From Heyndrickxia ginsengihumi (GTDB taxonomy: Bacteria > Bacillota > Bacilli > Bacillales > Bacillaceae_C), in contig NZ_JAAIWK010000004.1 in assembly GCF_011008565.1 (NCBI RefSeq), positions 62,001-126,000 of the forward strand: a DNA stretch of 64,000 bases. Direction: 5' to 3'. Of the stretch, positions 1 to 64,000 are shown piece by piece. The position numbers were made by a program, and so were the translations under genes. A model generated the notes under the pieces. The model was not told where the DNA came from, searched no databases, and was given only the letters and a program-made list of their open reading frames with translations. Numbering within the stretch: position 1 is the first letter of the stretch; every line of letters begins with the position of its first letter.

Positions 1-1
1 A

Positions 2-334
2 CAATTTGACATGCTCGTTCCAATTCCGTTAAGTAAGGAGCGTCTTGCTGAACGCGGTTTTAATCAAGCGAAAGCACTGGCAGTTGAAGCCGGGTTCGAA
101 ACGTCAGACTGCCTTAAACGTATTCATACGGAGAAGCAATCAAAGAAAACAAGGGCAGAACGCTTTCAGTTAGAAAATATTTTTTATGTAAATGACCATT
201 ATGATATTAATGGGAAAACTATTTTATTAGTGGATGATATTTATACGACAGGTTCAACCGTCCGCCATGCTGCCTACGTATTAAGAAAACATGGCGCAAA
301 AAAAGTCTGTGCATTTACATTGGCAAGGGGTTAA
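2..334 (+). CDS. comFC: ComF family protein ComFC, 3' part only
   Basis: About 110 C-terminal residues are visible. The frame is already open at base 2 and the start lies before the window. ComFC is a phosphoribosyltransferase-fold protein that, in competent Bacillus, acts with the ComFA helicase on the cytoplasmic side of DNA uptake. The PRPP-loop signature ILLVDDIYTTGST sits near residue 75 of the visible part, followed by the family's usual end VCAFTLARG. The order comFC-yvyF-flgM-flgN is that of Bacillus subtilis. The stop codon overlaps the -35 element of a sigma-D promoter that serves the next gene. Family assignment is firm; the role in competence is inferred from relatives. Confidence 0.93.
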   Translation, partial: QFDMLVPIPLSKERLAERGFNQAKALAVEAGFETSDCLKRIHTEKQSKKTRAERFQLENIFYVNDHYDINGKTILLVDDIYTTGSTVRHAAYVLRKHGAKKVCAFTLARG

Positions 335-359
335 GAAAAAAGAAAATTTGCCGATATAA
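332..359 (+). promoter_or_regulatory. Sigma-D promoter for yvyF
   Basis: TAAG at 332-335, a 15-base spacer and CCGATATAA at 351-359 match the flagellar sigma-D consensus (TAAA, 15, CCGATAT). The -35 element includes the stop codon of comFC, so the late flagellar cluster has its own promoter inside the end of the competence gene. The ribosome binding site GGGAGG follows, then the yvyF start at 392. Confidence 0.8.
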
Positions 360-391
360 TGATATAGAAACAATTAAGGGAGGATTAACGG

Positions 392-793
392 ATGGGTGAA
401 TTGGCAAACTGTCCGACATGCGGTAGATTATATACGAAAAATCCCGTACGAGACGTATGTGAAAATTGTTATAGAGAAGAGGAAAAAGCATATGATCGTG
501 TTTATGCTTTTTTAAGAAAACGCGAAAATCGTGCCGCAACAGTTGAAACGATTGTAGAAAAAAATGATGTTACAGAAGAACTTGTATATAAATGGGTGAG
601 AAAAGGACGGTTATTAGTAGCGCATTTTCCAAATCTCGGGTATCCGTGTGAACATTGTGGAACGTTAATTCAAAAGGGAAAACTATGTAACAGCTGTGCG
701 AGTCGATTAAAAAATGATTTAGAACGTTTTGAGAATGAACAGCATAGACAAGAAGAGCTTTTGAGAAAAAGAACGTATTATTATAAAAAATGA
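392..793 (+). CDS. yvyF: Flagellar operon protein YvyF (TIGR03826 type)
   Basis: A 133-residue cytoplasmic protein of the YvyF family found at the head of flgM operons in Bacillaceae. Its biochemical role is not established, though it is thought to regulate late flagellar genes. It has two zinc-finger-like cysteine groups. One is N-terminal (CPTCGRLYTK, then CENC near residue 26) and one is central (CEHCGTLIQKGKLCNSC, residues 85-102). A short helix-turn-helix-like stretch (VEKNDVTEELVYKWVRKGRL) lies between them. The charged tail is probably helical. GGGAGG lies 7 bases before the ATG. Two sigma-D promoters bracket the gene, so flgM can be made with or without it. Confidence 0.9.
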   Translation: MGELANCPTCGRLYTKNPVRDVCENCYREEEKAYDRVYAFLRKRENRAATVETIVEKNDVTEELVYKWVRKGRLLVAHFPNLGYPCEHCGTLIQKGKLCNSCASRLKNDLERFENEQHRQEELLRKRTYYYKK

Positions 794-797
794 GCGT

Positions 798-825
798 TAA
801 ACATTTCGGAAAAAAACCGATATAA
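798..825 (+). promoter_or_regulatory. Sigma-D promoter for flgM
   Basis: TAAA at 798-801, a 15-base spacer and CCGATATAA at 817-825 are a perfect sigma-D promoter just after the yvyF stop. It places the anti-sigma factor gene under the sigma factor it inhibits, the known negative feedback loop of Bacillus flagellar genes. Confidence 0.9.
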
Positions 826-877
826 TAGTTAGAGATAGTTTTTATGGTCGGACATGACGAAACGGAGGGATAGACGA

Positions 878-1144
878 ATGAAGATTAATCCTATGAATAT
901 GTCGGGAATTCAAGCTTATCAAAGGACGCAAAATCAAAAGCAAGCCCAAACAAAAGCGGCTGATGCAAAAACAGATAAAGTGGAAATTTCTTATCAAGCG
1001 AAAGAAATGCAGGAAACATCACAAATTGATAAAGAGCGTGCAGATAAAGTAGCAGCATTGAGGCAGCAAGTCCAAAGCGGCAATTATAAAGCAGATCCTG
1101 AAAAGATTGCCCAAGGCTTATACAACTACTATGTTAAAAAATAA
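878..1144 (+). CDS. flgM: Anti-sigma-D factor FlgM
   Basis: FlgM binds and holds sigma-D inactive until the hook-basal body is complete. The 88-residue length from the chosen start equals the B. subtilis protein. The N-terminus MKINPMN and the central KVEISYQAKEMQ (residues 36-47) are family signatures. The C-terminal half, rich in charged and Ala/Gln residues, is the sigma-binding region. An upstream ATG at 854 is in frame, but GGAGGG at 864-869 stands 8 bases before the ATG at 878, which fixes that start. The gene is co-transcribed with flgN, flgK and flgL behind a sigma-D promoter. Confidence 0.95.
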   Translation: MKINPMNMSGIQAYQRTQNQKQAQTKAADAKTDKVEISYQAKEMQETSQIDKERADKVAALRQQVQSGNYKADPEKIAQGLYNYYVKK

Positions 1145-1166
1145 TGAACAGTAAGGGGGTTCCTTC

Positions 1167-1643
1167 ATGTCTATGCAACAACTGATCGTCTGCCTAGAAA
1201 AACTGCAAAAACTTCATGAAAGTTTACTCCAATTGGCTCGTGAAAAAACGGAGATGATAAAAACGAATGACATGGAGGGACTGCAAAAAATTACCAGCAA
1301 TGAGCAGAAACATATTCGGGCCATTTCTACGCTGGAATTACAAAGAGATCAATTGGCACATGAGCTTGTTGACGGTCAAGAAGATGTGACGGTTTCGGCC
1401 TGCATCGAAGCCGCTGCCGGGGAAGAACGTTCAAAGCTGGAACAATTACGTGATATGCTGCTGCAAACGGTGGACAAGCTGAAGGAACAGAATGAGTTGA
1501 ATCAGCTGATGATTTACCAGTCATTACAATTCATCAACCTTACACTTGATGCGATTTATCCGCAAAAACAGCCAACGACGTATGCGCCACCTGAAAAGTG
1601 CCAATTACAGACAAGTATTTCAAGATTTGATTCGAAAGCATAA
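1167..1643 (+). CDS. flgN: Flagellar export chaperone FlgN
   Basis: A 158-residue, mostly helical cytoplasmic protein. FlgN is the type III export chaperone for the hook-filament junction proteins FlgK and FlgL, which are encoded directly downstream. The N-terminal helices (LEKLQKLHESLLQLAREKT, residues 10-28) and the following long amphipathic helices match the family. The weakly conserved C-terminus, with several Gln and Pro, is the usual substrate-binding tail. AAGGGGG precedes the ATG. It lies 22 bases after flgM and 26 bases before flgK, consistent with one operon. Confidence 0.9.
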   Translation: MSMQQLIVCLEKLQKLHESLLQLAREKTEMIKTNDMEGLQKITSNEQKHIRAISTLELQRDQLAHELVDGQEDVTVSACIEAAAGEERSKLEQLRDMLLQTVDKLKEQNELNQLMIYQSLQFINLTLDAIYPQKQPTTYAPPEKCQLQTSISRFDSKA

Positions 1644-1669
1644 ATAAATGGTAAAACGGAGGATATGAT

Positions 1670-3289
1670 ATGAGCTCGACTTTTTCTGGCCTAGAAATTG
1701 CCAAGCGTGCAATGGCTGCTCAGCAGAGCGCTTTGTACACAGTCGGAAATAACGTTGCTAACGCAAATACAGAAGGCTATACAAGACAACGTGTGAATTT
1801 AACACCAACAGATGAGTACCCAACAGTCGCGAGAAACCGTCCACAAATGGCAGGACAAATTGGAACTGGTGTAGAAGCAGGATCTGTGCAACGTGTCCGT
1901 GAAAAATTTCTCGATGTTCAATATCGCGATAATAATAATACACTTGGCTATTGGAATGCACGTTCAGATTCATTAAGCCAATTGGAAGACGTCATGAATG
2001 ATACGTCTGATAGCGGGTTGTCTAATACACTTGAAGATTTTTGGGAATCGATTCAAGATTTGAGTACTAATCCGGAAGACGTTTCAGCACGTTCTGTTGT
2101 GATTGAACGCGGGGAAACAGTAGCTGATACTTTTCATTATTTGAGTCAATCACTTTCAACGATAAAATCAAATTTAGGAAGTGAAATCAGTGTTTCGGTG
2201 AACGATATTAACTCCATTTTAAAAAGAATTGGAGATTTGAATAAACAAATTAGCCAGCAAGAAGTTAATGGCTATTTGCCAAATGATTTATATGATCAGC
2301 GTGATAATTTAGTCGATCAATTATCTAGTTATCTTAATATTAAAGTAAGTACCCAATCAAGCGGCGGCCAATCACCTGCGATGGCAGATGGCATATACAA
2401 TATCACACTTGAAAATGGAGATGGACAAGAAATCTCACTTGTGCAAGGAAGTTCGTATTCAACACTTCAAGTCCAAAATGGAGTTGATAGTGACGGCGAT
2501 GGTGTGCTTGACGCACCGCCAGCAGATGGAGAAATGACGGGGATTGTCGTTGGCGATACAACCCTTTCATTTGCGGATGCAAACGGCAATGTAACTTTTG
2601 CACAAGGTAAGCTTCGCGGCTCAATCGAAAGCTACGGCTACCAATATACAAACAGTGCAGGTAATACAGTAGCAACAGGTATTTACCCGGATGCGCTTGA
2701 TCAATTAGACCAATTAGCATATACATTTGGTACGGTATTTAATGCAGTCCATGAAAAAGGAACAGACCTAGATGGAAATACTGGAAATGATTTTTTTACA
2801 TTTGATGGTTTAACTGATTATCATGGTGCTGCAAATGCGCTAAAGGTTGATCCAAACATGACCTATAGTAAGGTTGCAGCTTCTACCAATGGCGACAGCG
2901 GTGATGGAACAAACGCGATCAATCTTGGCAATATTGAAGACTTTGAATTATCTTCTAGTTCTATCAGCTTGCAAGGTTTTACTGACCAGCTTGATTTATC
3001 ATCACTAAATTTACCGATTTCAACTGGTACAATTGCAAGCAACTACGAAGGAATGATCGGTAAAATTGGTGTTGATGCCCAAGAGGCGAATAACTTACAA
3101 AGCAATTCCGAAAACTTATTGAATTCCGTTGATTCCAACCGTCAATCTGTCAGTGCGGTGTCTCTAGATGAAGAATTAACGAATATGATTAAATACCAAC
3201 AGGCGTATAACGCTGCGGCCCGAAGCATCACCGTTTGCGATGAAATGCTCGATAAAATAATTAATAGCATGGGAACTGTAGGAAGATAG
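1670..3289 (+). CDS. flgK: Flagellar hook-associated protein 1, FlgK
   Basis: FlgK (HAP1) forms the first junction ring between hook and filament, outside the cell, and is exported by the flagellar type III apparatus. The 539 residues are close to the family's usual 500-560. The N-terminal flagellar rod/hook motif NVANANTEGYTRQR (residues 28-41) and the C-terminal helical signature EELTNMIKYQQAYNAAARSI (near residue 503) are both present. The variable middle holds Asp/Gly-rich repeats. There is no signal peptide, as expected for type III export. ACGGAGG lies before the ATG. The flgL gene follows after 14 bases. Confidence 0.97.
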   Translation: MSSTFSGLEIAKRAMAAQQSALYTVGNNVANANTEGYTRQRVNLTPTDEYPTVARNRPQMAGQIGTGVEAGSVQRVREKFLDVQYRDNNNTLGYWNARSDSLSQLEDVMNDTSDSGLSNTLEDFWESIQDLSTNPEDVSARSVVIERGETVADTFHYLSQSLSTIKSNLGSEISVSVNDINSILKRIGDLNKQISQQEVNGYLPNDLYDQRDNLVDQLSSYLNIKVSTQSSGGQSPAMADGIYNITLENGDGQEISLVQGSSYSTLQVQNGVDSDGDGVLDAPPADGEMTGIVVGDTTLSFADANGNVTFAQGKLRGSIESYGYQYTNSAGNTVATGIYPDALDQLDQLAYTFGTVFNAVHEKGTDLDGNTGNDFFTFDGLTDYHGAANALKVDPNMTYSKVAASTNGDSGDGTNAINLGNIEDFELSSSSISLQGFTDQLDLSSLNLPISTGTIASNYEGMIGKIGVDAQEANNLQSNSENLLNSVDSNRQSVSAVSLDEELTNMIKYQQAYNAAARSITVCDEMLDKIINSMGTVGR

Positions 3290-3303
3290 GTAGGTGAAAG
3301 AAT

Positions 3304-4200
3304 ATGCGTGTAACACAATCAATGTTAGCAAGTAACTTTTTAAATAACTTATCGAAAAACTATCAGAAGATGGCGACTTATCAAGAACAATTATCATCAG
3401 GGAAAAAAATCAACAAGCTTTCCGATGATCCCCTTTCTGCGATGAAAGGTATTGAATATCGAAGAACAGTGTCACAAGTACAGCAATTTGAAAGCAATTT
3501 TTCCGAAGCGAATACTTGGACACAAACGACAAATGATGCATTATCAGAAGCAAACAGTGTTATGCAGCAGATCCGTGATCTAACTGTTCAAGCTTCTTCC
3601 ACAGGAACTGTAACAGATTCTGATCGGACAGCTATAGCTGATGAAGTTGAACAGCTTCGTGATCAATTGGTTACGATTGCTAACACGAAAGTTGGAGATA
3701 AATATATTTTTAACGGTACAGATACGGTCGATAAACCAATTGATGTTGATATTAATACAGTTGGAACGACGGCAACATTGAATATTAATAATCAACCGGT
3801 GCAAATTGAATTATCAAAGGGCATCTATTTACAAGTAAATGCGGATGGTTCAAAGGCGTTCTCTAATGATCTTTTTTCTGATTTGAATTCTTTGCTAAGT
3901 GATTTAAAATCGGATCAGCCGTCACAACCGCTTGATTCATATTTATCAAAAATTGATGACCATATAAATGCAATTTTAAGCGAGTTATCTCTCACAGGAG
4001 CACGCAGTAACCGTATTGAATTGATGCAAGACCGTGTTACCCAGCAAGAAACGACTTCAACAGAATTGATGTCCAATAATGAAGATGCTGATATAACCGA
4101 GATTTATACGGATTACTCAGTTCAACAAAGTGTGTATGAAGCGGCATTAAAAATTGGTGCTCAAGTGATGCAGCCAACATTATTAGATTTTCTAAAATAA
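3304..4200 (+). CDS. flgL: Flagellar hook-associated protein 3, FlgL
   Basis: FlgL (HAP3) is the second junction protein, joining FlgK to flagellin. The 298-residue length equals that of B. subtilis. The N-terminus MRVTQSMLASNFLNNLSKNY and the motif SGKKINKLSDDP (residues 32-43) are flagellin-like D0/D1 signatures. The C-terminus (YTDYSVQQSVYEAALKIGAQ) is the matching D0 helix. GGTGAAAG precedes the ATG. A hairpin with a T run 6 bases after the stop may separate this operon from fliW-csrA. Confidence 0.96.
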   Translation: MRVTQSMLASNFLNNLSKNYQKMATYQEQLSSGKKINKLSDDPLSAMKGIEYRRTVSQVQQFESNFSEANTWTQTTNDALSEANSVMQQIRDLTVQASSTGTVTDSDRTAIADEVEQLRDQLVTIANTKVGDKYIFNGTDTVDKPIDVDINTVGTTATLNINNQPVQIELSKGIYLQVNADGSKAFSNDLFSDLNSLLSDLKSDQPSQPLDSYLSKIDDHINAILSELSLTGARSNRIELMQDRVTQQETTSTELMSNNEDADITEIYTDYSVQQSVYEAALKIGAQVMQPTLLDFLK

Positions 4201-4205
4201 ATGTT

Positions 4206-4248
4206 AGACACCCTTGCCAATAATAGGTGATGAGGTGTCTTCTTTTTT
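4206..4248 (+). terminator. Terminator or attenuator between flgL and fliW
   Basis: AGACACC at 4206-4212 pairs with GGTGTCT at 4234-4240 across a 21-base loop, followed by a T-rich tract ending at 4248. The stem is short and the loop long, so partial read-through into fliW is likely. Confidence 0.6.
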
Positions 4249-4269
4249 ACCATATAAGGAGTGTGACCA

Positions 4270-4716
4270 ATGAACATTCAAACAAAATATCACGGCGAAA
4301 TTAAAGTCAATGAACAGGAGATTTGGCATTTTGAGAAAGGTTTGCCAGGTTTTCCGGATGAAAAACAATTTGTGTTATTGCCATTACCCGATAATGATGT
4401 CTTTATGATTTTGCAGGCAGTGCAAACGCCATATATTGCTTTTGTAATTACAAATCCATTTCTAACGTTTAAAGACTACGAATTTAAGATTGATGACAGT
4501 ACGCTTGAACAGCTACAATTAGAAAGTGAAAAAGATGTTGCTGTTTATTCGATCTTAACGGTAAAGGATCCGTTTGTGAACACAACTATCAATTTGCAGG
4601 CGCCGCTTATTTTTAACGTGAAAAATCATCAAGCGAAACAAATGATTTTAAATGATTCTCCATATCACACAAAACATTTGTTATTTCAACATGCACAAGA
4701 ACCGGTAAAGGAGTGA
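4270..4716 (+). CDS. fliW: Flagellar assembly factor FliW
   Basis: FliW is a small cytoplasmic protein that binds free flagellin and, when flagellin has been exported, binds CsrA and relieves repression of hag translation. The 148-residue protein has the family motifs [14 protein letters not shown] (residues 22-35) and [13 protein letters not shown] (residues 62-74). AAGGAG lies 9 bases before the ATG. The stop is 4 bases from the csrA start, and the csrA ribosome binding site lies inside the fliW end, so the two partners are translationally coupled. Confidence 0.95.
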
Positions 4717-4720
4717 TTCG

Positions 4721-4939
4721 ATGCTAATCTTGACGAGGAAAAAGGGTGAATCGATCCAAATTGGAGATGACATCGAAATCACGATTTCAGCAATCCAAGG
4801 TGAACAAGTAAAGATTGGCATCAATGCACCTAAATATATCGAAATTCACCGTAAAGAAGTTTATCTGGATATACAAAATGAAAATACTGAAGCCGCAAAA
4901 GGAATTCAGGATCTTCTCGATTTAATTAAAAAAGGGTAG
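4721..4939 (+). CDS. csrA: Carbon storage regulator CsrA
   Basis: CsrA is a dimeric RNA-binding protein that binds GGA motifs in mRNA leaders. In Bacillus its main known target is the hag leader. The 72-residue protein begins [20 protein letters not shown], the canonical first strands, and has the RNA-contact motif [13 protein letters not shown] (residues 37-49). The C-terminal tail is the extended type found with FliW in Bacillaceae. The target gene hag follows 181 bases downstream and its leader carries two evident GGA sites. Identity is certain; regulation of hag is inferred from B. subtilis and from the leader. Confidence 0.97.
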
Positions 4940-4997
4940 ACACGATAATGTTGTCTGATCCTTTAATATTTTTATAAAAAATTTTTTCAATATCTAT

Positions 4998-5025
4998 TAA
5001 ACAATTACTAAATTTGTCGATATAA
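4998..5025 (+). promoter_or_regulatory. Sigma-D promoter for hag
   Basis: TAAA at 4998-5001, a 15-base spacer and TCGATATAA at 5017-5025 match the sigma-D consensus with one change. The predicted start of transcription near 5032 gives a structured leader of about 90 bases before the flagellin ATG. Confidence 0.88.
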
Positions 5026-5030
5026 GTAGT

Positions 5031-5117
5031 AAGCGGGGGAACAGGGCGGCCGACTTATTCCCCTGGAACATTAAACAGTTCACAAGGATGTGAACTTCAA
5101 CATTCAAGGAGGAAACA
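5031..5117 (+). promoter_or_regulatory. hag mRNA leader with CsrA-binding hairpin
   Basis: GGGGAA at 5036-5041 can pair with TTCCCC at 5058-5063 at the 5' end of the transcript, a possible stability hairpin. A second, perfect 7-base-pair hairpin (5078-5095, arms GTTCACA/TGTGAAC) shows AGGA in its 4-base loop, the textbook CsrA site. A second GGA lies in the strong Shine-Dalgarno AAGGAGG (5106-5112). One CsrA dimer could bridge the loop and the Shine-Dalgarno, blocking translation as described for B. subtilis hag. Confidence 0.8.
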
Positions 5118-5120
5118 TAC

Positions 5121-5933
5121 ATGATTATCAATCATAATATTGCAGCGTTAAACACATTAAACAAATTAAATGCTGCTTCAAATGCACAAAGTAAGGCAAT
5201 GGAAAAATTATCTTCAGGTCAACGTATTAACTCTGCAGCTGACGATGCAGCAGGTCTTGCAATTTCTGAAAAAATGCGTTCACAAATCCGTGGTTTGGAT
5301 CAAGCATCAAGTAACGCACAAGATGCAAGTTCATTAGCTCAAACAGCTGAAGGTGCATTAAACGAAACAACTGATATTCTACAACGTATGCGTGAATTAG
5401 CAGTTCAAGGTGCTAACGATACGAATACTGACGAAGACCGTCAGCAAATCCAAACAGAACTTGATCAATTAACATCTGAAATCGACCGTATTTCAACAAC
5501 AACACAATTTAACACACAAAATCTTTTAGATGGAAGCTTTAAAGGAACATTCCAAGTTGGTGCAAATGCAGGTCAAATTATTACCTTCTCTATCGGAACA
5601 ATGAATTCAGCTGCTCTGTTTTCATCAGCAAGCATCAGCGTAGGATCGAATGCTAATGCAAGTGCGTCAATTTCCTATATTGATGGTGCAATTAAGAAAG
5701 TTTCAACACAACGTGCTAAATTAGGTGCTTTGGAAAATCGTCTAGATCACACAGTAAACAATTTAACTACTTCTTCAGAAAACTTAACATCTGCTGAATC
5801 ACGTATAAGAGATGTTGATATGGCTCAAGAAATGTCTGAAGAAACTAAGGACTCTATCCTTTCACAGGCTGCACAAGCAATGCTTAGCCAAGCAAATCAA
5901 CAGCCACAACAAGTGTTACAATTGTTGCGATAA
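5121..5933 (+). CDS. hag: Flagellin
   Basis: The filament subunit, exported without a signal peptide. The D0/D1 ends are canonical: [20 protein letters not shown] at the N-terminus, [20 protein letters not shown] near residues 30-49, and the C-terminal [20 protein letters not shown]. At 270 residues it is shorter than the 304 of B. subtilis because the exposed middle (around residues 165-190) is almost absent. That short segment is rich in Ser/Ala/Asn and could carry O-linked glycans. Codon use is strongly biased to favoured codons, as for an abundant protein. Control is by sigma-D and by CsrA/FliW through the leader. Two hairpins follow the stop. Confidence 0.98.
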
Positions 5934-5944
5934 TATAGTATACG

Positions 5945-6013
5945 TCTCCTTCTTTTTAGAAGGAGATTCAATAAAATACCGTGGTGTTTTAAATATCACG
6001 GTATTTTATTGAA
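5945..6013. terminator. Double hairpin terminator after hag
   Basis: First hairpin: a 9-base-pair stem (TCTCCTTCT, loop TTTT, AGAAGGAGA) at 5945-5966. Second hairpin: 5967-5983 is the exact reverse complement of 5997-6013 (17 pairs), with a 13-base loop. A-rich and T-rich flanks inside the second stem would let it work in both directions. It insulates the very strong hag transcript from the glycosyltransferase gene that starts 28 bases later. Confidence 0.85.
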
Positions 6014-6040
6014 TCAAAAACGTATTTAATGAGGGATATT

Positions 6041-9000
6041 ATGAAACCATTTGTTTCTTTATGCATGATAGTAAAAAATGAAGAAAAAGTATTAGGCCGT
6101 TGCTTAGAGTCTGTTAAGGAGAATGTTGATGAAATTGTAATAGTTGATACTGGTTCAACAGATTCAACAAAAGAAATTGCTTCAAATTATACTGATAAAA
6201 TATATGATTTTAAATGGACGGATAGTTTTGCAGATGCAAGAAACTTTGCACAATCAAAGGCAACTGGAGAATGGATTCTTGTATTGGATGCAGATGAATA
6301 TTGTGATTCAGAAAACCTTAAAACTGCGATTCATGAGCTTAAAACAAAGGATAAAGATATTGACGCATATGAAGTGAAAATTTATAATTTTACCGGATAT
6401 TCTGGGGAATCTATTGTTCAAAATGTTAGTATTCGATTATATAGAAATGATGAGACGATTGGATATTATAGAGCAATACATGAGCAAGTTTCGAAAAAAG
6501 AAGGTGAGTTAAAGACAGATGTTTCATCTTTGGTTCTTTATCACTCAGGTTATCTAGTTGGAGTAATTAAGAGTAAGCAGAAAAATGAAAGAAACTCTAA
6601 ATTAATCGATAAAGAAATTAAGACATCTGGAAATAGTGCATTTGACTATTTTAATTTAGGAAATGAATATCGTTCTGTAGGAAACGTGGAGAAAGCATTG
6701 GAGTCATATATCAATGCTTATAAGAATAAACCAGATATTCGATATAGTTGGGTAGCCTTTGCGATTGTTCAAATTATTAATTGCTTATGTGATCTACATA
6801 GGTATTTAGATGCGCTTCATGTTATTGGCGATGCAGAATTACTTTATCCGACTTCACCAGATTTTAAATTTTTTAGAGCTAAAGTATATTTTGATCAACA
6901 TCGTTTCGACGACGCAGCAGTTGTGTTAGAGGAAGTAATCGAAAATAAAGATAAATATCAATACTGTATTACTAGTGTTGATTTTTTAGAGTATCGACCA
7001 CATCAGATGCTTGGATTGATATATAAACACAAAAATGATAATGATAAGGCAGTTTATCACTTTGCAAAGGCACTAAGTAAAAATAAATTTTGTAATGTTT
7101 CTCTTTTCAATTTAATTGAGATATTAACAAATAACTGTAGTTTGGCTGAGGTAGAATCTTTCATTCAAAATAATGAGTTTATAACAAATGAAAATGAATT
7201 ATGTAAGTTTATTAAACTTTTTATATCTTTATCACAATTTGATCTAGCTAATCAATATATTCAAAAATTGAAAAATGATGGACTAATTCACCATGGATTT
7301 GCTATGAAATTACAGCTTGTGCAAGGAAATTATTCAATGATGGATGAATTTTTCAAAACAGATACGATCAATAATTTGAACTTGTTAATCAATAAAGGAT
7401 GTTTAGATTTTTATGATCTTGTTTTATATAGTTTAACAACCAATGATTCTGATAGAATAGCTAGCTTATTAATAAGTTTGATAAATGATGAGGAGAAAAA
7501 GCAGTTATTAAACTTTTTATTTAATAGTCAAAAACCGAGTAAAATTATTAAAAATGATCTGCTAGAGCTTGTTGAAAGAACTTTGCAAGTTAAAAATATA
7601 AAATGGTTTACAGTACTTGCTCAAAAAATAGATGCATTTCCTGCAATTTATCAACCTGTGGGGCATTTATTGTACCAATATAATTTTAAAAACGAGGCTG
7701 TTCAAATATATAGTAAGATTAAGAATACCTACTATGAAGAACAAACATTTGTGAATTTAATTGAGTACCATAGTAGCAATGGCAATTTCTTAGTTGCCAA
7801 GGATCTTATTACAGAATCAATAGAGATTGGATATACTGATTTTAGAATTTTTGAATATGCACTGAAATTGGACGGTTACTTTGCAAAAACTGATGGTTGG
7901 AATATTAATGAAATTGTTAACAATGCTTTTTCACACTATCCAGGTAGTCAAAGTTTAGGATTATTATATAATTTAGTTCAACAGCAATCACAAGGTAACA
8001 AAGGTAATTCTAATCAATTGACGGTCGGCTTTTTCTTGGAAACTACTTTTCATTATTATGTATATGAATCAATTATTAATGAATTATTAAATAAAGGTGT
8101 TAATTGTCACCTTGTAATTAATGACTATTTTCAAGAACAATCTGAAACAAGCTATATGTATGATGATTTAATGTCCTTTATTCAAAGCTTAGATAGAAAT
8201 GATATTGAAGCTTTTGCTGTTTCTATGGTAAAAGAAAGTCAATTTAAATATGATTGCATGGTAAGCTGTTATTATTCCGTACATTTGAATGAGATAGCAA
8301 ATAAACATGTTAGAGTTATGTACGGATTAGCTAAAGATAATTGGAATTTTTCTTGGTGGAATGTTTTCTATGACAAAATTCTATGTTACGGAAATTATGA
8401 TTACAGAAAATTAAATATCGATGATAATAGTGTAATTATTGGTAATCCAAAATTCGATAAATGGTTTAGAAAAGAATTTGATATTGAGAGAACTAAAGAA
8501 AAATTACTAATCGATGAAAATAAGAAAACTATTTTATATGCACCAACTTATGGTCATTTAAGTTCAATTGATGATTGGATTGACGATGTTAAGGCTTTAA
8601 ATGATGACTATAATATCATTATAAAAATGCATCATGGTACAGCATATAGAGAGAGTGAAACATATCGTCGCGAAATGATAATGAGTAGTTTTAAAAATAT
8701 AACTAGTGACCCTAGTGATCTACTTTCTCTTTTTGCAATATCCGACTTTGTTATTACAGATAATAGTGGAATTATATTTGATGCCATCTTAGCAGAAAAA
8801 AATATATTGTTATTAAATACAAATTACAATACGTCTCATAAAGATATGGGTAATGAGATAAAAATTAGAGAGACAATCATAAATTTAGATAAAGGTTATG
8901 ATCTTAGAAGATATCTAGAAAATGAAAGTATTTTTAAACGTCAAAAAGATAAATTATCTAGCATAGTTTCAAATATGTATCATTTTAGAGATGGTAATTC

Positions 9001-9109
9001 TGGAAGTAGAGCTGCAGATGAAATTATTCGCCTTTTGAATCAGGAACAGTCAGCAACTGAAGAAAATAAATTTTTATATAGTCTTAGAAGGAGAGTTTTT
9101 GGAATCTAG
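6041..9109 (+). CDS. Fusion glycosyltransferase: GT2 + TPR + CDP-glycerol transferase-like domain
   Basis: A 1022-residue protein with three parts. Residues 1-230 are a GT2 (GT-A) domain of the SunS-like type: VSLCMIVKNEEKVL at the start, VDTGSTDSTKE and the metal-binding LVLDADEY near residue 84. Residues 200 to about 600 look like helical TPR repeats (NLGNEYRSVGNVEKALESYI). Residues 660-1022 resemble the GT-B domain of TagB/TagF glycerophosphotransferases (ILYAPTYG near 832; DFVITDNSGIIFDA near 903, where TagF has DYSS). No signal peptide or membrane segment is seen, so it is cytoplasmic. ATG at 6041 is preferred because GAGGG stands 5 bases before it and overlaps an in-frame ATG at 6029. 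Codon use is far more AT-rich than the flagellar genes. Its place after hag suggests it glycosylates flagellin, but the substrate is unproven. Confidence 0.8.
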   Translation: MKPFVSLCMIVKNEEKVLGRCLESVKENVDEIVIVDTGSTDSTKEIASNYTDKIYDFKWTDSFADARNFAQSKATGEWILVLDADEYCDSENLKTAIHELKTKDKDIDAYEVKIYNFTGYSGESIVQNVSIRLYRNDETIGYYRAIHEQVSKKEGELKTDVSSLVLYHSGYLVGVIKSKQKNERNSKLIDKEIKTSGNSAFDYFNLGNEYRSVGNVEKALESYINAYKNKPDIRYSWVAFAIVQIINCLCDLHRYLDALHVIGDAELLYPTSPDFKFFRAKVYFDQHRFDDAAVVLEEVIENKDKYQYCITSVDFLEYRPHQMLGLIYKHKNDNDKAVYHFAKALSKNKFCNVSLFNLIEILTNNCSLAEVESFIQNNEFITNENELCKFIKLFISLSQFDLANQYIQKLKNDGLIHHGFAMKLQLVQGNYSMMDEFFKTDTINNLNLLINKGCLDFYDLVLYSLTTNDSDRIASLLISLINDEEKKQLLNFLFNSQKPSKIIKNDLLELVERTLQVKNIKWFTVLAQKIDAFPAIYQPVGHLLYQYNFKNEAVQIYSKIKNTYYEEQTFVNLIEYHSSNGNFLVAKDLITESIEIGYTDFRIFEYALKLDGYFAKTDGWNINEIVNNAFSHYPGSQSLGLLYNLVQQQSQGNKGNSNQLTVGFFLETTFHYYVYESIINELLNKGVNCHLVINDYFQEQSETSYMYDDLMSFIQSLDRNDIEAFAVSMVKESQFKYDCMVSCYYSVHLNEIANKHVRVMYGLAKDNWNFSWWNVFYDKILCYGNYDYRKLNIDDNSVIIGNPKFDKWFRKEFDIERTKEKLLIDENKKTILYAPTYGHLSSIDDWIDDVKALNDDYNIIIKMHHGTAYRESETYRREMIMSSFKNITSDPSDLLSLFAISDFVITDNSGIIFDAILAEKNILLLNTNYNTSHKDMGNEIKIRETIINLDKGYDLRRYLENESIFKRQKDKLSSIVSNMYHFRDGNSGSRAADEIIRLLNQEQSATEENKFLYSLRRRVFGI

Positions 9110-9189
9110 ATTATATATAAGCTTTTTCTTAAAAGAATCTAAAATTTCATAGTCATTGAACTTATTTTAAAGAACAACATAACTCAAGG

Positions 9190-9234
9190 GAACCTTCTGG
9201 TGTTTATAATAAATGTAAGATATTCAGAAGGTTC
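9190..9234. repeat. Hairpin after the fusion glycosyltransferase
   Basis: GAACCTTCTG at 9190-9199 is the exact reverse complement of 9225-9234, with a 25-base loop. No T run follows on either strand, so it is not a standard terminator. It may protect the mRNA 3' end or be a remnant of deleted DNA. Confidence 0.5.
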
Positions 9235-9287
9235 ATATTGCCGCAAAATGAGTGACGAAAAATAATCGCTTAAAGGAATGTTTAATC

Positions 9288-9751
9288 TTGGTGAAAGGAA
9301 ACGTAAAAGTAAGTGTTATAGTTCCAATGTATAATGTAATGTAACTAAAGATCAAAATGATTTATTTGCACTTTTTAAACTTTCTGACTTTGTAATTACT
9401 GATAATATCAGTATGATTTTTGAGGCAATGTTGGCAAAGAAAAATATATTATTGCTAAATCCAGAAAGAAGCTTTCCAATTAATGATAATTCTGGAGAAA
9501 AACTTATTAGAGATAATATTATTAATTTAAGTAAGGGATCAGATATTCGTAATTATTTAAATAATATTGAACTATTTAATAAGCAAAATGAGCGGGTTGA
9601 AAACATAATTAATAAAGTATATCAACTTACAGATGGATTTTCAGGAAAAAGGGCGGCAATTGAAATTCTGAAATTGATGGATGAAGAAGCACGACAAAAT
9701 CAAGAAAATTATTTATTACGAAGTATTAGGCAACAAGTATTTGGTATTTAA
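9288..9751 (+). pseudogene. Decayed bifunctional GT2 / CDP-glycerol glycerophosphotransferase
   Basis: Bases 9291-9344 encode KGNVKVSVIVPMYNVM then stop, the exact start of a GT2 domain typical of two-domain GT2/CDP-glycerol transferases. From 9335 a different frame is open and encodes DLFALFKLSDFVITDNISMIFEA and the rest of a TagF-like C-terminus, ending at 9751. The junction lies near 9335-9345, so most of the gene was deleted and the two ends were joined out of frame. The C-terminal part closely resembles the intact fusion gene upstream (INLSKGSDIRNYLNN against INLDKGYDLRRYLEN; both end QVFGI/RVFGI). A 112-codon piece from 9413 could still be translated but lacks a sound ribosome binding site. 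Confidence 0.82.
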
Positions 9752-9809
9752 TGATTTCATCTTTTTTTCATCCTTTAGAATTAAGTATTTTAATATATGC
9801 TTATCTGGG

Positions 9810-9847
9810 AGGACTTTCTAATGTATTTATGAAAGTCCTTTTCTTTT
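9810..9847 (+). terminator. Terminator after the decayed glycosyltransferase
   Basis: AGGACTTTC (9810-9818) pairs with GAAAGTCCT (9831-9839), followed by TTTCTTTT. It ends the accessory glycosyltransferase transcript. Confidence 0.8.
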
Positions 9848-10097
9848 GTGAATATTTACGGAGATATACTAGTTGAGTTAATGAATTTAAATGAAAGAAA
9901 ATATGACTAACCTTACTAGTTCACTATTGTTTTATAGTTAATATAAAACAAGTTTTTTATAAACTCTAGCAAATTTTTCATAATAAATTAATTGACAAAC
10001 AAAGACATAACTAACAGACGATAAAAAAGCACATTTTCTATTTAGATAGAAAATGAAAAAATAGTTAAAGGGAAGCCCTTAATACGGGAGGTAAGAA
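9848..10097. other. AT-rich spacer with inverted repeat before the SGNH gene
   Basis: No gene is seen here. CATTTTCTAT at 10032-10041 and ATAGAAAATG at 10046-10055 form a perfect 10-base-pair hairpin with loop TTAG; a T run follows it only on the minus strand. CAAA (10000-10003), 14 bases, then ACGATAA (10018-10024) is a weak sigma-D-like site. GGGAGG at 10086-10091 is the ribosome binding site of the next gene. Confidence 0.45.
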
Positions 10098-11561
10098 ATG
10101 AAAATTACAAAAAAAGAAACAGTCTCAGCAGTCATAATGATAGACAAAATACACAATGTATTATCGGATAATGCAATGAAAGATGCTGAGTTCGTTAAAC
10201 TTGTACCTGTTGTTGCAAAAATATGTATCAAATTGCATCCCTTGTATCACAATGATGTGCATTTTATGGCTCTTTTTAACTATGTAATCCAGTTGCTTGC
10301 TACTTTTAAAAGCGTTCCTATCGTTCCAATAAGTAAATCAATGGATAATAAAAGGCGTAAGCTCCTTTCTCTTCTTGAGCAATTCGAACTTTTGCAATTT
10401 AAGGATGTTCGATTTCATATTTATTTATATAACTGTACAATTGGGGATCTACCGATTAATGGTAAATATGTGCACTCTATTACGAGCTTACCTAGCAATA
10501 CAAAAATACCGGTATCTATTCTTCAGTTTCAGGAAAGTAAGTCGGACTTTTCTGTATTAATTCATTCTGGTCAATTATCGAAAAATGATACAGCTTATGC
10601 AAATTTTTGTTTTCTACTAGAAGAAATTATGGACTCAATGAATGTCATAATTTCTGATTTGAAAAATCTTGATTATTACATGCGTGATAGACTTTACCTT
10701 GAAGCAAAATTAGAGAGTTTAAAAAAAAGATCAGATATTAGACTTTTGCTTGCAGGTTCCTCCTATACAATGTGTGGATTATTCGAAGAGCAAATGCCAT
10801 TACCTGCACGAAATGTTGCAATAGATGCACAGGATCTATACTACACATTAAAAACAATTCGTACTGCGCTTACTTATAATCCGAATATTACGCACTGTAT
10901 AATTTCATTTGCCTATTATTTTTGGGGATACGATTTATCTCTTTCAACTTCTATTTATCAATATAAACGTGTAACTGAAGTGAATTATCCTGTGTTTAAG
11001 GATAAACACAATTTTTCAGGAGACCCAATTGGAGAAACACAGACTTTTCTAACATCTATTACCCCTCTTAAAAAAAGTCTTTTTTCATTTGAAACATGGG
11101 CAGGTCAATATATTGATATTATCAAAAATAATTTGGCAGATTCACATTATTTTCCTTATCCGCGTGAGGACAGCGAAGTTCTTAAACATGATGATGTAAC
11201 CAATCGTGAGAAGGCATTAGAAAGAGCTGAGAGCCATAATAAGTTTTTTAAATATACTTCTACTGTTAAAGAGAATCAAAAATTGTTTGCTGATTTCTTA
11301 AAGGAAATGAATAACTATGGAATAAAAATTCTTCTATATGTACCTCCTGTAACAGAATTTTATCGAAACAGCATTAATCCATGTTTAATTTCCGACTTCT
11401 ACGCTTGTATGGAGCCACTTAAGGCAAACTATCATTTCAAATTGATAGACTTATTTAATTCAGATGCCTTTGAAAACACTGATTTTGCGGATTATGATCA
11501 CCTAAATGATCTAGGTGCAAGGAAGCTTGCGGAAATTTTGGTTCATGAGTTGGAGTTTTAA
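10098..11561 (+). CDS. SGNH/GDSL-like protein in the flagellin glycan region
   Basis: A 487-residue protein not assigned to a named gene. The first 200 residues form a helical domain of unknown role. From residue 214 there is an SGNH-fold signature: LLLAGSSYTMCG carries the candidate nucleophile Ser (block I), and DYDHLNDLGARKL near residue 465 carries the catalytic Asp-x-x-His (block V). Such domains de-acylate or O-acylate sugars. No signal peptide or membrane helix is visible, so a cytoplasmic role on activated sugars or on flagellin before export is more likely than wall modification. The gene is AT-rich like the glycosyltransferase region, stands alone with GGGAGG before the ATG, and lies between two flagellar operons. 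A function in flagellin glycan modification is inference from position. Confidence 0.65.
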   Translation: MKITKKETVSAVIMIDKIHNVLSDNAMKDAEFVKLVPVVAKICIKLHPLYHNDVHFMALFNYVIQLLATFKSVPIVPISKSMDNKRRKLLSLLEQFELLQFKDVRFHIYLYNCTIGDLPINGKYVHSITSLPSNTKIPVSILQFQESKSDFSVLIHSGQLSKNDTAYANFCFLLEEIMDSMNVIISDLKNLDYYMRDRLYLEAKLESLKKRSDIRLLLAGSSYTMCGLFEEQMPLPARNVAIDAQDLYYTLKTIRTALTYNPNITHCIISFAYYFWGYDLSLSTSIYQYKRVTEVNYPVFKDKHNFSGDPIGETQTFLTSITPLKKSLFSFETWAGQYIDIIKNNLADSHYFPYPREDSEVLKHDDVTNREKALERAESHNKFFKYTSTVKENQKLFADFLKEMNNYGIKILLYVPPVTEFYRNSINPCLISDFYACMEPLKANYHFKLIDLFNSDAFENTDFADYDHLNDLGARKLAEILVHELEF

Positions 11562-11822
11562 AAGAAATTTGTGATACAGTGCCTGAATTTTTTATTACAT
11601 CGCAATCCGCTCGTTATGATGGATAAGTGAGCACTGATTTATATGGATAGTTTCCTTCAAAATAAGTTTTTTTGAATAGCAGATAATTCTTTTTCTAAGT
11701 GTATTCTAATTTAGAGTAAATTGTTAAGAAGAACACGTCAAATTATCCAGCATTTTAAGGATTGAATATTAAAAAGGAGAGATTATTACTTTGTGGAATC
11801 TCTGCTCTACTGGTAGAATGAA
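11562..11822. other. Spacer without a supported gene
   Basis: AT-rich DNA. AGAGATT near 11779 and AATCTCT near 11797 can form a small hairpin, and a 25-codon TTG-started frame with a fair ribosome binding site near 11793 runs into the terminator below. Neither is convincing as a gene. Confidence 0.3.
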
Positions 11823-11851
11823 AAAGACATCAGTTTTACACCGATGTCTTT
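11823..11851. terminator. Bidirectional terminator of the GFGRPF gene
   Basis: AAAGACATC (11823-11831) pairs with GATGTCTTT (11843-11851) with an 11-base loop. T-rich tracts follow on both strands. On the minus strand it begins 8 bases after the stop codon of the repeat gene. Confidence 0.8.
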
Positions 11852-11858
11852 CTTTTAT

Positions 11859-12170
11859 TTACCAATAATATCCAGGTAATCCATACCCATACCCGTAAGG
11901 ATAACCACCATATAAAGCAGGTCCAAGCAAGGCTGAAGTAGCAAGCCCACCAACCAGCCCTCCTAAGAACGGACCGCCAAATCCAAATCCGAATGGTCTG
12001 CCAAATCCGAATGGTCTGCCAAACCCGAATGGTCTGCCAAATCCGAATGGTCTACCGAATCCGAATGGTCTACCGAAGCCAAAAGGCCTTCCAAATCCAA
12101 TTGGTTGTCTTTCATCTCCATAATATTCATTCACATCATAATAGGGCCCTTCTTGATAAACTTGATTCAT
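11859..12170 (-). CDS. GFGRPF-repeat, Gly/Tyr-rich small protein, probably sporulation-related
   Basis: A 103-residue protein of low complexity. An acidic, Tyr-containing N-terminus (YYDVNEYYGDERQP, residues 10-23) is followed by six GFGRPF hexapeptides (about residues 26-61), a hydrophobic Gly/Leu/Ala stretch (FLGGLVGGLATSALLGPALY) and a Tyr/Gly tail (YGYGYGLPGYYW). No catalytic domain is seen. The composition resembles spore coat or spore-associated Gly/Tyr proteins, but no named family is recognised. The start is supported by GAGGAGG 9-15 bases upstream. The promoter matches sigma-E or sigma-K rather than sigma-D, although the gene sits between flagellar operons. Expression in the sporulating mother cell is inferred. 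Confidence 0.7.
   Translation of the reverse strand: MNQVYQEGPYYDVNEYYGDERQPIGFGRPFGFGRPFGFGRPFGFGRPFGFGRPFGFGRPFGFGFGGPFLGGLVGGLATSALLGPALYGGYPYGYGYGLPGYYW
11987..12094 (-). repeat. Six 18-base tandem repeats coding GFGRPF
   Basis: Units start at 11987, 12005, 12023, 12041, 12059 and 12077 (plus-strand form AATCCGAATGGTCTGCCA). The first two are identical and the third has one change. The fourth and fifth match each other, with two changes at the end. The sixth is diverged. Near-identity of the first units points to recent slippage expansion; the array stays in frame. Confidence 0.9.
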
Positions 12171-12211
12171 ATTGTCGTTGCCTCCTCAAAATTTATAAAT
12201 AATTCTATAAA

Positions 12212-12240
12212 AGTGTATGCTTCGGCCTACAATTGGTATA
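12212..12240 (-). promoter_or_regulatory. Sigma-E (or sigma-K) type promoter of the repeat gene
   Basis: On the minus strand CATACACT (12219-12212) is an exact match to the sigma-E -10 (CATACAnT), 15 bases after TATACC (12240-12235). AC followed by 16 bases and CATA also fits sigma-K loosely. Transcription would start about 35 bases before the start codon. Confidence 0.6.
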
Positions 12241-12272
12241 GGTATATGCCTGTTTCATTAAAATTTTTCCGC

Positions 12273-12300
12273 TAAAGCTTTCGGAGAATCAACCGATACT
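12273..12300 (+). promoter_or_regulatory. Sigma-D-like promoter for flaG
   Basis: TAAA at 12273-12276, a 16-base spacer and CCGATACT at 12293-12300 match the sigma-D consensus except for one spacer base and one -10 base. It lies 34 bases before the flaG ATG and would drive flaG-fliD-fliS-fliT. Confidence 0.72.
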
Positions 12301-12333
12301 AATAATAGAATATGAAAAAAGGGGAGTTCATAA

Positions 12334-12699
12334 ATGATTGATCCGCTGCAGTGGCAATATTCTCCATCAACTGTGCCGGTTCAAGATCAAGCTTCTAATG
12401 TTAGTGCAACAGAACCGCTTCAATCACAAACGAACAGTAATGTAGATCAATATAAAGATAGCGATGAACATATTTCGGAAGAAAAAGTAAAAAGGGTCGT
12501 TGATGATTTAAATCAATCATTAGTAGGGGCAAATACCCATTTGAAATTCCAGTTTCATGAAAAACTGCAAAAATATTATGTAGCGATTATTGATGATCAA
12601 ACAAATGAAGTGATTAAAGAAATTCCACCGAAAACATTGTTAGATACATATGCGGATATGATGGGTCATCTCGGATTATTAGTTAATACAAAGGCTTGA
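12334..12699 (+). CDS. flaG: Flagellar protein FlaG
   Basis: A 121-residue protein of the FlaG/YvyC family, found before fliD in many flagellates and linked to filament length, though its exact role is uncertain. The N-terminal 45 residues are a low-complexity Gln/Ser/Asn stretch. The conserved part is LKFQFHEKLQKYYVAIIDDQ (residues 70-89) and VIKEIPPKTLLDTYADM (residues 95-111). AAGGGGAG precedes the ATG. It starts the flaG-fliD-fliS-fliT operon, 16 bases before fliD. Confidence 0.93.
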   Translation: MIDPLQWQYSPSTVPVQDQASNVSATEPLQSQTNSNVDQYKDSDEHISEEKVKRVVDDLNQSLVGANTHLKFQFHEKLQKYYVAIIDDQTNEVIKEIPPKTLLDTYADMMGHLGLLVNTKA

Positions 12700-12715
12700 A
12701 AGGAAGGGATATAAA

Positions 12716-14842
12716 ATGGTGCAAAGAATTGTAGGCTTGGCAAGTGGGATGGACATTGATTCCATGGTTAAATCAATGATGGATGCCGCCAAACAGCCGC
12801 TTATTAAACTGCAGCAAAAACAACAAATACTTGAATGGCAGCGCGACGACTACCGTACATTAAATCAAAAATTTTATGACTTTCGTTCATCTCTAACTCA
12901 AATGAAGTTAACAGCGCAGTATAGAGCAAGAACAACAACTTCATCTAATGAAAGTTTAGTAACTGCAACGGCAACAAATGTGGCCTCATTATCATCAACA
13001 ACGATACAAAGTGTTACGCAATTAGCGACAACAGCAACAAGAGTCACAAATAATTCGGTAGCTAGTGACGCAACCAATCCAGGAATTGATGTCACAGATA
13101 CGTTATTGAATCAAAGCTCAAACTTTGCAGCGAATATTAATTGGAGTAAAGGCGCGATTACATCGACTAATGTAACAGCAACAGGAACAAACTCACTTTC
13201 TTTAAATTTAGCAGGAACTCCACTTGCAGATGATAGTGGCAATGTCTCAATGAATGTCAAAGTAAATGGGAAAACATATAAAGTCGTTACAAGTGATGTT
13301 GTATCGGATCCTAGCCAACTTGATGATAACACAGTTCTTTTTACTCAATCATCAGATGGAACAACAGGGACATTACAATTTAAATCCGCGATATCAAGTG
13401 GGACAAGTGTAAGTGTTGAGTATGCATCAGAAACAGCGACACAAAATGTAACGCTTGCTTCAACTGATACAAAAACGATTCAGTTAAGCCGAAAGGGGCT
13501 CGCAACTGATACGACAGATACATTTAGCATGACAGTTGGTGATCATACGTATCAATTAGATGATTCGGGAAACTTATATGATACCGCTGATTCCTCAATC
13601 ATTGTTGGAACAATTAATGGTGATAATGGGACCATTCAGTTAAATGATACGTTCTATACTGAAAATCCTGTATCTGATAGTACACCATTAAATGTTTCTG
13701 TTACTTATCAGCAAAAATATACTACGTTTAGCATGGGTGCTTACAATAGTGATGGTGAAGTAGATCATACTTTTTTTGTCCAAGCTAGTGATTCATTAAA
13801 CGACGTAATTAATGATGTTAATAACTCAAACATAGGTGTCACGATGTTTTATGATGATGCTACCGGAAAAATGTCGCTAACACGAAAAGAGTCTGGAGAT
13901 TTTAATAAATCTGGGGAAGAAATTATTATACCTGAGAAGACTGATAGTTCATCTTATAATTTCCTATCAGACACATTAGGGTTTGGCGATAGTACAGAAT
14001 CAGGCGGAGAAAATGCAAAATTTACGATCAATGGATTAACAACTGAAAGAACGTCTAATTCATTTACAATTAACGGCGTTACTTATACGTTAAAAAATAC
14101 ATTTAATACAGAGAGCAATCCAAGTTCACCAGTGACAATCTCAGTGAACAATGATACTGATACAATCTTTAATAATATTAAAAACTTTGTCGATCAATAT
14201 AATGACTTGATTAGTACTGTTCAATCTAAATTGAATGAAGAACGCTATACAGATTATCCGCCACTAACAGATGATCAGCGTTCACAAATGACGGATAATC
14301 AGCAAGATGAATGGGATGAAAAAGCGAAAAGCGGTTTGTTAAAAGGAGATTTAACCTTAACAAGTGCACTTTCAAATATGCGTTCATTAATTTATATGCC
14401 TGTTCAAAATGCTAATGTATCATCCGCTTACAATCAATTATCGAGTATTGGTATTACGACTTCTCCTGATTATACACAAGGTGGTAAGTTGGAAATTGAT
14501 GAAGATAAATTGAGGGCAGCAATTGAAAATGATCCTGATTCAGTTGAAAACTTATTTCGTGGTACTGGAAGTAGTACTTCAGAAGAAGGGATTGTTCAAA
14601 GGTTATATGATAGTGTCAACAACACGTATAATACAATTGTTGATAAAGCCGGAACCTCAGCTTCAGTAAATAGTCAATTTTCAATTGGTAAAGATTTGGA
14701 TCAGATTTCAAAACAAATAGATGATATGAATGATAAATTAGATGATCTTGAAAATAAATATTATGCGCAATTTGACGCAATGGAACAGGCAATTCAGCAA
14801 TATAATAATCAGGCGACTTCTTTAGCGAGTTATTTTAGTTAA
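12716..14842 (+). CDS. fliD: Flagellar filament cap protein FliD (HAP2)
   Basis: FliD forms the cap under which flagellin subunits fold at the filament tip. The N-terminus IVGLASGMDIDSMVKSMM (residues 5-22) and the C-terminal helices (LDQISKQIDDMNDKLDDLEN, from about residue 660) are the conserved D0/D1 parts. The protein is 708 residues, against 498 in B. subtilis. The extra length is in the exposed middle (about residues 100-480), a Thr/Ser/Asp-rich series of beta domains. The acidic, Thr-rich character of that region suggests an adhesin-like or glycosylated surface. AAGGAAGGG lies before the ATG. Confidence 0.96.
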   Translation: MVQRIVGLASGMDIDSMVKSMMDAAKQPLIKLQQKQQILEWQRDDYRTLNQKFYDFRSSLTQMKLTAQYRARTTTSSNESLVTATATNVASLSSTTIQSVTQLATTATRVTNNSVASDATNPGIDVTDTLLNQSSNFAANINWSKGAITSTNVTATGTNSLSLNLAGTPLADDSGNVSMNVKVNGKTYKVVTSDVVSDPSQLDDNTVLFTQSSDGTTGTLQFKSAISSGTSVSVEYASETATQNVTLASTDTKTIQLSRKGLATDTTDTFSMTVGDHTYQLDDSGNLYDTADSSIIVGTINGDNGTIQLNDTFYTENPVSDSTPLNVSVTYQQKYTTFSMGAYNSDGEVDHTFFVQASDSLNDVINDVNNSNIGVTMFYDDATGKMSLTRKESGDFNKSGEEIIIPEKTDSSSYNFLSDTLGFGDSTESGGENAKFTINGLTTERTSNSFTINGVTYTLKNTFNTESNPSSPVTISVNNDTDTIFNNIKNFVDQYNDLISTVQSKLNEERYTDYPPLTDDQRSQMTDNQQDEWDEKAKSGLLKGDLTLTSALSNMRSLIYMPVQNANVSSAYNQLSSIGITTSPDYTQGGKLEIDEDKLRAAIENDPDSVENLFRGTGSSTSEEGIVQRLYDSVNNTYNTIVDKAGTSASVNSQFSIGKDLDQISKQIDDMNDKLDDLENKYYAQFDAMEQAIQQYNNQATSLASYFS

Positions 14843-14858
14843 AAGGAGAGAAAAAGTA

Positions 14859-15260
14859 ATGGCAACGAAAAATCCATATCAAGCGTATCAAAATAATTCT
14901 GTAACAACAGCGTCTCCAGGTGAATTAACACTGATGCTTTATAACGGCTGCTTAAAGTTTATTCATCTTGCTAAACAAGCGATTGAACAAAATAATATTG
15001 AAGAAAAACATAAAAACTTAATAAAAGCTCAAAATATCATTCGCGAATTGATGGTAACATTAGAACCGAAATTTGATGGGGCTGAAAATATGATGCGTCT
15101 TTATGATTTTATGTTGCAGGAGTTAATTGCGGCAAATTTAAAAAATGATATAAAAAAATTAAACGATGTTGAGGAATTAGTTACTGGCTTCCGTGATACA
15201 TGGAAGGAAGTTATTCAATTAAACCGTAAGCAATCGTATGCTCAAGGCGGCAAAGCATAA
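14859..15260 (+). CDS. fliS: Flagellin-specific chaperone FliS
   Basis: FliS binds the C-terminus of newly made flagellin in the cytoplasm and keeps it from polymerising before export. The 133-residue, all-helical protein has the family hallmarks NPYQAYQNNSVTTASPGELT (residues 5-24) and LMLYNGCLKFIHLAKQAI (residues 25-42). AAGGAGAG precedes the ATG. It follows fliD by 16 bases, and its stop codon overlaps the fliT start codon by one base. Confidence 0.97.
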   Translation: MATKNPYQAYQNNSVTTASPGELTLMLYNGCLKFIHLAKQAIEQNNIEEKHKNLIKAQNIIRELMVTLEPKFDGAENMMRLYDFMLQELIAANLKNDIKKLNDVEELVTGFRDTWKEVIQLNRKQSYAQGGKA

Positions 15261-15604
15261 TGAATCATCTTGAAAACTACTTACAACTAACAGAGGAGCT
15301 ATTGGCGCTTTTCGATCAAAAGATTGAAAGAGTAGAATTGATTTCACATGTTAAAGAGTTGCTTGCGAAGCGTGAAAGACATCTTGCACATATTCAACCG
15401 CCTTTTACTGATGATGATCAAATGGTTGGAAAGAAAATCGTAGATCTCGATCAAACATTAAAACCATTGTTACAACAGGTTAAAATTGAGATTCAGCAAG
15501 ATATGAAAACAGTCGTGAAAAAACGGACGAATATGAAACAATACATTAATCCGTATACATCTTTACAGTTACATGACGGCAGATTTTACGATCGGCGCAG
15601 ATAA
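15260..15604 (+). CDS. fliT: Flagellar protein FliT
   Basis: A 114-residue, charged helical protein in the position of Bacillus FliT, the chaperone of the cap protein FliD. Sequence conservation in this family is low; assignment rests mainly on size, helical character (LENYLQLTEELLALFDQKIE at the N-terminus) and the ATGA-type overlap with fliS. The C-terminal 25 residues are basic. A type-A palindromic repeat that ends in a T run lies just after the stop and probably terminates the operon. Confidence 0.8.
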   Translation: MNHLENYLQLTEELLALFDQKIERVELISHVKELLAKRERHLAHIQPPFTDDDQMVGKKIVDLDQTLKPLLQQVKIEIQQDMKTVVKKRTNMKQYINPYTSLQLHDGRFYDRRR

Positions 15605-15611
15605 AATAGAA

Positions 15612-15760
15612 AAAGGCTAGGACAAAACTCAAAAAATGGTTAGCTAAAGATGAACATTGCACAAATCATCTCCGAAAAGCGAAGTATATTTCCAGAGATG
15701 GGTTGGAGTGTAATGTTTGGAGGGGCTTTAGTTAATAAACCTTTGTCCCAGCTTTTTTTT
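15612..15760. repeat. Dispersed palindromic repeat, family A, copy A1 (internal deletion), acting as terminator
   Basis: Ends GGCTAGGACAAAA (from 15615) and TTTGTCCCAGC (to 15752) are inverted copies, followed by eight Ts. The interior matches the 36317 copy (AACATTGCACAAAT, CTCCGAAAA, GCGAAGTATATTTCC) but lacks the central CTGCGGGAGG-containing segment. It fills most of the 321 bases between fliT and hpf. The stem plus T run makes it a likely terminator for flaG-fliD-fliS-fliT. Confidence 0.8.
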
Positions 15761-15925
15761 GCTTTTCACAATTTCGTAAAAAAATTTCGCCAAAAAAGCA
15801 GGAATTTAGACAAGCTGTGTGTAATTATATAAGTGTAAGATTATTTGAATACTTACACAATTCGTTTAGGATTTTTAGATGAAAGGTTCCAAACGGCTTT
15901 GTAAGGAGATTTAGGAGGGGTCCAC

Positions 15926-16489
15926 ATGATGAACTACAACATTCGCGGTGAAAACATTGAGGTTACTCCAGCTCTACGAGATTACGTTGAAAAGAAAATT
16001 AGCAAACTTGACCGTTATTTTCTTGAAACGTTAAACACTGATGTTCATGTGAATTTGAAAGTCAACCAAGATAAAACAGCGAAAGTGGAAGTTACCATTC
16101 CTTTACCACAATTAGTGCTTCGTGCAGAAGAAGTACATGAAGATATGTATGCAGCCATTGATTTAATTGTCGATAAGCTTGAACGGCAAATCCGTAAACA
16201 TAAAACAAAAGTAAATCGTAAAATGCGTGAAAAAGGAACAACAAAGGAATTCTTCAAACCAGTTGCTGTTAATCTTGAAGCTGAAGCTGAAACCGATAAG
16301 GATGATGCAGAGCTGCCAATTGTGCGGACCAAACATTTTAATTTAAAACCGATGGATAGTGAGGAAGCGGTTTTGCAAATGAACTTACTTGGCCATAACT
16401 TCTTCATTTATACAGATGCAGAAACCAACCATACCAATATTGTCTATAAACGTAAAGACGGAAAATATGGGCTTATTGAAACAAAATAA
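15926..16489 (+). CDS. hpf: Long-form ribosome hibernation promoting factor HPF
   Basis: HPF binds the small ribosomal subunit and joins two 70S particles into inactive 100S dimers in stationary phase or stress. The 187 residues hold the N-terminal binding domain (NYNIRGENIEVTPALRDYVE at residues 3-22; DMYAAIDLIVDKLERQIRKH near residue 73) and the C-terminal dimerisation domain of the long form (VRTKHFNLKPMDSEEAVLQM, from about residue 132). AGGAGGGG lies before two consecutive ATG codons (15926 and 15929). It is upstream of secA as in B. subtilis, where it is YvyD. No clear sigma-B or sigma-H promoter is visible. Confidence 0.96.
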   Translation: MMNYNIRGENIEVTPALRDYVEKKISKLDRYFLETLNTDVHVNLKVNQDKTAKVEVTIPLPQLVLRAEEVHEDMYAAIDLIVDKLERQIRKHKTKVNRKMREKGTTKEFFKPVAVNLEAEAETDKDDAELPIVRTKHFNLKPMDSEEAVLQMNLLGHNFFIYTDAETNHTNIVYKRKDGKYGLIETK

Positions 16490-16498
16490 AGTTGAACA

Positions 16499-16534
16499 AC
16501 ACCCGCGATAACGAATTATATCGCGGGTGTTTTA
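16499..16534 (+). terminator. Terminator after hpf
   Basis: ACACCCGCGATA (16499-16510) pairs perfectly with TATCGCGGGTGT (16519-16530), followed by TTTAATAA. It is a GC-rich 12-base-pair intrinsic terminator 10 bases after the stop. Confidence 0.92.
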
Positions 16535-16576
16535 ATAAGGTGAGTGATCGCTGACCCCTTTAGGAGAGTGAAGAAA

Positions 16577-18187
16577 ATGAAACCAGATTTTTTGTATCAT
16601 CCTTATTCGTCAACAAGAAATACTGTATTTGCTAAAAATGGCATGGTGGCGACATCACAGCCACTGGCAGCACAGGCAGGGCTGGAAATGCTACAAAAAG
16701 GTGGAAATGCAATTGATGCGGCGATTGCGACGGCTGCCGCTTTAACGGTTGTGGAACCTACCTCAAACGGAATTGGTGGAGATGCATTTGCACTTGTTTG
16801 GACAAATGGAACATTACATGGCTTAAATGCAAGTGGTCCCGCTCCTCAATCGATCTCCATTGATTCGGTGAAAGCAATGGGCTATGAAAATATGCCGACT
16901 CATGGCGTGATTCCGATTACTGTTCCAGGTGCACCATCGGCATGGGCAGCGCTCTCGGAAAAATTTGGCGAACTTCCTTTTACAGAAGTATTAGCGCCTG
17001 CTATTCGCTATGCTGAAGAAGGCTATCCGTTAACTCCAACATTAGGGAAGTATTGGAAAATGGCATATCATCGCTTTACAGAAATGTTTCAAGAGGAAGT
17101 TTTCCAGCCGTGGTTTGATACATTTGCCCCCAATCATAAAGTTCCTGAAATAGGTGATGTATGGAAATCGCAAGGCCATGCGGATACGCTAAAGGAAATT
17201 GCTAAAACAAGAGCTGAAAGTTTTTATAGAGGTAATCTGGCAGCGAATATTAGTGATCATGTACAAAAATTTGGTGGCTTTTTATCAAAAGAGGATTTGG
17301 CCTCATACTATCCAGAATGGGTTGAGCCGATTTCAACGAATTACCGAGGTTACGATGTTTGGGAGATCCCTCCAAATGGGCAAGGATTAATTGCTTTGAT
17401 GGCATTGAATATTGTAGGCGGCTTCCAATTCAGTGAAAAAGACTGCGTTGATACATATCATAAACAAATGGAAGCAATGAAGCTCGCTTTCACAGATGGA
17501 AAAGTATATATTACTGATGGCAACGAAATGGCGGCAGAAGTGAAAGATTTATTGTCAGAAGAGTATGCTCAAAAACGACGTGCTTTCATCCAAGATGAAG
17601 CGATCTTTCCGAAGCCTTCTGAGTTTACAAAAAGCGGAACAGTCTATTTAGCAGCCGCTGATCGCTACGGGAACATGGTATCTTATATTCAAAGTAACTA
17701 CATGGGATTCGGTTCAGGAGTTGTCATACCTGGAACAGGCATTGCTTTACAAAACCGTGGTCATGATTTTTCTTTAGATCCTACTCATGCAAATGCCTTA
17801 AAGCCTGGGAAAAAAACTTATCACACAATTATTCCTGGATTTCTAACAAAAGATGGTCAGGCTGTAGGGCCTTTTGGAGTGATGGGCGGATATATGCAGC
17901 CGCAAGGTCATTTGCAAGTCATTATGAATACGATTGACTTTCATCTTCATCCACAGCAAGCTCTAGACGCTCCTCGGTGGCAGTGGATAGAAGGGAAAAA
18001 AATATTAGTTGAACCCTCATTTCCAAACCATTTGGTGCAAGCACTTATTCGCAAGGGTCATCAAATTGAAATTGCAAACGACAGCGGCCATTTTGGACGT
18101 GGGCAAATCATTTGGAGGAATCCTGATACAGGTGTTTTAATGGGAGGAACAGAATCGCGGACAGATGGAACAATCGCAGCATGGTAA
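16577..18187 (+). CDS. Gamma-glutamyltransferase family protein, YwrD-like
   Basis: A 536-residue Ntn-hydrolase. Gamma-glutamyltransferases hydrolyse or transfer the gamma-glutamyl group of glutathione-like compounds after self-cleavage into two subunits. The N-terminal LQKGGNAIDAAIATAAALTV (about residues 38-57) and SNGIGGDAFALV are family motifs. The nucleophile is expected at Thr of SGTVYLAAADRYGNMVS (about residue 356), which would follow autocleavage before Thr. No signal peptide is present, so unlike secreted GGT this form is probably cytoplasmic, as for YwrD. GGAGAG lies 8 bases before ATG 16577; the in-frame ATG at 16544 lacks a site. The gene interrupts the usual hpf-secA neighbourhood and is flanked by similar TGACCCCTTTA strings at 16551 and within the downstream palindrome. 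Confidence 0.87.
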   Translation: MKPDFLYHPYSSTRNTVFAKNGMVATSQPLAAQAGLEMLQKGGNAIDAAIATAAALTVVEPTSNGIGGDAFALVWTNGTLHGLNASGPAPQSISIDSVKAMGYENMPTHGVIPITVPGAPSAWAALSEKFGELPFTEVLAPAIRYAEEGYPLTPTLGKYWKMAYHRFTEMFQEEVFQPWFDTFAPNHKVPEIGDVWKSQGHADTLKEIAKTRAESFYRGNLAANISDHVQKFGGFLSKEDLASYYPEWVEPISTNYRGYDVWEIPPNGQGLIALMALNIVGGFQFSEKDCVDTYHKQMEAMKLAFTDGKVYITDGNEMAAEVKDLLSEEYAQKRRAFIQDEAIFPKPSEFTKSGTVYLAAADRYGNMVSYIQSNYMGFGSGVVIPGTGIALQNRGHDFSLDPTHANALKPGKKTYHTIIPGFLTKDGQAVGPFGVMGGYMQPQGHLQVIMNTIDFHLHPQQALDAPRWQWIEGKKILVEPSFPNHLVQALIRKGHQIEIANDSGHFGRGQIIWRNPDTGVLMGGTESRTDGTIAAW

Positions 18188-18188
18188 A

Positions 18189-18236
18189 GGTGCCTGACCC
18201 CTTTAATGCTTCAAGGCATTAAAGGGGTCAGGCACC
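18189..18236. terminator. Perfect 21-base-pair palindrome after the GGT gene
   Basis: 18189-18209 (begins GGTGCCTGACCCC) is the exact reverse complement of 18216-18236 with a 6-base loop. The only tail is TGTTGT, so termination by this hairpin alone is uncertain. The GGTGCCTGACCCC string is a motif I recognise as recurring in intergenic repeats of Bacillales. Confidence 0.75.
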
Positions 18237-18469
18237 TGTTGTATATAGGGATTTTCAGTGTTAAAATGAAAAAAGGTGTATTTTTTAGCATGTAGCTTAA
18301 AAATACGAAATTTCTCTATAATATGGTAAAATAGAAATTTACAGAGGAAGTTATATAATTGTAGTGGATGATGTTCTAACACTCTCGTAAGTTTCGTTTA
18401 TCAATTTAACATCATCATGAGGAGATTGGATTTGTACTCTCCTATTTGATCATAAAGGAGCGTTTTTGA

Positions 18470-20983
18470 ATGGTAGCATTTTTAGATAAAGTGTTTGATG
18501 CCAACAAACGTGAAATCAAGCGTCTTGAGAAAAAAGCCAATCAGATCGAAAGTTTAGCAGCTGATATGGAAAAGCTCTCAGACGATCAATTACGTCAAAA
18601 AACAGAAGAATTTAAGCAACGCTATCAAAATGGTGAAACATTAGATGATTTATTAGTTGAAGCTTTCGCTGTTGTGCGCGAAGGAGCAAAGCGGGTGCTC
18701 GGTCTTTACCCTTATCATGTGCAATTAATGGGTGGGATTACGCTTCATGAAGGTAATATTGCGGAGATGAAAACCGGTGAAGGTAAAACATTAACAGCAA
18801 CGATGCCTGTTTATTTAAATGCATTATCAGGCAAAGGTGTTCACGTTGTTACTGTCAATGAATATTTAGCTAGCCGTGATGCCAGTGAGATGGGGGAACT
18901 TTATCAATTTCTTGGCTTAACAGTTGGACTAAATTTAAACAGTATGTCAAGTGAAGAAAAACAGCAAGCATATGCTGCAGACATCACATATGGAACAAAT
19001 AACGAATTTGGTTTCGACTATCTTCGTGACAATATGGTTGTTTATTTGGAACAAAAGGTTCAGCGGCCTCTTCACTTTGCTGTCATCGATGAAGTTGACT
19101 CGATTTTAATTGATGAAGCCCGTACCCCTTTAATCATTTCTGGACAGGCTGAAAAATCAACGAAGCTATATACGCAAGCAAATGCCTTTGTTCGTACTTT
19201 AAATAAAGAAACAGATTACACTTATGATGAAAAAACGAAAAGTGTACTGCTTACTGAAGAAGGAATTACAAAGGCAGAAAAATATTTCGGCTTGAAAAAC
19301 TTATTTGATATTAACAATGTAACGATCAACCATCATATTAACCAAGCATTAAAAGCAATCGTAAGTATGCATCGTGATGTTGATTATGTCGTGCAAGATG
19401 GTGAAATTGTCATTGTAGACCAATTCACAGGTCGTTTAATGAAGGGCCGTCGTTTCAGCGAAGGATTGCACCAAGCAATTGAAGCGAAAGAGGCTGTTGA
19501 AATTCAAAATGAAAGTATGACGATGGCAACAATCACTTTCCAAAACTATTTCCGTATGTATGAGAAACTTGCCGGGATGACTGGGACAGCGAAAACGGAA
19601 GAGGAAGAGTTCCGCAACATCTATAATATGAAGGTTGTTGTCATTCCGACGAACCGTCCAATTGTTCGTGATGACAGGCCAGATCTCATTTACACAACGA
19701 TGGAAGGAAAGTTCAAGGCCGTTGTTGAAGACATTAAACAACGTTATGATCTCGGACAACCAGTGCTTGTTGGTACCGTTGCAATTGAAACATCAGAATT
19801 AATTTCTGCAATGTTGAAAAAGAAAGGTGTACCGCATAATGTTTTAAATGCGAAAAACCATGAGCGTGAAGCTGAAATTATTGCTCAAGCTGGTCAGCGC
19901 GGGGCGGTTACGATCGCAACAAACATGGCAGGTCGTGGTACAGATATTAAATTGGGCGAAGGCGTCGTCCAACTTGGCGGTTTAGCTGTAATTGGTACGG
20001 AGCGTCATGAATCAAGACGTATTGATAATCAGCTCCGTGGACGTTCCGGACGTCAAGGAGATCCTGGTATTACCCAATTTTATTTATCAATGGAAGACGA
20101 ATTAATGCGTCGTTTCGGTTCAGATAATATGAAGAGTATGATGGAAAGACTCGGCATGGACGATAATCAGCCGATTCAAAGTAAAATGGTATCAAAGGCT
20201 GTTGAGTCTGCACAAAAACGTGTCGAAGGAAACAACTTTGATGCGCGTAAACAATTATTGCAATACGATGATGTGTTGAGACAACAACGTGAAATCATTT
20301 ACAATCAACGGAACGAAGTATTAACTTCTGAAAACTTGCGTGAAATTGTTGAAAATATGATCAAATCCGTTATTCAAAGAACAGTTGGTCTCAATGCCCC
20401 TGAACATGAAGATGAAGAAGAATGGAATCTTCAAGGGATTGTTGATTATGTTCATGCGAATCTGTTACCTGAAGGGGATATTACATTAAGCGATCTTCGC
20501 GGTAAAGACCCAGAAGAGATGGTTGACCTTATTTTTACAAAAGTAAAACTGCGTTACAATGAAAAAGAAGAAGCATTTGGACAAGAAAACATGCGCGAAT
20601 TCGAAAAGGTGATTTTACTTCGTTCAGTTGATTCGAAGTGGATTGATCATATTGATGCGATGGATCATCTTCGCCAAGGGATTCATTTACGTGCATATGG
20701 TCAAATTGATCCATTGCGTGAATATCAATCTGAAGGCTTCGCAATGTTTGAACAAATGATTGCTGCGATCGAAGAAGATACAGCGAAATATATTATGAAA
20801 GCTGAAATTCAAGAAAATCTTGAAAGAGAAGAAGTGGCAAAAGGACAGGCAGTCGTTCCAATCGAGGAAGGCGAAAAGATTAAGAAAAGACCTGTTCGCA
20901 GAAAAGCGCAAGTTGGAAGAAATGCGCTCTGTCCATGCGGAAGCGGGAAAAAATATAAAAACTGCCACGGTAAAATGGAATAA
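18470..20983 (+). CDS. secA: Preprotein translocase ATPase SecA
   Basis: SecA drives secretory proteins through the SecYEG channel using ATP. The 837 residues (841 in B. subtilis) include Walker A at [11 protein letters not shown] (about residues 100-110), the DEVD box with [11 protein letters not shown] (about 207-226), motif GRGTDIKLG (about 489) and [13 protein letters not shown] (about 522). The C-terminal zinc-binding tail is [13 protein letters not shown] (about 820-832), which also binds SecB or ribosomes. AAAGGAG lies 9 bases before the ATG. The order hpf-secA-prfB follows B. subtilis apart from the GGT insertion. Confidence 0.99.
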
Positions 20984-20994
20984 GTAGTTTGAAG

Positions 20995-21030
20995 TCTGAC
21001 ATCACATTGTTGTGATGGTCAGATTTCTTT
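20995..21030 (+). terminator. Terminator between secA and prfB
   Basis: TCTGACATCACA (20995-21006) pairs with TGTGATGGTCAGA (21011-21023) with a single bulged G, followed by TTTCTTT. It lies 27 bases before the prfB start, so prfB depends on read-through or a promoter not recognised. Confidence 0.78.
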
Positions 21031-21056
21031 ATGAAATTTATATGAGGTGATCTTAA

Positions 21057-22158
21057 ATGGAATTATCAGAAATTCGATTAGAGCTTGAAAATACAGCCAA
21101 GAAATTGGCGGACTTTAGGGGGTCTCTTTGAATTAGAAACAAAAGAGACTCGTATTGCGGAATTAGACGAAATGATGCTGGACCCACATTTTTGGGATGA
21201 TCAGCAAGGAGCGCAAAAAGTAATTAATGAGGCAAATGGCTTAAAAGAGCTTGTGAACGTTTATCACGATCTTATTGAGTCACAGGAAAACCTGGAGTTA
21301 ACTTATGAATTGATTAAAGAAGAAAATGATCCAGAGTTACAGCAAGAATTAGAAGCAGAACTGCATGAATTTGTTGAAAAACTAAATGAATATGAACTTC
21401 AATTATTATTAAATGGTCCATATGATGCAAATAATGCAATTTTAGAGCTTCATCCAGGTGCTGGCGGTACGGAGTCACAAGACTGGGGTTCTATGCTTCT
21501 TCGCATGTATACACGATGGGGTGAAAAGAAGGGGTTCAAGGTTGAAACGTTGGACTATCTTCCTGGAGATGAAGCAGGGATTAAAAGTGTGACATTGCTG
21601 TTTAAAGGACATAATGCATATGGTTATTTGAAGGCGGAAAAAGGGGTTCATCGCCTCGTTCGTATCTCTCCTTTCGATGCTTCCGGACGCCGGCACACAT
21701 CCTTCGTTTCTTGTGATGTCATGCCTGAATTTGATGATGATATTGAAATCGAAATCCGAACGGAAGATTTACGAATTGATACGTATCGTGCAAGCGGTGC
21801 TGGTGGTCAGCATATTAACAAAACAGAATCTGCTGTACGTATCACACATATTCCAACAGGTATCGTTGTTTCTTGTCAATCTGAACGTTCGCAAATTCAA
21901 AACCGTGAACACGCAATGAAAATGTTGAAGGCGAAATTGTACCAAAAAGAATTAGAAGAACAAGAAAAGGCATTGGCTGAAATACGCGGTGAACAAAAAG
22001 AAATTGGCTGGGGTAGCCAAATTCGTTCATATGTATTCCATCCGTACTCCATGGTAAAAGACCATCGGACAAATGCTGAAACAGGAAATACGCAGGCAGT
22101 CATGGACGGTGACATCGATATGTTCATCGACGCGTATTTACGTTCGAAAATTTCTTAA
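21057..22158 (+). CDS. prfB: Peptide chain release factor 2 (programmed +1 frameshift)
   Basis: RF2 releases the peptide at UGA and UAA. Translation begins at ATG 21057 ([12 protein letters not shown]) and runs 24 codons to an in-frame TGA at 21129. After a +1 shift at CTT it continues at GAA 21130 to 22158, giving 366 residues, equal to B. subtilis RF2. The GGQ catalytic motif lies in [15 protein letters not shown] (about residue 247) and the stop-recognition SPF in [12 protein letters not shown] (about residue 206). The ribosome binding site is AGGTGA before 21057. An apparent start at 21085 in the second frame is not used. Confidence 0.97.
21117..21131 (+). other. Programmed +1 frameshift site of prfB
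   Basis: The Shine-Dalgarno-like AGGGGG (21117-21122), three spacer bases, the slippery CTT (21126-21128) and the stop TGA (21129-21131) form the classical RF2 autoregulatory site. Low RF2 lets the ribosome pause at TGA and slip forward, so RF2 controls its own synthesis. Confidence 0.97.
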
Positions 22159-22169
22159 TGAATTTGAGC

Positions 22170-22279
22170 CTATCTCATAAGTGCCGGTTTGGCACCAACT
22201 ATCACCATATGATGATTTAAACATCTTTTCTCGTATATGGCGATTGCAGGTGCCTAGCACTTATAGAGATAGTTTTTTT
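22170..22279 (+). terminator. Nested long hairpin with T run after prfB
   Basis: CTATCTCATAAGTGC (22170-22184) pairs with GCACTTATAGAGATAG (22257-22272, one bulge), followed by seven Ts. Inside it GGCACC (22191-22196) pairs with GGTGCC (22248-22253), and ATCACCATAT (22201-22210) pairs with ATATGGCGAT (22235-22244) with one mismatch. The whole is a 110-base imperfect palindrome, larger than a terminator needs to be. It could be a miniature mobile repeat or a structured RNA. Confidence 0.7.
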
Positions 22280-22403
22280 ATGCGTAAAAATACATTCGTA
22301 TGAGACGTCATCGCTTTGGAAAATTAAGTTCTACTAAATTAAGCAAATAGATCTGATTTTCTGGAAGAATGAGGCGCTTACGTTTTCAATGTGAGGGTGA
22401 ACT

Positions 22404-23267
22404 ATGAAGAAGAAAAGAAATCGGCAAACAAATCAATTACATTCAAAACTGCTGGAACTGGTTTATATTTTAATCGGCTCTACGATTATCGCTATTTCAT
22501 TTAATGTGTTTCTTTTGCCAAATCAAGTTGCCTCTGGAGGGGTCAGTGGTATTAGTACAATTCTTCACGGGTTATTTGGCTGGAAACCAGCATATGTGCA
22601 ATGGGCTTTAAATATCCCGCTCTTTATCGCTGGTTTAATCTTTTTAGGTTATCAATTTGCGATAAAAACGTTAATCGGGACGTTCTTTTTACCGTTTGTC
22701 GTTATTTTGACGGAGCATTGGCAGCCATGGACGCATAATCCTCTACTTGCATCTATCTTTGGCGGCATTGGCGTTGGCTTAGGGCTAGGGATTGTCTTTC
22801 TAGGACAAGCTTCTACTGGTGGAACGGATTTAGCTGCGCAAATCATTCATAAATTCACAGGTCTCTCATTAGGCAAATGTGTCGCAGTGATTGACGGTCT
22901 TGTTGTGTTATCAGCTGCAATTGTATTTGATATTGAAAAGGGATTATACGCTATTATCGCTTTATTTGTTACGAGTAAAACAATTGATTTTGTTCAAGTA
23001 GGATTTAATCGTTCGAAAAACGTTCTAATCATTTCTGATAAACATGCAGCAATCCGCGAAGAAATTTTGCACAACATCGACCGTGGTGTTACGAAATTAC
23101 AAGCTTTTGGCGGATTTACAGAACAAGAAAAGCCAATACTAATGTGTGTCATTGATCAATCTGAATTTACAAAACTGAAGCAGCTTGTCAAAACAATTGA
23201 TGGAAATGCCTTTGTTATTGTAATGGATGCTGCCGAAGTGCTTGGAGAAGGTTTCAACACTCCGTAA
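22404..23267 (+). CDS. YitT family membrane protein
   Basis: A 287-residue integral membrane protein of the YitT/DUF161 family with a C-terminal DUF2179 domain. Five or six hydrophobic segments lie between residues 18 and 190, with glycine-rich signatures NQVASGGVSGISTILHG (residues 41-57) and GQASTGGTDLAAQIIHK (about 135-151). The soluble C-terminal part (residues 200-287, VLIISDKHAAIREEILHNID) resembles a regulatory cytosolic domain. The transported substrate is unknown. The position between prfB and cccB matches YvjA of B. subtilis. GAGGGTGA precedes the ATG. Confidence 0.88.
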   Translation: MKKKRNRQTNQLHSKLLELVYILIGSTIIAISFNVFLLPNQVASGGVSGISTILHGLFGWKPAYVQWALNIPLFIAGLIFLGYQFAIKTLIGTFFLPFVVILTEHWQPWTHNPLLASIFGGIGVGLGLGIVFLGQASTGGTDLAAQIIHKFTGLSLGKCVAVIDGLVVLSAAIVFDIEKGLYAIIALFVTSKTIDFVQVGFNRSKNVLIISDKHAAIREEILHNIDRGVTKLQAFGGFTEQEKPILMCVIDQSEFTKLKQLVKTIDGNAFVIVMDAAEVLGEGFNTP

Positions 23268-23312
23268 TGGCTATAATAACAAATAACTCTATGAAAAATG
23301 GAGGTATAAAGA

Positions 23313-23642
23313 GTGAAGAAATGTCTCAGTGCGATGATAGGAATTTTTCTTACCATCAATCTTTCTGCCTGTGGGAATGGTTCGAGTAATAATGGCAATA
23401 ATTCAACAAGTGCTGGCGATGCTGAAACAATCTTCAATCAGAAATGTTCAAGCTGCCATGGGCAAAATCTCGAAGGAAATGTAGGGCCAAGTCTAAAACA
23501 TGCTGGCTCAGATTTAAGTGAGAAAGAAATTTTAACGATCATTGAAAAAGGAAAATCTGGTGATAAAGGCGGTATGCCAGGAGGGCTAATTAAAGGCGAC
23601 GATGCCAAGAAAGTAGCAAAATGGCTGTCTGACAAGAAATAG
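23313..23642 (+). CDS. cccB: Lipoprotein cytochrome c-551
   Basis: A 109-residue, membrane-anchored c-type cytochrome that carries electrons outside the cytoplasmic membrane. The lipobox LSAC (residues 17-20) predicts lipid attachment at Cys20. The haem site is CSSCH (about residues 46-50), and the distal Met ligand is probably in GGMPGG (near residue 86). A Ser/Asn-rich linker separates the anchor from the haem domain. The start is GTG at 23313, 8 bases after GGAGG. The gene precedes ftsEX in B. subtilis; here an insertion-sequence remnant lies between. A terminator follows directly. Confidence 0.95.
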   Translation: MKKCLSAMIGIFLTINLSACGNGSSNNGNNSTSAGDAETIFNQKCSSCHGQNLEGNVGPSLKHAGSDLSEKEILTIIEKGKSGDKGGMPGGLIKGDDAKKVAKWLSDKK

Positions 23643-23647
23643 TGATA

Positions 23648-23680
23648 AATGGAGTGCAACTGACTGCACTCCATTTTATT
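23648..23680 (+). terminator. Terminator after cccB
   Basis: AATGGAGTGCA (23648-23658) pairs perfectly with TGCACTCCATT (23665-23675), followed by TTATTTA. It starts 6 bases after the stop codon. Confidence 0.9.
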
Positions 23681-23726
23681 TATGACTTTAGTCAGTTGAG
23701 CTCACCAAAGCGTGCGAAACAAAAAA

Positions 23727-24048
23727 CCACCTGCTACGCAGGTGGGGATCAGTCGGCTATACCAAGAAACTCACTATCTTCTATAATAGAGATTGTTCAA
23801 GCCTCTAACTATAGAAAGGAAAGTGAGTATATTGGCCAATAAAGCAAATAGCTTGGCACATCCAAAATGGATGAATAAATACCATATTATATTTACTCAC
23901 AAGTATAGACAAAAAATAATTTACAATTAATAAATATAGAAGATGCATTTGTGAAATACTGCGAATGCTTTGTCAATATAAGAATGTCCAGATAGTTGAG
24001 GGACATTTTATGCCAGATCATGTACATATGTTGGTAAGTATTCCACCT
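23727..24048 (+). mobile_element. IS200/IS605-type element remnant, left end
   Basis: A subterminal hairpin (CCACCTGC/GCAGGTGG, 23727-23745, loop TAC) is of the kind bound by Y1 transposases at the left end. The leader then folds. ACTCACT (23769-23775) pairs with AGTGAGT (23822-23828), and TTCTATA (23779-23785) pairs with TATAGAA (23810-23816), burying the AAAGGA ribosome site. This is the sequestering leader known for IS200 tnpA. The transposase reading frame follows and is broken. No right-end hairpin is seen; the element is cut by a family-A repeat. Confidence 0.78.
23832..24048 (+). pseudogene. Broken IS200-type transposase TnpA
   Basis: From a TTG at 23832 the frame encodes ANKANSLAHPKWMNKYHIIF and on to QKIIYN, then stops at TAA near 23928. 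After a frameshift the next frame gives EILRMLCQYKNVQIVEGHFM followed by the catalytic-site motif PDHVHMLVSIPPK (the HxH of Y1 transposases). At about 24048 the coding sequence ends abruptly in the palindromic repeat A2, so the region with the nucleophile Tyr is missing. The element is dead. Any frame running from 23965 through the repeat is not a real gene. Confidence 0.88.
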
Positions 24049-24243
24049 AAGATACGAACATGGCAGAAATCAGCTCCGGAAATATACGTAGACTCCTGCG
24101 GGAGGATAGGCATCGTTGAGACCCCGCAGTGCATGAGCACGAGGAGGCACACCAGCCGCCCGCGGAAAGCGAAGGATATTTCCGGAGCGGGGTTGGCGGG
24201 CAATTTCGGGGGTTCTTTCGTTCATATACTTTTGTCCCGGCTT
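24049..24243. repeat. Dispersed palindromic repeat, family A, copy A2, inside the IS200 remnant
   Basis: It matches the 36317 copy: CGAACAT-GCA-AAAT, AGCTCCGGAAATATACG, GACTCCTGCGGGAGGATAGG, GAGACCCCGCAG, CCCGCGGAAAGCGAAG, ATATTTCCGGAGCGGGGTTGG and a terminal ACTTTTGTCCCGGCTT. The outer left arm (GGCTGGGACAAAAC) is missing. This is the fullest centre in the window. The GCGGGAG and CCCGCGG parts are inverted, so the element can fold into a long hairpin. Confidence 0.8.
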
Positions 24244-24536
24244 CATTTTTTCATATTCCTCACATGGTTCCCTTCACGTACATTAAGTACTATTTACGAT
24301 TGAAACTTGTAAAAATTTAACTAAATATGTTGAAATTGAAATATAATTGTAATATTTTTGTTCATGATTCTACATAGGCATGATGTTATAATTAAATCTG
24401 TACTTTTATTCGAGAAATTACGCATTTTTCGCTTTTTTTTGTGAGAATTTTGTTGAAAAATGGCGTTTTATCTTTTTTTTAGGTGCATCACAGTCTCTCA
24501 TCTTTTAAAATGAATGAGGAAAAGTTAGGTGATTAC
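24244..24536. other. Spacer before ftsE
   Basis: AT-rich DNA with T runs near 24423 and 24474. TATAAT at 24386-24391 could be a -10 box, but no good -35 stands at the right distance. No trace of the transposase C-terminus or of an IS right end is seen here. Confidence 0.35.
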
Positions 24537-25223
24537 ATGATAGAACTACAAAATGTATATAAGAAGTATCCAAATGGCGTGATGGCTGCCAATGGATTGA
24601 ATGTAAAAATTAAACAAGGAGAATTCGTTTATGTCGTCGGTCCAAGTGGTGCCGGTAAATCTACTTTTATTAAATTAATTTATCGGGAAGAAAGACCAAC
24701 TAGCGGAACGATTATCGTGAATGGCGTCAACCTTTCAAAAATGAGGAATGGAAGAATTCCTTATTATCGAAGACAAATTGGCGTTGTATTCCAAGATTAT
24801 AAACTGCTGCCTACTTTAAATGTTTACGAAAATATTGCTTTTGCCATGGAAGTTATTGAAAAGAATCCAGCAGAGATTCGTAAACGTGTAATGGAAGTCC
24901 TTGGTCAAGTTGGTTTAACACAAAAAGCGCGGATGCTGCCGGAAGAATTATCAGGCGGTGAGCAGCAAAGGGTGTCTATTGCGAGATCGATTGTCAATAA
25001 GCCAAAAGTGGTTATTGCCGATGAACCGACAGGAAACCTTGACCCAGAAACATCTTGGGAAATTATGAAAATCCTTGATGATATAAATCAGACGGGAACG
25101 ACGATTGTTATGGCAACGCATAACCGTGAAATCGTAAATGCTATTCAACATCGTGTCATCGCTATTGAGGGCGGAAAAGTTGTCCGTGATGAAAGACAAG
25201 GAGGTTATGGATATGAAGATTAG
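24537..25223 (+). CDS. ftsE: Cell division ABC transporter ATPase FtsE
   Basis: FtsE with FtsX forms an ABC-type complex that, rather than transporting, activates cell-wall hydrolases across the membrane. The 228-residue length from ATG 24537 equals B. subtilis. Walker A is GPSGAGKST (residues 36-44), the signature motif LSGGEQQRVSIARS (about 138-151), Walker B VVIADEPTGNLDP (about 157-169) and the switch His in ATHNREIV. AGGTGA precedes the chosen ATG; an upstream frame extension to 24483 adds residues absent from relatives. The 3' end overlaps ftsX by 11 bases. Confidence 0.97.
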   Translation: MIELQNVYKKYPNGVMAANGLNVKIKQGEFVYVVGPSGAGKSTFIKLIYREERPTSGTIIVNGVNLSKMRNGRIPYYRRQIGVVFQDYKLLPTLNVYENIAFAMEVIEKNPAEIRKRVMEVLGQVGLTQKARMLPEELSGGEQQRVSIARSIVNKPKVVIADEPTGNLDPETSWEIMKILDDINQTGTTIVMATHNREIVNAIQHRVIAIEGGKVVRDERQGGYGYED

Positions 25224-26097
25224 TACGTTCATACGTCACCTCCGCGAAAGCTTTAAAAGTCTAGCTCGTAATGGATGGATGATGTTTGCTTCTGCCAGTG
25301 CAGTAACGATCACACTCCTGCTCGTTGGTGTTTTCTTTGTCATTATTATGAATATGAATAAATTTGCAAATGACATTGAAAAAGATGTAGAGATCCGCGT
25401 GCATATTGATCTTACAGCGAAAAAGGCAGACCAAGAAAAATTACGAAGCCAAATTGAAAGCATCAATGCAGTTCAATCCGTTAAATATTCTTCGAAACAA
25501 CATGAGTTGAAAGATTTAATCAAAACAATGGGGAATGATTTTAAATTATTTAAACAAGAGAACCCATTATATGATGTTTATATTGTAAAAACGAAGAATC
25601 CTACCGATACTCCTAAAGTTGCCAAACAAATTGAAAAAATGGATCATGTAGAGTCAGCAATATATGGTAAAGGGAAAGTTGAAAATCTCTTCCACATTTT
25701 AAGCATTTGCCGCAATATTGGTTTAGTGTTGATTATTGCTTTATTGCTTACCGCGATGTTCTTAATCTCAAATACCATTAAAATTACAATCTTTGCTCGT
25801 AGAAAAGAAATTGAGATTATGAAATTAGTAGGTGCGACGAACTGGTTTATTCGCTGGCCGTTCCTGCTCGAAGGATTATGGTTAGGAATTTTAGGATCGA
25901 TTATTCCAATTTTAATCGTTTCATTCGGATACTACTATTTATATGAGCTAGTATCTCCAAAACTTCAAAATCAATTTATTCAAATACTTGATTTTACACC
26001 GTTTGTATATGAAATTGACGTGTTGCTTATTTTGATGGGGATCTTAATCGGTGTTTGGGGAAGTACGATGTCGATCCGCCGCTATTTGAAGGTGTAA
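25213..26097 (+). CDS. ftsX: Cell division membrane protein FtsX
   Basis: The 294-residue membrane partner of FtsE. A first membrane segment (about residues 22-44), an extracellular loop (about 45-168) that in B. subtilis touches the hydrolase or its cofactors, and three further membrane segments (about 170-193, 220-243, 262-285) give the standard topology. KISTFIRHLRESFKSLARNG (residues 2-21) is the conserved N-terminus. AAGGAGG (25198-25204) inside ftsE lies 8 bases before the ATG. Overlap means coupled translation with ftsE. Confidence 0.96.
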   Translation: MKISTFIRHLRESFKSLARNGWMMFASASAVTITLLLVGVFFVIIMNMNKFANDIEKDVEIRVHIDLTAKKADQEKLRSQIESINAVQSVKYSSKQHELKDLIKTMGNDFKLFKQENPLYDVYIVKTKNPTDTPKVAKQIEKMDHVESAIYGKGKVENLFHILSICRNIGLVLIIALLLTAMFLISNTIKITIFARRKEIEIMKLVGATNWFIRWPFLLEGLWLGILGSIIPILIVSFGYYYLYELVSPKLQNQFIQILDFTPFVYEIDVLLILMGILIGVWGSTMSIRRYLKV

Positions 26098-26229
26098 TGT
26101 GTAAAACGAAAGAAGAGCATGGATCAACTAAATAAATAGATTTATTAACATTTTTGCTAGGGGAGGTTCGTTCGAGCATTCCTCTAGCTTCTAATAGATT
26201 TAGGATACATAATGGGAAAGGGGAAAGTC

Positions 26230-27543
26230 ATGAGGAAACGTACTATGCTGTCGCTAGCTGCGGTATGTACGATTTGTGCGGGCAGTATATTTGCGCCTCA
26301 CCTGTCTGCATTTGCTGCGAGCTTATCGGAATTGCAACAAAAAAAGCAAGACGTGGAAAATAAAAGTTCTGATGTTCAAGATAAAATCAATGACAAAGAT
26401 AGTAAAATATCAGATATTAATGACAAGCAATCATCATTAAAGGATCAGCTTGATGCACTTAATGGAAAAATTGATGATGCCAATCAAAAAATATCCAGTA
26501 AGCAGAACGAAATTGATGATACGAATCAACAAATAGATCAATTAAAGAAAGACATTTCTGAATTAAAAAATAGAATTGAAGAGAGAAATAAAGTCTTAAA
26601 AGAGCGTGCCCGGGCAATACAGGAAAATGGCGGAGGCTCTGTTGATTACGTTGGTGTTGTTTTAGATTCAAAAAGTTTAAGTGATTTCTTTGATCGCCTT
26701 TCAGCAGTAAGAACTATTGTAAATGCCGATCAAAAAATTATTGACCAACAAAAACAAGATGAAGCGAATTTACAAGATAAACAGTCTGTATTTGAAAAGA
26801 AATTAGCTGATCTTCAAACAATGTTAGCAGACTTAAAAGATATGAAAGCGAAATTAAAGGATGATCAGGCGGCGAAAAATGCCCTTGTTGCAAAATTAAG
26901 TAAGCAAAAAGATGATCTTGAAGAAGAGAAAATGTCTCTTAAAGAGCAACAAGAAATTTTAGCCGATCAAAAAGCTTCAATAGAAAAAGCGATGGAACTT
27001 GCTAAAAAAGAATTAGCTGAGCAAAAGGTTGCCAAAGCAGCAGAAGCTAAAGCTAGTTCGAGCTCTAGCAGTTCTGATAACAGCTCTAATACTAGTACAA
27101 ACAGTTCTAGTGGAAGCCTTCCAAAAGTTTCCTCTGGTGCATTTACAAGGCCAGCCGCTGGTTATATCTCCTCAGAATTTGGTAAACGGTCTGGTGAATT
27201 TTCTGGGTTCCATCCGGGAATTGATATTGCAAATAGTGCAGGTACCCCGGTTGTAGCAGCAGCTGACGGTGTGGTGTTTAGAGCTTATCATTCATCATCT
27301 TATGGAAATTGTGTAATGATTAGCCATTATATAAGTGGTAAATTGTACACAACTGTGTATGCTCATTTAAGCTCTTATTCTGTAAGTGCTGGTCAGCATG
27401 TAAGTAAAGGGCAGCAAATTGGCTCAATGGGATCGACAGGTGAATCCTCAGGACCGCATTTACATTTTGAAATTTATAATGGACAATGGACTCCACCACC
27501 ACATAACGGCGCCCAAAATCCACGTAATTATATTAACTTTTAA
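26230..27543 (+). CDS. Secreted coiled-coil M23 endopeptidase, likely FtsEX partner
   Basis: A 437-residue wall hydrolase. A signal peptide (residues 1-32, ending FAA) is followed by long coiled coils (about 33-265, LSELQQKKQDVENKSSDVQD and similar). A Ser/Asn linker follows (about 270-300), then a C-terminal LytM/M23 domain. Zinc and catalytic residues are intact: HPGIDIA (His and Asp, about residue 335) and GPHLHFEIY (HxH, about 409). The M23 domain should cleave peptide cross-links. EnvC of E. coli has the same coiled-coil-LytM layout but a dead active site, and CwlO of B. subtilis has the coiled coil with an NlpC domain. Both are FtsEX-controlled. AAAGGGG precedes ATG 26230. It follows ftsX by 132 bases. 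Confidence 0.9.
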   Translation: MRKRTMLSLAAVCTICAGSIFAPHLSAFAASLSELQQKKQDVENKSSDVQDKINDKDSKISDINDKQSSLKDQLDALNGKIDDANQKISSKQNEIDDTNQQIDQLKKDISELKNRIEERNKVLKERARAIQENGGGSVDYVGVVLDSKSLSDFFDRLSAVRTIVNADQKIIDQQKQDEANLQDKQSVFEKKLADLQTMLADLKDMKAKLKDDQAAKNALVAKLSKQKDDLEEEKMSLKEQQEILADQKASIEKAMELAKKELAEQKVAKAAEAKASSSSSSSDNSSNTSTNSSSGSLPKVSSGAFTRPAAGYISSEFGKRSGEFSGFHPGIDIANSAGTPVVAAADGVVFRAYHSSSYGNCVMISHYISGKLYTTVYAHLSSYSVSAGQHVSKGQQIGSMGSTGESSGPHLHFEIYNGQWTPPPHNGAQNPRNYINF

Positions 27544-27546
27544 TAA

Positions 27547-27587
27547 AAAGTCGGACATCATTTAAGAGATGGTGTCTGGCTTTTTTT
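27547..27587 (+). terminator. Terminator after the M23 endopeptidase
   Basis: AAAGTCGGACATCAT (27547-27561) pairs with ATGGTGTCTGGCTTT (27569-27583) with some G-T pairs, followed by a run of Ts. It begins just after the stop. Confidence 0.85.
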
Positions 27588-27651
27588 GTGTAGTCTGTTT
27601 CGTAACTTTTATGCTTTTTCATCTGGCTCATTTAAACCGCTCATAATAAAA

Positions 27652-27786
27652 TTGATTGAGTGGAAGGATGCGTGACTCCTAATGGAATAGCGGAATTGAT
27701 GAGACCCCACAGGCGTGCAGCACCGAAGAGGCTCAGCTTCCGTCCGTGGAATGCGAGCATCCAGGAGCGTAAATCATCTGCTCCAC
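27652..27786. repeat. Dispersed palindromic repeat, family B, degenerate copy B1
   Basis: It shows ATTGAGTGGAAGGATGCG, GACTCCT, GAGACCCCACAGGCG, GAAGAGGCTCAG, CCGTGGAATGCGAGCATCC and GGAGCGTAAATCA in the same order as the sharper copy at 40948-41076. Several changes have lowered its symmetry. It occupies part of the 533-base gap between the M23 gene and cls. Confidence 0.68.
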
Positions 27787-27905
27787 TTTTATGAAGAACC
27801 TCCAAATTTACAAAAAAAAAAAATAACATTTTATAAGGATAGTTGCTTTGAAATAAATTTCATTCGCTTAAACCGCACACAATGTTAATTGGAGGAGAAG
27901 GCAAG

Positions 27906-28062
27906 TATGAGTGAAAATCAACTCACACCATTTAAAAAACGCACCACTTTCTTTTAGGTGATAAACATGAACGGAAATGATCAAGAGGATAAAAACAAGA
28001 TTATGTGTTATGATACATATGATATTTTGATCAGTGTCGCCCAGTCCGATTTAGTTCATTAA
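27906..28062 (+). other. Two candidate small reading frames before cls
   Basis: A 16-codon frame starts at ATG 27907 (SENQLTPFKKRTTFF) behind GGAGGAG. A 31-codon frame starts at ATG 27967 (NGNDQEDKNKI...) behind AGGTGATAAAC and ends at 28062, 14 bases before cls. Both have good ribosome sites, but neither is a recognised protein. They could be leader peptides or remains of a lost gene. Confidence 0.3.
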
Positions 28063-28076
28063 CAAAGGAGAATGCG

Positions 28077-29519
28077 ATGATATTAACAGTATTATTAATT
28101 TTATTTTTAATTTTAAACTTAATTTTATTAGGGACCGTTATTTTTCTAGAACGGCGTGATGTTGGTGCAACTTGGGCTTGGCTTTTAGTTTTGTCCTTTT
28201 TACCTGTTGTTGGATTTATACTTTATTTAATTTTGGGTCAAAATTTAAGCCGGAGAAAAATATTTGATTGGAAAGTCCAAGAAAAAGTCGGAATAAAAGA
28301 GATTTCCGAGTATCAAATCAGCTTACTGAAAAATAATTCATTTCCGTTTCATGATGAAAGAACGATTCAATATAAAGATCTTATTTACATGTTGCTGATG
28401 AACGATGGCGCTATTTTGTCACAAGATAACCATGTTGATATTTTTACAGATGGAAAAGAAAAATTTCAAGCATTGTTTGAAGATATCCGTAATGCCAAAG
28501 ATAGTATTCATCTTGTTTATTATATTATTCGAAATGATCAACTTGGAAAAAGTTTAGTTGAATTGTTGACGATGAAGGCAAAAGAAGGTGTCAAAGTTCG
28601 GGTATTATATGATGATATGGGATCACGAACATTACCGCGGAAATTTTTTAAATCGCTTATCGAAGCAGGGGGCGAAGCGGCAGCCTTTTTTCCTGCCAAA
28701 ATACCGTTGTTCAATTTGCGTGTGAACTTTCGCAACCATCGTAAGTTGGCCATTATTGACGGGCAAATTGGGTATATTGGCGGTTTTAATATTGGGGATG
28801 AATATTTAGGATTAAATAAAAGATTCGGTTACTGGCGAGATACGCATTTGCGTATTATCGGGCGTGCAGTTTATGGGATGCAGACAAGATTTATTATGGA
28901 CTGGAATCAAGCATCTGTACACGATATTCATAATGCAAAACATTATTTCCCGGTTATCCCTCCTAAAGGCGAGACAGATATTCAAATTATTTCGAGTGGA
29001 CCGGATTCACAGTCAGAACAAATTAAAAATAGCTATATTAAAATGATTAACTCTGCCAAAAAATATATTTATATGCAATCCCCCTATTTTATTCCTGACG
29101 ATAGTTTGTTAAATGCGCTCAAAATTGCAGCATTATCTGGTGTAGATGTGCATTTAATGATTCCAAATAAACCTGATCACATGTTCGTTTATTGGGCGAC
29201 CTATTCGAATGTCGGTCAACTATTAAAAAATGGTGTGAAAGTTTATATTTATGAAAATGGCTTTATTCATGCAAAAATGTTAGTGGTAGATGGAAAAATA
29301 GCTTCTGTTGGAACTGCTAATATTGATGTTAGAAGCTTTCGATTAAATTTTGAAGTGAATGCGCTATTGTATGATCAAAATCTTGCGGCGCGGTTAGCCA
29401 ATATTTTTAGAGAAGACATGGAACAGTCAAGTGAATTGACTTTTGAAGCATATCAGCAGCGCTCAAGCATGATCCGTTTTAAAGAATCAATTTCTCGTTT
29501 GTTATCCCCTATTTTATAA
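28077..29519 (+). CDS. cls: Cardiolipin synthase
   Basis: The enzyme joins two phosphatidylglycerols to give cardiolipin and glycerol at the cytoplasmic membrane. The 480 residues include two N-terminal membrane segments (about 2-22 and 34-54) and two phospholipase-D HKD motifs: NHRKLAIIDG (about residues 221-230) and IHAKMLVVDG (about 397-406). This is the bacterial two-HKD type. AAAGGAG lies 6 bases before the ATG. It stands alone, between repeat B1 and the methionine operon. Several bacilli carry two or three cls paralogues, and which one this is cannot be told. Confidence 0.94.
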   Translation: MILTVLLILFLILNLILLGTVIFLERRDVGATWAWLLVLSFLPVVGFILYLILGQNLSRRKIFDWKVQEKVGIKEISEYQISLLKNNSFPFHDERTIQYKDLIYMLLMNDGAILSQDNHVDIFTDGKEKFQALFEDIRNAKDSIHLVYYIIRNDQLGKSLVELLTMKAKEGVKVRVLYDDMGSRTLPRKFFKSLIEAGGEAAAFFPAKIPLFNLRVNFRNHRKLAIIDGQIGYIGGFNIGDEYLGLNKRFGYWRDTHLRIIGRAVYGMQTRFIMDWNQASVHDIHNAKHYFPVIPPKGETDIQIISSGPDSQSEQIKNSYIKMINSAKKYIYMQSPYFIPDDSLLNALKIAALSGVDVHLMIPNKPDHMFVYWATYSNVGQLLKNGVKVYIYENGFIHAKMLVVDGKIASVGTANIDVRSFRLNFEVNALLYDQNLAARLANIFREDMEQSSELTFEAYQQRSSMIRFKESISRLLSPIL

Positions 29520-29569
29520 TTGTGAGTTTATTGTATTTATTGAAATCTTATTTTTTTCAAAAAAAAGGG

Positions 29570-29598
29570 TTGACGACTGTGATATAGTTTTCTATAAT
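29570..29598 (+). promoter_or_regulatory. Sigma-A promoter of the methionine operon
   Basis: TTGACG (29570-29575), a 17-base spacer and a perfect TATAAT (29593-29598). Transcription would start near 29605, about 40 bases before the SAM riboswitch. Confidence 0.9.
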
Positions 29599-29642
29599 CC
29601 TAATCAAGAGCTATTTAAAATTTAAGAATATTATTCAATTAC

Positions 29643-29800
29643 TCTTATCGAGAGCGGCGGAGGGACTAGGCCCTGCGAAGCCCGGCAACCTTCAAGGTAA
29701 ATCCTTGAAAAGGTGCTAATTCCTACAGATCTTTGGTCTGAAAGATAAGGGGAGGTTTTTACATAATTGTAACCCTCTTCCTTATGAAGAGGGTTTTTCT
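29643..29800 (+). promoter_or_regulatory. SAM-I (S-box) riboswitch with terminator
   Basis: P1 arms CTTATC (29643-29648) and GATAAG (29744-29749) enclose the S-box core: GAGAG at the start, GGCCC, then GCCCGGCAACC, and AAGGTGCTAATTCC. AACCCTCTTC (29771-29780) and GAAGAGGGTT (29786-29795) with a following T run form the terminator. When S-adenosylmethionine binds, the terminator forms and metY-metX-hom is off. Confidence 0.97.
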
Positions 29801-29900
29801 TTTTCCTCTCTTCATAGCCTCTAGATCTGCCCTAATATGACGGAATTGTCGATATACTATTTTTCCTAGATAATTTTAAACCAAATAGGAGGAATTTAAG

Positions 29901-31202
29901 ATGACAAGTGAATCATTACGTCCAGAAACATTATTATTACATGGTGGTCAAGAACCAGACTCTGCAACAGGATCCCGCGCTGTACCTGTATACCGCACTA
30001 CTTCTTATGTGTTTAAAGATACCGATTATGCTCAAGGTGTATTTAATCTATCAGAAGAAGGTTTCATTTATACACGGATTGGAAATCCAACAGTTGATGT
30101 ATTTGAAAAACGTGTCGCATTGCTAGAAGGAGGTACAGCAGCAGTTGCTTTATCTTCTGGTGCTGCAGCAATTGGATTTTCCATTTTAAACGTTGCAAGA
30201 GCCGGTGATGAAATTATTTCCGCTAGTAATTTATATGGCGGAACTTATAATCTATTTGCGGCAACACTTCCTCGTTACGGAATTACAGTAAAATTTGTTG
30301 ATGCCTCTGATCCCGAAAACTTTAGAAAAGCTGTTACACCAAAGACGAAGGCATTCTTCGGAGAAATTATTGGAAATCCAAGCTTGCAGGTATTAGATGT
30401 GGAAGCAATTGCGAATATAGCCCACGAAAATGGTGTTCCATTAATTGTTGATAGTACGTTTGCTACACCATACTTAACAAATCCGATTCAATCTGGTGCA
30501 GATGTCGTTGTTCATTCGGCAACAAAATGGATTGGTGGACATGGAACGGCAATTGGCGGAATTGTTGTGGATGGCGGTCATTTTGATTGGAATACAGAAA
30601 AATTCCCTGACTTTAGTGAGCCGGATCCAAGTTATCACGGACTTCGTTACGGAGTAGATACGGCAGAGGCAGCGTTTGCGACGAAGCTCCGTGTTCAATT
30701 ACTTCGTGATTTAGGCCCTGCCCTAAGCCCTGATAATGCATTCTTATTTTTACAAGGACTTGAAACATTGCATTTACGTGTTGAAAGACATAATAGAAAC
30801 GCTTTGGAAATTGCGGAATTTTTACAAAATCATCCTGATGTTGCTTGGGTGAATTATCCAGGTCTTAAAGATCATCCATCACATGAATTGGCAAAGAAAT
30901 ATTTTAATGGTGGATTTGGATCAATGGTTAACTTCGGGGTGAAAGGCGGACGTGAAGTTGGAAGAAGAGTGATTGATCATATCAGTCTATGGTCACATGT
31001 TGCCAATGTCGGTGATGCGAAGTCGTTAATTATTCATCCGGCAACAACGACACACTCACAATTAAGTGATGAAGAACTTAAAAAATCCGGTGTAAGTGAA
31101 GACTTGATTCGACTATCTGTCGGCCTAGAAAATGTTGAAGATTTGAAAGCTGATTTAAATCAAGCAATTGAAAAAGCAAAGCAACTAGCAGTGAAATCAT
31201 AA
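29901..31202 (+). CDS. metY: O-acetylhomoserine sulfhydrylase
   Basis: A PLP enzyme that makes homocysteine from O-acetylhomoserine and sulfide. The 433-residue length is typical of this class and longer than cystathionine synthases. The PLP lysine is in [13 protein letters not shown] (about residue 210), and [17 protein letters not shown] (about 62-78) and the phosphate-binding [11 protein letters not shown] are family motifs. Genes for MetX and a homoserine dehydrogenase follow. AGGAGG precedes the ATG by 9 bases. It is controlled by the SAM riboswitch directly upstream. Confidence 0.95.
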
Positions 31203-31224
31203 AAACTGTATGGGGGGAAGAAGG

Positions 31225-32283
31225 ATGGAAAAGGTAGAAATTGGTACTTTATTATTGGAAAACGGAGAAACCATCCCTCATGCAGAACTAGCTTATGAAC
31301 GGCGTGGCCCTATGGACGCGCCGATTATTTTAGTCTGTCATGCATTAACAGGAAGCCAGTACACGGTTGGAACGAGCGAGGAACCGGGATGGTGGGATGG
31401 ATTAATTGGGCCAGGAAAATATATTGATACGAATCAATATCAAGTCATAACCTTCAATGTACTTGGCAGTTGTTATGGAAGCACTGGCCCACAATCAATT
31501 AATCCAGAAACGTCTCGTCCGTATCGAATGGATTTCCCATTTATTACGATTCGAGATATGGTTCATGCACAAAAAAGGGCATTGCTAGCCCTTGGTGTGA
31601 ATAGAGTTAAAGCTGTGATCGGAGGTTCTCTTGGCGGCATGCAAGTACTAGAGTGGGGACTTCTGTACCCGAATGATATGGACCAATTACTGTTGTTTGC
31701 TTCAACCCCTTACTATAGTGATTATGGTATTGCCTTTAATGAAATTGGGATTACAGCGATTGAAAATGACCCAGGATGGAAAAATGGCTATTATCAATCT
31801 TCAGAGGATGTAAAAGGCCTTGAAATTGCGAGAATGGTTGGAATGGTCAGCTATCGAAGTGCTCCATTATTTGAAAGTAGGTTTAATAGAAAAATAGCGG
31901 AGGATAATCACAATAAATTTTCTTCGTATGAAGTATCATCATATATGCGATATCAAGGAAAAAAATTAACGGAGCGATTTGATGCGAATAGCTATTTATA
32001 CTTACTGCGGGCGATGAATAGTCATGATATCGGCAAAGGAAGAGGAGGATGGAAAAAGGCTGCTTCGCAATATAAAGCGAAATTAATTGCTTTTGGATTT
32101 CAGCATGATTTAATTTTCCGACCTGAAGATATTGAGGCGTTCGCTCGTGAAGTTCCGGATAGTGAATATCATTTTGTTCCAACAAAGTTTGGGCATGATG
32201 GTTTTTTAGTTGAATTTGAAAATTGGGGACACATTGTACGGGAAGCGTTACAAGAAGAAAGTAAGATTCAAGTTTGGGGGTAG
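31225..32283 (+). CDS. metX: Homoserine O-acetyltransferase
   Basis: An alpha/beta-hydrolase enzyme that acetylates homoserine for direct sulfhydrylation by MetY. The 352 residues contain the oxyanion motif HALTGSQY (about residue 38), the nucleophile elbow GGSLGGMQVLEW (Ser about 134) and the catalytic HDGFLVE (about 322). A start at 31225 is chosen because a GGGGGG tract lies 7-12 bases before it; ATG 31210 would contain its own site. Succinyl-specific relatives cannot be fully excluded by sequence alone. It lies 22 bases after metY and 7 bases before hom. Confidence 0.93.
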   Translation: MEKVEIGTLLLENGETIPHAELAYERRGPMDAPIILVCHALTGSQYTVGTSEEPGWWDGLIGPGKYIDTNQYQVITFNVLGSCYGSTGPQSINPETSRPYRMDFPFITIRDMVHAQKRALLALGVNRVKAVIGGSLGGMQVLEWGLLYPNDMDQLLLFASTPYYSDYGIAFNEIGITAIENDPGWKNGYYQSSEDVKGLEIARMVGMVSYRSAPLFESRFNRKIAEDNHNKFSSYEVSSYMRYQGKKLTERFDANSYLYLLRAMNSHDIGKGRGGWKKAASQYKAKLIAFGFQHDLIFRPEDIEAFAREVPDSEYHFVPTKFGHDGFLVEFENWGHIVREALQEESKIQVWG

Positions 32284-32290
32284 GCGAACA

Positions 32291-33277
32291 ATGACGAAAA
32301 TAAAAGCTGCATTGCTTGGATTCGGTACGGTCGGTCAAGGTGTATATGAAGCAATAAAAAGCCACCAAGAAAAGCTGCAGGAGCGATTAGTTGCAGAGGT
32401 TGAAATTGTTGCCGTTTTAATTAAAGAGCCATATAAAAAAAGAGAAATTGACCCATCTGTTTTAATTACAACGAATTTCGAAGATATTCTTAACATTCCA
32501 GACCTTGATGTTGTATTTGAAGCAATTGTTGGTGAGACACCAAGTTTTACATATTTATCAAAAGCAATTGAAAAAGGCTGCCATGTCATTACGGCTAATA
32601 AAGTGATGTTTGCCAAGTATGGTAAATTATTACTTGAAAAGGGAAGAAAGAAGAATGTGTATGTAGGATATGAGGCAACAACAGCAGGCGGGGTACCGAT
32701 TATTCGTACGATTAGCCAGCAATTGCAAGTGAATGATATTCAACGTGTGCAAGCTGTTTTAAACGGCACATCCAATTTTATTTTAACAGAAATGAGAGAA
32801 AAAGGACTTTCTTTTCAAAAGGCTTTAGAAAGTGCTCAACTTCATGGATATGCTGAAGCAGATCCCGCAAATGATATTGAAGGAAAGGATGCCTTTTTTA
32901 AGTTAATGATTTTAAGTGATCTTGTCTTTGGTGCTCAGCCTGATTGGGATGCAGTGGAAGTTGAAGGTATCCAACATATTACTGTTGAAGATATTCAAGC
33001 AGCAAAAACTCAACATTTAAGGTATAAACATATCGCAGACATATACCGATATGGTCGAACGCTAAAAGCTTCTGTGAAACCAGTTTTAGTTGCTCCGGAT
33101 CATGCCCTCTATTCTATCGAAGGTGTTGAAAATGCTGTCACGATCTATGCCAGTTTAGTTGATAAAATCACCATTTCTGGTCCTGGCGCTGGTAAATTTC
33201 CAACAGCGAGTGCGATGATTGAAGATTTCGTAAGTGGCTACCAAATTCCTCGTTACCAATTTACCTTAAACATTTGA
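32291..33277 (+). CDS. hom: Homoserine dehydrogenase, short form without ACT domain
   Basis: It reduces aspartate semialdehyde to homoserine. The 328 residues cover the NAD(P)-binding domain (ALLGFGTVGQGVYEAI, residues 7-22) and the catalytic core (VITANKVMFAKYG about 98-110; GVPIIRTI; LNGTSNFILT about 158-167; EADPANDIEGKDAFFKL about 191-207). Usual Bacillus Hom is about 433 residues, with a C-terminal ACT domain for threonine feedback. Here the protein ends right after the catalytic domain. Threonine insensitivity is therefore likely, and control falls to the SAM riboswitch. A second, full-length hom elsewhere is expected but not visible. Confidence 0.93.
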   Translation: MTKIKAALLGFGTVGQGVYEAIKSHQEKLQERLVAEVEIVAVLIKEPYKKREIDPSVLITTNFEDILNIPDLDVVFEAIVGETPSFTYLSKAIEKGCHVITANKVMFAKYGKLLLEKGRKKNVYVGYEATTAGGVPIIRTISQQLQVNDIQRVQAVLNGTSNFILTEMREKGLSFQKALESAQLHGYAEADPANDIEGKDAFFKLMILSDLVFGAQPDWDAVEVEGIQHITVEDIQAAKTQHLRYKHIADIYRYGRTLKASVKPVLVAPDHALYSIEGVENAVTIYASLVDKITISGPGAGKFPTASAMIEDFVSGYQIPRYQFTLNI

Positions 33278-33364
33278 TATCATTATAACCCTTTGAATTG
33301 ATCATTTTTATTATAAGAGAACATAACTTGTCCTTCTTGCACATATATTGAATTAAAGAATTTG

Positions 33365-33392
33365 AAAGTGTCTTAGTATCGGACACTTTTGG
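33365..33392 (+). terminator. Possible terminator after hom
   Basis: AAAGTGTC (33365-33372) pairs perfectly with GACACTTT (33382-33389), with a 9-base loop but a very short T tail. It lies 20 bases before the ctpB start and might instead tune ctpB translation. Confidence 0.5.
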
Positions 33393-33411
33393 CAGGGAGG
33401 ACAAGACTTGT

Positions 33412-34857
33412 ATGAAGCGAAAATGGTTAGCGCTTGTAATTTCAGGTTCTTTACTTACTGGTGCGGGCAGTACATATGTAGGAACGAAATGGATGGAAGA
33501 AGCCCACAAAGAACCTGAAGCATCTCAGCAGCCACAATCAAAATCAATGCAAATGAGCAGTGAAGATTTAACGAAAATCGCTCAAGCCTATGATTTAATA
33601 AAAAGTCAATATGTACAAAAGGTTAATGAAAATGACTTAGTAGAAGGCGCGATTCAAGGGATGGTCAGTACTTTAAAGGATCCATACTCTGTTTACATGG
33701 ATAAAGAAACTGCCAGCCAATTTAATGACTCTCTTGATTCCTCATTTCAAGGGATCGGAACAGAAATTACGAAAAAAAATGGAAAGATTATGATTGTATC
33801 ACCATATAAAAATTCACCAGCTGAAAAAGCAGGGTTAAGACCAGGAGATGTGATTTCAAAGATTAATGGAAAAAGTACAGACGGTCTTGATCTATACGAA
33901 GCAACAACGCTCATTCGCGGAAAAAAAGGAACGGCTGTGAACCTTGAAATTATAAGAGAAGGCTCGGATAAACGGATAGCTGTAAAAGTGAAGCGTGATG
34001 ATATTCCATTAGATACTGTTTATTCGGATCTTAAATATGAAAATAAAAAACCAATTGGCTATATTGATATTACACAATTCTCGAAAAACACAGCTGAAGA
34101 TTTTAATAAAGCTTTAAGTAAGCTTGAGAAGGAGAATATGCAAGGGCTGATTATTGATGTTCGGGGAAATCCAGGCGGACTTTTATCAAGTGTTGAGGCG
34201 ATCCTTAAGCAATTTGTACCAGAAGGGAAACCATATTTTCAAATAGAAGAGCGAAATGGACATAAAGTCCAATACGTATCTCATTTGAAAAAGAAAAAAT
34301 CATATCCAATCGTTGTGTTAGTGGATAAAGGAAGTGCGTCTGCTTCAGAAATTTTAGCAGCTGCTTTAAAAGAAGCCGATGGTTATCCATTAATTGGTGA
34401 AAAGACATTCGGAAAAGGGACAGTTCAAGAAGCAGTGCCGATGGAAGATGGCGGTACGATTAAGCTGACGATGTTCAAATGGTTAACACCAGACGGAAAT
34501 TGGATTCACCATAAAGGCATAGAACCTACAATTGCCGTAAAACAACCTGATTATTTTAATGTGCATACGTTAAATGTAAAGAAAACCTTGTCACCAGATA
34601 TGAACAATGATCAGGTGAAAATTGCTCAGCAAATGTTAAAAGGACTTGGTTTTGTCCCTGGTAGAGAAGATGGTTATTTTGACTTGCAGACCGAGAATTC
34701 TGTAAAAGCATTCCAGTATAAAAAAGGCCTGAAAGTGACAGGGGAAATTGATGAAAAGACAGCAACGCAGTTAGAACAAGCTATTCTCGCAGCAATGAAG
34801 AAGGAAAAAAATGATCTTCAATTGCAAGTTGCATTGAAATATTTTAATAAAAACTAA
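33412..34857 (+). CDS. ctpB: Carboxy-terminal processing protease CtpB (S41)
   Basis: A membrane-anchored serine protease. In B. subtilis CtpB (480 residues; here 481) is made in the sporulating cell, crosses to the space between the two membranes and cleaves SpoIVFA to trigger sigma-K. An N-terminal signal anchor (about residues 6-24) is followed by a PDZ domain (SPAEKAGLRPGDVISKINGK, about 137-156). The S41 core comes next with the nucleophile in GSASASEILAAAL (Ser about 309) and the base Lys in GEKTFGKGTVQE (about 334). A C-terminal peptidoglycan-binding repeat follows (about 395-455). GGGAGG precedes the ATG. Confidence 0.95.
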   Translation: MKRKWLALVISGSLLTGAGSTYVGTKWMEEAHKEPEASQQPQSKSMQMSSEDLTKIAQAYDLIKSQYVQKVNENDLVEGAIQGMVSTLKDPYSVYMDKETASQFNDSLDSSFQGIGTEITKKNGKIMIVSPYKNSPAEKAGLRPGDVISKINGKSTDGLDLYEATTLIRGKKGTAVNLEIIREGSDKRIAVKVKRDDIPLDTVYSDLKYENKKPIGYIDITQFSKNTAEDFNKALSKLEKENMQGLIIDVRGNPGGLLSSVEAILKQFVPEGKPYFQIEERNGHKVQYVSHLKKKKSYPIVVLVDKGSASASEILAAALKEADGYPLIGEKTFGKGTVQEAVPMEDGGTIKLTMFKWLTPDGNWIHHKGIEPTIAVKQPDYFNVHTLNVKKTLSPDMNNDQVKIAQQMLKGLGFVPGREDGYFDLQTENSVKAFQYKKGLKVTGEIDEKTATQLEQAILAAMKKEKNDLQLQVALKYFNKN

Positions 34858-34868
34858 GATGATGAAAG

Positions 34869-34900
34869 ACAGATACTTTTCTCAAAGTATCTGTTTTTTT
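34869..34900 (+). terminator. Terminator after ctpB
   Basis: ACAGATACTTT (34869-34879) pairs perfectly with AAAGTATCTGT (34884-34894), followed by six Ts. Confidence 0.93.
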
Positions 34901-35062
34901 ATAGAAGCCGATTTCACTTTATTTCAAATTATGTTGATCAAAAATAAATGGAGCCCCGTCAAAAAGATTGTAAGTGTTATTCCAAGATGGATAGGTTTTA
35001 GTCTATATATCTGTTAAAATAAGGTATAGAAGGATTGTGTGCAAGATGGAAGGTGATTATCT

Positions 35063-36256
35063 TTGGGACAAATATGGATAGAAGAGTTGCTAAAAGGGGT
35101 TGTACGATTTTTTCTGCAGCCAATTGTTTATTATGCCATTTTAATAGCTATTTTTACAGGCTATTTACGTGTGAAAAGAGAACGTAAAGATTTTCATGTG
35201 CGTTTATTCTCGATATTTCAAGAACTTAAGTTTTTATTTCCACTTGGACTACTTGCCGGTCTTATTCTTTCAATAGTGTCGGTCGTAACCGGGTATACAA
35301 TTGCCTATCCCTTTATTGTTGCTGTCACGATTGTAACGATTCTATTTTCGCTTATAGGTCAATTTCGATATTTATCTCCAGCATTCACAATGGGGACGGC
35401 GCTTATTCTATTATTTTTACTAAGGATTGTTCCGATCTCTTCCCTAAGTAACATTGTACAGGCAGTATCTTATCATATGTACACTGGTTTTGCGATATTA
35501 CTAGGATTATTCATGATTGTCGAAGGCTGGCTTATGCGCCAAAACGGTGCAAAACAATTATCACCTAAATTACGCAAAAGTCGAAGAGGCTTCACCGTTG
35601 GTGCATTTCAAGCAAAACGGATTTGGCTTGTTCCGGTATTATGCTTGTTGCCACTTGGCCCACTTACATCGTTTGTTGATTGGTGGCCAGTTATTTCGTG
35701 GGGTGGGCATTCTTTTTCTTTTGTGCTAGTTCCTTTTCTCCTTGGATTTCAACAGCAGATTCAAAGCACTTTGCCGCAACAAGCGATTGACCGTGTAAGC
35801 AAACAAGTGTGCTTAGTAGGGATATTAACGATTATTATTGCTGCAGCAGGATATTGGTATCCTATTTTTAGTATTGTTGCAGCATTTGTTGCCATCTTAC
35901 TAAGAGGGTTTATCTCTTTAGGGCACCGAATGCGAGAAAATGCAGCCCCGTATTATTTTACACCACAGAAAAAAGGATTAATGGTGTTAGCTGTGATTCC
36001 CGGTTCTCCTGCAGATAAAATGGGCTTGGAAAAAGGTGAAATCATTCAAAAATGTAATGGAAAAATGGTTCGTCATAAAGATGAGTTTTATCAAGCGTTG
36101 CAAATCAATCCCGCCTTTTGTAAGCTTGAGGTTTTGGACATTCATAATGAAATTCGTTTTGCCCAAGGAGCATTATTTGTGGGGGATCATCATGAATTAG
36201 GCTTATTAACATTGGATGAAAAACCCGATTGGGATTCAGAAAAACATTATTCTTAA
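35063..36256 (+). CDS. minJ: Cell division topology protein MinJ
   Basis: MinJ bridges DivIVA at poles and septa to MinD, placing division correctly; in B. subtilis it also affects swarming. The 397-residue length equals B. subtilis. Six to eight hydrophobic segments fill residues 10-290 and a PDZ domain follows (LAVIPGSPADKMGLEKGEII, about 312-331). The start is TTG at 35063, with AAGGTGAT 7 bases upstream; no ATG nearby has a site. The ctpB-minJ order follows B. subtilis, but no swrA is seen before it. Confidence 0.93.
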   Translation: MGQIWIEELLKGVVRFFLQPIVYYAILIAIFTGYLRVKRERKDFHVRLFSIFQELKFLFPLGLLAGLILSIVSVVTGYTIAYPFIVAVTIVTILFSLIGQFRYLSPAFTMGTALILLFLLRIVPISSLSNIVQAVSYHMYTGFAILLGLFMIVEGWLMRQNGAKQLSPKLRKSRRGFTVGAFQAKRIWLVPVLCLLPLGPLTSFVDWWPVISWGGHSFSFVLVPFLLGFQQQIQSTLPQQAIDRVSKQVCLVGILTIIIAAAGYWYPIFSIVAAFVAILLRGFISLGHRMRENAAPYYFTPQKKGLMVLAVIPGSPADKMGLEKGEIIQKCNGKMVRHKDEFYQALQINPAFCKLEVLDIHNEIRFAQGALFVGDHHELGLLTLDEKPDWDSEKHYS

Positions 36257-36316
36257 GTTTTCAGGCTTTATTCTTGAATCAATTATAACTTGTATGGAAA
36301 ATCTAATGTATTAAAA

Positions 36317-36491
36317 AAGAGGCTGGACAAAACTCAAAAGTGATTAGTTAAAGACGCGAACATTGCACAAATTAGCTCCGAAAATATATGTAGACTTCTG
36401 CGGGAGGATAGGCATTGGTGAGACCATGCAGAAAGCGAAGTATATTTCCGGGGCGGGGTTGGAGTATAATATACTTTTGTCCCAGCCTCTT
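36317..36491. repeat. Dispersed palindromic repeat, family A, copy A3 (full ends)
   Basis: The ends AAGAGGCTGGACAAAAC and TTTGTCCCAGCCTCTT are inverted copies, so the whole can fold. Inside are GCGAACATTGCACAAATTAG, CTCCGAAAATATATGTAGAC, CTGCGGGAGGATAGGCATTG and GAAAGCGAAGTATATTTCCG. Part of the centre is shortened relative to A2. It lies 60 bases after minJ and may serve as its terminator. Confidence 0.82.
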
Positions 36492-36662
36492 AGTTTATTT
36501 TGTCCCTATTTATTAATAATAGAACGCAAGGCCATGTAGCGAAGATCTCTCAGATCCTTGGCGTAAATCATCTCTTCTCCTTAAAGAAGCGCAAACATTC
36601 ATTCACTCACGCTAAAAAATTTTCGACTCAATTCCAATTTAAGAGAAATCGTTTGAATTAAA
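36492..36662. other. Spacer with a possible degenerate family-B fragment
   Basis: The segment 36525-36590 contains GCGTAAATCATCTCTTCTCC, like the end of copy B1 (GCGTAAATCATCTGCTCC), but little else matches. No gene is supported. Confidence 0.3.
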
Positions 36663-36735
36663 TGAGATTAATTCTCAATTACTAATTGACATTGGTTTTT
36701 AATATCTATAAAATAGAAGATGAGAATGAGAATCA
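36663..36735 (+). promoter_or_regulatory. Strong promoter between two Fur-box-like sites, without a clear gene
   Basis: TTGACA (36686-36691), 17 bases, TAAAAT (36709-36714). A Fur-box-like palindrome, TGAGATTAATTCTCA (36663-36677), lies upstream of the -35. A second, TGAGAATGAGAATCA (36721-36735), sits at the expected start of transcription (consensus TGATAATnATTATCA). This is the layout of an iron-repressed promoter. It points right, toward the 3' end of the ferredoxin gene on the other strand. Confidence 0.65.
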
Positions 36736-36904
36736 ACTATAAACTGGTTGAAAATTGAACGCCTATAAAGATCACCATATTATTTATTTAAATCCAAGTT
36801 ATTGATATCCTTTCAGTGGACGGACTAGTGTCAGTAGCTGAAAGGGTAAAAGAAATAGAAAAAGGAATACAATCATCACGTTAAGGACAAAAGAATTAAA
36901 AAAA
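36721..36904 (+). ncRNA. Candidate iron-responsive small RNA or antisense RNA
   Basis: The transcript expected from the promoter above contains a hairpin (CCTTTCAG 36809-36816 with CTGAAAGG 36838-36845) and no supported protein gene. A 21-codon stretch (SVAERVKEIEKGIQSSR) may be the remnant of a lost gene. The hairpin at 36905-36932 has no T run in this direction, so the RNA could continue into the ferredoxin gene as antisense. This is inference only. Confidence 0.35.
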
Positions 36905-36932
36905 GCGAGAATCACTTGTTTGTGATTCTCGC
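36895..36932 (-). terminator. Terminator of the ferredoxin gene
   Basis: On the minus strand GCGAGAATCAC (36932-36922) pairs perfectly with 36915-36905, followed by TTTTTTTAATTC. It lies 8 bases beyond the ferredoxin stop codon. Confidence 0.92.
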
Positions 36933-36939
36933 ACATTGA

Positions 36940-37176
36940 TCAAGACGTGAAAAATTCACGTGCCTTTTCTAAATAGACCATATCTTTTTCTTCTAATTCT
37001 TCTTCATGATAAATTGCTTCTACCGGACAAACGGCTTGGCATGCGCCACAGTCGATACAAATATCTGGATCGATATAGAACATATCTTTTCCTTCAGATA
37101 TACAGTCAACTGGACAAACGTCAACGCATTCAGCAGCTTTTTCGTTTTCACACGGTGAAGTGATTACAAACGCCAT
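36940..37176 (-). CDS. fdxA: Ferredoxin, 7Fe type (3Fe-4S/4Fe-4S)
   Basis: A 78-residue electron carrier. The N-terminal half has Cys9, Cys17, Cys21 and Cys25 (C-x7-C-x3-CP spacing) and the second has CIDCGACQAVCP (about residues 40-51). The C-x7-C arrangement is that of seven-iron ferredoxins such as those of Azotobacter and Bacillus schlegelii, rather than the single 4Fe-4S ferredoxin usual in bacilli. AAGGTGG precedes the ATG on the minus strand. It is transcribed alone. The opposing Fur-type promoter downstream of its 3' end is a possible iron-sparing control. Confidence 0.93.
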   Translation of the reverse strand: MAFVITSPCENEKAAECVDVCPVDCISEGKDMFYIDPDICIDCGACQAVCPVEAIYHEEELEEKDMVYLEKAREFFTS

Positions 37177-37681
37177 TTTTTAAACCACCTTTTTATTTTT
37201 ATTACCATTAATTTTAAAATACATAAAAACAAGGCAACAACATGCCTCATTTAATCCTTCATTAGTATATCATAATATACCATCTTCTAGTAAAATGAAA
37301 CAATTCTTATAAAAAAATTTTTGAAAAGCTGTTTACATAAACTTGTTTAGTAATTCAATCAAGCTGTTCATAGAGTTGGCAGAGCAAGCGAGGAGGTCTG
37401 GGATCAGCCCGCGGAAAGAGAGTCATCCCGAAGCGAAAATCAACACCTTAGCAAAAATAACCCCCTATTTTAAACAGAATGACTTGTTGATTGAAGTGGA
37501 AATCACTTCTTTAATATAAATATAAGTGTGAAAAAATGTGAATGAATTTAATATTAAAAGGTATCTTTTTATATTATTTCTTTTTAAACATTTCTCTATG
37601 TATCCCTGTTAATATTTGAAACATTGCAGTCAATATGTAAGTATTTGCTTCAAATTGTGTGCGATCAAATGATAGAGTAGC
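37177..37681. other. Spacer between fdxA and phoP
   Basis: AT-rich and without a supported gene. It contains the partial repeat B2 (37378-37445) and short hairpins near the fdxA start. Confidence 0.5.
37378..37445. repeat. Dispersed palindromic repeat, family B, fragment B2
   Basis: Only the right half is present: GAGCAAGCGAGGAGGTCTGG, AGCCCGCGGAAAGAGAG, then CGAAGCGAAAATCAACA, matching CGACGAGGAGGCT, CCCGCGGAAAGCGAG and GGAGCGGAAATCAACGG of other copies. Confidence 0.65.
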
Positions 37682-37711
37682 TTTACAATTTTAATAGACA
37701 GAAGATACAAT
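37682..37711 (+). promoter_or_regulatory. Probable promoter of phoPR
   Basis: TTTACA (37682-37687), an 18-base spacer and TACAAT (37706-37711), 35 bases before the phoP start. The TTTACA could also be half of a PhoP site, but no clear array is seen here. Confidence 0.5.
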
Positions 37712-37746
37712 AAAAGAAAATTGGGTTTGAGAAAGAAGGGGTTATT

Positions 37747-38445
37747 TTGTCTAAAAGAATATTAGTTGTTGATGATGAACCGTCTATTGTTACATTACTA
37801 AAGTTCAACTTAGAAAAAAACGGCTTTGAAGTAATGACTGCAGATAATGGAATAGATGGATATACAATGGCAGCAGAAGGCACATTCGATTTCATTATTT
37901 TAGATTTAATGCTACCAGGCATGGATGGGATGGATGTTTGCAAACAATTACGGCAGGATAAAATTTCAACACCGATTCTCATGTTAACAGCAAAAGATGA
38001 TGAGTTAGATAAAATTCTAGGACTAGAATTAGGGGCAGATGATTATTTAACGAAACCATTCAGTCCACGTGAAGTAATTGCAAGAATTAAAGCAATTTTA
38101 CGGAGAACAAAAACAGAAAATGAAACGCAAGTAAAAACAGACCATGTGATTCATATAGGCTTTCTTGACATTTTTCCTGAACAATATGAAGCGACTTATA
38201 AAGGGGAAAAATTAGATCTTACTCCTAAAGAATTTGAATTGCTATTATATTTAGCAAATCATGCTGGTAAAGTCCTAAGCCGTGATCAACTACTTGATGC
38301 CGTCTGGAACTTTGATTTTGCCGGTGATACTCGTATAGTGGATGTTCATATTAGTCACTTACGTGAAAAAATTGAAGAAGATACGAAGCAACCAAAATAT
38401 ATCAAAACAGTTAGAGGTTTTGGATATAAAATGGAAGTTATGTAA
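37747..38445 (+). CDS. phoP: Phosphate-response regulator PhoP
   Basis: An OmpR-family response regulator, 232 residues. The receiver domain has the acidic pair in VVDDEPSI, the phosphorylated Asp in FIILDLMLPGMDG (about residue 53) and the Lys in YLTKPFSPRE (about 103). The winged-helix DNA-binding domain ends GDTRIVDVHISHLREKI and TVRGFGYKME. The start is TTG 37747 with AAGGGG upstream. It is immediately followed by phoR with no gap. A canonical PhoP box stands before the pst operon in this window, and pst genes 5 kb away support the phosphate role. Confidence 0.95.
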   Translation: MSKRILVVDDEPSIVTLLKFNLEKNGFEVMTADNGIDGYTMAAEGTFDFIILDLMLPGMDGMDVCKQLRQDKISTPILMLTAKDDELDKILGLELGADDYLTKPFSPREVIARIKAILRRTKTENETQVKTDHVIHIGFLDIFPEQYEATYKGEKLDLTPKEFELLLYLANHAGKVLSRDQLLDAVWNFDFAGDTRIVDVHISHLREKIEEDTKQPKYIKTVRGFGYKMEVM

Positions 38446-40221
38446 ATGAATAAATTATGGATACGCATTACGTTTACTTTTTTAACATTGCTAGCAGTTG
38501 TTTTACTTACGATAGGCCTTTTTATTGCTGATTTAGTTAAAAATACATATATGGATATGACAAGAACTCAATTAGCTCAAGACGCGAAATTATTGTCAAA
38601 GACGATGAATATTGAAAAATTAAGTAAAAAACCAGGCTTACTGCAGGAAAAAATTGCACATAATTACTCTACTTATGAACCGCGTGTAACGATTATTAAT
38701 TTGAACGGTAAAGTGTTAGCTGATTCTTATAAAGATCCTACAAAAATGGAAAATCATGCGAATCGTCCCGAATTTAGGGAAGTTGTTGATCAACATCTTT
38801 CACGCGGAGAGTCTATTCGGCCTAGCAAAACACTCGGCTATAGTATGTTGTATGTTGCTCATCCGCTTAAATATCACGGAAAAACAGTTGCTGTTGTAAG
38901 AATCGCCATTTCTCTAGAAAAAATTGAGACGGTATTACGAAGGCTATGGATTAGTCTAGCTTGCGCATTGCTCATCGCTTTTGTTATTGCTGCAATAATA
39001 GGTTTCAGAATTGCTAAACGATTTACCCGACCAATTGAAGCAAGCATTGAAGTAAGTACCAGACTTATGGAAAAGGATTATGATAGCCGCGTGCATGTAA
39101 AAGCGAGTGGTGAGCTCAAACAATTAACGGGTGCCATTAATGATTTGGCGGAAAATTTAAAACAGCAAATGGATGAGATTAAGGAAAATCAACAAAGATT
39201 AACGGCTGTTTTAGAAAATATGGTTAGTGGTGTCATGCTAATCGATGCAACAGCACAAATTGTACTTGTGAATCGTGCGATGGAAAAATTAACAGGAATG
39301 ACATCTGCACAATTAATAGGGAAGCGACATATTGAGGCATGGAAAAATTTTGGTTTAAGTCAATTAATTGACTATGCTTTTCATGATCGAAAGAGTATGC
39401 ATGATGAAGTGCATTTATACTATCCAACTGAAAGGATTCTAGATGCTCATGTAGCACCGTACTTAGATGATAAAGGCAGTATAAAAGGTATTGTAACTGT
39501 TTTACATGATATTACGGATATACGCCGCTTGGAAAAAATCCGTAGTGAGTTTGTAGCAAATGTTTCACATGAATTAAAAACACCGATCACGTCAATTAAA
39601 GGATTCGCTGAAACATTACTCGATGGTGCAATACAAGATGAAGAAACTTGTCAATCATTTCTTAAAATTATTTATGATGAAAGCGATCGCCTTCATCGTT
39701 TAATTTCAGACATTCTTGATTTATCAAAAATTGAGCAGCATCGTATTCCGCTTAAAGTACATTCACTTGATTTAATCCAAGTTATTCATGAGACAATTGC
39801 AACAACGCAAGAGCGTATTCAAGCAAAGCAATTAACTGTTTTGCTTCCTACACAGCATGAGGTTATGATGGAAGCTGACAAAGACCGTCTTCAACAAATC
39901 ATCTTAAATCTTGTTACAAACGCCATTGCCTATACCCCTGAAAAAGGTCTTATCCAAATTGAAGTGCAGGAAAGAACATCAGATCTTGATCTAATCGTTC
40001 GTGATACAGGAATCGGTATTTCAGAAACCGATTTACCACGTATATTTGAACGCTTCTATCGCGTAGATAAGGCACGTTCCCGTCAATCTGGGGGAACAGG
40101 CTTAGGACTAGCAATCGTAAAACATCTTGTTGAGTCATCGCAAGGGAAAATTGCTGTTCAAAGTGAGGAAGGTAAAGGGACCACGTTTACAATTACATTA
40201 CCGAAAAAACAAAAAGTCTGA
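38446..40221 (+). CDS. phoR: Phosphate-response sensor kinase PhoR
   Basis: A 591-residue membrane histidine kinase. Two membrane segments (about residues 8-30 and 166-188) flank an extracytoplasmic domain with FRxVVDQHLSRGESIR-like and YSMLYVAHPL motifs. HAMP (about 190-240), PAS (about 248-355), HisKA with FVANVSHELKTPITS (His about 373) and HATPase with NLVTNAIAYTP (about 486) and GGTGLGLAIVKHL (about 550) follow. It phosphorylates PhoP when phosphate is short. In B. subtilis PhoR senses a wall teichoic acid intermediate; teichoic acid genes are in this window. The start ATG touches the phoP stop, so translation is coupled. Confidence 0.95.
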   Translation: MNKLWIRITFTFLTLLAVVLLTIGLFIADLVKNTYMDMTRTQLAQDAKLLSKTMNIEKLSKKPGLLQEKIAHNYSTYEPRVTIINLNGKVLADSYKDPTKMENHANRPEFREVVDQHLSRGESIRPSKTLGYSMLYVAHPLKYHGKTVAVVRIAISLEKIETVLRRLWISLACALLIAFVIAAIIGFRIAKRFTRPIEASIEVSTRLMEKDYDSRVHVKASGELKQLTGAINDLAENLKQQMDEIKENQQRLTAVLENMVSGVMLIDATAQIVLVNRAMEKLTGMTSAQLIGKRHIEAWKNFGLSQLIDYAFHDRKSMHDEVHLYYPTERILDAHVAPYLDDKGSIKGIVTVLHDITDIRRLEKIRSEFVANVSHELKTPITSIKGFAETLLDGAIQDEETCQSFLKIIYDESDRLHRLISDILDLSKIEQHRIPLKVHSLDLIQVIHETIATTQERIQAKQLTVLLPTQHEVMMEADKDRLQQIILNLVTNAIAYTPEKGLIQIEVQERTSDLDLIVRDTGIGISETDLPRIFERFYRVDKARSRQSGGTGLGLAIVKHLVESSQGKIAVQSEEGKGTTFTITLPKKQKV

Positions 40222-40243
40222 CATCGTCAGACTTTTTGTTTTT
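40208..40243. terminator. Terminator overlapping the end of phoR
   Basis: AACAAAAAGTCTGAC (40208-40222) pairs perfectly with GTCAGACTTTTTGTT (40226-40240), loop ATC. The arms themselves supply T runs in both directions. The stop codon of phoR lies in the loop region. Confidence 0.92.
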
Positions 40244-40298
40244 ATTCTATGAAGAGTAATGGATGATCTTAGATAAAAAAACATTTTAAAAGCAAACA

Positions 40299-40432
40299 TT
40301 CCACTGGTTTGGAGAAGCGTCCGCTCGACTCCTGCGGGAAAAGCAAGACAGGCGAGACCATGCAAGAATGCAGCGACGAAGCGGCTCGGCGCTTGCCCGC
40401 GGAAAGCGAGCGGTACACTTTGGAAAACCACC
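40299..40432. repeat. Dispersed palindromic repeat, family B, copy B3
   Basis: It shows TGGTTTGGAGAAGCG, CTCGACTCCTGCGGGAAAAG, CAGGCGAGACCATGCAAG, CAGCGACGAAGCGGCTCGGC, TTGCCCGCGGAAAGCGAGCG and CTTTGGAAAACCACCA. The outer arms TGGTTT / AAACCA are inverted. It lies 78 bases after phoR. Confidence 0.8.
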
Positions 40433-40473
40433 ATCTATCTAACATAAAGAGGGAACGGCAAACTTAAAAGCCA

Positions 40474-40632
40474 AAGAGACTGGGACAAAAGTATATTAAC
40501 TAAAGAAACCCCGAATATTGCGCTCCAACCCCGCTCTGGAAATATCCTTCACTTTCCGCAGGCGGCTGGTGAGTTTCCCAGTGCAATGTTCGGCTTTAGC
40601 TACCACTTTTAAGTTTTGTCTACAGTCTTTTT
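40474..40632. repeat. Dispersed palindromic repeat, family A, copy A4 (reverse orientation)
   Basis: AGACTGGGACAAAAGTATAT at the left and ACTTTTAAGTTTTGTCTAC with AGTCTTTTTT at the right are the family-A ends in opposite order. The interior CTCCAACCCCGCTCTGGAAA and CACTTTCCGCAGGCGGCTGG are reverse complements of A2/A3 parts. It lies directly before the IS1182-type remnant. Confidence 0.78.
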
Positions 40633-40678
40633 TATATAAAGTATTTTATGAGAGATATAATGAGATGATGGAAAATAA

Positions 40679-40947
40679 ATGACGAGAAACAATATGACTG
40701 AGAGAGATAGATTAGAAATGCTCACAATAGACCAGTTAATACTGCAAGATCATTTGGTACGTAAGGTTGAAGCTGCTATCGATTTCTCCTTCATTTATCT
40801 ATTAGTTGAAAATCTCTACTCACCATTCGTTCGTCGGAGTATCAACCCTGTAGTGATGCTTAAAATGAATATGTATTCGGTATTTGCCCTATGCGACACA
40901 TTATTAAAGAAATAGAAACAAACATGGTAACTTACTTGAATAGACTA
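40679..40947 (+). pseudogene. IS1182-family transposase, N-terminal fragment with frameshift
   Basis: Bases 40679-40880 encode DRLEMLTIDQLILQDHLVRK, EAAIDFSFIYLLVENLYS and INPVVMLKMN, the N-terminus of IS1182-type DDE transposases. A frameshift near 40885-40891 moves to a frame giving MRHIIKEIETNM, which matches the next conserved block. At 40948 repeat B4 replaces the rest, so about four fifths of the gene, including the DDE domain, is gone. It is a dead fragment between repeats A4 and B4. Confidence 0.85.
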
Positions 40948-41076
40948 GTTGATTGGAGCGGAAGGGGCTTGACTCCTGGGGGATTAGCGTTACAGACGAG
41001 ACCCCGCAGGAGCGTTAGCGACGAGGAGGCTTGGCGAACGCCCCCCGGAAAGCAAGCACCTGGAGCGGAAATCAAC
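40948..41076. repeat. Dispersed palindromic repeat, family B, copy B4 (sharpest copy)
   Basis: It begins GTTGATTGGAGCGGAAGGGG and ends CCTGGAGCGGAAATCAAC, the outer GTTGATT/AATCAAC being inverted. Inside are GACTCCTGGGGGATTAGCG, ACGAGACCCCGCAGGAGCG, AGCGACGAGGAGGCTTGGCG and CCCCCCGGAAAGCAAGC. The best-preserved B copy in the window, it truncates the IS1182 remnant. Confidence 0.85.
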
Positions 41077-41107
41077 GGTTTTTACCGCAATTCCATTCAA
41101 AAATGAT

Positions 41108-41143
41108 AAAAGACATCGGGAGTAAGTGCTCTCGATGTCTTTT
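41108..41143 (-). terminator. Terminator of hemY
   Basis: AAAAGACATCGGGAG (41108-41122) pairs with CTCTCGATGTCTTTT (41129-41143) with one G-T pair. On the minus strand it is followed by a T-rich tract and lies 25 bases after the hemY stop. A second small hairpin with a T run on the plus strand (GTCTGAC/GTCAGAT, 41158-41174) stops traffic from the other side. Confidence 0.8.
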
Positions 41144-41168
41144 GTCGACAATTTGAAGTCTGACATTG

Positions 41169-42566
41169 TCAGATTTTTTTTACGAGGTCAATTATTTGTT
41201 CCGCAATATGTTTGCCGTTTAACATACAATCTGCTAGACCTACACCATAATAGGAACAGCCTGCTAATAAAACATTTGGATCGCTTGCTTTCAGTTTTTG
41301 ATTTAATGAATCAATCGTTTTTCGATGATTCAAATCATATTTTGGCATTTTTTGGTGCCATTTTGTTACTTCAGCTGTCACTGGTTGACCGGTAATATGA
41401 AGACTTTTTTCTACATCTTTTAATGCGATCTTAACAAGCTCTTCCTTTGATAGATGATTAAGCATATCATATACTTTTGGATCAGAATTTTTATAAAAAA
41501 GTCGTAATAATAACTGTTTACGTTCTGAAGTATGCGACCATTTTCTGCTTGTCCATGTACAAGCGTTGCAAACTAAGTCACTATTTTCAGGGACAATAAA
41601 TCCTGTACCATCACTAGGAAGAATTGAGTCAGGAAGATCAAAACCGAGATATACACTAATGAGTGATGCTGTTTTTAGTTGATTAAACTCAGCATCTAAT
41701 GATGGATTGTTTAACAGTGACTGTGCAACTGTATGAGGAGTTGCTAATACGATATAGTCTGCTGTAATATGGCGATCATTTGAAAGTGAAATTGTATAAC
41801 CTTTATGTTGCCGTTCAATTTTGAGTGCTCTCGTATTTTTTAAAATGGTCGCATCTACTAATGTTTCTTCTAGACGATCAATAAGCGTAGAAAGACCGTT
41901 TCTAAAAGAAATAAATTTTTTCCGATCAGCAGATAAAAATTGCTGCCGATGATGGTGAAACCCACGGATGATGCTTCCATATTCATTTTTATAATCTACA
42001 AGAAACGGTAGTGTTGTTGCTAACGTGAGTTCATGTAGTTTCCCTGAATAAACACCCGATAAAACTGGAGCGATTTGATATTGAACTAATTCCTTGCCAA
42101 AAAATTGCTCAAGAAATTCACCTACTGAGCTATCTTTTGTAAATGTAGCGTTCTTTGTAATCAAATCTTTCAATGCGACCACTTTTCCTTTTGTCGAGAC
42201 TAATTCGCTTCGAAAAAGTGATTCAATACTAGTAGGAATTCCAAAAACGGTATCTTCTGGTATGGGCTTTAATTGCTGCTGCTGATAAAGATAAGATTTT
42301 CCAACATCATTATAGACAACGTCATTTTGTAACTGCAATTCCTCTAAAAGCTCACTTACACCTTTTTTACGAGCGACGATGGAATCTGCTCCAGTTTCCA
42401 TTATAAATTCCCCGTTATGAACGGTACTAATCTTTCCGCCTAAACTTGCATTTTCTTCTACTAATGTTAAATGTAAATCAAGCTGAGCGTTCTTTTTTAA
42501 TTTTTGAAGTTCATACATCATGGTGAGGCCTGTAATACCACCACCAATCACTACGACTGTTTTCAA
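41169..42566 (-). CDS. hemY: HemY-type porphyrinogen oxidase (coproporphyrinogen III oxidase)
   Basis: An FAD enzyme of 465 residues. In Firmicutes HemY (CgoX) oxidises coproporphyrinogen III to coproporphyrin III in the coproporphyrin-dependent haem pathway. The FAD-binding motif VVIGGGITGLTMMYEL is at residues 5-20, with ASLGGKISTV and ETGADSIVARK following. The C-terminal GCSYYGVGLADCMLNGKHIA (about 437-456) is the second FAD contact. Usually hemE-hemH-hemY form an operon; here it stands alone between repeats and the pst promoter. The start is TTG at 42566, with AAAGGAGAG upstream. Confidence 0.92.
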   Translation of the reverse strand: MKTVVVIGGGITGLTMMYELQKLKKNAQLDLHLTLVEENASLGGKISTVHNGEFIMETGADSIVARKKGVSELLEELQLQNDVVYNDVGKSYLYQQQQLKPIPEDTVFGIPTSIESLFRSELVSTKGKVVALKDLITKNATFTKDSSVGEFLEQFFGKELVQYQIAPVLSGVYSGKLHELTLATTLPFLVDYKNEYGSIIRGFHHHRQQFLSADRKKFISFRNGLSTLIDRLEETLVDATILKNTRALKIERQHKGYTISLSNDRHITADYIVLATPHTVAQSLLNNPSLDAEFNQLKTASLISVYLGFDLPDSILPSDGTGFIVPENSDLVCNACTWTSRKWSHTSERKQLLLRLFYKNSDPKVYDMLNHLSKEELVKIALKDVEKSLHITGQPVTAEVTKWHQKMPKYDLNHRKTIDSLNQKLKASDPNVLLAGCSYYGVGLADCMLNGKHIAEQIIDLVKKI

Positions 42567-42676
42567 GTCCTTCTCTCCTTTTAATTCTTTGTCCTCTTAT
42601 TATATATCAATTAATCCTTTTATGCTGATGTTGAATTTGTCCGTAATGTGACACCGTGCCGTTTCTACTAATCATC

Positions 42677-42727
42677 TTTACAAATTCTTAACATTTCATT
42701 CATATAGGCTTAATACCATTCTACTAT
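42677..42727 (+). promoter_or_regulatory. PhoP box and promoter of the pst operon
   Basis: Four TT-A-CA-like repeats are spaced by exactly 5 bases: TTTACA (42677), TTAACA (42688), TTCATA (42699) and TTAATA (42710). They are followed by a -10-like TACTAT (42722-42727). The 11-base period and position match the PhoP boxes of activated B. subtilis promoters. Confidence 0.88.
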
Positions 42728-42776
42728 ATTTAGTTTTGTAAGATTCATTCACACATAAACCTTAGGGGGCAAAAAG

Positions 42777-43685
42777 ATGAGAAAGAAGTTTGTTGCTTTA
42801 TTTAGTTTTCTATGCATTTTTGCAATTATTGCAGCGGGTTGTGGAAACAGTTCTTCTAGTAGTTCTAGTGGAAGCAACAAAAAAAGTAGCTCTTCTTCCA
42901 ATGCTACTGGATCAATTACAGCAGTAGGTTCGACTGCTTTACAACCATTAGTACAGGAAGCAGCCACAGAATATATGAATAATCACTCTGGAACAACAAT
43001 TAATGTTCAAGGTGGAGGAAGTGGCACTGGTTTAAGTAAAGCTGATGAAGGTGCAGTTGACATCGGTAACTCCGACGTTTTCGCTGAAGAAAAAGATGGC
43101 ATTGACGCTAGTAAACTAGTAGATCATAAAGTAGCAGTTGTCGGATTTGCACCAGTTGCAAATAAAAATGTAGGTGTTAAAAACTTAACTAAAAAACAAT
43201 TGATTGATATTTTTACAGGAAAAATTAAAAACTGGAAAGAAGTCGGCGGTGCTGACCAAAAAATCGTGATTATTAATCGTGCTGAAGGTTCTGGTACACG
43301 GGCTGTATTTGAAAAAACAGCGCTTGATGGTGCTACACCTGTAAAATCACAAGAACAAGATTCTTCTGGTACTGTTCAAAAAATCGTAAGTGAAACACCT
43401 GGAGCAATTAGTTATCTTGCATTCTCTTACCTAAACGATAAAGTGTTAGCTCTGAATGTAGATAATGTTAAGCCAACTGAAGCCAATGTTCAAACAAACA
43501 AATGGAAAATTTGGGCTTATGAACATATGTACACAAATGGTGAAGCAAAAGGACTCACAAAAGCATTTTTAGATTATATGCTTTCAGATGATGTGCAAAC
43601 AAAACTTGTTCCAAAATTAGGTTACATGTCTGTAGCAGATATGAAAGTAGAAAAAGATGCTAAAGGCAACATTACAAAGAAATAA
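42777..43685 (+). CDS. pstS: Phosphate-binding lipoprotein PstS
   Basis: The extracytoplasmic phosphate receptor of the high-affinity Pst transporter. Of 302 residues, the signal ends in the lipobox IAAGC (Cys about 21), followed by a Ser/Lys linker. The phosphate-binding loops are AVGSTALQPL (about 51-60), GGGSGTGLSKADEGAVDIGN (about 79-98) and NRAEGSGTRAVFEK (about 164-177). AGGGGG precedes the ATG. It heads the pst-phoU operon behind the PhoP box. Confidence 0.97.
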   Translation: MRKKFVALFSFLCIFAIIAAGCGNSSSSSSSGSNKKSSSSSNATGSITAVGSTALQPLVQEAATEYMNNHSGTTINVQGGGSGTGLSKADEGAVDIGNSDVFAEEKDGIDASKLVDHKVAVVGFAPVANKNVGVKNLTKKQLIDIFTGKIKNWKEVGGADQKIVIINRAEGSGTRAVFEKTALDGATPVKSQEQDSSGTVQKIVSETPGAISYLAFSYLNDKVLALNVDNVKPTEANVQTNKWKIWAYEHMYTNGEAKGLTKAFLDYMLSDDVQTKLVPKLGYMSVADMKVEKDAKGNITKK

Positions 43686-43710
43686 AAGATTTAAAAAACA
43701 GATATGAGTA

Positions 43711-43730
43711 GCAGGGGATTTAACCCCTGC
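43711..43730 (+). repeat. Intercistronic hairpin between pstS and pstC
   Basis: GCAGGGG (43711-43717) pairs with CCCCTGC (43724-43730), loop ATTTAA, without a T run. Such hairpins stabilise or process the abundant pstS part of the message while letting pstC through. Confidence 0.7.
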
Positions 43731-43771
43731 ACTTATGTCCGTTTTCTTATGTGAAAGAGAGGGGAAACAGT

Positions 43772-44710
43772 TTGAACGAAAAGGCGCTAAAGTGGACAGA
43801 AATTGAGAGTAAAAACAAAACATCTCAATCAAAAAGAAGTGTTGAAAGACGCGGTAAAATGATTACATTTGCTTGTATTGCCATAATGGTTATCATCGCT
43901 GTATCAATGCTCGTTTTTGTCGCTTCTAAAGGTTTGAGTACATTTTTTGTGAACAAAGCAAATGTCATTGAATTTTTCACTGGAACAAACTGGGATCCAG
44001 GAAAAACCGATAAGACAGGGGCGCCAGCATTAGGTGCATTGCCAATGATTATTGGATCTTTTGCGGTTACGTTTATGGCTGCAATCATTTGTGCACCGTT
44101 AGCGATTGGTGGGGCCGTATTTATGACCGAGATTTCTGCAAGAATTGGTCAAAAAATGTTACAGCCTGTTATTGAATTATTAGTTGGAATTCCTTCGGTT
44201 GTATATGGATTTGTCGGTTTAAGTGTTATTGTACCGTTTATTCGCGAACACGTATCTGGCAGTGGATTTGGTATTGCAGCAGGAACTGTTGTATTAACCA
44301 TTATGATTTTGCCGACGATGATGAGTTTATCGGTTGATGCCATCCGTGCGGTACCAGCATCATTACGCGAAGCATCTTTAGCGCTAGGAGCAACAAGATG
44401 GCAAACGATTTATAAAGTTGTTTTAAAAACTGCTCGTCAAGGAATTTTGACTGCCATTATTTTCGGAATGGCACGCGCCTTCGGTGAAGCACTTGCTGTT
44501 CAAATGGTAATTGGAAACTCTACTGTTATACCAACTTCGTTATTTGAACCTTCCTCAACATTGACTAGTATTTTAACAATGGGAATGGGGAATACGGTCA
44601 TGGGGCAAGTAGAAAATAATGCTTTATGGACGCTCGCACTTATTTTACTGCTCATGTCATTAATTTTTATCATCATCGTTAGAATTTTAGGACGCAGGAG
44701 GACATATTAA
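43772..44710 (+). CDS. pstC: Phosphate transporter permease PstC
   Basis: A 312-residue inner permease of the Pst ABC transporter. Six membrane segments are evident (first about residues 30-54). The ABC-permease coupling motif is EASLALGATRWQTIYKVVLK (about 201-220). TTG 43772 is preferred because GAGAGGGG lies 7 bases before it; a GTG at 43751 in frame would overlap that site. The stop overlaps the pstA ATG. Confidence 0.93.
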   Translation: MNEKALKWTEIESKNKTSQSKRSVERRGKMITFACIAIMVIIAVSMLVFVASKGLSTFFVNKANVIEFFTGTNWDPGKTDKTGAPALGALPMIIGSFAVTFMAAIICAPLAIGGAVFMTEISARIGQKMLQPVIELLVGIPSVVYGFVGLSVIVPFIREHVSGSGFGIAAGTVVLTIMILPTMMSLSVDAIRAVPASLREASLALGATRWQTIYKVVLKTARQGILTAIIFGMARAFGEALAVQMVIGNSTVIPTSLFEPSSTLTSILTMGMGNTVMGQVENNALWTLALILLLMSLIFIIIVRILGRRRTY

Positions 44711-45594
44711 TGAAAGCAAAAATAGCAGATCGCGTCGCAACTACAGTGTTATACGCCATTGCATTGTTTATTGTATGCTTGCTTGTTAGCTTATTGGGCT
44801 ACATTTTAGTTCATGGCCTTTCTCACATTAGCTGGTCATTTATTACTTCACCGCCGCAAACATTTGCTAAAGGCGGGGGAATTGGTCCGCAACTATTTAA
44901 TTCCTTCTATTTATTAGTGTTAACTTTGATCATTAGTATTCCACTTTCATTAGGTGCAGGCATTTATATGGCTGAATACGCGAAAAAGAATCTTGTGACC
45001 GATATACTGCGTACAGCTATAGAGGTTCTTTCATCACTGCCATCTATAGTTGTTGGATTGTTTGGGTTTTTATTCTTTGTGTTAACAATGGGATGGGGGT
45101 TCTCCATTCTATCAGGTGCATTTGCTTTAACACTTTTTAACTTGCCGCTTATGGTGCGAGTTGTCGAAGATTCATTAAGAGGTGTGTCATCACTACAGAA
45201 AGAGGCAGGCTTAGCTTTAGGAATTTCAAAATGGGAAACAATCAAACATATTTTACTGCCAGCTGCCTTACCAGGTATTGTCACAGGCGTTATTCTTGCA
45301 TCAGGGAGAATATTTGGAGAAGCTGCAGCACTTATTTATACAGCGGGTATGAGTTCGCCAAACTTAGATTTTCATAATTGGAATCCATTGAATAGCACTT
45401 CTCCTTTAAATCCGTTACGTCCTGCTGAAACGTTGGCCGTCCATATTTGGAAAATAAACGGTGAAGGGATTATGCCTGATGCGGCTGCAATTTCTAGCGG
45501 TGCATCTGCTGTTCTCATTATTTTTATTCTTTTGTTTAATATAACCGCTCGTTTAATTGGAAAAATCATTCATAAGCGTATGACAGCAAGTTAA
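44710..45594 (+). CDS. pstA: Phosphate transporter permease PstA
   Basis: The second permease, 294 residues, with six membrane segments. The coupling motif is [20 protein letters not shown] (about 163-182). The start ATG overlaps the last base of the pstC stop. AGGAGG lies 6 bases before it. A short Ser/Pro-rich insertion near residue 230 ([20 protein letters not shown]) is typical of Bacillus PstA. Confidence 0.95.
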
Positions 45595-45610
45595 AAAGGA
45601 GGCGCTAATT

Positions 45611-46447
45611 ATGGCGACAACAACATTAATGAAGCCTAAAAACGAATATTGGGAGACGCAAGCTGTTTCTTTTGAAAAAGAAACAAAGCCAAAGGAAAAT
45701 ATTTTAGAAACAAAGGATTTACGAGTTTTTTATGGAGAGAAAGAAGCGCTGCACGGTGTTAGTTTATCCTTTCCAAAAAATCATGTAACAGCTCTAATAG
45801 GACCATCTGGCTGTGGAAAATCAACATTTTTGCGCAGTTTAAATCGTATGAATGATGAAGTGGCAGGGTGTCGAGTAAAAGGAGATATTCTTTATCGAGG
45901 ATCTAACTTGAATACGAATCATGCTGATATTTTTATGATACGGAAGCATATTGGCATGGTATTTCAAAAGCCAAATCCGTTTGCTAAGTCTATTTATGAA
46001 AATATTGCATTTGGTCCGAAACATCATGGCGTTAAAAAGAAAGTAGTATTAGATCAAATTGTAGAGGAAAGTTTACGAAAAGCAGCGATTTGGGATGAAG
46101 TAAAAGATAGACTGCACAAATCTGCACTAGCACTTTCAGGCGGTCAGCAACAGCGCCTTTGTATTGCGAGAGCTTTAGCAATGGAACCAGATGTATTATT
46201 ACTTGATGAACCAGCATCTGCTTTAGACCCAGTTTCAACCGGAAAAATTGAAGAATTAATTAGAGAGTTAAAACAAGATTACACTGTGGCAATCGTGACT
46301 CACAATATGCAACAGGCTGCACGTATTTCAGATTATACAGCATTCTTTTACATGGGAAATTTAATTGAAGTCGATGAAACTTCAGTAATGTTTACGAATC
46401 CAAAACAAAAACAAACAGAAAATTATATTTCGGGAAATTTCGGTTGA
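45611..46447 (+). CDS. pstB: Phosphate transporter ATPase PstB, first copy
   Basis: The ATP-binding subunit. The 278 residues have Walker [20 protein letters not shown] (about 62-80), the signature [14 protein letters not shown] (about 176-189), Walker [14 protein letters not shown] (about 196-208) and [13 protein letters not shown]. An N-terminal extension of about 35 residues ([19 protein letters not shown]) distinguishes it from the second copy. AAGGAGG precedes the ATG. It follows pstA by 16 bases. Confidence 0.95.
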
Positions 46448-46482
46448 TTTTTGATCATTCATGTCATGTGTAAGGAGAATAG

Positions 46483-47271
46483 ATGATGATGACTTTATTG
46501 AAGCAAGCTACAGAGAAAGATACAGCCATTCATGCTCAACATGTAAATGTATTTTATAACGATTATCAAGCATTACATCAAATAGATTTAGAGGTTAAAA
46601 GAAATCAAGTAACAGCGTTAATAGGTCCGTCTGGCTGTGGAAAATCTACTTTTCTACGTACTTTAAATCGTATGAATGATCAAGTTCCTGGATTCCGGGT
46701 AGAAGGAAATATTTTCATTGAGAATCAGCAAATTTATGATTCAAAAATAGATATTGTTAATTTACGGAAAAATGTTGGGATGGTTTTCCAACGTGCAAAT
46801 CCGTTTCCAATGTCAATTTATGATAATGTTGCATACGGCCCTCGCATCCATGGGATTAAACGAAAAAAAGTATTAGATGAAATTGTTGAAAAAAGTTTAC
46901 GCTATGCGGCTTTATGGGATGAAGTGAAAGACCGTTTGCATGCTTCGGCTATTGGTCTATCTGGCGGACAGCAACAAAGATTAGTCATTGCGAGAGTACT
47001 AGCAGTTGAACCAGCTATCATTTTAATGGATGAACCTGCATCTGCACTTGACCCAATAGCAACTGCGAAAATCGAGGAATTGATGCTGGAGTTGAAAAAG
47101 TCCTATACAATCGTTGTTGTTACACATAGCATGCAGCAAGCAGCACGTGTTTCTGATCAAACCGCATTCTTTTTAAATGGAAAAATTGTAGAATTTGCTG
47201 AGACGAAAAAATTATTTACCAATCCTCAATTTCAAGAAACGGAAGACTATATTTCTGGACGTTTTGGGTAA
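46483..47271 (+). CDS. pstB: Phosphate transporter ATPase PstB, second copy
   Basis: A 262-residue paralogue of the gene just upstream, with Walker [20 protein letters not shown] (about 47-65), signature [14 protein letters not shown], Walker [14 protein letters not shown] and [13 protein letters not shown]. The two copies share the same layout but differ across their length, so the duplication is not recent. B. subtilis also has tandem pstBA/pstBB. Three consecutive ATG codons follow AAGGAG; any could start. It precedes phoU by 21 bases. Confidence 0.94.
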
Positions 47272-47292
47272 TGCCAAGGAAGGGGGCTATTC

Positions 47293-47946
47293 ATGGTCAG
47301 ACGAATGTTCGAAGATCGGTTGCTAGAATTGCATGAAACTTTATTTAAAATGGGGTTGCTAGTGGAAGAGGCTATTTATAAAAGTGTGCAATCTTTTATT
47401 GAAAAAGACAGTACGATAGCGAATGAAGTGATCTTGGAAGATCAGAAGATTAATGATTTTGAAATAGAGATTGAGAAAAAATGCTTTGAATTAATTGCAA
47501 CCCAACAACCAGTTGGCAAGGATTTACGTTTAATTGCAACGATGCTAAAGGTTTCTACTGATTTAGAACGAATAGGGGATCATGCTGTAAGTATCGCCAA
47601 GACGACAGGAACATTAAGATATGAACCAGCTATTCATATGTATACCCAAATCCAAGAAATGGCTAATACTGTAAAATCAATGGTTCACGAGGGGCTTGAT
47701 GCCTTTATTGCACTTGATGAAACAAAAGCAATTGAGGTTTCTAAAAGAGATGATGATATTGATCGAGACTTTAAATTGACTTTTTCAGAACTTGTAGAAC
47801 TTATGAAACATGATCAATCTAATATTCAACAAGCATCTTATCTATTGCTTGTTGTTCAGCATTTAGAACGGATCGGTGATTACGTTACAAATGTTTGCGA
47901 GTGGATCGTGTATTTAAAGACTGGATCTCTTGTTGATTTAAATTAA
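47293..47946 (+). CDS. phoU: Phosphate uptake regulator PhoU
   Basis: A 217-residue, all-helical cytoplasmic protein with two PhoU repeats: RLIATMLKVSTDLERIGDHA (about 78-97) and LLLVVQHLERIGDYVTNVCE (about 183-202). Each has the metal-binding E/D-x-x-x-D pattern. PhoU ties Pst activity to the PhoR kinase and limits phosphate uptake. Classical B. subtilis lacks phoU in its pst operon, so its presence here is a difference from that species. AAGGGGG precedes the ATG. Confidence 0.95.
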   Translation: MVRRMFEDRLLELHETLFKMGLLVEEAIYKSVQSFIEKDSTIANEVILEDQKINDFEIEIEKKCFELIATQQPVGKDLRLIATMLKVSTDLERIGDHAVSIAKTTGTLRYEPAIHMYTQIQEMANTVKSMVHEGLDAFIALDETKAIEVSKRDDDIDRDFKLTFSELVELMKHDQSNIQQASYLLLVVQHLERIGDYVTNVCEWIVYLKTGSLVDLN

Positions 47947-47969
47947 ATATAGCAATGTGGACGATGAAT

Positions 47970-48008
47970 AAATCCAGAAACCTTGACGCTGGGTTTATTT
48001 TTTTTTAG
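47970..48008 (+). terminator. Terminator of the pst operon
   Basis: AAATCCAG (47970-47977) pairs with CTGGGTTT (47989-47996) with one G-T pair, followed by A and nine Ts. Confidence 0.88.
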
Positions 48009-48159
48009 AATATTATGCAATATACACAAGCTGATCACCACACATCATCATAAGATGTAAAAGAGGGTTTTATTGCAATACTTGGACAAAGTTCTATTGC
48101 TAACAATAAGATTCAGACTTTTAGAAAAAAGTCATCATTCTTTATAAGGAGTGAATTTC

Positions 48160-48804
48160 ATGGGTGTGCACCATTATTTTAAAACGTTGTCAGATCTTGA
48201 GAAAATCTATCGATGTCCTGGAAAATTTAAATTTCAAGAACATTCAGTTGCAAGTCATTCTTTTAAAGTAACGAAAATTGCACAGTTTTTTGGAACAGTT
48301 GAAGAAAATGCGGGGCAGCAAGTAGATTGGCGGGCATTATATGAAAAAGCAATCAACCATGATTATCCTGAACTATTTACAGGAGATATTAAAACACCTG
48401 TAAAATATTCATCCGCAGAATTACACAGATTATTTACCCAAGTTGAAGAGGAAATGACAAAAAATTTTATTTTACGAGAGTTTCCAAAGGAATTTCGTGA
48501 TATTTATTTAAACAGATTTAAGGAAGGAAAAGATGATACACTCGAGGGGAAAATATTATCTGTTGCGGATAAAGTAGACCTATTATATGAATCATTTGGT
48601 GAGATTCAAAAAGGGAATCCTGAACCGCTCTTCCAAGAAATTTATGAGGAATCTTTGCGAACGATCTTGCAATTTTCTGATATGGCATCGGTACAATACT
48701 TTTTAAAACATATTTTGCCTGAGATTTTATCGGAACGTTTTATTGAACAAAGCGAACTTCGAGCCATTACGAATAAAATCATTGAAAATGAATTCGAAAA
48801 ATAA
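48160..48804 (+). CDS. HD-domain protein, YfbR-like nucleotidase
   Basis: A 214-residue cytoplasmic metal hydrolase. The motifs EHSVASHSFKV (about residues 29-39) and NHDYPELFTGDIKTPVK (about 67-83) provide the H...HD...D ligands of the HD fold, in the YfbR arrangement. YfbR is a 5'-deoxynucleotidase. The substrate here is inferred. AAGGAG lies 9 bases before ATG 48160; a GTG at 48151 in frame is less likely. The last 30 bases form one arm of the terminator. Confidence 0.86.
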   Translation: MGVHHYFKTLSDLEKIYRCPGKFKFQEHSVASHSFKVTKIAQFFGTVEENAGQQVDWRALYEKAINHDYPELFTGDIKTPVKYSSAELHRLFTQVEEEMTKNFILREFPKEFRDIYLNRFKEGKDDTLEGKILSVADKVDLLYESFGEIQKGNPEPLFQEIYEESLRTILQFSDMASVQYFLKHILPEILSERFIEQSELRAITNKIIENEFEK

Positions 48805-48828
48805 TTCATTTTCAATGATTTTTTCTTG
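48775..48828 (+). terminator. Terminator overlapping the end of the HD gene
   Basis: 48775-48794 is the exact reverse complement of 48803-48822 (20 base pairs, 8-base loop), followed by TTCTTG. The stop codon of the gene falls in the loop. Confidence 0.9.
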
Positions 48829-48950
48829 TATTTTTTCATGATATATAAAAAAATAAAGATAATCATCTTTTTATTCATCTATTGCAGAAGACATATTGTA
48901 TTTACATATATTTAATTCCTTAGTGAATTTATTAGTTGGAGTGATCTTAA

Positions 48951-49202
48951 ATGATTGACAAAGTATTGGCTGCTGTCTTTTTTCCGTGTTTCCTTGTCAT
49001 TTTCTTTTCAAGAGTTACCTTTAACCAAGTAGTTGGTCTTATTCTATCTGTCGCACTTATTGTGGCATCCGTTTATAAAGGATACACCCATACTTGGCTT
49101 CTGTTTCTTATCGATGCAGCTTCTTTGACGATCGGATTTTATTTTGCTAACATCATGTTACATAAACAAAAAAAGAAACAGCGAGAACGCAGATTGAAAT
49201 AG
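48951..49202 (+). CDS. csbA: General stress membrane protein CsbA
   Basis: A small 83-residue membrane protein, sigma-B-controlled in B. subtilis, of unknown function. Three hydrophobic stretches (about residues 3-22, 26-43, 48-70) are followed by a strongly basic tail (HKQKKKQRERRLK). The order csbA-uvrB-uvrA is conserved in Bacillus. GGAGTGAT precedes the ATG. No clear sigma-B promoter is visible in the 146 bases before it. Confidence 0.9.
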   Translation: MIDKVLAAVFFPCFLVIFFSRVTFNQVVGLILSVALIVASVYKGYTHTWLLFLIDAASLTIGFYFANIMLHKQKKKQRERRLK

Positions 49203-49204
49203 TT

Positions 49205-49245
49205 GAAAACATGCGGTAAGGATGAATGTCCCTACCGCTGTTTTC
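49205..49245 (+). terminator. Terminator after csbA
   Basis: GCGGTA (49213-49218) pairs with TACCGC (49233-49238), extended by AAAACA and TGTTTT on the outside, then TCTATTT. Confidence 0.75.
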
Positions 49246-49328
49246 TATTTAAAAGCATCGATTAGAGCGAAATAAACGAAACAATGGATCAATTACATCT
49301 AAAACACCCGTTGTTTTTTAAAAAAAGG

Positions 49329-49342
49329 GGAAAATTTGTTCG
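49329..49342 (+). promoter_or_regulatory. Possible LexA (SOS) box before uvrB
   Basis: GGAAAATTTGTTCG agrees with CGAACATATGTTCG at 11 of 14 positions. It is 117 bases before the uvrB start, in a place suited to SOS repression of uvrBA as in B. subtilis. Confidence 0.5.
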
Positions 49343-49458
49343 TATTTATTGATTATTCCTATTTTGTTTGTGGTAAAATAAAAACTATAAAAATAGGAAA
49401 TGACTGATATAAAAGGAAAAAGAGAAAGAGACAAATCAAACAAAAAGGAGGTCTTTCG

Positions 49459-51441
49459 TTGGAACAACATCCATTTCAGCTCGTTTCAAAATATCAACCT
49501 CAAGGAGATCAGCCTGAAGCAATTCGTCAACTCGTTGAAGGGATCCGCACAGGTAAAAAACATCAAACATTGCTTGGGGCAACAGGGACAGGAAAGACCT
49601 TTACGATTTCGAATGTAATTAAAGAAGTAAATAAACCTACACTCATTATTGCACATAATAAGACATTGGCCGGTCAGCTTTATAGTGAATTTAAAGAGTT
49701 TTTTCCAAATAATGCAGTTGAGTATTTTGTCAGTTATTATGACTATTATCAGCCTGAGGCTTATGTACCGCAAACAGATACATATATTGAAAAAGATGCA
49801 AGCATTAATGATGAGATAGATAAGTTACGGCATTCTGCCACCTCTAGCTTATTCGAACGGAATGATGTCATTATTATCGCCAGTGTCTCCTGTATTTATG
49901 GTTTAGGTTCACCAGAGGAGTACCGTGATTTAGTTGTGTCGTTAAGAGTAGGGATGGAGATTGAGCGAAATCGATTATTAAGTAAACTCGTCGATATTCA
50001 GTATGCAAGAAACGATATTGATTTCCAACGTGGAACTTTCCGTGTTCGCGGTGATGTAGTTGAAATCTTCCCTGCTTCCCGTGATGAACATTGTATTCGC
50101 ATCGAATTTTTTGGAGATGAAATTGATCGGATAAGGGAAGTAGATGCACTTACTGGGGAAATTATTGCTGATCGTGACCATGTAGCAATTTTTCCGGCTT
50201 CTCACTTCGTTACACGAGAAGAAAAAATGAAAATCGCGATTCAAAACATTGAAAAGGAGTTAGAGGAAAGATTAAAAGTAATGAGGGACGCTGGAAAATT
50301 ATTAGAAGCGCAACGCTTAGAGCAGCGGACTAATTATGATTTAGAAATGATGAGGGAAATGGGATTTTGTTCTGGTATTGAAAACTATTCCCGCCACTTA
50401 ACATTACGTCCGCCAGGTGCAACACCATACACATTACTTGATTATTTTCCAAAAGATTTCCTACTTGTAATAGATGAATCGCATGTTACGATACCACAGA
50501 TTCGCGGGATGTATAACGGTGACCAAGCAAGGAAACAAGTTCTCGTCGACCATGGTTTTCGGCTTCCATCAGCATTGGATAACCGTCCTCTTCGCTTTGA
50601 AGAGTTTGAGGATCATATTTCCCAAATTGTGTATGTATCTGCAACACCAGGTCCTTATGAATTAGAGCATACACCACAAGTTGTTGAGCAAATTATCCGT
50701 CCAACAGGATTATTAGATCCGATGATTGATGTTCGTCCGATTGAAGGACAAATTGATGACTTGCTTTCCGAAATTAATGAGCGAATTGCAAAGAAGGAAA
50801 GAGTTTTAATTACAACATTAACAAAGAAAATGTCGGAGGATTTAACCGATTATTTAAAGGAAATTGGTATTAAAGTTCAATATTTACATTCTGAGATTAA
50901 AACTTTAGAAAGAATTGAAATTATTCGCGATCTTCGTCTTGGCAAATATGATGTCCTTGTTGGCATTAATTTGCTCCGGGAAGGGCTTGATATTCCTGAG
51001 GTCTCCCTTGTCGCGATATTAGATGCTGATAAGGAAGGATTTTTACGTTCGGAACGTTCATTGATTCAGACAATTGGTCGTGCAGCTCGAAATGCAAACG
51101 GTCAAGTAATCATGTATGCTGATAAGATAACAGACTCAATGAAAAAAGCGATTGAGGAGACGAAACGTCGCCGCAAGATTCAAGAAGAATATAATGAGCA
51201 ACATGGTATTACACCTAAAACGATTCAAAAAGACATTCGCGATACGATTCATGCCACATACGTAGCAGAAGAAACAGAAACGTATGAAGCAGCAGAAACA
51301 AGTAAAGCAATGACAGCAGAAGAACGTGAGAAGCTGATTGTTGAATTAGAAGAAAAAATGAAGGAAGCGGCAAAAGCGTTAGATTTTGAGACGGCTGCGA
51401 AACTTCGAGATACCCTTTTAGATTTAAAAGCGGAAGGATGA
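49459..51441 (+). CDS. uvrB: Excinuclease ABC subunit B
   Basis: UvrB verifies DNA damage delivered by UvrA and recruits UvrC. The 660 residues have Walker [13 protein letters not shown] (about 39-50), the beta-hairpin [20 protein letters not shown] (about 95-114), the helicase motif VIDESHVT and the GRAARN box (about 540). The C-terminal UVR coiled coil ([20 protein letters not shown], about 629) binds UvrC. The start is TTG 49459, 8 bases after AAAGGAGG. It lies 7 bases before uvrA. Confidence 0.98.
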
Positions 51442-51448
51442 CCTTTAT

Positions 51449-54316
51449 ATGGGACAAGATTATATTACTGTAAAGGGAGCGCGTGTCCATAATTTAAAAA
51501 ATATTGATGTGACGATTCCAAGAGATAAACTTGTTGTATTAACAGGACTATCGGGTTCTGGAAAATCATCATTGGCGTTTGATACCATTTATGCTGAAGG
51601 ACAAAGGCGTTATGTTGAATCATTGTCTGCCTATGCACGCCAATTTTTAGGACAAATGGATAAACCTGATGTCGATGCGATTGACGGATTATCTCCAGCA
51701 ATTTCTATTGATCAAAAAACGACGAGCCGAAATCCGCGCTCAACAGTGGGTACTGTAACGGAAATTTATGATTATTTACGTTTATTGTATGCGCGGATAG
51801 GAAGACCGATCTGTCCAAATCACGGGATTGAAATCACATCGCAGACTGTTGAACAAATGGTTGACCGAATTATCGAATATCCTGAAAGAACGAAACTTCA
51901 AGTATTAGCTCCGATTATTTCGGGTAAAAAGGGCGCTCATGTCAAAGTGCTAGAGGATATAAAAAAACAAGGATTTGTTCGTATCCGTGTAGATAAAGAG
52001 ATGCAAGATTTAAGTGAACCGATAGAATTGGATAAAAATAAAAAGCATTCAATAGATGTTGTAGTAGATCGTATCGTCGTAAAAGAAGGAGTAGAAACGA
52101 GACTTGCGGATTCCCTTGAGACAGCATTAAAGCTTGCTGATGGAAAAGTCATTATTGACGTCATTGACCAAGAAGAATTGCTTTTTAGTGAACATCTAGC
52201 ATGTCCGCTATGCGGATTTTCTATTGATAAGTTAGAACCAAGAATGTTTTCGTTTAATAGTCCTTTCGGTGCTTGTCCGGAATGTGATGGACTTGGATCT
52301 AAATTAATCGTTGATATGGACGCTGTCATTCCGGACTGGTCGCTTTCATTAAATGAAAATGCAATTGCGCCTTGGGAACCAATTAGTTCGAAATATTACC
52401 CTCAATTATTAAAGGCTGTTTGCGATCATTATGGAATTGATATGGATACACCTGTTCGCGATTTGCCAAAGCATCAAATGGATAAAATTTTACACGGTTC
52501 TGGTAGTGAAAAAGTCTATTTTCATTACGAAAATGATTTTGGCATGGTTCGCGATCATTATATTGAGTTTGAAGGAGTTATTCGCAACATTGAACGCCGC
52601 TACAATGAAACGAGCTCTGATTTTACACGCGAACAGATGGAAAAGTATATGGCACAACAGCCGTGCCCAAAATGTAAAGGATATCGTCTTAAACCTGAAA
52701 GTCTTGCGGTGAAGATTAATCAGAAACATATTAGTGAAGTAACTAAATTCTCAATTGCAGAAGCTGCGCACTTTTTCCATCATCTAGATTTAACAGAAAA
52801 GGAACAAACGATTGCAAATTTGATTTTGCGCGAAATTGATTCGCGACTAGGTTTTTTGAATAATGTAGGATTGGATTATTTAACATTAAGCCGTTCGGCA
52901 GGTACGCTATCAGGTGGAGAGGCGCAGCGGATTCGTCTTGCAACGCAAATTGGTTCGAAGTTAACAGGTGTTTTGTACGTATTAGATGAACCGTCTATTG
53001 GCTTGCATCAGCGCGATAATGATCGGCTAATTGAAACGTTGAAAAATATGACGAGCATTGGCAATACCCTGATTGTCGTAGAACACGATGAAGATACGAT
53101 GCTTGCTGCTGACTATTTAATCGATATCGGTCCAGGCGCTGGCGTTCATGGTGGAGAGATAGTTGCTGCTGGAACCCCTGAAGAAGTGATGAATGATCCG
53201 CATTCTCTCACAGGAAAATATTTGTCTGGAAAAAAATTCATTCGTTTGCCAATTGAGAGAAGAAAAGGTGATGGCCGTTTTATAGAAATAAAAGGTGCTA
53301 AGGAAAATAATTTAAAAAATGTTAATGTGAAATTTCCACTCGGGACTTTTATAGCTGTTACAGGTGTATCAGGCTCAGGAAAAAGTACGCTTGTGAATGA
53401 AGTTCTTCACAAAGCATTGGCACAAAAATTATACAAATCTAAAGAGAAACCTGGTGCACATAAAGAAATTAAAGGAATTGAACATCTTGATAAAGTTATT
53501 GATATCGATCAATCACCAATAGGAAGAACGCCGCGTTCAAATCCTGCTACTTATACAGGTGTTTTCGATGATATTCGTGATGTTTTTGCAGCAACGAATG
53601 AAGCAAAAATCCGCGGCTATAAAAAAGGAAGATTTAGCTTTAATGTAAAAGGTGGCAGGTGCGAAGCTTGCCGCGGTGATGGAATCATTAAAATTGAAAT
53701 GCACTTTTTGCCAGATGTTTACGTACCTTGTGAAGTATGTCACGGGAAAAGGTATAATCGAGAAACATTAGAGGTAACATATAAAGGAAAAAATATTGCA
53801 GATGTTTTGGATATGACAGTAGAAGATGCTTTAGAATTCTTTGAAAATATCCCGAAAATAAAGCGGAAATTGCAAACAATCGCAGATGTCGGGTTAGGAT
53901 ATATTAAATTAGGGCAGTCTGCAACAACATTGTCAGGCGGAGAAGCACAGCGGGTAAAACTAGCTTCGGAATTGCATCGACGTTCAACAGGTCGCTCGCT
54001 TTATATATTAGATGAGCCAACAACAGGTTTGCATGTCGATGATATTGCAAGGCTACTAGATGTTTTACAAAGGCTCGTTGAGAACGGAGATACTGTTCTT
54101 GTCATTGAGCACAATTTAGATGTGATTAAAACAGCAGATTATATTGTTGATTTAGGACCAGAAGGTGGAGATAAGGGCGGAACAATTGTAGCAACAGGAA
54201 CACCGGAAAACATTGCAGGGCATCCTCAATCATATACGGGCAAATATTTAAAACCTATATTAAAAAGAGACCGTGCAAGAATGGAACATGACATTCAACA
54301 GATTGGGACTGTATAA
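51449..54316 (+). CDS. uvrA: Excinuclease ABC subunit A
   Basis: UvrA is the damage-sensing ATPase of nucleotide excision repair. The 955 residues have two ABC modules: Walker [15 protein letters not shown] (about 31-44) and [14 protein letters not shown] (about 640-653). Each has a signature ([15 protein letters not shown], about 488; [15 protein letters not shown], about 829). The zinc fingers [20 protein letters not shown] and [14 protein letters not shown] with CEVCHGKRY are present. GGATGACC precedes the ATG; the uvrB-uvrA spacing implies one transcript. Confidence 0.98.
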
Positions 54317-54320
54317 TGAT

Positions 54321-54373
54321 AAAAGTCTGACACGTATCAAATGAAAACACTTGAATATGGCGTCAGACTTTTT
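54321..54373. terminator. Bidirectional terminator between uvrA and tagA
   Basis: AAAAGTCTGAC (54321-54331) pairs with GTCAGACTTTTT (54362-54373) across a 30-base loop. T runs on both strands serve uvrA on the plus and tagA on the minus strand. Confidence 0.85.
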
Positions 54374-54375
54374 GT

Positions 54376-55116
54376 TTATTTTTTTAGTTGTCCTGTTAAC
54401 TTCATGAAAAACACATCGAATATGAACTGAAAAACATTCAATATTCTTTTCCATCGTGAAGGCTGCTTAAGAAGTCGATACAGCCATTCAATATTTAATG
54501 CTTGCCAAACTTTTGGGGCCCGTTTCACACGATTTGCCCAGACATCAAAACTACCACCGACACCGATGAAAATTCCTTTTTTAAATAGAGAAAGATGATT
54601 TGCAATCCATTCTTCCTGTTTCGGGAAGCCTAAGCCGACAAAAACTAAATCTACTTCTTTTTTTTGAATTTCATCTACTATTGATTGATCATTTTCATCA
54701 ATATATCCGTGATGATAGCCAGCGATATCTATATGAGGATATTTTTTCTTTATATTATGAACGGCATCTTCAATGACCTCTGGTTTTGCTCCGAGAAAAA
54801 AGACACGGTATGAATGGTCATTTGCTAAAGATAGGAGCTGAGTCATTAAATCGAAACCAGCAAGTCTTTCATGTAATGGTGAACCTACTAATTTAGAAGC
54901 AACAATGACACCAATTCCATCTGGTATAACATAATCAGCTGATTGGATCGTCTTTTTATAAGAAGGTTGACTGCCAGCTAATTTTAAAATTTCTGGATTT
55001 GCGGTAACAACGAATGTTTTTTTCGAATCTTTTATTCTCTCGTGCAGTTCATCCGTTAACTGATTCATATTTGAATGAACGAATGAAATTCCCAATACTT
55101 TTTTTGTTTCAAGCAT
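54376..55116 (-). CDS. tagA: N-acetylmannosaminyltransferase TagA
   Basis: A WecG/TagA/CpsF-family (GT26) enzyme, 246 residues. It adds ManNAc to undecaprenyl-PP-GlcNAc, the first committed step of wall teichoic acid synthesis, at the inner face of the membrane. Motifs are FVVTANPEILKLA (about 34-46), SADYVIPDGIGVIVAS (about 59-74, with the proposed catalytic Asp), RVFFLGAKPEV and VGLGFPKQEEWI (about 158-169). The C-terminal basic/hydrophobic tail holds it to the membrane. AAGGATG lies before the ATG on the minus strand. It is divergent from tagD, as in B. subtilis. Confidence 0.95.
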   Translation of the reverse strand: MLETKKVLGISFVHSNMNQLTDELHERIKDSKKTFVVTANPEILKLAGSQPSYKKTIQSADYVIPDGIGVIVASKLVGSPLHERLAGFDLMTQLLSLANDHSYRVFFLGAKPEVIEDAVHNIKKKYPHIDIAGYHHGYIDENDQSIVDEIQKKEVDLVFVGLGFPKQEEWIANHLSLFKKGIFIGVGGSFDVWANRVKRAPKVWQALNIEWLYRLLKQPSRWKRILNVFQFIFDVFFMKLTGQLKK

Positions 55117-55443
55117 CCTTCAACATCCTTACCAGGTATAGTTTGTCTAAAAATGTAGATTAGTATATTTAAAGTGAATGGATCAAGACTATTCAACTAG
55201 TTAGACAGCCTCTTGATTTTTTGTAAAGCTAGTGTATCATATCTTAAAAAGATTGAATAGGTATGCTCATATGAAAATGTTGGTGAAAAGTTTGCCAATT
55301 ATAAGCAATCAGTAAGTATTTGAATTCCAATCAAAATAGACTATAATGTGTTATGTTGGAAATGATAAATATAAATGTTTAAGGGAAATATAAGAATAAT
55401 ATAGGATAATTTCAAGATATTACTGAACTAGGGAGAGAGTTAA
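55117..55443. promoter_or_regulatory. Divergent control region tagA/tagD
   Basis: TTGAAT (55320-55325), a 16-base spacer and TATAAT (55342-55347) form a likely promoter for tagD. ATCAAGA (55182-55188) and TCTTGAT (55211-55217) pair and are followed by a T run, a possible attenuator. No clear minus-strand promoter for tagA or PhoP-type direct repeats were found. Confidence 0.6.
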
Positions 55444-55836
55444 ATGAAAAAAGTAATCACATATGGCACATTCGATTTGCTTCATTGGGGACATATTAAT
55501 TTGCTAAGAAGAGCAAAAGAACTTGGTGATTATTTAATTGTAGGTTTGTCTTCTGATGAATTTAATCAAATTAAAAATAAAAAATCTTATCATAGCTATG
55601 AAAACAGAAAAATGATTTTAGAAGCGATCCGCTATGTAGATGAAGTAATCCCGGAACATAATTGGGAACAGAAAATTGAGGATGTTCAAAAGCATAATAT
55701 TGATGTTTTTGTTATGGGCGATGATTGGAAAGGAAAATTTGACTACTTGAAAGAATATTGTGAAGTCGTTTATTTACCAAGAACCGTAGGCATTTCAACA
55801 TCAAAAATTAAAAATGATTTATTTTCTGTGAAATAA
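55444..55836 (+). CDS. tagD: Glycerol-3-phosphate cytidylyltransferase TagD
   Basis: It makes CDP-glycerol, the building block of poly(glycerol phosphate) teichoic acid. The 130-residue protein has the nucleotidyltransferase motif YGTFDLLHWGHINLLRRAKE (about residues 7-26, HWGH active site) and RTVGISTSKIKND (about 114-126, the ISTSxI motif). GGGAGAG precedes the ATG. Its stop overlaps the start of the next gene by one base. Confidence 0.97.
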   Translation: MKKVITYGTFDLLHWGHINLLRRAKELGDYLIVGLSSDEFNQIKNKKSYHSYENRKMILEAIRYVDEVIPEHNWEQKIEDVQKHNIDVFVMGDDWKGKFDYLKEYCEVVYLPRTVGISTSKIKNDLFSVK

Positions 55837-57026
55837 TGGCTAGAGAATTATTTGTTACCATATACTTGTTGTTCTTTCGCATTTTATTTTTAGTATGCAA
55901 ATTATTTCCATTGCAAAAAAAAATTGCGTTCGTTGTGTCGTTTAAACAGAACAACTTATATGTATACAAAGAAATTAAAAAGCAGCAAATTCCTGTAAAG
56001 ATTGCTTTTATGTGTACTTCTTCCTGTTATGATAATGTTAGAAAAGAATTACCAACAGAAGAAGTACGCATGTTTGGTATTAACCGTCCGTTTGATTTTC
56101 TTAAAAGCATCTACCATCTTGCTACATCAGAATATGTGGTGGTAGATAATTACTACGGATTTTTGGCTGCTGTTCAATTTAAAGATGGCGTTGAGTGTAT
56201 CCAATTATGGCATGCTGCTGGCGCAATTAAAACATTTGGTTTAAAAGATCGTAATATTCATCATCGCAGTAACAGAGCACTAAAAAGATTTAAAAAGGTT
56301 TATTCTCAATTTCATAAGGTCGTTGTCGGTTCTGATACAATGAAGCACATTTTCATGGAAGCATTCGGTCTTCCTTATGAAAATTTTTTATGCACGGGTG
56401 TTCCTAGAACCGATTTTTTTTATGATGAAAAATTGAAATCTACCATTATTAAAAAATTATATGATGCCAATCCTGAATTAAGAAACAAAAAGATCATTTT
56501 ATATGCCCCAACATTTCGGGATGATGAATTAGATCATTTTCAATTGATGCTAGATGTAGAAAAAATGTTTAATGAATTACATCAAGATCATGTATTGCTC
56601 ATTAAGTTGCATCCGGCAATCAGACATCATTTAGAATTAGAGGACTATAATGGGTTTGTATTTGATTATTCATACTATAAAGATGTGAATGAGCTATTAT
56701 TAATTACAGATATTTTAATTACAGATTATTCATCGATTCCTTATGAATTTTCAATTTTGCAACGGCCGATGATTTTTTATCCATATGATTTGCAAAAATA
56801 TGAAGAGAAGCGTGGATTTTGGGAAACATATGATAAAATGGTTCCAGGACCAGTCGCATTCGACACAAATCGCGTTATTCAGCTTATTAAACATAAACAA
56901 TTTGACATACATTTGATCGCGGATTTTTCAAAATCCTGGAATACTTATTCAACAGGGAAATCAAGTGAAAAATTGGTAAAGTATCTTTATCAACATGAGG
57001 GAGATACGATTGTTGAGAGGAGTTAA
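55836..57026 (+). CDS. tagB: TagB-like glycerophosphotransferase (teichoic acid primase)
   Basis: A 396-residue peripheral membrane enzyme of the CDP-glycerol glycerophosphotransferase family. It would add the first glycerol phosphate to the ManNAc-GlcNAc lipid. The hydrophobic start (residues 5-25) binds the membrane. Catalytic-type motifs are LWHAAGAIKTFGLKDR (His about 127), ILYAPTFRDDELD (about 227), LLIKLHPAIR and LITDYSSIPYEFSIL (about 296). Length and position directly after tagD support TagB rather than the longer polymerase. Translation is coupled to tagD. Confidence 0.9.
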   Translation: MARELFVTIYLLFFRILFLVCKLFPLQKKIAFVVSFKQNNLYVYKEIKKQQIPVKIAFMCTSSCYDNVRKELPTEEVRMFGINRPFDFLKSIYHLATSEYVVVDNYYGFLAAVQFKDGVECIQLWHAAGAIKTFGLKDRNIHHRSNRALKRFKKVYSQFHKVVVGSDTMKHIFMEAFGLPYENFLCTGVPRTDFFYDEKLKSTIIKKLYDANPELRNKKIILYAPTFRDDELDHFQLMLDVEKMFNELHQDHVLLIKLHPAIRHHLELEDYNGFVFDYSYYKDVNELLLITDILITDYSSIPYEFSILQRPMIFYPYDLQKYEEKRGFWETYDKMVPGPVAFDTNRVIQLIKHKQFDIHLIADFSKSWNTYSTGKSSEKLVKYLYQHEGDTIVERS

Positions 57027-57034
57027 GAATACAT

Positions 57035-59194
57035 ATGGTAGAACAGACGTTCAAAAGATGTACATTAAAAGAGTTGAGAATTGAACGTGATGATTATGTG
57101 CTTGATATATATGTTCCAACTCGTAAAGTATCAGAAGACAGTATATTATTTGTAAACATGATTGAAAGATATACAGAAAAAGAAGTAACTCTTGCTGCAA
57201 ATGAAATAGAAAGAACAGATGAACTTATTTTAATTCAGGCGAGAATAGAAAAACGTCAATATGAGCAGTTGATGAGTGATAATACTTTCTGGGATGTTTA
57301 TATTATATCTGAACAAGAAAATGATGTGGATACAGAAGAAGATAGTGATAGTGAAGCACCAAAAATAACTAAGTTTCGTGTGAAAAGCAATCAACAATAT
57401 TTGGAACTATTATATACACATCAAAAAGAAATAGGAAAATTGTGGATACCATATGCAACAAATAAACAAAACCTATCATTCAAGATAAAAGAGCCACATA
57501 TCATTGCGAGAGTAGAAGATGCTATTCTTGATAAAAACGGTATATTGACGCTTAAAGGGTTTGCAATTGATCCTTTAGAGAAAGATGTTATGTTGGAAAA
57601 AAATCTTGTTCTACAAGATGCAAATCATGAATTTGAAAAGAAGTACCCAGTTCAAACAGTTGAACGTCCAGATTTAGCAGAACAGTATGGTGATGGCGGG
57701 AAAACCTACAATTTTGCCGGTTTTACGGTTCAAGTGAATGTCATTGATTTAATTGAACGTATCGACGATAAAATTAGAATCAAGGCATATATTGAAATGC
57801 CGATCAATGGAGTGCCTGTACTAAGTTCACGCCTTAAATATGTTATCCATCATAAGCCGTATGCTGCTCAACGATATGTTAAAAAGGTAAATCAACAAAA
57901 GAAAAGAATTTCGTTAGCACGAACAAAAAAAGCAAAATATTTACGCTTGACAGTTGATGACTATTCTCTCATCCGTAGCGCTAAATCACTTGTTAGAAGG
58001 AAATTGATCGGGTTTAAGAAAAGTAAACAAATCAAAAAGACATATAAGTTAGCTTTCAAAATCATTGGTACATTACCGGCTAAGAAAAATGTAGTTATGT
58101 TTGAAAGTTTTCTTGGAAAGCAATATAGCGATAATCCTCGTGCGATTTACGAATACATGAAAGAGCACCATCCAGAGTTCAAACTGTATTGGAGCATTGA
58201 TAAAAGATTTATTCATAATTTTGAAGGAAAAGATTTAATATACATTAACCGCTTTTCGATTAAATGGTTATTTGCTATGGCGCGAGCTCGTTATTGGGTG
58301 ACGAATAGTCGGATGCCATTATGGATTCCGAAGCCAAAACATACAATTTATTTGCAAACATGGCATGGAACACCGTTAAAAAAATTAGCTGCCGATATGG
58401 ATGAAGTTCATATGCCAGGTACAACGACAAGTAAATATAAACGGAATTTCTTGAAGGAAGCTAGTAATTGGGATTATTTAATTTCTCCAAATGCCTACTC
58501 GACAGAAATTTTCCGTCGAGCATTCCAATTTGAAAAAGAAATGTTAGAAACTGGTTATCCGAGAAATGATGTATTGTATAATGAAAATAAAAAAGAAACG
58601 ATCGAAGCATTTAAAGTAAAATATGGATTGCCACTTGATAAAAAAGTCATACTGTACGCCCCAACTTGGCGTGATAATCAATTCTATGGAAAAGGTCGAT
58701 ATAAATTTGACTTAGCCCTTGATTTAACAATGTTAAAAGAGCGTCTTGGCGATGAGTATATTATTGTGCTTAGGATGCACTATCTTGTTGCTGAAAACTT
58801 TGACTTAACGCCATATACAGGATTCGCCTATGATTTTTCAAATCATGAAGATATTCGCGAACTGTATCTAGTGGCTGATTTACTAATTACAGATTACTCG
58901 TCTGTGTTTTTTGATTATGCGAATTTAAAACGACCAATGATTTTCTTTGTTTATGATATTGATGATTATCGTGATAATCTACGTGGCTTTTATTTCGATT
59001 TTGAAGAAAATGCACCAGGACCTTTAGTAAAAACAACTGAACAAGTAATCGTGGAGATTCGCAAGTTAGAATCGAACGGATTTACACTTTCAGAAACATT
59101 TAATGCATTCTATAATAAATTTTGCTATTTAGAGTCTGGACATTCTTCACAAAAGGTTGTGGATCGTGTATTTCGGGGAAGGAAAGACATATGA
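57035..59194 (+). CDS. tagF: Teichoic acid polymerase TagF
   Basis: A 719-residue poly(glycerol phosphate) polymerase (746 in B. subtilis 168). The N-terminal 330 residues form an immunoglobulin-like or spacer region of low conservation. The GT-B catalytic part has LQTWHGTPLKKLAADMDEVH (catalytic His about 447), MPGTTTSKYKRNFLKEASNW, VILYAPTWRDN (about 538), VLRMHYLVAENFDL and LITDYSSVFFDYANLKRPMI (about 619). Adjacent TagD and TagB point to a glycerol- rather than ribitol-type polymer. It starts 9 bases after tagB and ends overlapping tagG. Confidence 0.94.
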   Translation: MVEQTFKRCTLKELRIERDDYVLDIYVPTRKVSEDSILFVNMIERYTEKEVTLAANEIERTDELILIQARIEKRQYEQLMSDNTFWDVYIISEQENDVDTEEDSDSEAPKITKFRVKSNQQYLELLYTHQKEIGKLWIPYATNKQNLSFKIKEPHIIARVEDAILDKNGILTLKGFAIDPLEKDVMLEKNLVLQDANHEFEKKYPVQTVERPDLAEQYGDGGKTYNFAGFTVQVNVIDLIERIDDKIRIKAYIEMPINGVPVLSSRLKYVIHHKPYAAQRYVKKVNQQKKRISLARTKKAKYLRLTVDDYSLIRSAKSLVRRKLIGFKKSKQIKKTYKLAFKIIGTLPAKKNVVMFESFLGKQYSDNPRAIYEYMKEHHPEFKLYWSIDKRFIHNFEGKDLIYINRFSIKWLFAMARARYWVTNSRMPLWIPKPKHTIYLQTWHGTPLKKLAADMDEVHMPGTTTSKYKRNFLKEASNWDYLISPNAYSTEIFRRAFQFEKEMLETGYPRNDVLYNENKKETIEAFKVKYGLPLDKKVILYAPTWRDNQFYGKGRYKFDLALDLTMLKERLGDEYIIVLRMHYLVAENFDLTPYTGFAYDFSNHEDIRELYLVADLLITDYSSVFFDYANLKRPMIFFVYDIDDYRDNLRGFYFDFEENAPGPLVKTTEQVIVEIRKLESNGFTLSETFNAFYNKFCYLESGHSSQKVVDRVFRGRKDI

Positions 59195-59994
59195 AGTCAA
59201 TGATTACAGTTTTAAAGGAACAAATGAATAGTTTTTACTTAATTATGCGATTGTCCTTATATGAAATGAGAAGTGACAATAAAAATAATTATTTAGGAAT
59301 TTTATGGGAAATTATTAATCCAATGATTCAAATCGCAGTGTATTGGTTTGTATTTGGTTATGGAATTAGGGGAGGACATAAACCTTTAGGGTTTATTCCA
59401 TGGCTATTTGCAGGGATGACGATTTGGTTTTTTATTAATCCCGCTGTACTGCAAGGATCAAAATCGATATATACACGTATTCGAATGGTTGCGAAAATGA
59501 ATTTCCCAATGAGTGCGATCCCGAGTTATGTTATATTCTCAAAGTTTTATCAGCATTTAATGCTATTAGTAGTGATAATGGTTATTTTGCAATTTTTAGG
59601 GCATCCCGTGTCGATTTATTATGCTGAGCTGCCTTATTATATGTTTAGTGTTCTAGTATTTACCTTTGCTTTATCACTGATCACATCGACGTTGTCAACG
59701 ATTGTACGGGATGTGCAAATGATCGTTCAAGCGGTTATGAGAATGATGATCTATTTAACACCGGTGTTGTGGGATCCGTCAAATCTTGGTCCAAAAGTCC
59801 AAACAATAATGAAATTAAATCCTTTCTATTATGTGATTGAAGGCTATCGTTCTGCATTGCTAGGCAATACTGGCTGGTACTTTATTTCACATTGGCATTA
59901 TACAGTATATTTTTGGGTTGTAACGATTATTATGTTAATGATTGGCTCTACTTTACATTTAAAATTTAGAAGTCGCTTTGTTGATTTCCTCTAA
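59191..59994 (+). CDS. tagG: Teichoic acid export permease TagG
   Basis: The membrane part of the ABC exporter that flips finished teichoic acid. The 267 residues show an N-terminal amphipathic helix (MRLSLYEMRSDNKNNYLGIL) and six membrane segments of the ABC-2 type (about 34-55, 62-82, 110-131, 145-165, 176-196, 235-255). The ATG at 59191 overlaps the tagF stop. The ATPase partner TagH, usually next, is not in this window. A terminator follows at once. Confidence 0.92.
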   Translation: MKSMITVLKEQMNSFYLIMRLSLYEMRSDNKNNYLGILWEIINPMIQIAVYWFVFGYGIRGGHKPLGFIPWLFAGMTIWFFINPAVLQGSKSIYTRIRMVAKMNFPMSAIPSYVIFSKFYQHLMLLVVIMVILQFLGHPVSIYYAELPYYMFSVLVFTFALSLITSTLSTIVRDVQMIVQAVMRMMIYLTPVLWDPSNLGPKVQTIMKLNPFYYVIEGYRSALLGNTGWYFISHWHYTVYFWVVTIIMLMIGSTLHLKFRSRFVDFL

Positions 59995-60028
59995 AAAAAT
60001 TTGTCAATATAGTGAACAAAATATATTT

Positions 60029-60060
60029 CAAAAAAGTCGTTTTAATGACGGCTTTTTTGT
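60029..60060 (+). terminator. Terminator after tagG
   Basis: CAAAAAAGTCGT (60029-60040) pairs with ACGGCTTTTTTG (60048-60059) with one G-T pair; the T run is in the 3' arm. It separates the polymer genes from the decorating glycosyltransferase. Confidence 0.85.
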
Positions 60061-60113
60061 TTATATTTAAAGTATAATAATGGTAAATTATTGTAATAAT
60101 GGGGGGAATTACA

Positions 60114-61715
60114 TTGGGAAATGTTACACCAGTTTTTATTTTTAATTCATTAGACATTGTTAGAGGCGGATTAACGAAAGCTGTTTTAACAAGAGCAAAT
60201 ACATTAGTTGAGTATTTTCCAGAAACACAATTTTTCACATTACTGTATCAAAGAGATCATAAAGAAATTATTCAAAAGTTGTATGAAAGTGGAAAATTGG
60301 ATAAACGTATTAAAGTTCATAATTTCTTTTTGGATGCTATACCTTCAAAGGATGAAAGCAAAATAAATTCGACATCAGTCATCCAATCAGTTAAAGAGCA
60401 AGGGCTCATAGAATTTATTGATTCTGGTTCAAAACAACCAGCCTATCGTTACTATCAAAATGGATTGTATGTAAAGTATAAAAAATTCGATAAACAACAG
60501 CGGCTAATGTTTATCGATTATATGGATGAAGGCCGGCATCGCACAAGAAGAGAAGAGTTTGATCCAGATGGTAACTTATCAAGAATTCAACATATGGATT
60601 TAGTGACAAATACTCCAAAACTAGAGCGTTATGTAGACAGCAATGGTGAATGTTTTCTATCAATATGGGTAAATCCAAAAAGTAAAAAAAGCGGACGTTG
60701 TTTACTATTTCATCCAAAACCACGTGAATTTAATGACATTAGTAAGCTATATGCATTTTGGATCGCTGAAAAAATAAAACATCTAAATCATCCTATTTTA
60801 ATGTCAGACTCTAGAGCTACTGATGAAGTTTTATTAAATATTAAAGAAAATGGTGTTAAAAAAATCGCGATTTGTCATAACAACCATTTTACAAAACCAT
60901 ATACAAAAGATAGTGAAATCAAAAAGACATGGGTCCCTTTATTAACAAATCTAAATGAGTTCGATAGAGTTGTTTTGTTAACAAATGAACAAAGGGAGGA
61001 CATCGAAGAAACGTTTGGAAACCGTGATATTTTACGAGTAATTCCGCATAGTGTACAGCCAATTGAGACAAGCCATCAAAAGGTGGAACCATCACCATAT
61101 TTGGCTGTTACTTTAGCTCGTTACAATGTCCAAAAAAGATTAGATGAAGCCATCAAAGCTTTTCAATTTGTAGTTGAAAAAATTCCAAACGCTGAGTACC
61201 ATATTTATGGATTTGGTTCTGAAGAGGATAAACTAAAAGACTTAATTTCAAAATTAAAGCTACAAAAGCATGTATTTCTAAAAGGATTTACAAATGATGC
61301 AGTAGCCACTTATCAAAGTGCATGTTGTTCTATTTTAACTTCAGACTATGAAGGATTTGGACTTGTCATGACGGAGAGTTTGGCAGCAGGTACACCAGTA
61401 GTTGCATATGATATTAAATATGGTCCTCGTGATATCATTAGGGATGGGGTAGATGGCTATCTTGTTCCTAAAGGTGATCAAAAACAATTAGCAGAGAAAA
61501 TTATTTACTTAATGGAAAATCCGAATATACGGAAACAGTTCTCAGAACATGCAAAAGATGTATTTCAACGTTTTAATTATGAAGATTATAAAAGACAGTG
61601 GAAAGAATTATTTATGGAATTTGAACCAAATAATAATGAAAATCAAGAGATAGAACAAGATGTAGAAGAAAAACAAGAGAAGCGTAGCATGTGGAGAATG
61701 CTATTCAAGAAATAA
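60114..61715 (+). CDS. GT4-family glycosyltransferase, TagE-like
   Basis: A 533-residue GT-B enzyme. B. subtilis TagE puts alpha-glucose on poly(glycerol phosphate). The N-terminal FIFNSLDIVRGGLTKAVLTR (about 7-26) and a DUF1975-like middle (about 60-250) match TagE/GtfA-type proteins. The C-terminal half has LARYNVQKRLDEAI (about 332-345), YHIYGFGSEEDKL, SDYEGFGLVMTESLAAGTPV (EX7E motif, about 415-434) and YDIKYGPRDIIRDG. The start is TTG 60114, preceded 7 bases upstream by GGGGGG; an ATG at 60099 overlaps that site. It has its own terminators on both sides, so it is transcribed apart from tagDBFG. Glucosylation of the wall polymer is inference. Confidence 0.85.
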   Translation: MGNVTPVFIFNSLDIVRGGLTKAVLTRANTLVEYFPETQFFTLLYQRDHKEIIQKLYESGKLDKRIKVHNFFLDAIPSKDESKINSTSVIQSVKEQGLIEFIDSGSKQPAYRYYQNGLYVKYKKFDKQQRLMFIDYMDEGRHRTRREEFDPDGNLSRIQHMDLVTNTPKLERYVDSNGECFLSIWVNPKSKKSGRCLLFHPKPREFNDISKLYAFWIAEKIKHLNHPILMSDSRATDEVLLNIKENGVKKIAICHNNHFTKPYTKDSEIKKTWVPLLTNLNEFDRVVLLTNEQREDIEETFGNRDILRVIPHSVQPIETSHQKVEPSPYLAVTLARYNVQKRLDEAIKAFQFVVEKIPNAEYHIYGFGSEEDKLKDLISKLKLQKHVFLKGFTNDAVATYQSACCSILTSDYEGFGLVMTESLAAGTPVVAYDIKYGPRDIIRDGVDGYLVPKGDQKQLAEKIIYLMENPNIRKQFSEHAKDVFQRFNYEDYKRQWKELFMEFEPNNNENQEIEQDVEEKQEKRSMWRMLFKK

Positions 61716-61737
61716 TAACAACAGTGTAAAGTGACTC

Positions 61738-61774
61738 CCTCACAGAAGAACGAATAATTTCTGTGAGGTTTTTT
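61738..61774 (+). terminator. Terminator after the TagE-like gene
   Basis: CCTCACAGAA (61738-61747) pairs perfectly with TTCTGTGAGG (61759-61768), followed by six Ts. Confidence 0.93.
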
Positions 61775-61856
61775 ACTTTCTTAAATAAATATGAAACTTA
61801 CATATTGGGTATACGTAAATATAGTAATGATGTTTTTTAAAAAAGGAGGCATTACG

Positions 61857-63035
61857 ATGGAGGATCAACGTAAACGGATATTAGAGCTTGTAAAAACGGG
61901 TACATTAACGATAGAGGAAGCGCTGACGCTTTTAGAGGCTTTAGACAAAGAACAACAGCATAAAAGTAAAACGCAAAACGAAGAAAGAAATCAAGCTGAA
62001 GAACAACATCAGAATGAGCATAATGAACAACAGAGCTCAACGAAGGATAAGGAACAGGCGAATACTTTTACGGAAGCAAAAGATAAAATATTTGATTTTG
62101 TAGGTGGAGCATTGAAAAAAATAAAAGATTTTGATTTTCCATTAAACCAGTCGGTAGAAATTTCGCATGTATTCCAGCAATCATCGGCAAATATAAACAG
62201 CATTAAGATTGACGTTGACCACGGGCATGTTCGCTTTAAGCAGTGGGACCAAGAGGATGTACGGATTGAATGTGAGGTAAAAGTATTTCGAACTGATGAT
62301 TTCGAAGAAGGACGGAAATTTTTTCTGAACAATAGTACGTTTACACTTGACGATGAGCAATTGCAGTTTACAACTCATTCAAAATGGATGAAAGTGGATA
62401 CGATTGTGTATGTTCCGCAACATAAGTATGAAACCATCGTTCTCCGCACTTTTAATGGATCAATACATGGTGAAGATATGACGGCGGTAAAAACAAATAT
62501 AAAAACATTGAATGGCAAAATTTTTATTAAAGATAGTGAAATCAATCGTTTAGAAGCAGAAACGGCGAATGGAACGATTGACTTTGAAAAGAGTAATATC
62601 AATGAAGTTGAAGCGCAAACGATGAATGGGGAAATTAAATGGAATGGCGCATTTGTAACATCGGATTTTGAATCATTTAATGGGAATATTTCTATTTCCT
62701 TAACAGATGAGTATGCAGATACACTACATGCCAAAACTGTAACAGGAAATATTGAAATTATATTGCCTGACAAAACGGCAGTACAAGGAGAATGTAAAAG
62801 TAATTTTGGGAACTTCATGATTGCTTTAGAAGGAATTGAACGTATGGATGAGAAAAAAGAGATGATCCAAAAACAACTTCGTTTCAGCAGAAATTATGAT
62901 ACGAATAAACATTTATATATTTTTGCAGATGCTAAAACTGGAGCGGTATCTATTAAAGAAGGAGAAATGGATAAAAAGAAAGAACCTATTACGAATGAAG
63001 CGGAGGAAACTCAAGCAGACAGTCATGAAGAATAG
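61857..63035 (+). CDS. yvlB: DUF4097 protein YvlB
   Basis: A 392-residue protein. An N-terminal SHOCT-like stretch (QRKRILELVKTGTLTIEEAL, residues 4-23, with LLEALDKE after) is followed by a long Gln/Glu-rich linker (about 30-70). A beta-rich DUF4097 adhesin-like domain follows, made of repeating TxNGxI units (TFNGSIHG, TLNGKIFI, TANGTIDF, TMNGEIKW, SFNGNISI, about residues 195-290). ATG 61857 is chosen because AAAGGAGG lies 7 bases before it. In B. subtilis YvlB is part of an envelope-stress operon yvlABCD. Function unknown; probably membrane-stress linked. Confidence 0.88.
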   Translation: MEDQRKRILELVKTGTLTIEEALTLLEALDKEQQHKSKTQNEERNQAEEQHQNEHNEQQSSTKDKEQANTFTEAKDKIFDFVGGALKKIKDFDFPLNQSVEISHVFQQSSANINSIKIDVDHGHVRFKQWDQEDVRIECEVKVFRTDDFEEGRKFFLNNSTFTLDDEQLQFTTHSKWMKVDTIVYVPQHKYETIVLRTFNGSIHGEDMTAVKTNIKTLNGKIFIKDSEINRLEAETANGTIDFEKSNINEVEAQTMNGEIKWNGAFVTSDFESFNGNISISLTDEYADTLHAKTVTGNIEIILPDKTAVQGECKSNFGNFMIALEGIERMDEKKEMIQKQLRFSRNYDTNKHLYIFADAKTGAVSIKEGEMDKKKEPITNEAEETQADSHEE

Positions 63036-63105
63036 GCTAGTCCTATAATAGCGCAACAAAATTTAGTATACTTAGCATATCTTTAAATGAAAAGGTTTGA
63101 TGTTA

Positions 63106-63462
63106 ATGCGATGGATTGTTGGAATCTTAATTAATGCTGTGCTGTTTATTGCAATATCCGGATATTTTGATGGCTTTTATGTATCGAGCGTTGGTTCAGC
63201 AATAATGGCAAGTATTTTATTATCAATATTAAATATTTTAGTGAGGCCGATTTTGATTTTGTTAACATTGCCCATTACTGTCGTAACATTGGGGCTATTT
63301 TTATTGGTTATCAATGCTGTCACCCTTATTATGACAGATAAGTTTATGGGAAATCGTTTCGAAATCGATAGTTTTGGAATGGCCTTGCTCGTAGCAATTA
63401 TGATGGCTATTGTTAATCTCATTCTGCAGAAAACGGTCTTTAACAAGGAAAATAGAGGATAA
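63106..63462 (+). CDS. yvlD: Phage holin family 4 / YvlD membrane protein
   Basis: A 118-residue membrane protein of the YvlD (phage_holin_4_2) family with four hydrophobic segments (about 3-21, 27-47, 55-75, 88-108). LNILVRPILILLTLPITVVT (about 40-59) is the family signature. Despite the family name these chromosomal proteins are not phage holins. Three in-frame starts exist (TTG 63097, ATG 63100, ATG 63106); AAAAGG at 63090-63095 fits the last best. It lies 70 bases after yvlB and before hprK, as in B. subtilis. YvlC is absent. Confidence 0.9.
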   Translation: MRWIVGILINAVLFIAISGYFDGFYVSSVGSAIMASILLSILNILVRPILILLTLPITVVTLGLFLLVINAVTLIMTDKFMGNRFEIDSFGMALLVAIMMAIVNLILQKTVFNKENRG

Positions 63463-63498
63463 TCAAAAAGGGTCGAGGAGTGGTCTCATAGATCTAGC

Positions 63499-63582
63499 AC
63501 ATCACATATATCTATTTACAATAAGATATGATAAATGTGGTGGAGGATCTTTCTGTTGAGAAAGCTCAAGGCTCTTTTTTTA
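63499..63582. other. Imperfect hairpins between yvlD and hprK
   Basis: CACATCACATATATCT near 63499 can pair with AGATATGATAAATGTG near 63524. GATCTTTCT near 63547 can pair with AGAAAGCTC near 63560, and a T run of seven follows at about 63574. The second may end the yvl transcript. Confidence 0.45.
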
Positions 63583-63729
63583 CAATATTTCCCTCCTTTT
63601 ATGATTTAGCAAAAGGGCTGGTCTAGAAGATTATATAAATGATAAAATAATATGAGGCTTTGAAATCATTCGATTAATATCGTTTTTTAAAGATTTTACA
63701 TCGGATCTTGTAATAGGAGGATTAAAAAA

Positions 63730-64000
63730 TTGGCAAAGGTTCGTGTTGCAGATATTATACAAAAGTTTAATCTCGAATTAGTAAGTGGTGAGGAAGGGAT
63801 TCATCGTCCCATTACAACAAGTGATATTTCACGTCCTGGTTTAGAAATGACTGGCTTCTTTGACTACTATCCTGCAGATCGGATACAGTTGCTAGGAATG
63901 GCAGAGATTACATTCAGCCAACGTCTTACTTCCGAGGAACGTAAGCAACGGATGGAAAAACTATGCAGCGATATCACACCAGGAATTATTATATCGCGTG
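63730..64000 (+). CDS. hprK: HPr kinase/phosphorylase, 5' part only
   Basis: The first 90 residues of HprK, which phosphorylates HPr at Ser46 and so drives CcpA catabolite repression. The start is TTG 63730 with AGGAGG 9 bases upstream. The N-terminus [20 protein letters not shown] (residues 2-21) and [20 protein letters not shown] match the family. The window ends inside the N-terminal domain, before the P-loop. Order yvlD-hprK is that of B. subtilis. Confidence 0.96.

Follow-up and report, generated by a model that had tools for sequence, protein, structure and literature searches.

Phosphodiester-linked flagellin glycans that depend on a GT2 glycosyltransferase and a TagF-like enzyme are already known from Clostridioides difficile and Pseudomonas aeruginosa, as described in PMC10714395 and PMC11833859. 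In the Type A system of C. difficile, GlcNAc is added to FliC and then extended through a phosphodiester in a step that needs a TagF-like enzyme; according to the same description, the two genes, CD0240 and CD0244, lie behind fliC with cd0241–0243 in the operon, and the group added is N-methyl-threonine phosphate (PMC10714395). FgtA/PA1091, which acts on the b-type flagellin of P. aeruginosa, is described as joining GT2 and TagF-like phosphotransferase in one chain and as required for the phosphodiester-linked glycan (PMC11833859, PMC10714395); that glycan has a deoxyhexose core and an N,N-dimethylthreonine phosphate cap, and pa1088–1090 are adjacent (PMC11833859). GmaR of Listeria monocytogenes, a flagellin O-GlcNAc transferase and antirepressor of MogR, has 637 amino acids (PMC9638930). 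For the enterobacterial flag-2 systems, with their GT2/TagB-like protein and TagD, a teichoic-like glycan has been proposed (PMC6993521). Finally, Cps7A/CpsA of Actinobacillus pleuropneumoniae, a PF04464 enzyme of the GT-B type, is reported to transfer one Gro3P from CDP-glycerol onto a sugar, priming capsule on Kdo (PMC11666461).

The window analysed here, a stretch of 64,000 nucleotides from Heyndrickxia ginsengihumi, has GT2 and TagF-like phosphotransferase beside a flagellin gene, the combination that characterizes the C. difficile Type A and FgtA systems (table 1). As in C. difficile, it lies behind the flagellin gene, but in one gene instead of two; as in FgtA, which we compare by description only, it is a single chain. 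The reading frame is open throughout and encodes 1026 amino acids from the first ATG (6029) or 1022 from the second. A sequence-only reading of this DNA had described a three-domain chain of 1022 residues, 108 bases after hag. The chain is indeed intact and matches the Pfam families Glycos_transf_2 (residues 6–117, E 1e-24), TPR and Glyphos_transf (PF04464; residues 792–995, E 8e-16, 58.3 bits vs. a cut-off of 22.1), and its position behind hag is right, the gap being 107 bases rather than 108. Full-length relatives of the fusion occur in three other genomes of the family (61, 54, and 52% identity); W. acidilactici is among the species with a relative.

Table 1. Positions of the features discussed, numbered from the first base of the window.
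Feature	Position	Strand	Basis
hag, flagellin, 270 aa	5121..5933	+	PF00669/PF00700
Perfect 24-bp stem-loop between hag and fusion gene	5965..6015	.	RNA fold −31.3 kcal/mol, z −10.3
GmaR-TagF-like fusion, 1022 aa	6041..9109	+	model pLDDT 86.8
GT2 domain, residues 1–170, GmaR/SunS type	6041..6550	+	PF00535; PDB 22ao GmaR
Helical TPR-type scaffold, residues 181–652	6581..7996	+	PDB 7x9r; Foldseek; helices in model
GT-B domain, residues 659–1022, predicted TagF fold	8015..9106	+	motifs, predicted-structure comparison
Remnant of a similar second gene	9291..9748	+	sequence comparison
487-aa protein with SGNH-like motifs	10098..11561	+	GSS, DYDHLN
tagD, glycerol-3-phosphate cytidylyltransferase	55444..55836	+	TIGR01518, 210.7 bits vs. 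cut-off 165.4
tagB-like, canonical WHA and DYSS (comparison)	55836..57026	+	
tagF-like, canonical WHG and DYSS (comparison)	57035..59194	+	

The stem-loop in the gap, absent from the output of a terminator scan, may form the 3′ end of the hag mRNA or act as an attenuator, and would keep the enzyme far below the level of flagellin. Between the fusion gene and fliD, the forward-strand reading frames of more than 100 aa are the remnant, the 487-aa protein, and flaG. The remnant begins with a short GT2-like segment (a weak likeness, by eye); past a stop and in another frame, it encodes a 137-aa piece of the C-terminal domain with 48% identity. The GSS and DYDHLN motifs of the 487-aa protein are what we take to be SGNH-like signatures; it belongs to no Pfam or NCBIfam family and found no match in a plasmid search, and a relative with 59% identity adjoins a GT2+TagF gene in another locus (L067). 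It is possibly a glycan-modifying enzyme. Among these reading frames, no donor-making gene was recognized with Pfam or NCBIfam, and neither were phosphoserine-phosphatase-like, nucleotidyltransferase, or methyltransferase genes; genes like pa1088–1090, which accompany FgtA, were not recognized here.

Residues 1–613 are, by sequence comparison, homologous to Listeria GmaR and nearer to it than to SunS. Matches to GmaR had E-values of 1e-62 for residues 1–198 and 2e-40 for residues 145–613; against PDB, phmmer gave 5e-63 for residues 1–198 with GmaR in 22ao and 1e-40 for residues 145–612 with 7x9r; in a Foldseek comparison of 7x9r with the predicted model, the TM-score was 0.84 by target length. 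Besides the GT2 domain, the fusion shares with GmaR a helical scaffold, the greater part of which corresponds to the TPR, linker, and antirepressor domains; unlike the fusion, GmaR has no TagF-like domain. The GT2 domain had been called SunS-like, a label that should be replaced by GmaR homolog, since the match to SunS is much weaker (E 3e-20). SunS-type S-glycosylation was likewise set aside, the NCBIfam SunS model (TIGR04195) giving 86.3 bits, far under its cut-off of 350. The TPR block expected between the two catalytic domains is found there as a TPR-type scaffold, whose role in holding the substrate would follow by inference. In a phage collection, 32 records matched the N-terminal part; the matches listed include unannotated records labeled as Listeria phage, PaBG, and SPbeta-type phages.

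Orthologs lying mainly away from flagellin genes would have counted against a function on flagellin. The opposite was found, a flagellin gene being present within 1.5 kb in 28 of the 30 loci with a match to the GmaR part (exceptions, L039 and L042; in L052, counted among the 28, the flagellin match is split in two pieces), so this objection falls. Weaker matches to GT2 only were not treated as orthologs, and no use was made of loci L082 and L083. In all 20 loci examined in detail, which were chosen from the better matches, the gene or gene pair has flagellin on its upstream side. In Listeria, GmaR also belongs to the flagellar locus, one gene from flagellin in the record used, but upstream of it, whereas the fusion lies behind hag. 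In five of these 20 loci (L068–L072), a gene of its own behind hag encodes the C-terminal domain. It immediately follows a GmaR-like gene in L071; in L072, both a GmaR-like gene and a GT4-type gene come before it, and in L068–L070 it is preceded by another GT4-type glycosyltransferase. Hag is likely to be the substrate of the fusion protein, and the composition of its mid-region is serine-rich. A comparison of mid-regions between 16 flagellins beside GmaR genes and 23 others is only suggestive: kinship was ignored, assignment to the others relied mostly on searches at the genome level, second flagellins from L063, L067, L068, and L071 are among these others, and the comparison omits ten duplicates, two long flagellins, and three of the L069/L070 type, one of which (L151) was assigned by sequence likeness only.

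Residues 659–1022 have, in the predicted model, the TagF fold: TagF is the top Foldseek match (E 6.6e-14), and comparison with TagF (VIA) gave Z 23.8, rmsd 3.5, and 316 aligned residues, with 16% identity in the structural alignment. UDP-GlcNAc 2-epimerases follow closely (Z 22.0) and also appear as sub-threshold Pfam matches; an epimerase function was considered and rejected because the neighborhood offers no support for it. Sugar transferases, too, are among the fold matches.

The domain belongs to a subfamily with the motifs MYGLAK, YAPT[YF]G, KxHH, and D[N/S/T/Y]SG, represented in the window protein by Tyr761, His864, and D907–G910. Motifs were counted in 43 sequences, the window protein and 42 relatives, from loci recognized by either of two short peptide patterns that are conserved, so that members lacking both patterns are missed. 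The replacement of DYSS, which we take to be the family motif of TagF/TagB (Glyphos_transf), by DNSG had been pointed out before and proves to be a subfamily trait: DNSG (residues 907–910 here) is present in 29 of the 43 sequences and D[N/S/T/Y]S[G/S/M] in all of them, whereas DYSS, present in five canonical relatives, is found in none. WHG/WHA is also missing from all 43, each having instead the tyrosine of a YG/YS motif; this equivalence is by motif position, the WHG strand itself being unaligned in the profile–profile comparison. In contrast, the second essential histidine (TagF H584), which the domain shares with TagF/TagB along with the GT-B fold, is retained in all 43 as [KR][LM]H[HNP] and aligns to both TagF and TarL. 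By motif position, the pattern in the fusion appears to match the one described for Cps7A, which has Tyr at TagF H444 and HH at H584 (PMC11666461) and differs in priming capsule on Kdo.

Members of this subfamily were found beside flagellin in Bacilli and within enterobacterial flagellar loci. PF04464 scores range from 43 to 60 bits in the Bacilli relatives scanned and fall below the cut-off in the enterobacterial L033 (15.5 bits), and a distant relative (L131, 23% identical) matches no Pfam family. The enterobacterial domains, 34–39% identical in the named loci and often fused to GT2, belong to the GT2/TagB-like proteins of flag-2, which lie mostly in flagellar loci; they share the C-terminal subfamily with the fusion but come from Gram-negative bacteria and have another N-terminal half, with no GmaR scaffold in L033. 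A phage origin of the domain was also considered and rejected: among viral contigs, 46 stretches carry a pattern and none was confirmed as a relative.

A TagD-like gene lies in the stretch in 29 of the 42 loci, all 29 of enterobacterial type; two of these, L099 (TagD at 20 bp) and L124 (41 bp), have no recognized flagellar reading frame. The neighboring TagD-like proteins scored in L033 and L099 reach 114 and 123 bits, below the curated 165, so CDP-glycerol is uncertain in those loci. Among the eight named Bacilli loci, none has TagD nearby, and in the loci with a separate C-terminal gene (L068–L072), none of the six types of CDP-donor gene tried was found. Two of the three other fused loci contain other CDP/CMP-donor genes: a phosphoenolpyruvate (PEP) mutase with a CTP-transferase domain, phosphonopyruvate decarboxylase, MobA-type NTP transferase, and Fe-ADH in L091, and an IspD-type CTP transferase fused to an SDR in L093. 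L131 has a phosphonate cassette as in L091, and in L099 choline-kinase and NTP-transferase genes adjoin besides TagD. DNSG thus does not, on its own, signal another donor, as had been suggested; it is the mark of a subfamily that also has tyrosine for the WHG histidine and whose neighboring genes suggest several donors activated with CDP or CMP.

The present genome has five PF01467 matches, of which only the window tagD aligns with TagD along its length; it is the probable source of CDP-glycerol. On balance, we favor a bifunctional flagellin-modifying enzyme that adds HexNAc to Hag and then a phospho-headgroup, most likely glycerol phosphate. The GT2 domain would transfer HexNAc, likeliest GlcNAc from UDP-GlcNAc, onto Ser/Thr of Hag, as suggested by the homology to GmaR and the gene position. 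The acceptor sites would be in the short exposed mid-region, and the helical scaffold may grip flagellin during transfer. The C-terminal domain would then move the headgroup from a CDP-activated donor to a sugar hydroxyl with release of CMP, and the resulting phosphodiester cap would be negatively charged; with CDP-glycerol from the wall-teichoic-acid TagD, the likeliest donor here, the product would be flagellin-O-HexNAc-phosphoglycerol. As with Cps7A, a single unit is expected for the cap rather than a polymer; TagF-like polymer building is possible but disfavored because the Tyr/HH pattern fits a single-addition enzyme. A first sugar followed by a phosphodiester extension on flagellin, as originally proposed, thus stands as a reading of the sequences, in keeping with the proximity to flagellin.

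The best-surviving alternative, which we regard as unlikely, retains the two steps with another CDP- or CMP-headgroup made elsewhere in the genome, such as CDP-ribitol, CDP-choline, a phosphonate, or one of the CDP-N-methylthreonine type. The donor genes beside close relatives (phosphonate in L091, CDP-ribitol-like in L093) and the choline-kinase and NTP-transferase genes of L099 point that way, as does CDP-(methyl)threonine, the donor proposed for the enzymes of C. difficile and P. aeruginosa (PMC10714395, PMC11833859). Against it, the genome has a curated TagD; no CDP-ribitol synthase of the L093 type was found in it, as neither of its two IspD-family matches continues into an SDR, and for an NTP transferase of the L063 type there is only one weak match (E 0.003, 30% over 85 residues). 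Nor was a true PEP mutase found in this genome, the one match (L137) carrying KKCGH, presumably the motif of methylisocitrate lyase.

Less probable still is an ordinary NDP-sugar transferase adding a second sugar, the likeness to TagF reflecting the shared GT-B fold. The absence of WHG and DYSS, the epimerases and sugar transferases among the fold matches, and the GT4-type enzymes that stand, fused or separate, behind GmaR in L072, L073, L077, and L078 would agree with this, but PF04464 is above its cut-off in the window protein and the Bacilli relatives scanned, the KxH histidine is kept throughout the 43 sequences, and TagD-like or other CTP-transferase genes (the latter in L091, L093, and L131) recur in the neighborhoods. 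We consider it quite improbable that the fusion is a leftover whose partner or donor was lost with the second gene and which adds the first sugar only, or none: the truncated copy directly downstream and the lack of a recognized local donor gene would suit such a loss, but the 1022-aa frame is intact and positions invariant in the subfamily, among them Tyr761 and His864, are conserved, as is the DxSG motif. A motility regulator with glycosylation as a secondary activity, which coverage of the GmaR antirepressor domain in sequence and fold might suggest, can be practically dismissed because MogR (PF12181) was found in none of the 34 family genomes, this one included, with a model that is positive in the Listeria record and silent in 14 named genomes.

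What is probably new here is the fusion of a GmaR-type GT2 and scaffold to a TagF-like domain behind flagellin. The sequence-only reading held that a teichoic-acid-like decoration of the filament was not described in Bacillus; we found none in the open-access literature, but phosphodiester-linked flagellin glycans of this kind are known elsewhere, as outlined above. In that literature, searches for flagellin with CDP-glycerol and TPR, or with phosphonate and PEP mutase, found none, those combining phosphoglycerol, teichoic, or TagF with flagellin gave nothing pertinent, judged by titles and the opening lines of abstracts, and neither did the matches listed for flagellin glycosylation in Weizmannia/B. 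coagulans.

More broadly, and only tentatively, the C-terminal domain may define a family of headgroup transferases, dependent on CDP/CMP donors and for the most part linked to flagella, that spans Bacilli and enterobacterial flag-2. The fold would stay the same while one donor cassette replaces another from species to species: TagD for glycerol phosphate, IspD-SDR for ribitol phosphate (the neighbor in a Heyndrickxia camelliae strain), and PEP mutase, Ppd, and Fe-ADH for a phosphonate, for example hydroxyethylphosphonate (the cassette in a Bacillus sp.). Filaments would then bear teichoic-like or phosphonate caps, and the GmaR fusion of Bacillaceae would assemble the complete glycan in a single pass. 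If our favored reading is true, a Gram-positive cell decorates its flagellum by way of a wall-teichoic-acid precursor, and protein O-glycosylation and phosphodiester capping are coupled within one chain. Such charged caps could affect the surface of the filament, the attachment of phages, and how host receptors recognize it, and where glycerol phosphate, ribitol phosphate, or a phosphonate is to be attached to a protein, these compact enzymes would be candidates. The presence of the GmaR scaffold where no MogR was found also suggests that the thermosensing antirepressor of Listeria arose from a flagellin glycosyltransferase.

The open reading frame put forward in the sequence-only reading is intact, and in its 1022-residue product Pfam recognizes GT2, TPR, and Glyphos_transf domains. 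It belongs to a flagellar locus with the order flgM, flgN, flgK, flgL, fliW, csrA, and hag, and later flaG, fliD, fliS, and fliT (gene names read from translations; family models back hag, flaG, fliD, and csrA). Its placement behind hag stands, with a measured gap of 107 bases instead of 108. Farther downstream lies what is left of a second gene of this kind, in which a deletion between the two pieces is likely. The 487-aa protein that follows belongs to no Pfam or NCBIfam family in scans of both; it is 59% identical to a protein placed after a GT2+TagF gene behind flagellin in locus L067, and is possibly a glycan-modifying enzyme.

Features of the fusion locus, the host window, and related loci
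Feature	Coordinates	Description
SigD-like promoter before hag	window 4998-5023	TAAA, 14 bases, GTCGATAT; by-eye match to consensus
Stem-loop between hag and fusion gene	window 5965-6015	24-bp perfect; z -10.3 (RNA fold)
Fusion gene	window 6041-9109 (+)	
Remnant gene	window 9291-9748	weak GT2-like start; after a stop, in another frame, 137-aa C-domain, 48% identical
487-aa SGNH-like protein	window 10098-11561	SGNH-like motifs
Small protein	window 11859-12170 (-)	repeated FGRPFG units; between glycan genes and flaG
Wall-teichoic-acid-type cluster	window 54-60 kb	tagA-, tagD-, tagB-, tagF-, tagG-like
Phosphonate genes behind flagellin modification gene, Bacillus sp.	L063 16251-19422 / L091 14344-18741	
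Gene series, Candidatus Fukatsuia symbiotica	L099 7333-11528	choline-kinase, NTP-transferase genes, C-domain, TagD

The GT2 domain had been likened to SunS, and such a match does exist (E 2e-20), but GmaR is the closer relative of the N-terminal half: residues 1-198 match PDB 22ao with an E-value of 5e-63, and residues 145-612 match the GmaR scaffold 7x9r (E 1e-40). The full-chain model (29 sequences, mean pLDDT 86.8, pTM 0.61) shows a mixed alpha/beta domain at the N-terminus, then a helical solenoid (181-652) and another alpha/beta domain. The proposed fold comparison (Foldseek) agreed, ranking GmaR 7x9r first (TM 0.84 by target length), SunS and ThuS next, and TagF from rank 20. Orthologs of gmaR have already been noted in some B. 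cereus group strains (PMC7793685). In Listeria GmaR is also an antirepressor of MogR; a model search found no MogR in any of the 34 family genomes, while the same model detected MogR in a Listeria record. The scaffold in the fusion protein thus most likely serves glycosylation, not antirepression.

The C-terminal domain (C-domain) passes the PF04464 cut-off, as do the Bacilli relatives scanned; the single enterobacterial example falls under it (15.5 bits). Its model (pLDDT 92.7) has the TagF-like fold that the sequence-only reading had proposed to check (Foldseek E 6.6e-14; Z 23.8, rmsd 3.5, and 316 aligned residues with TagF (VIA)), 2-epimerases scoring Z 22.0 and below. Its motifs place it in a distinct subfamily. 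Canonical relatives carry WH[GA] and DYSS (5/5); none of the 43 subfamily sequences has WHG or WHA, and all have a Tyr within a YG/YS motif at that place, together with YAPT[YF]G and [KR][LM]H[HNP]. The substitution of DNSG for DYSS, already noticed, was seen again and extends to 29 of the 43; DYSS is absent from all 43. In the C-domain model, Tyr103 follows strand 95-101 and His206 strand 199-204 (domain numbering); read from the model, not superposed, they would sit where the two TagF histidines are expected. The closest biochemical precedent found for this pattern is Cps7A. According to PMC11666461, this PF04464 enzyme moves a single Gro3P from CDP-glycerol to Kdo, with Y94 at TagF H444 and H198/H199 at H584.

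Orthologs found mainly away from flagellin genes would have argued against a role in flagellin modification; flagellin lies within 1.5 kb in 28 of 30 GmaR-part loci (exceptions, L039 and L042). A flagellin ORF is upstream of the gene or gene pair in all 20 loci read in detail, though some of these ORFs are truncated at a contig end or unusually short, and in 17 the GmaR part follows it directly. In the other three (L068-L070), a GT4-type glycosyltransferase takes its place, and homology is limited to the C-domain. GmaR is fused to the same C-domain in four of the 34 family genomes (the host; G030, from the same genus, that of Weizmannia acidilactici; G016; and G022). The C-domain is a separate gene after GmaR in L071 and also in L072, there with a GT4-type gene in between. 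Elsewhere GmaR is fused to a canonical TagF-like domain (L075, L076), to GT4 and methyltransferase domains (L073, L077), or to two GT4 domains (L078). Finding the GmaR part and the C-domain fused in some loci and separate in others is good evidence that they act in one pathway. Flagellins beside GmaR genes (n=16) are richer in mid-region Ser/Thr than others (n=23; 0.235 vs 0.188, p 0.003) and poorer in acidic residues (0.074 vs 0.150, p 9e-5); uncorrected for kinship, this composition fits a modified, perhaps acidic-capped surface. Two further genomes of the genus (G032, G033) lack a match to the fusion at E 1e-20, and the ORFs that hold their best flagellin matches are longer (383 and 423 aa vs 270); flagellin may be swapped along with its modification gene.

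A sequence-pattern search across GTDB species genomes yielded 42 C-domain loci: seven Bacillaceae, one Sporosarcina, 33 enterobacterial-type, and one distant actinobacterial MAG (L131, 23% identity). The 33 include one labelled Chryseobacterium (L109), an enterobacterial flag-2 locus that groups with a Citrobacter one (L097) and is probably a contamination. A 43-row tree, leaving out the MAG and adding L071, splits, fully supported, into 10 Bacilli and 33 enterobacterial rows; clustering of the four GmaR fusions is only weak (60/7), and the program flags some long branches. Enterobacterial C-domain loci lie mostly among flag-2-type flagellar genes, and many encode the domain in one chain with another half, a GT2 in L033.

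A TagD-like gene occurs within the fetched stretch in 29 of the 42 loci, all enterobacterial, and in none of the eight named Bacilli loci. In L099 and L124 it lies 20 bp and 41 bp from the C-domain, with flagellar ORFs not recognized there; the neighboring TagD-like proteins of L033 and L099 score 114 and 123 bits, below the curated cut-off of 165. Across 592 flag-2 loci, PMC6993521 counts 235 strains with TagD and 65 with TagB, and it proposes that flag-2 flagellin carries teichoic-like glycopolymers. As TagD is common in flag-2 generally, its association is not exclusive to the C-domain. Of the other three fused loci, two bear different donor genes, and the third (L062/L090) runs into a contig edge. 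L091/L063 encodes a PEP mutase with an attached CTP-transferase domain (410 bits vs a cut-off of 320), along with phosphonopyruvate decarboxylase (476 vs 313), a MobA-type NTP transferase, and an Fe-ADH. L093/L064 encodes a protein that joins an IspD-type CTP transferase to an SDR; it scores above cut-off with the IspD domain model (191.6 vs 181.3) and also with that of the D-ribitol-5-phosphate cytidylyltransferase subfamily (166.7 vs 166), so that CDP-ribitol as the donor stays an interpretation. Among 20 Bacilli loci, the six donor gene types tried were present solely in these two; L092, L094, and L100 have a methyltransferase gene beside the C-domain instead. The phosphonate cassette recurs in L131. 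The host genome has TagD, encoded in the wall-teichoic-acid-type cluster (210.7 bits vs the curated glycerol-3-phosphate cytidylyltransferase cut-off of 165.4); the other donor genes tested gave no convincing match in it.

That one protein might put first a sugar and then a phosphodiester on flagellin is already a known idea. C. difficile FliC bears GlcNAc with N-methyl-threonine attached through a phosphodiester, which requires the TagF-like CD0244 (PMC10714395); P. aeruginosa PA1091/FgtA combines a GT2 and a phosphotransferase within one gene (PMC11833859). Searches of an open-access library yielded no description of such a decoration in Bacillus, in line with the earlier claim. Four points seem new, at least to us: that the fusion contains a GmaR scaffold, that a Tyr-for-WHG subfamily exists, that flag-2 shares it, and that donor genes are swapped. 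The fusion protein is very probably a flagellin-modifying enzyme, and there is a good likelihood that its C-domain moves a phospho-headgroup from a CDP/CMP donor; for glycerol phosphate as the headgroup in the host genome, the chances are about even. Taken as a whole, we lean modestly toward a scheme in which the N-terminal part would place a HexNAc on flagellin and the C-domain would then add a phospho-headgroup, likeliest glycerol phosphate.
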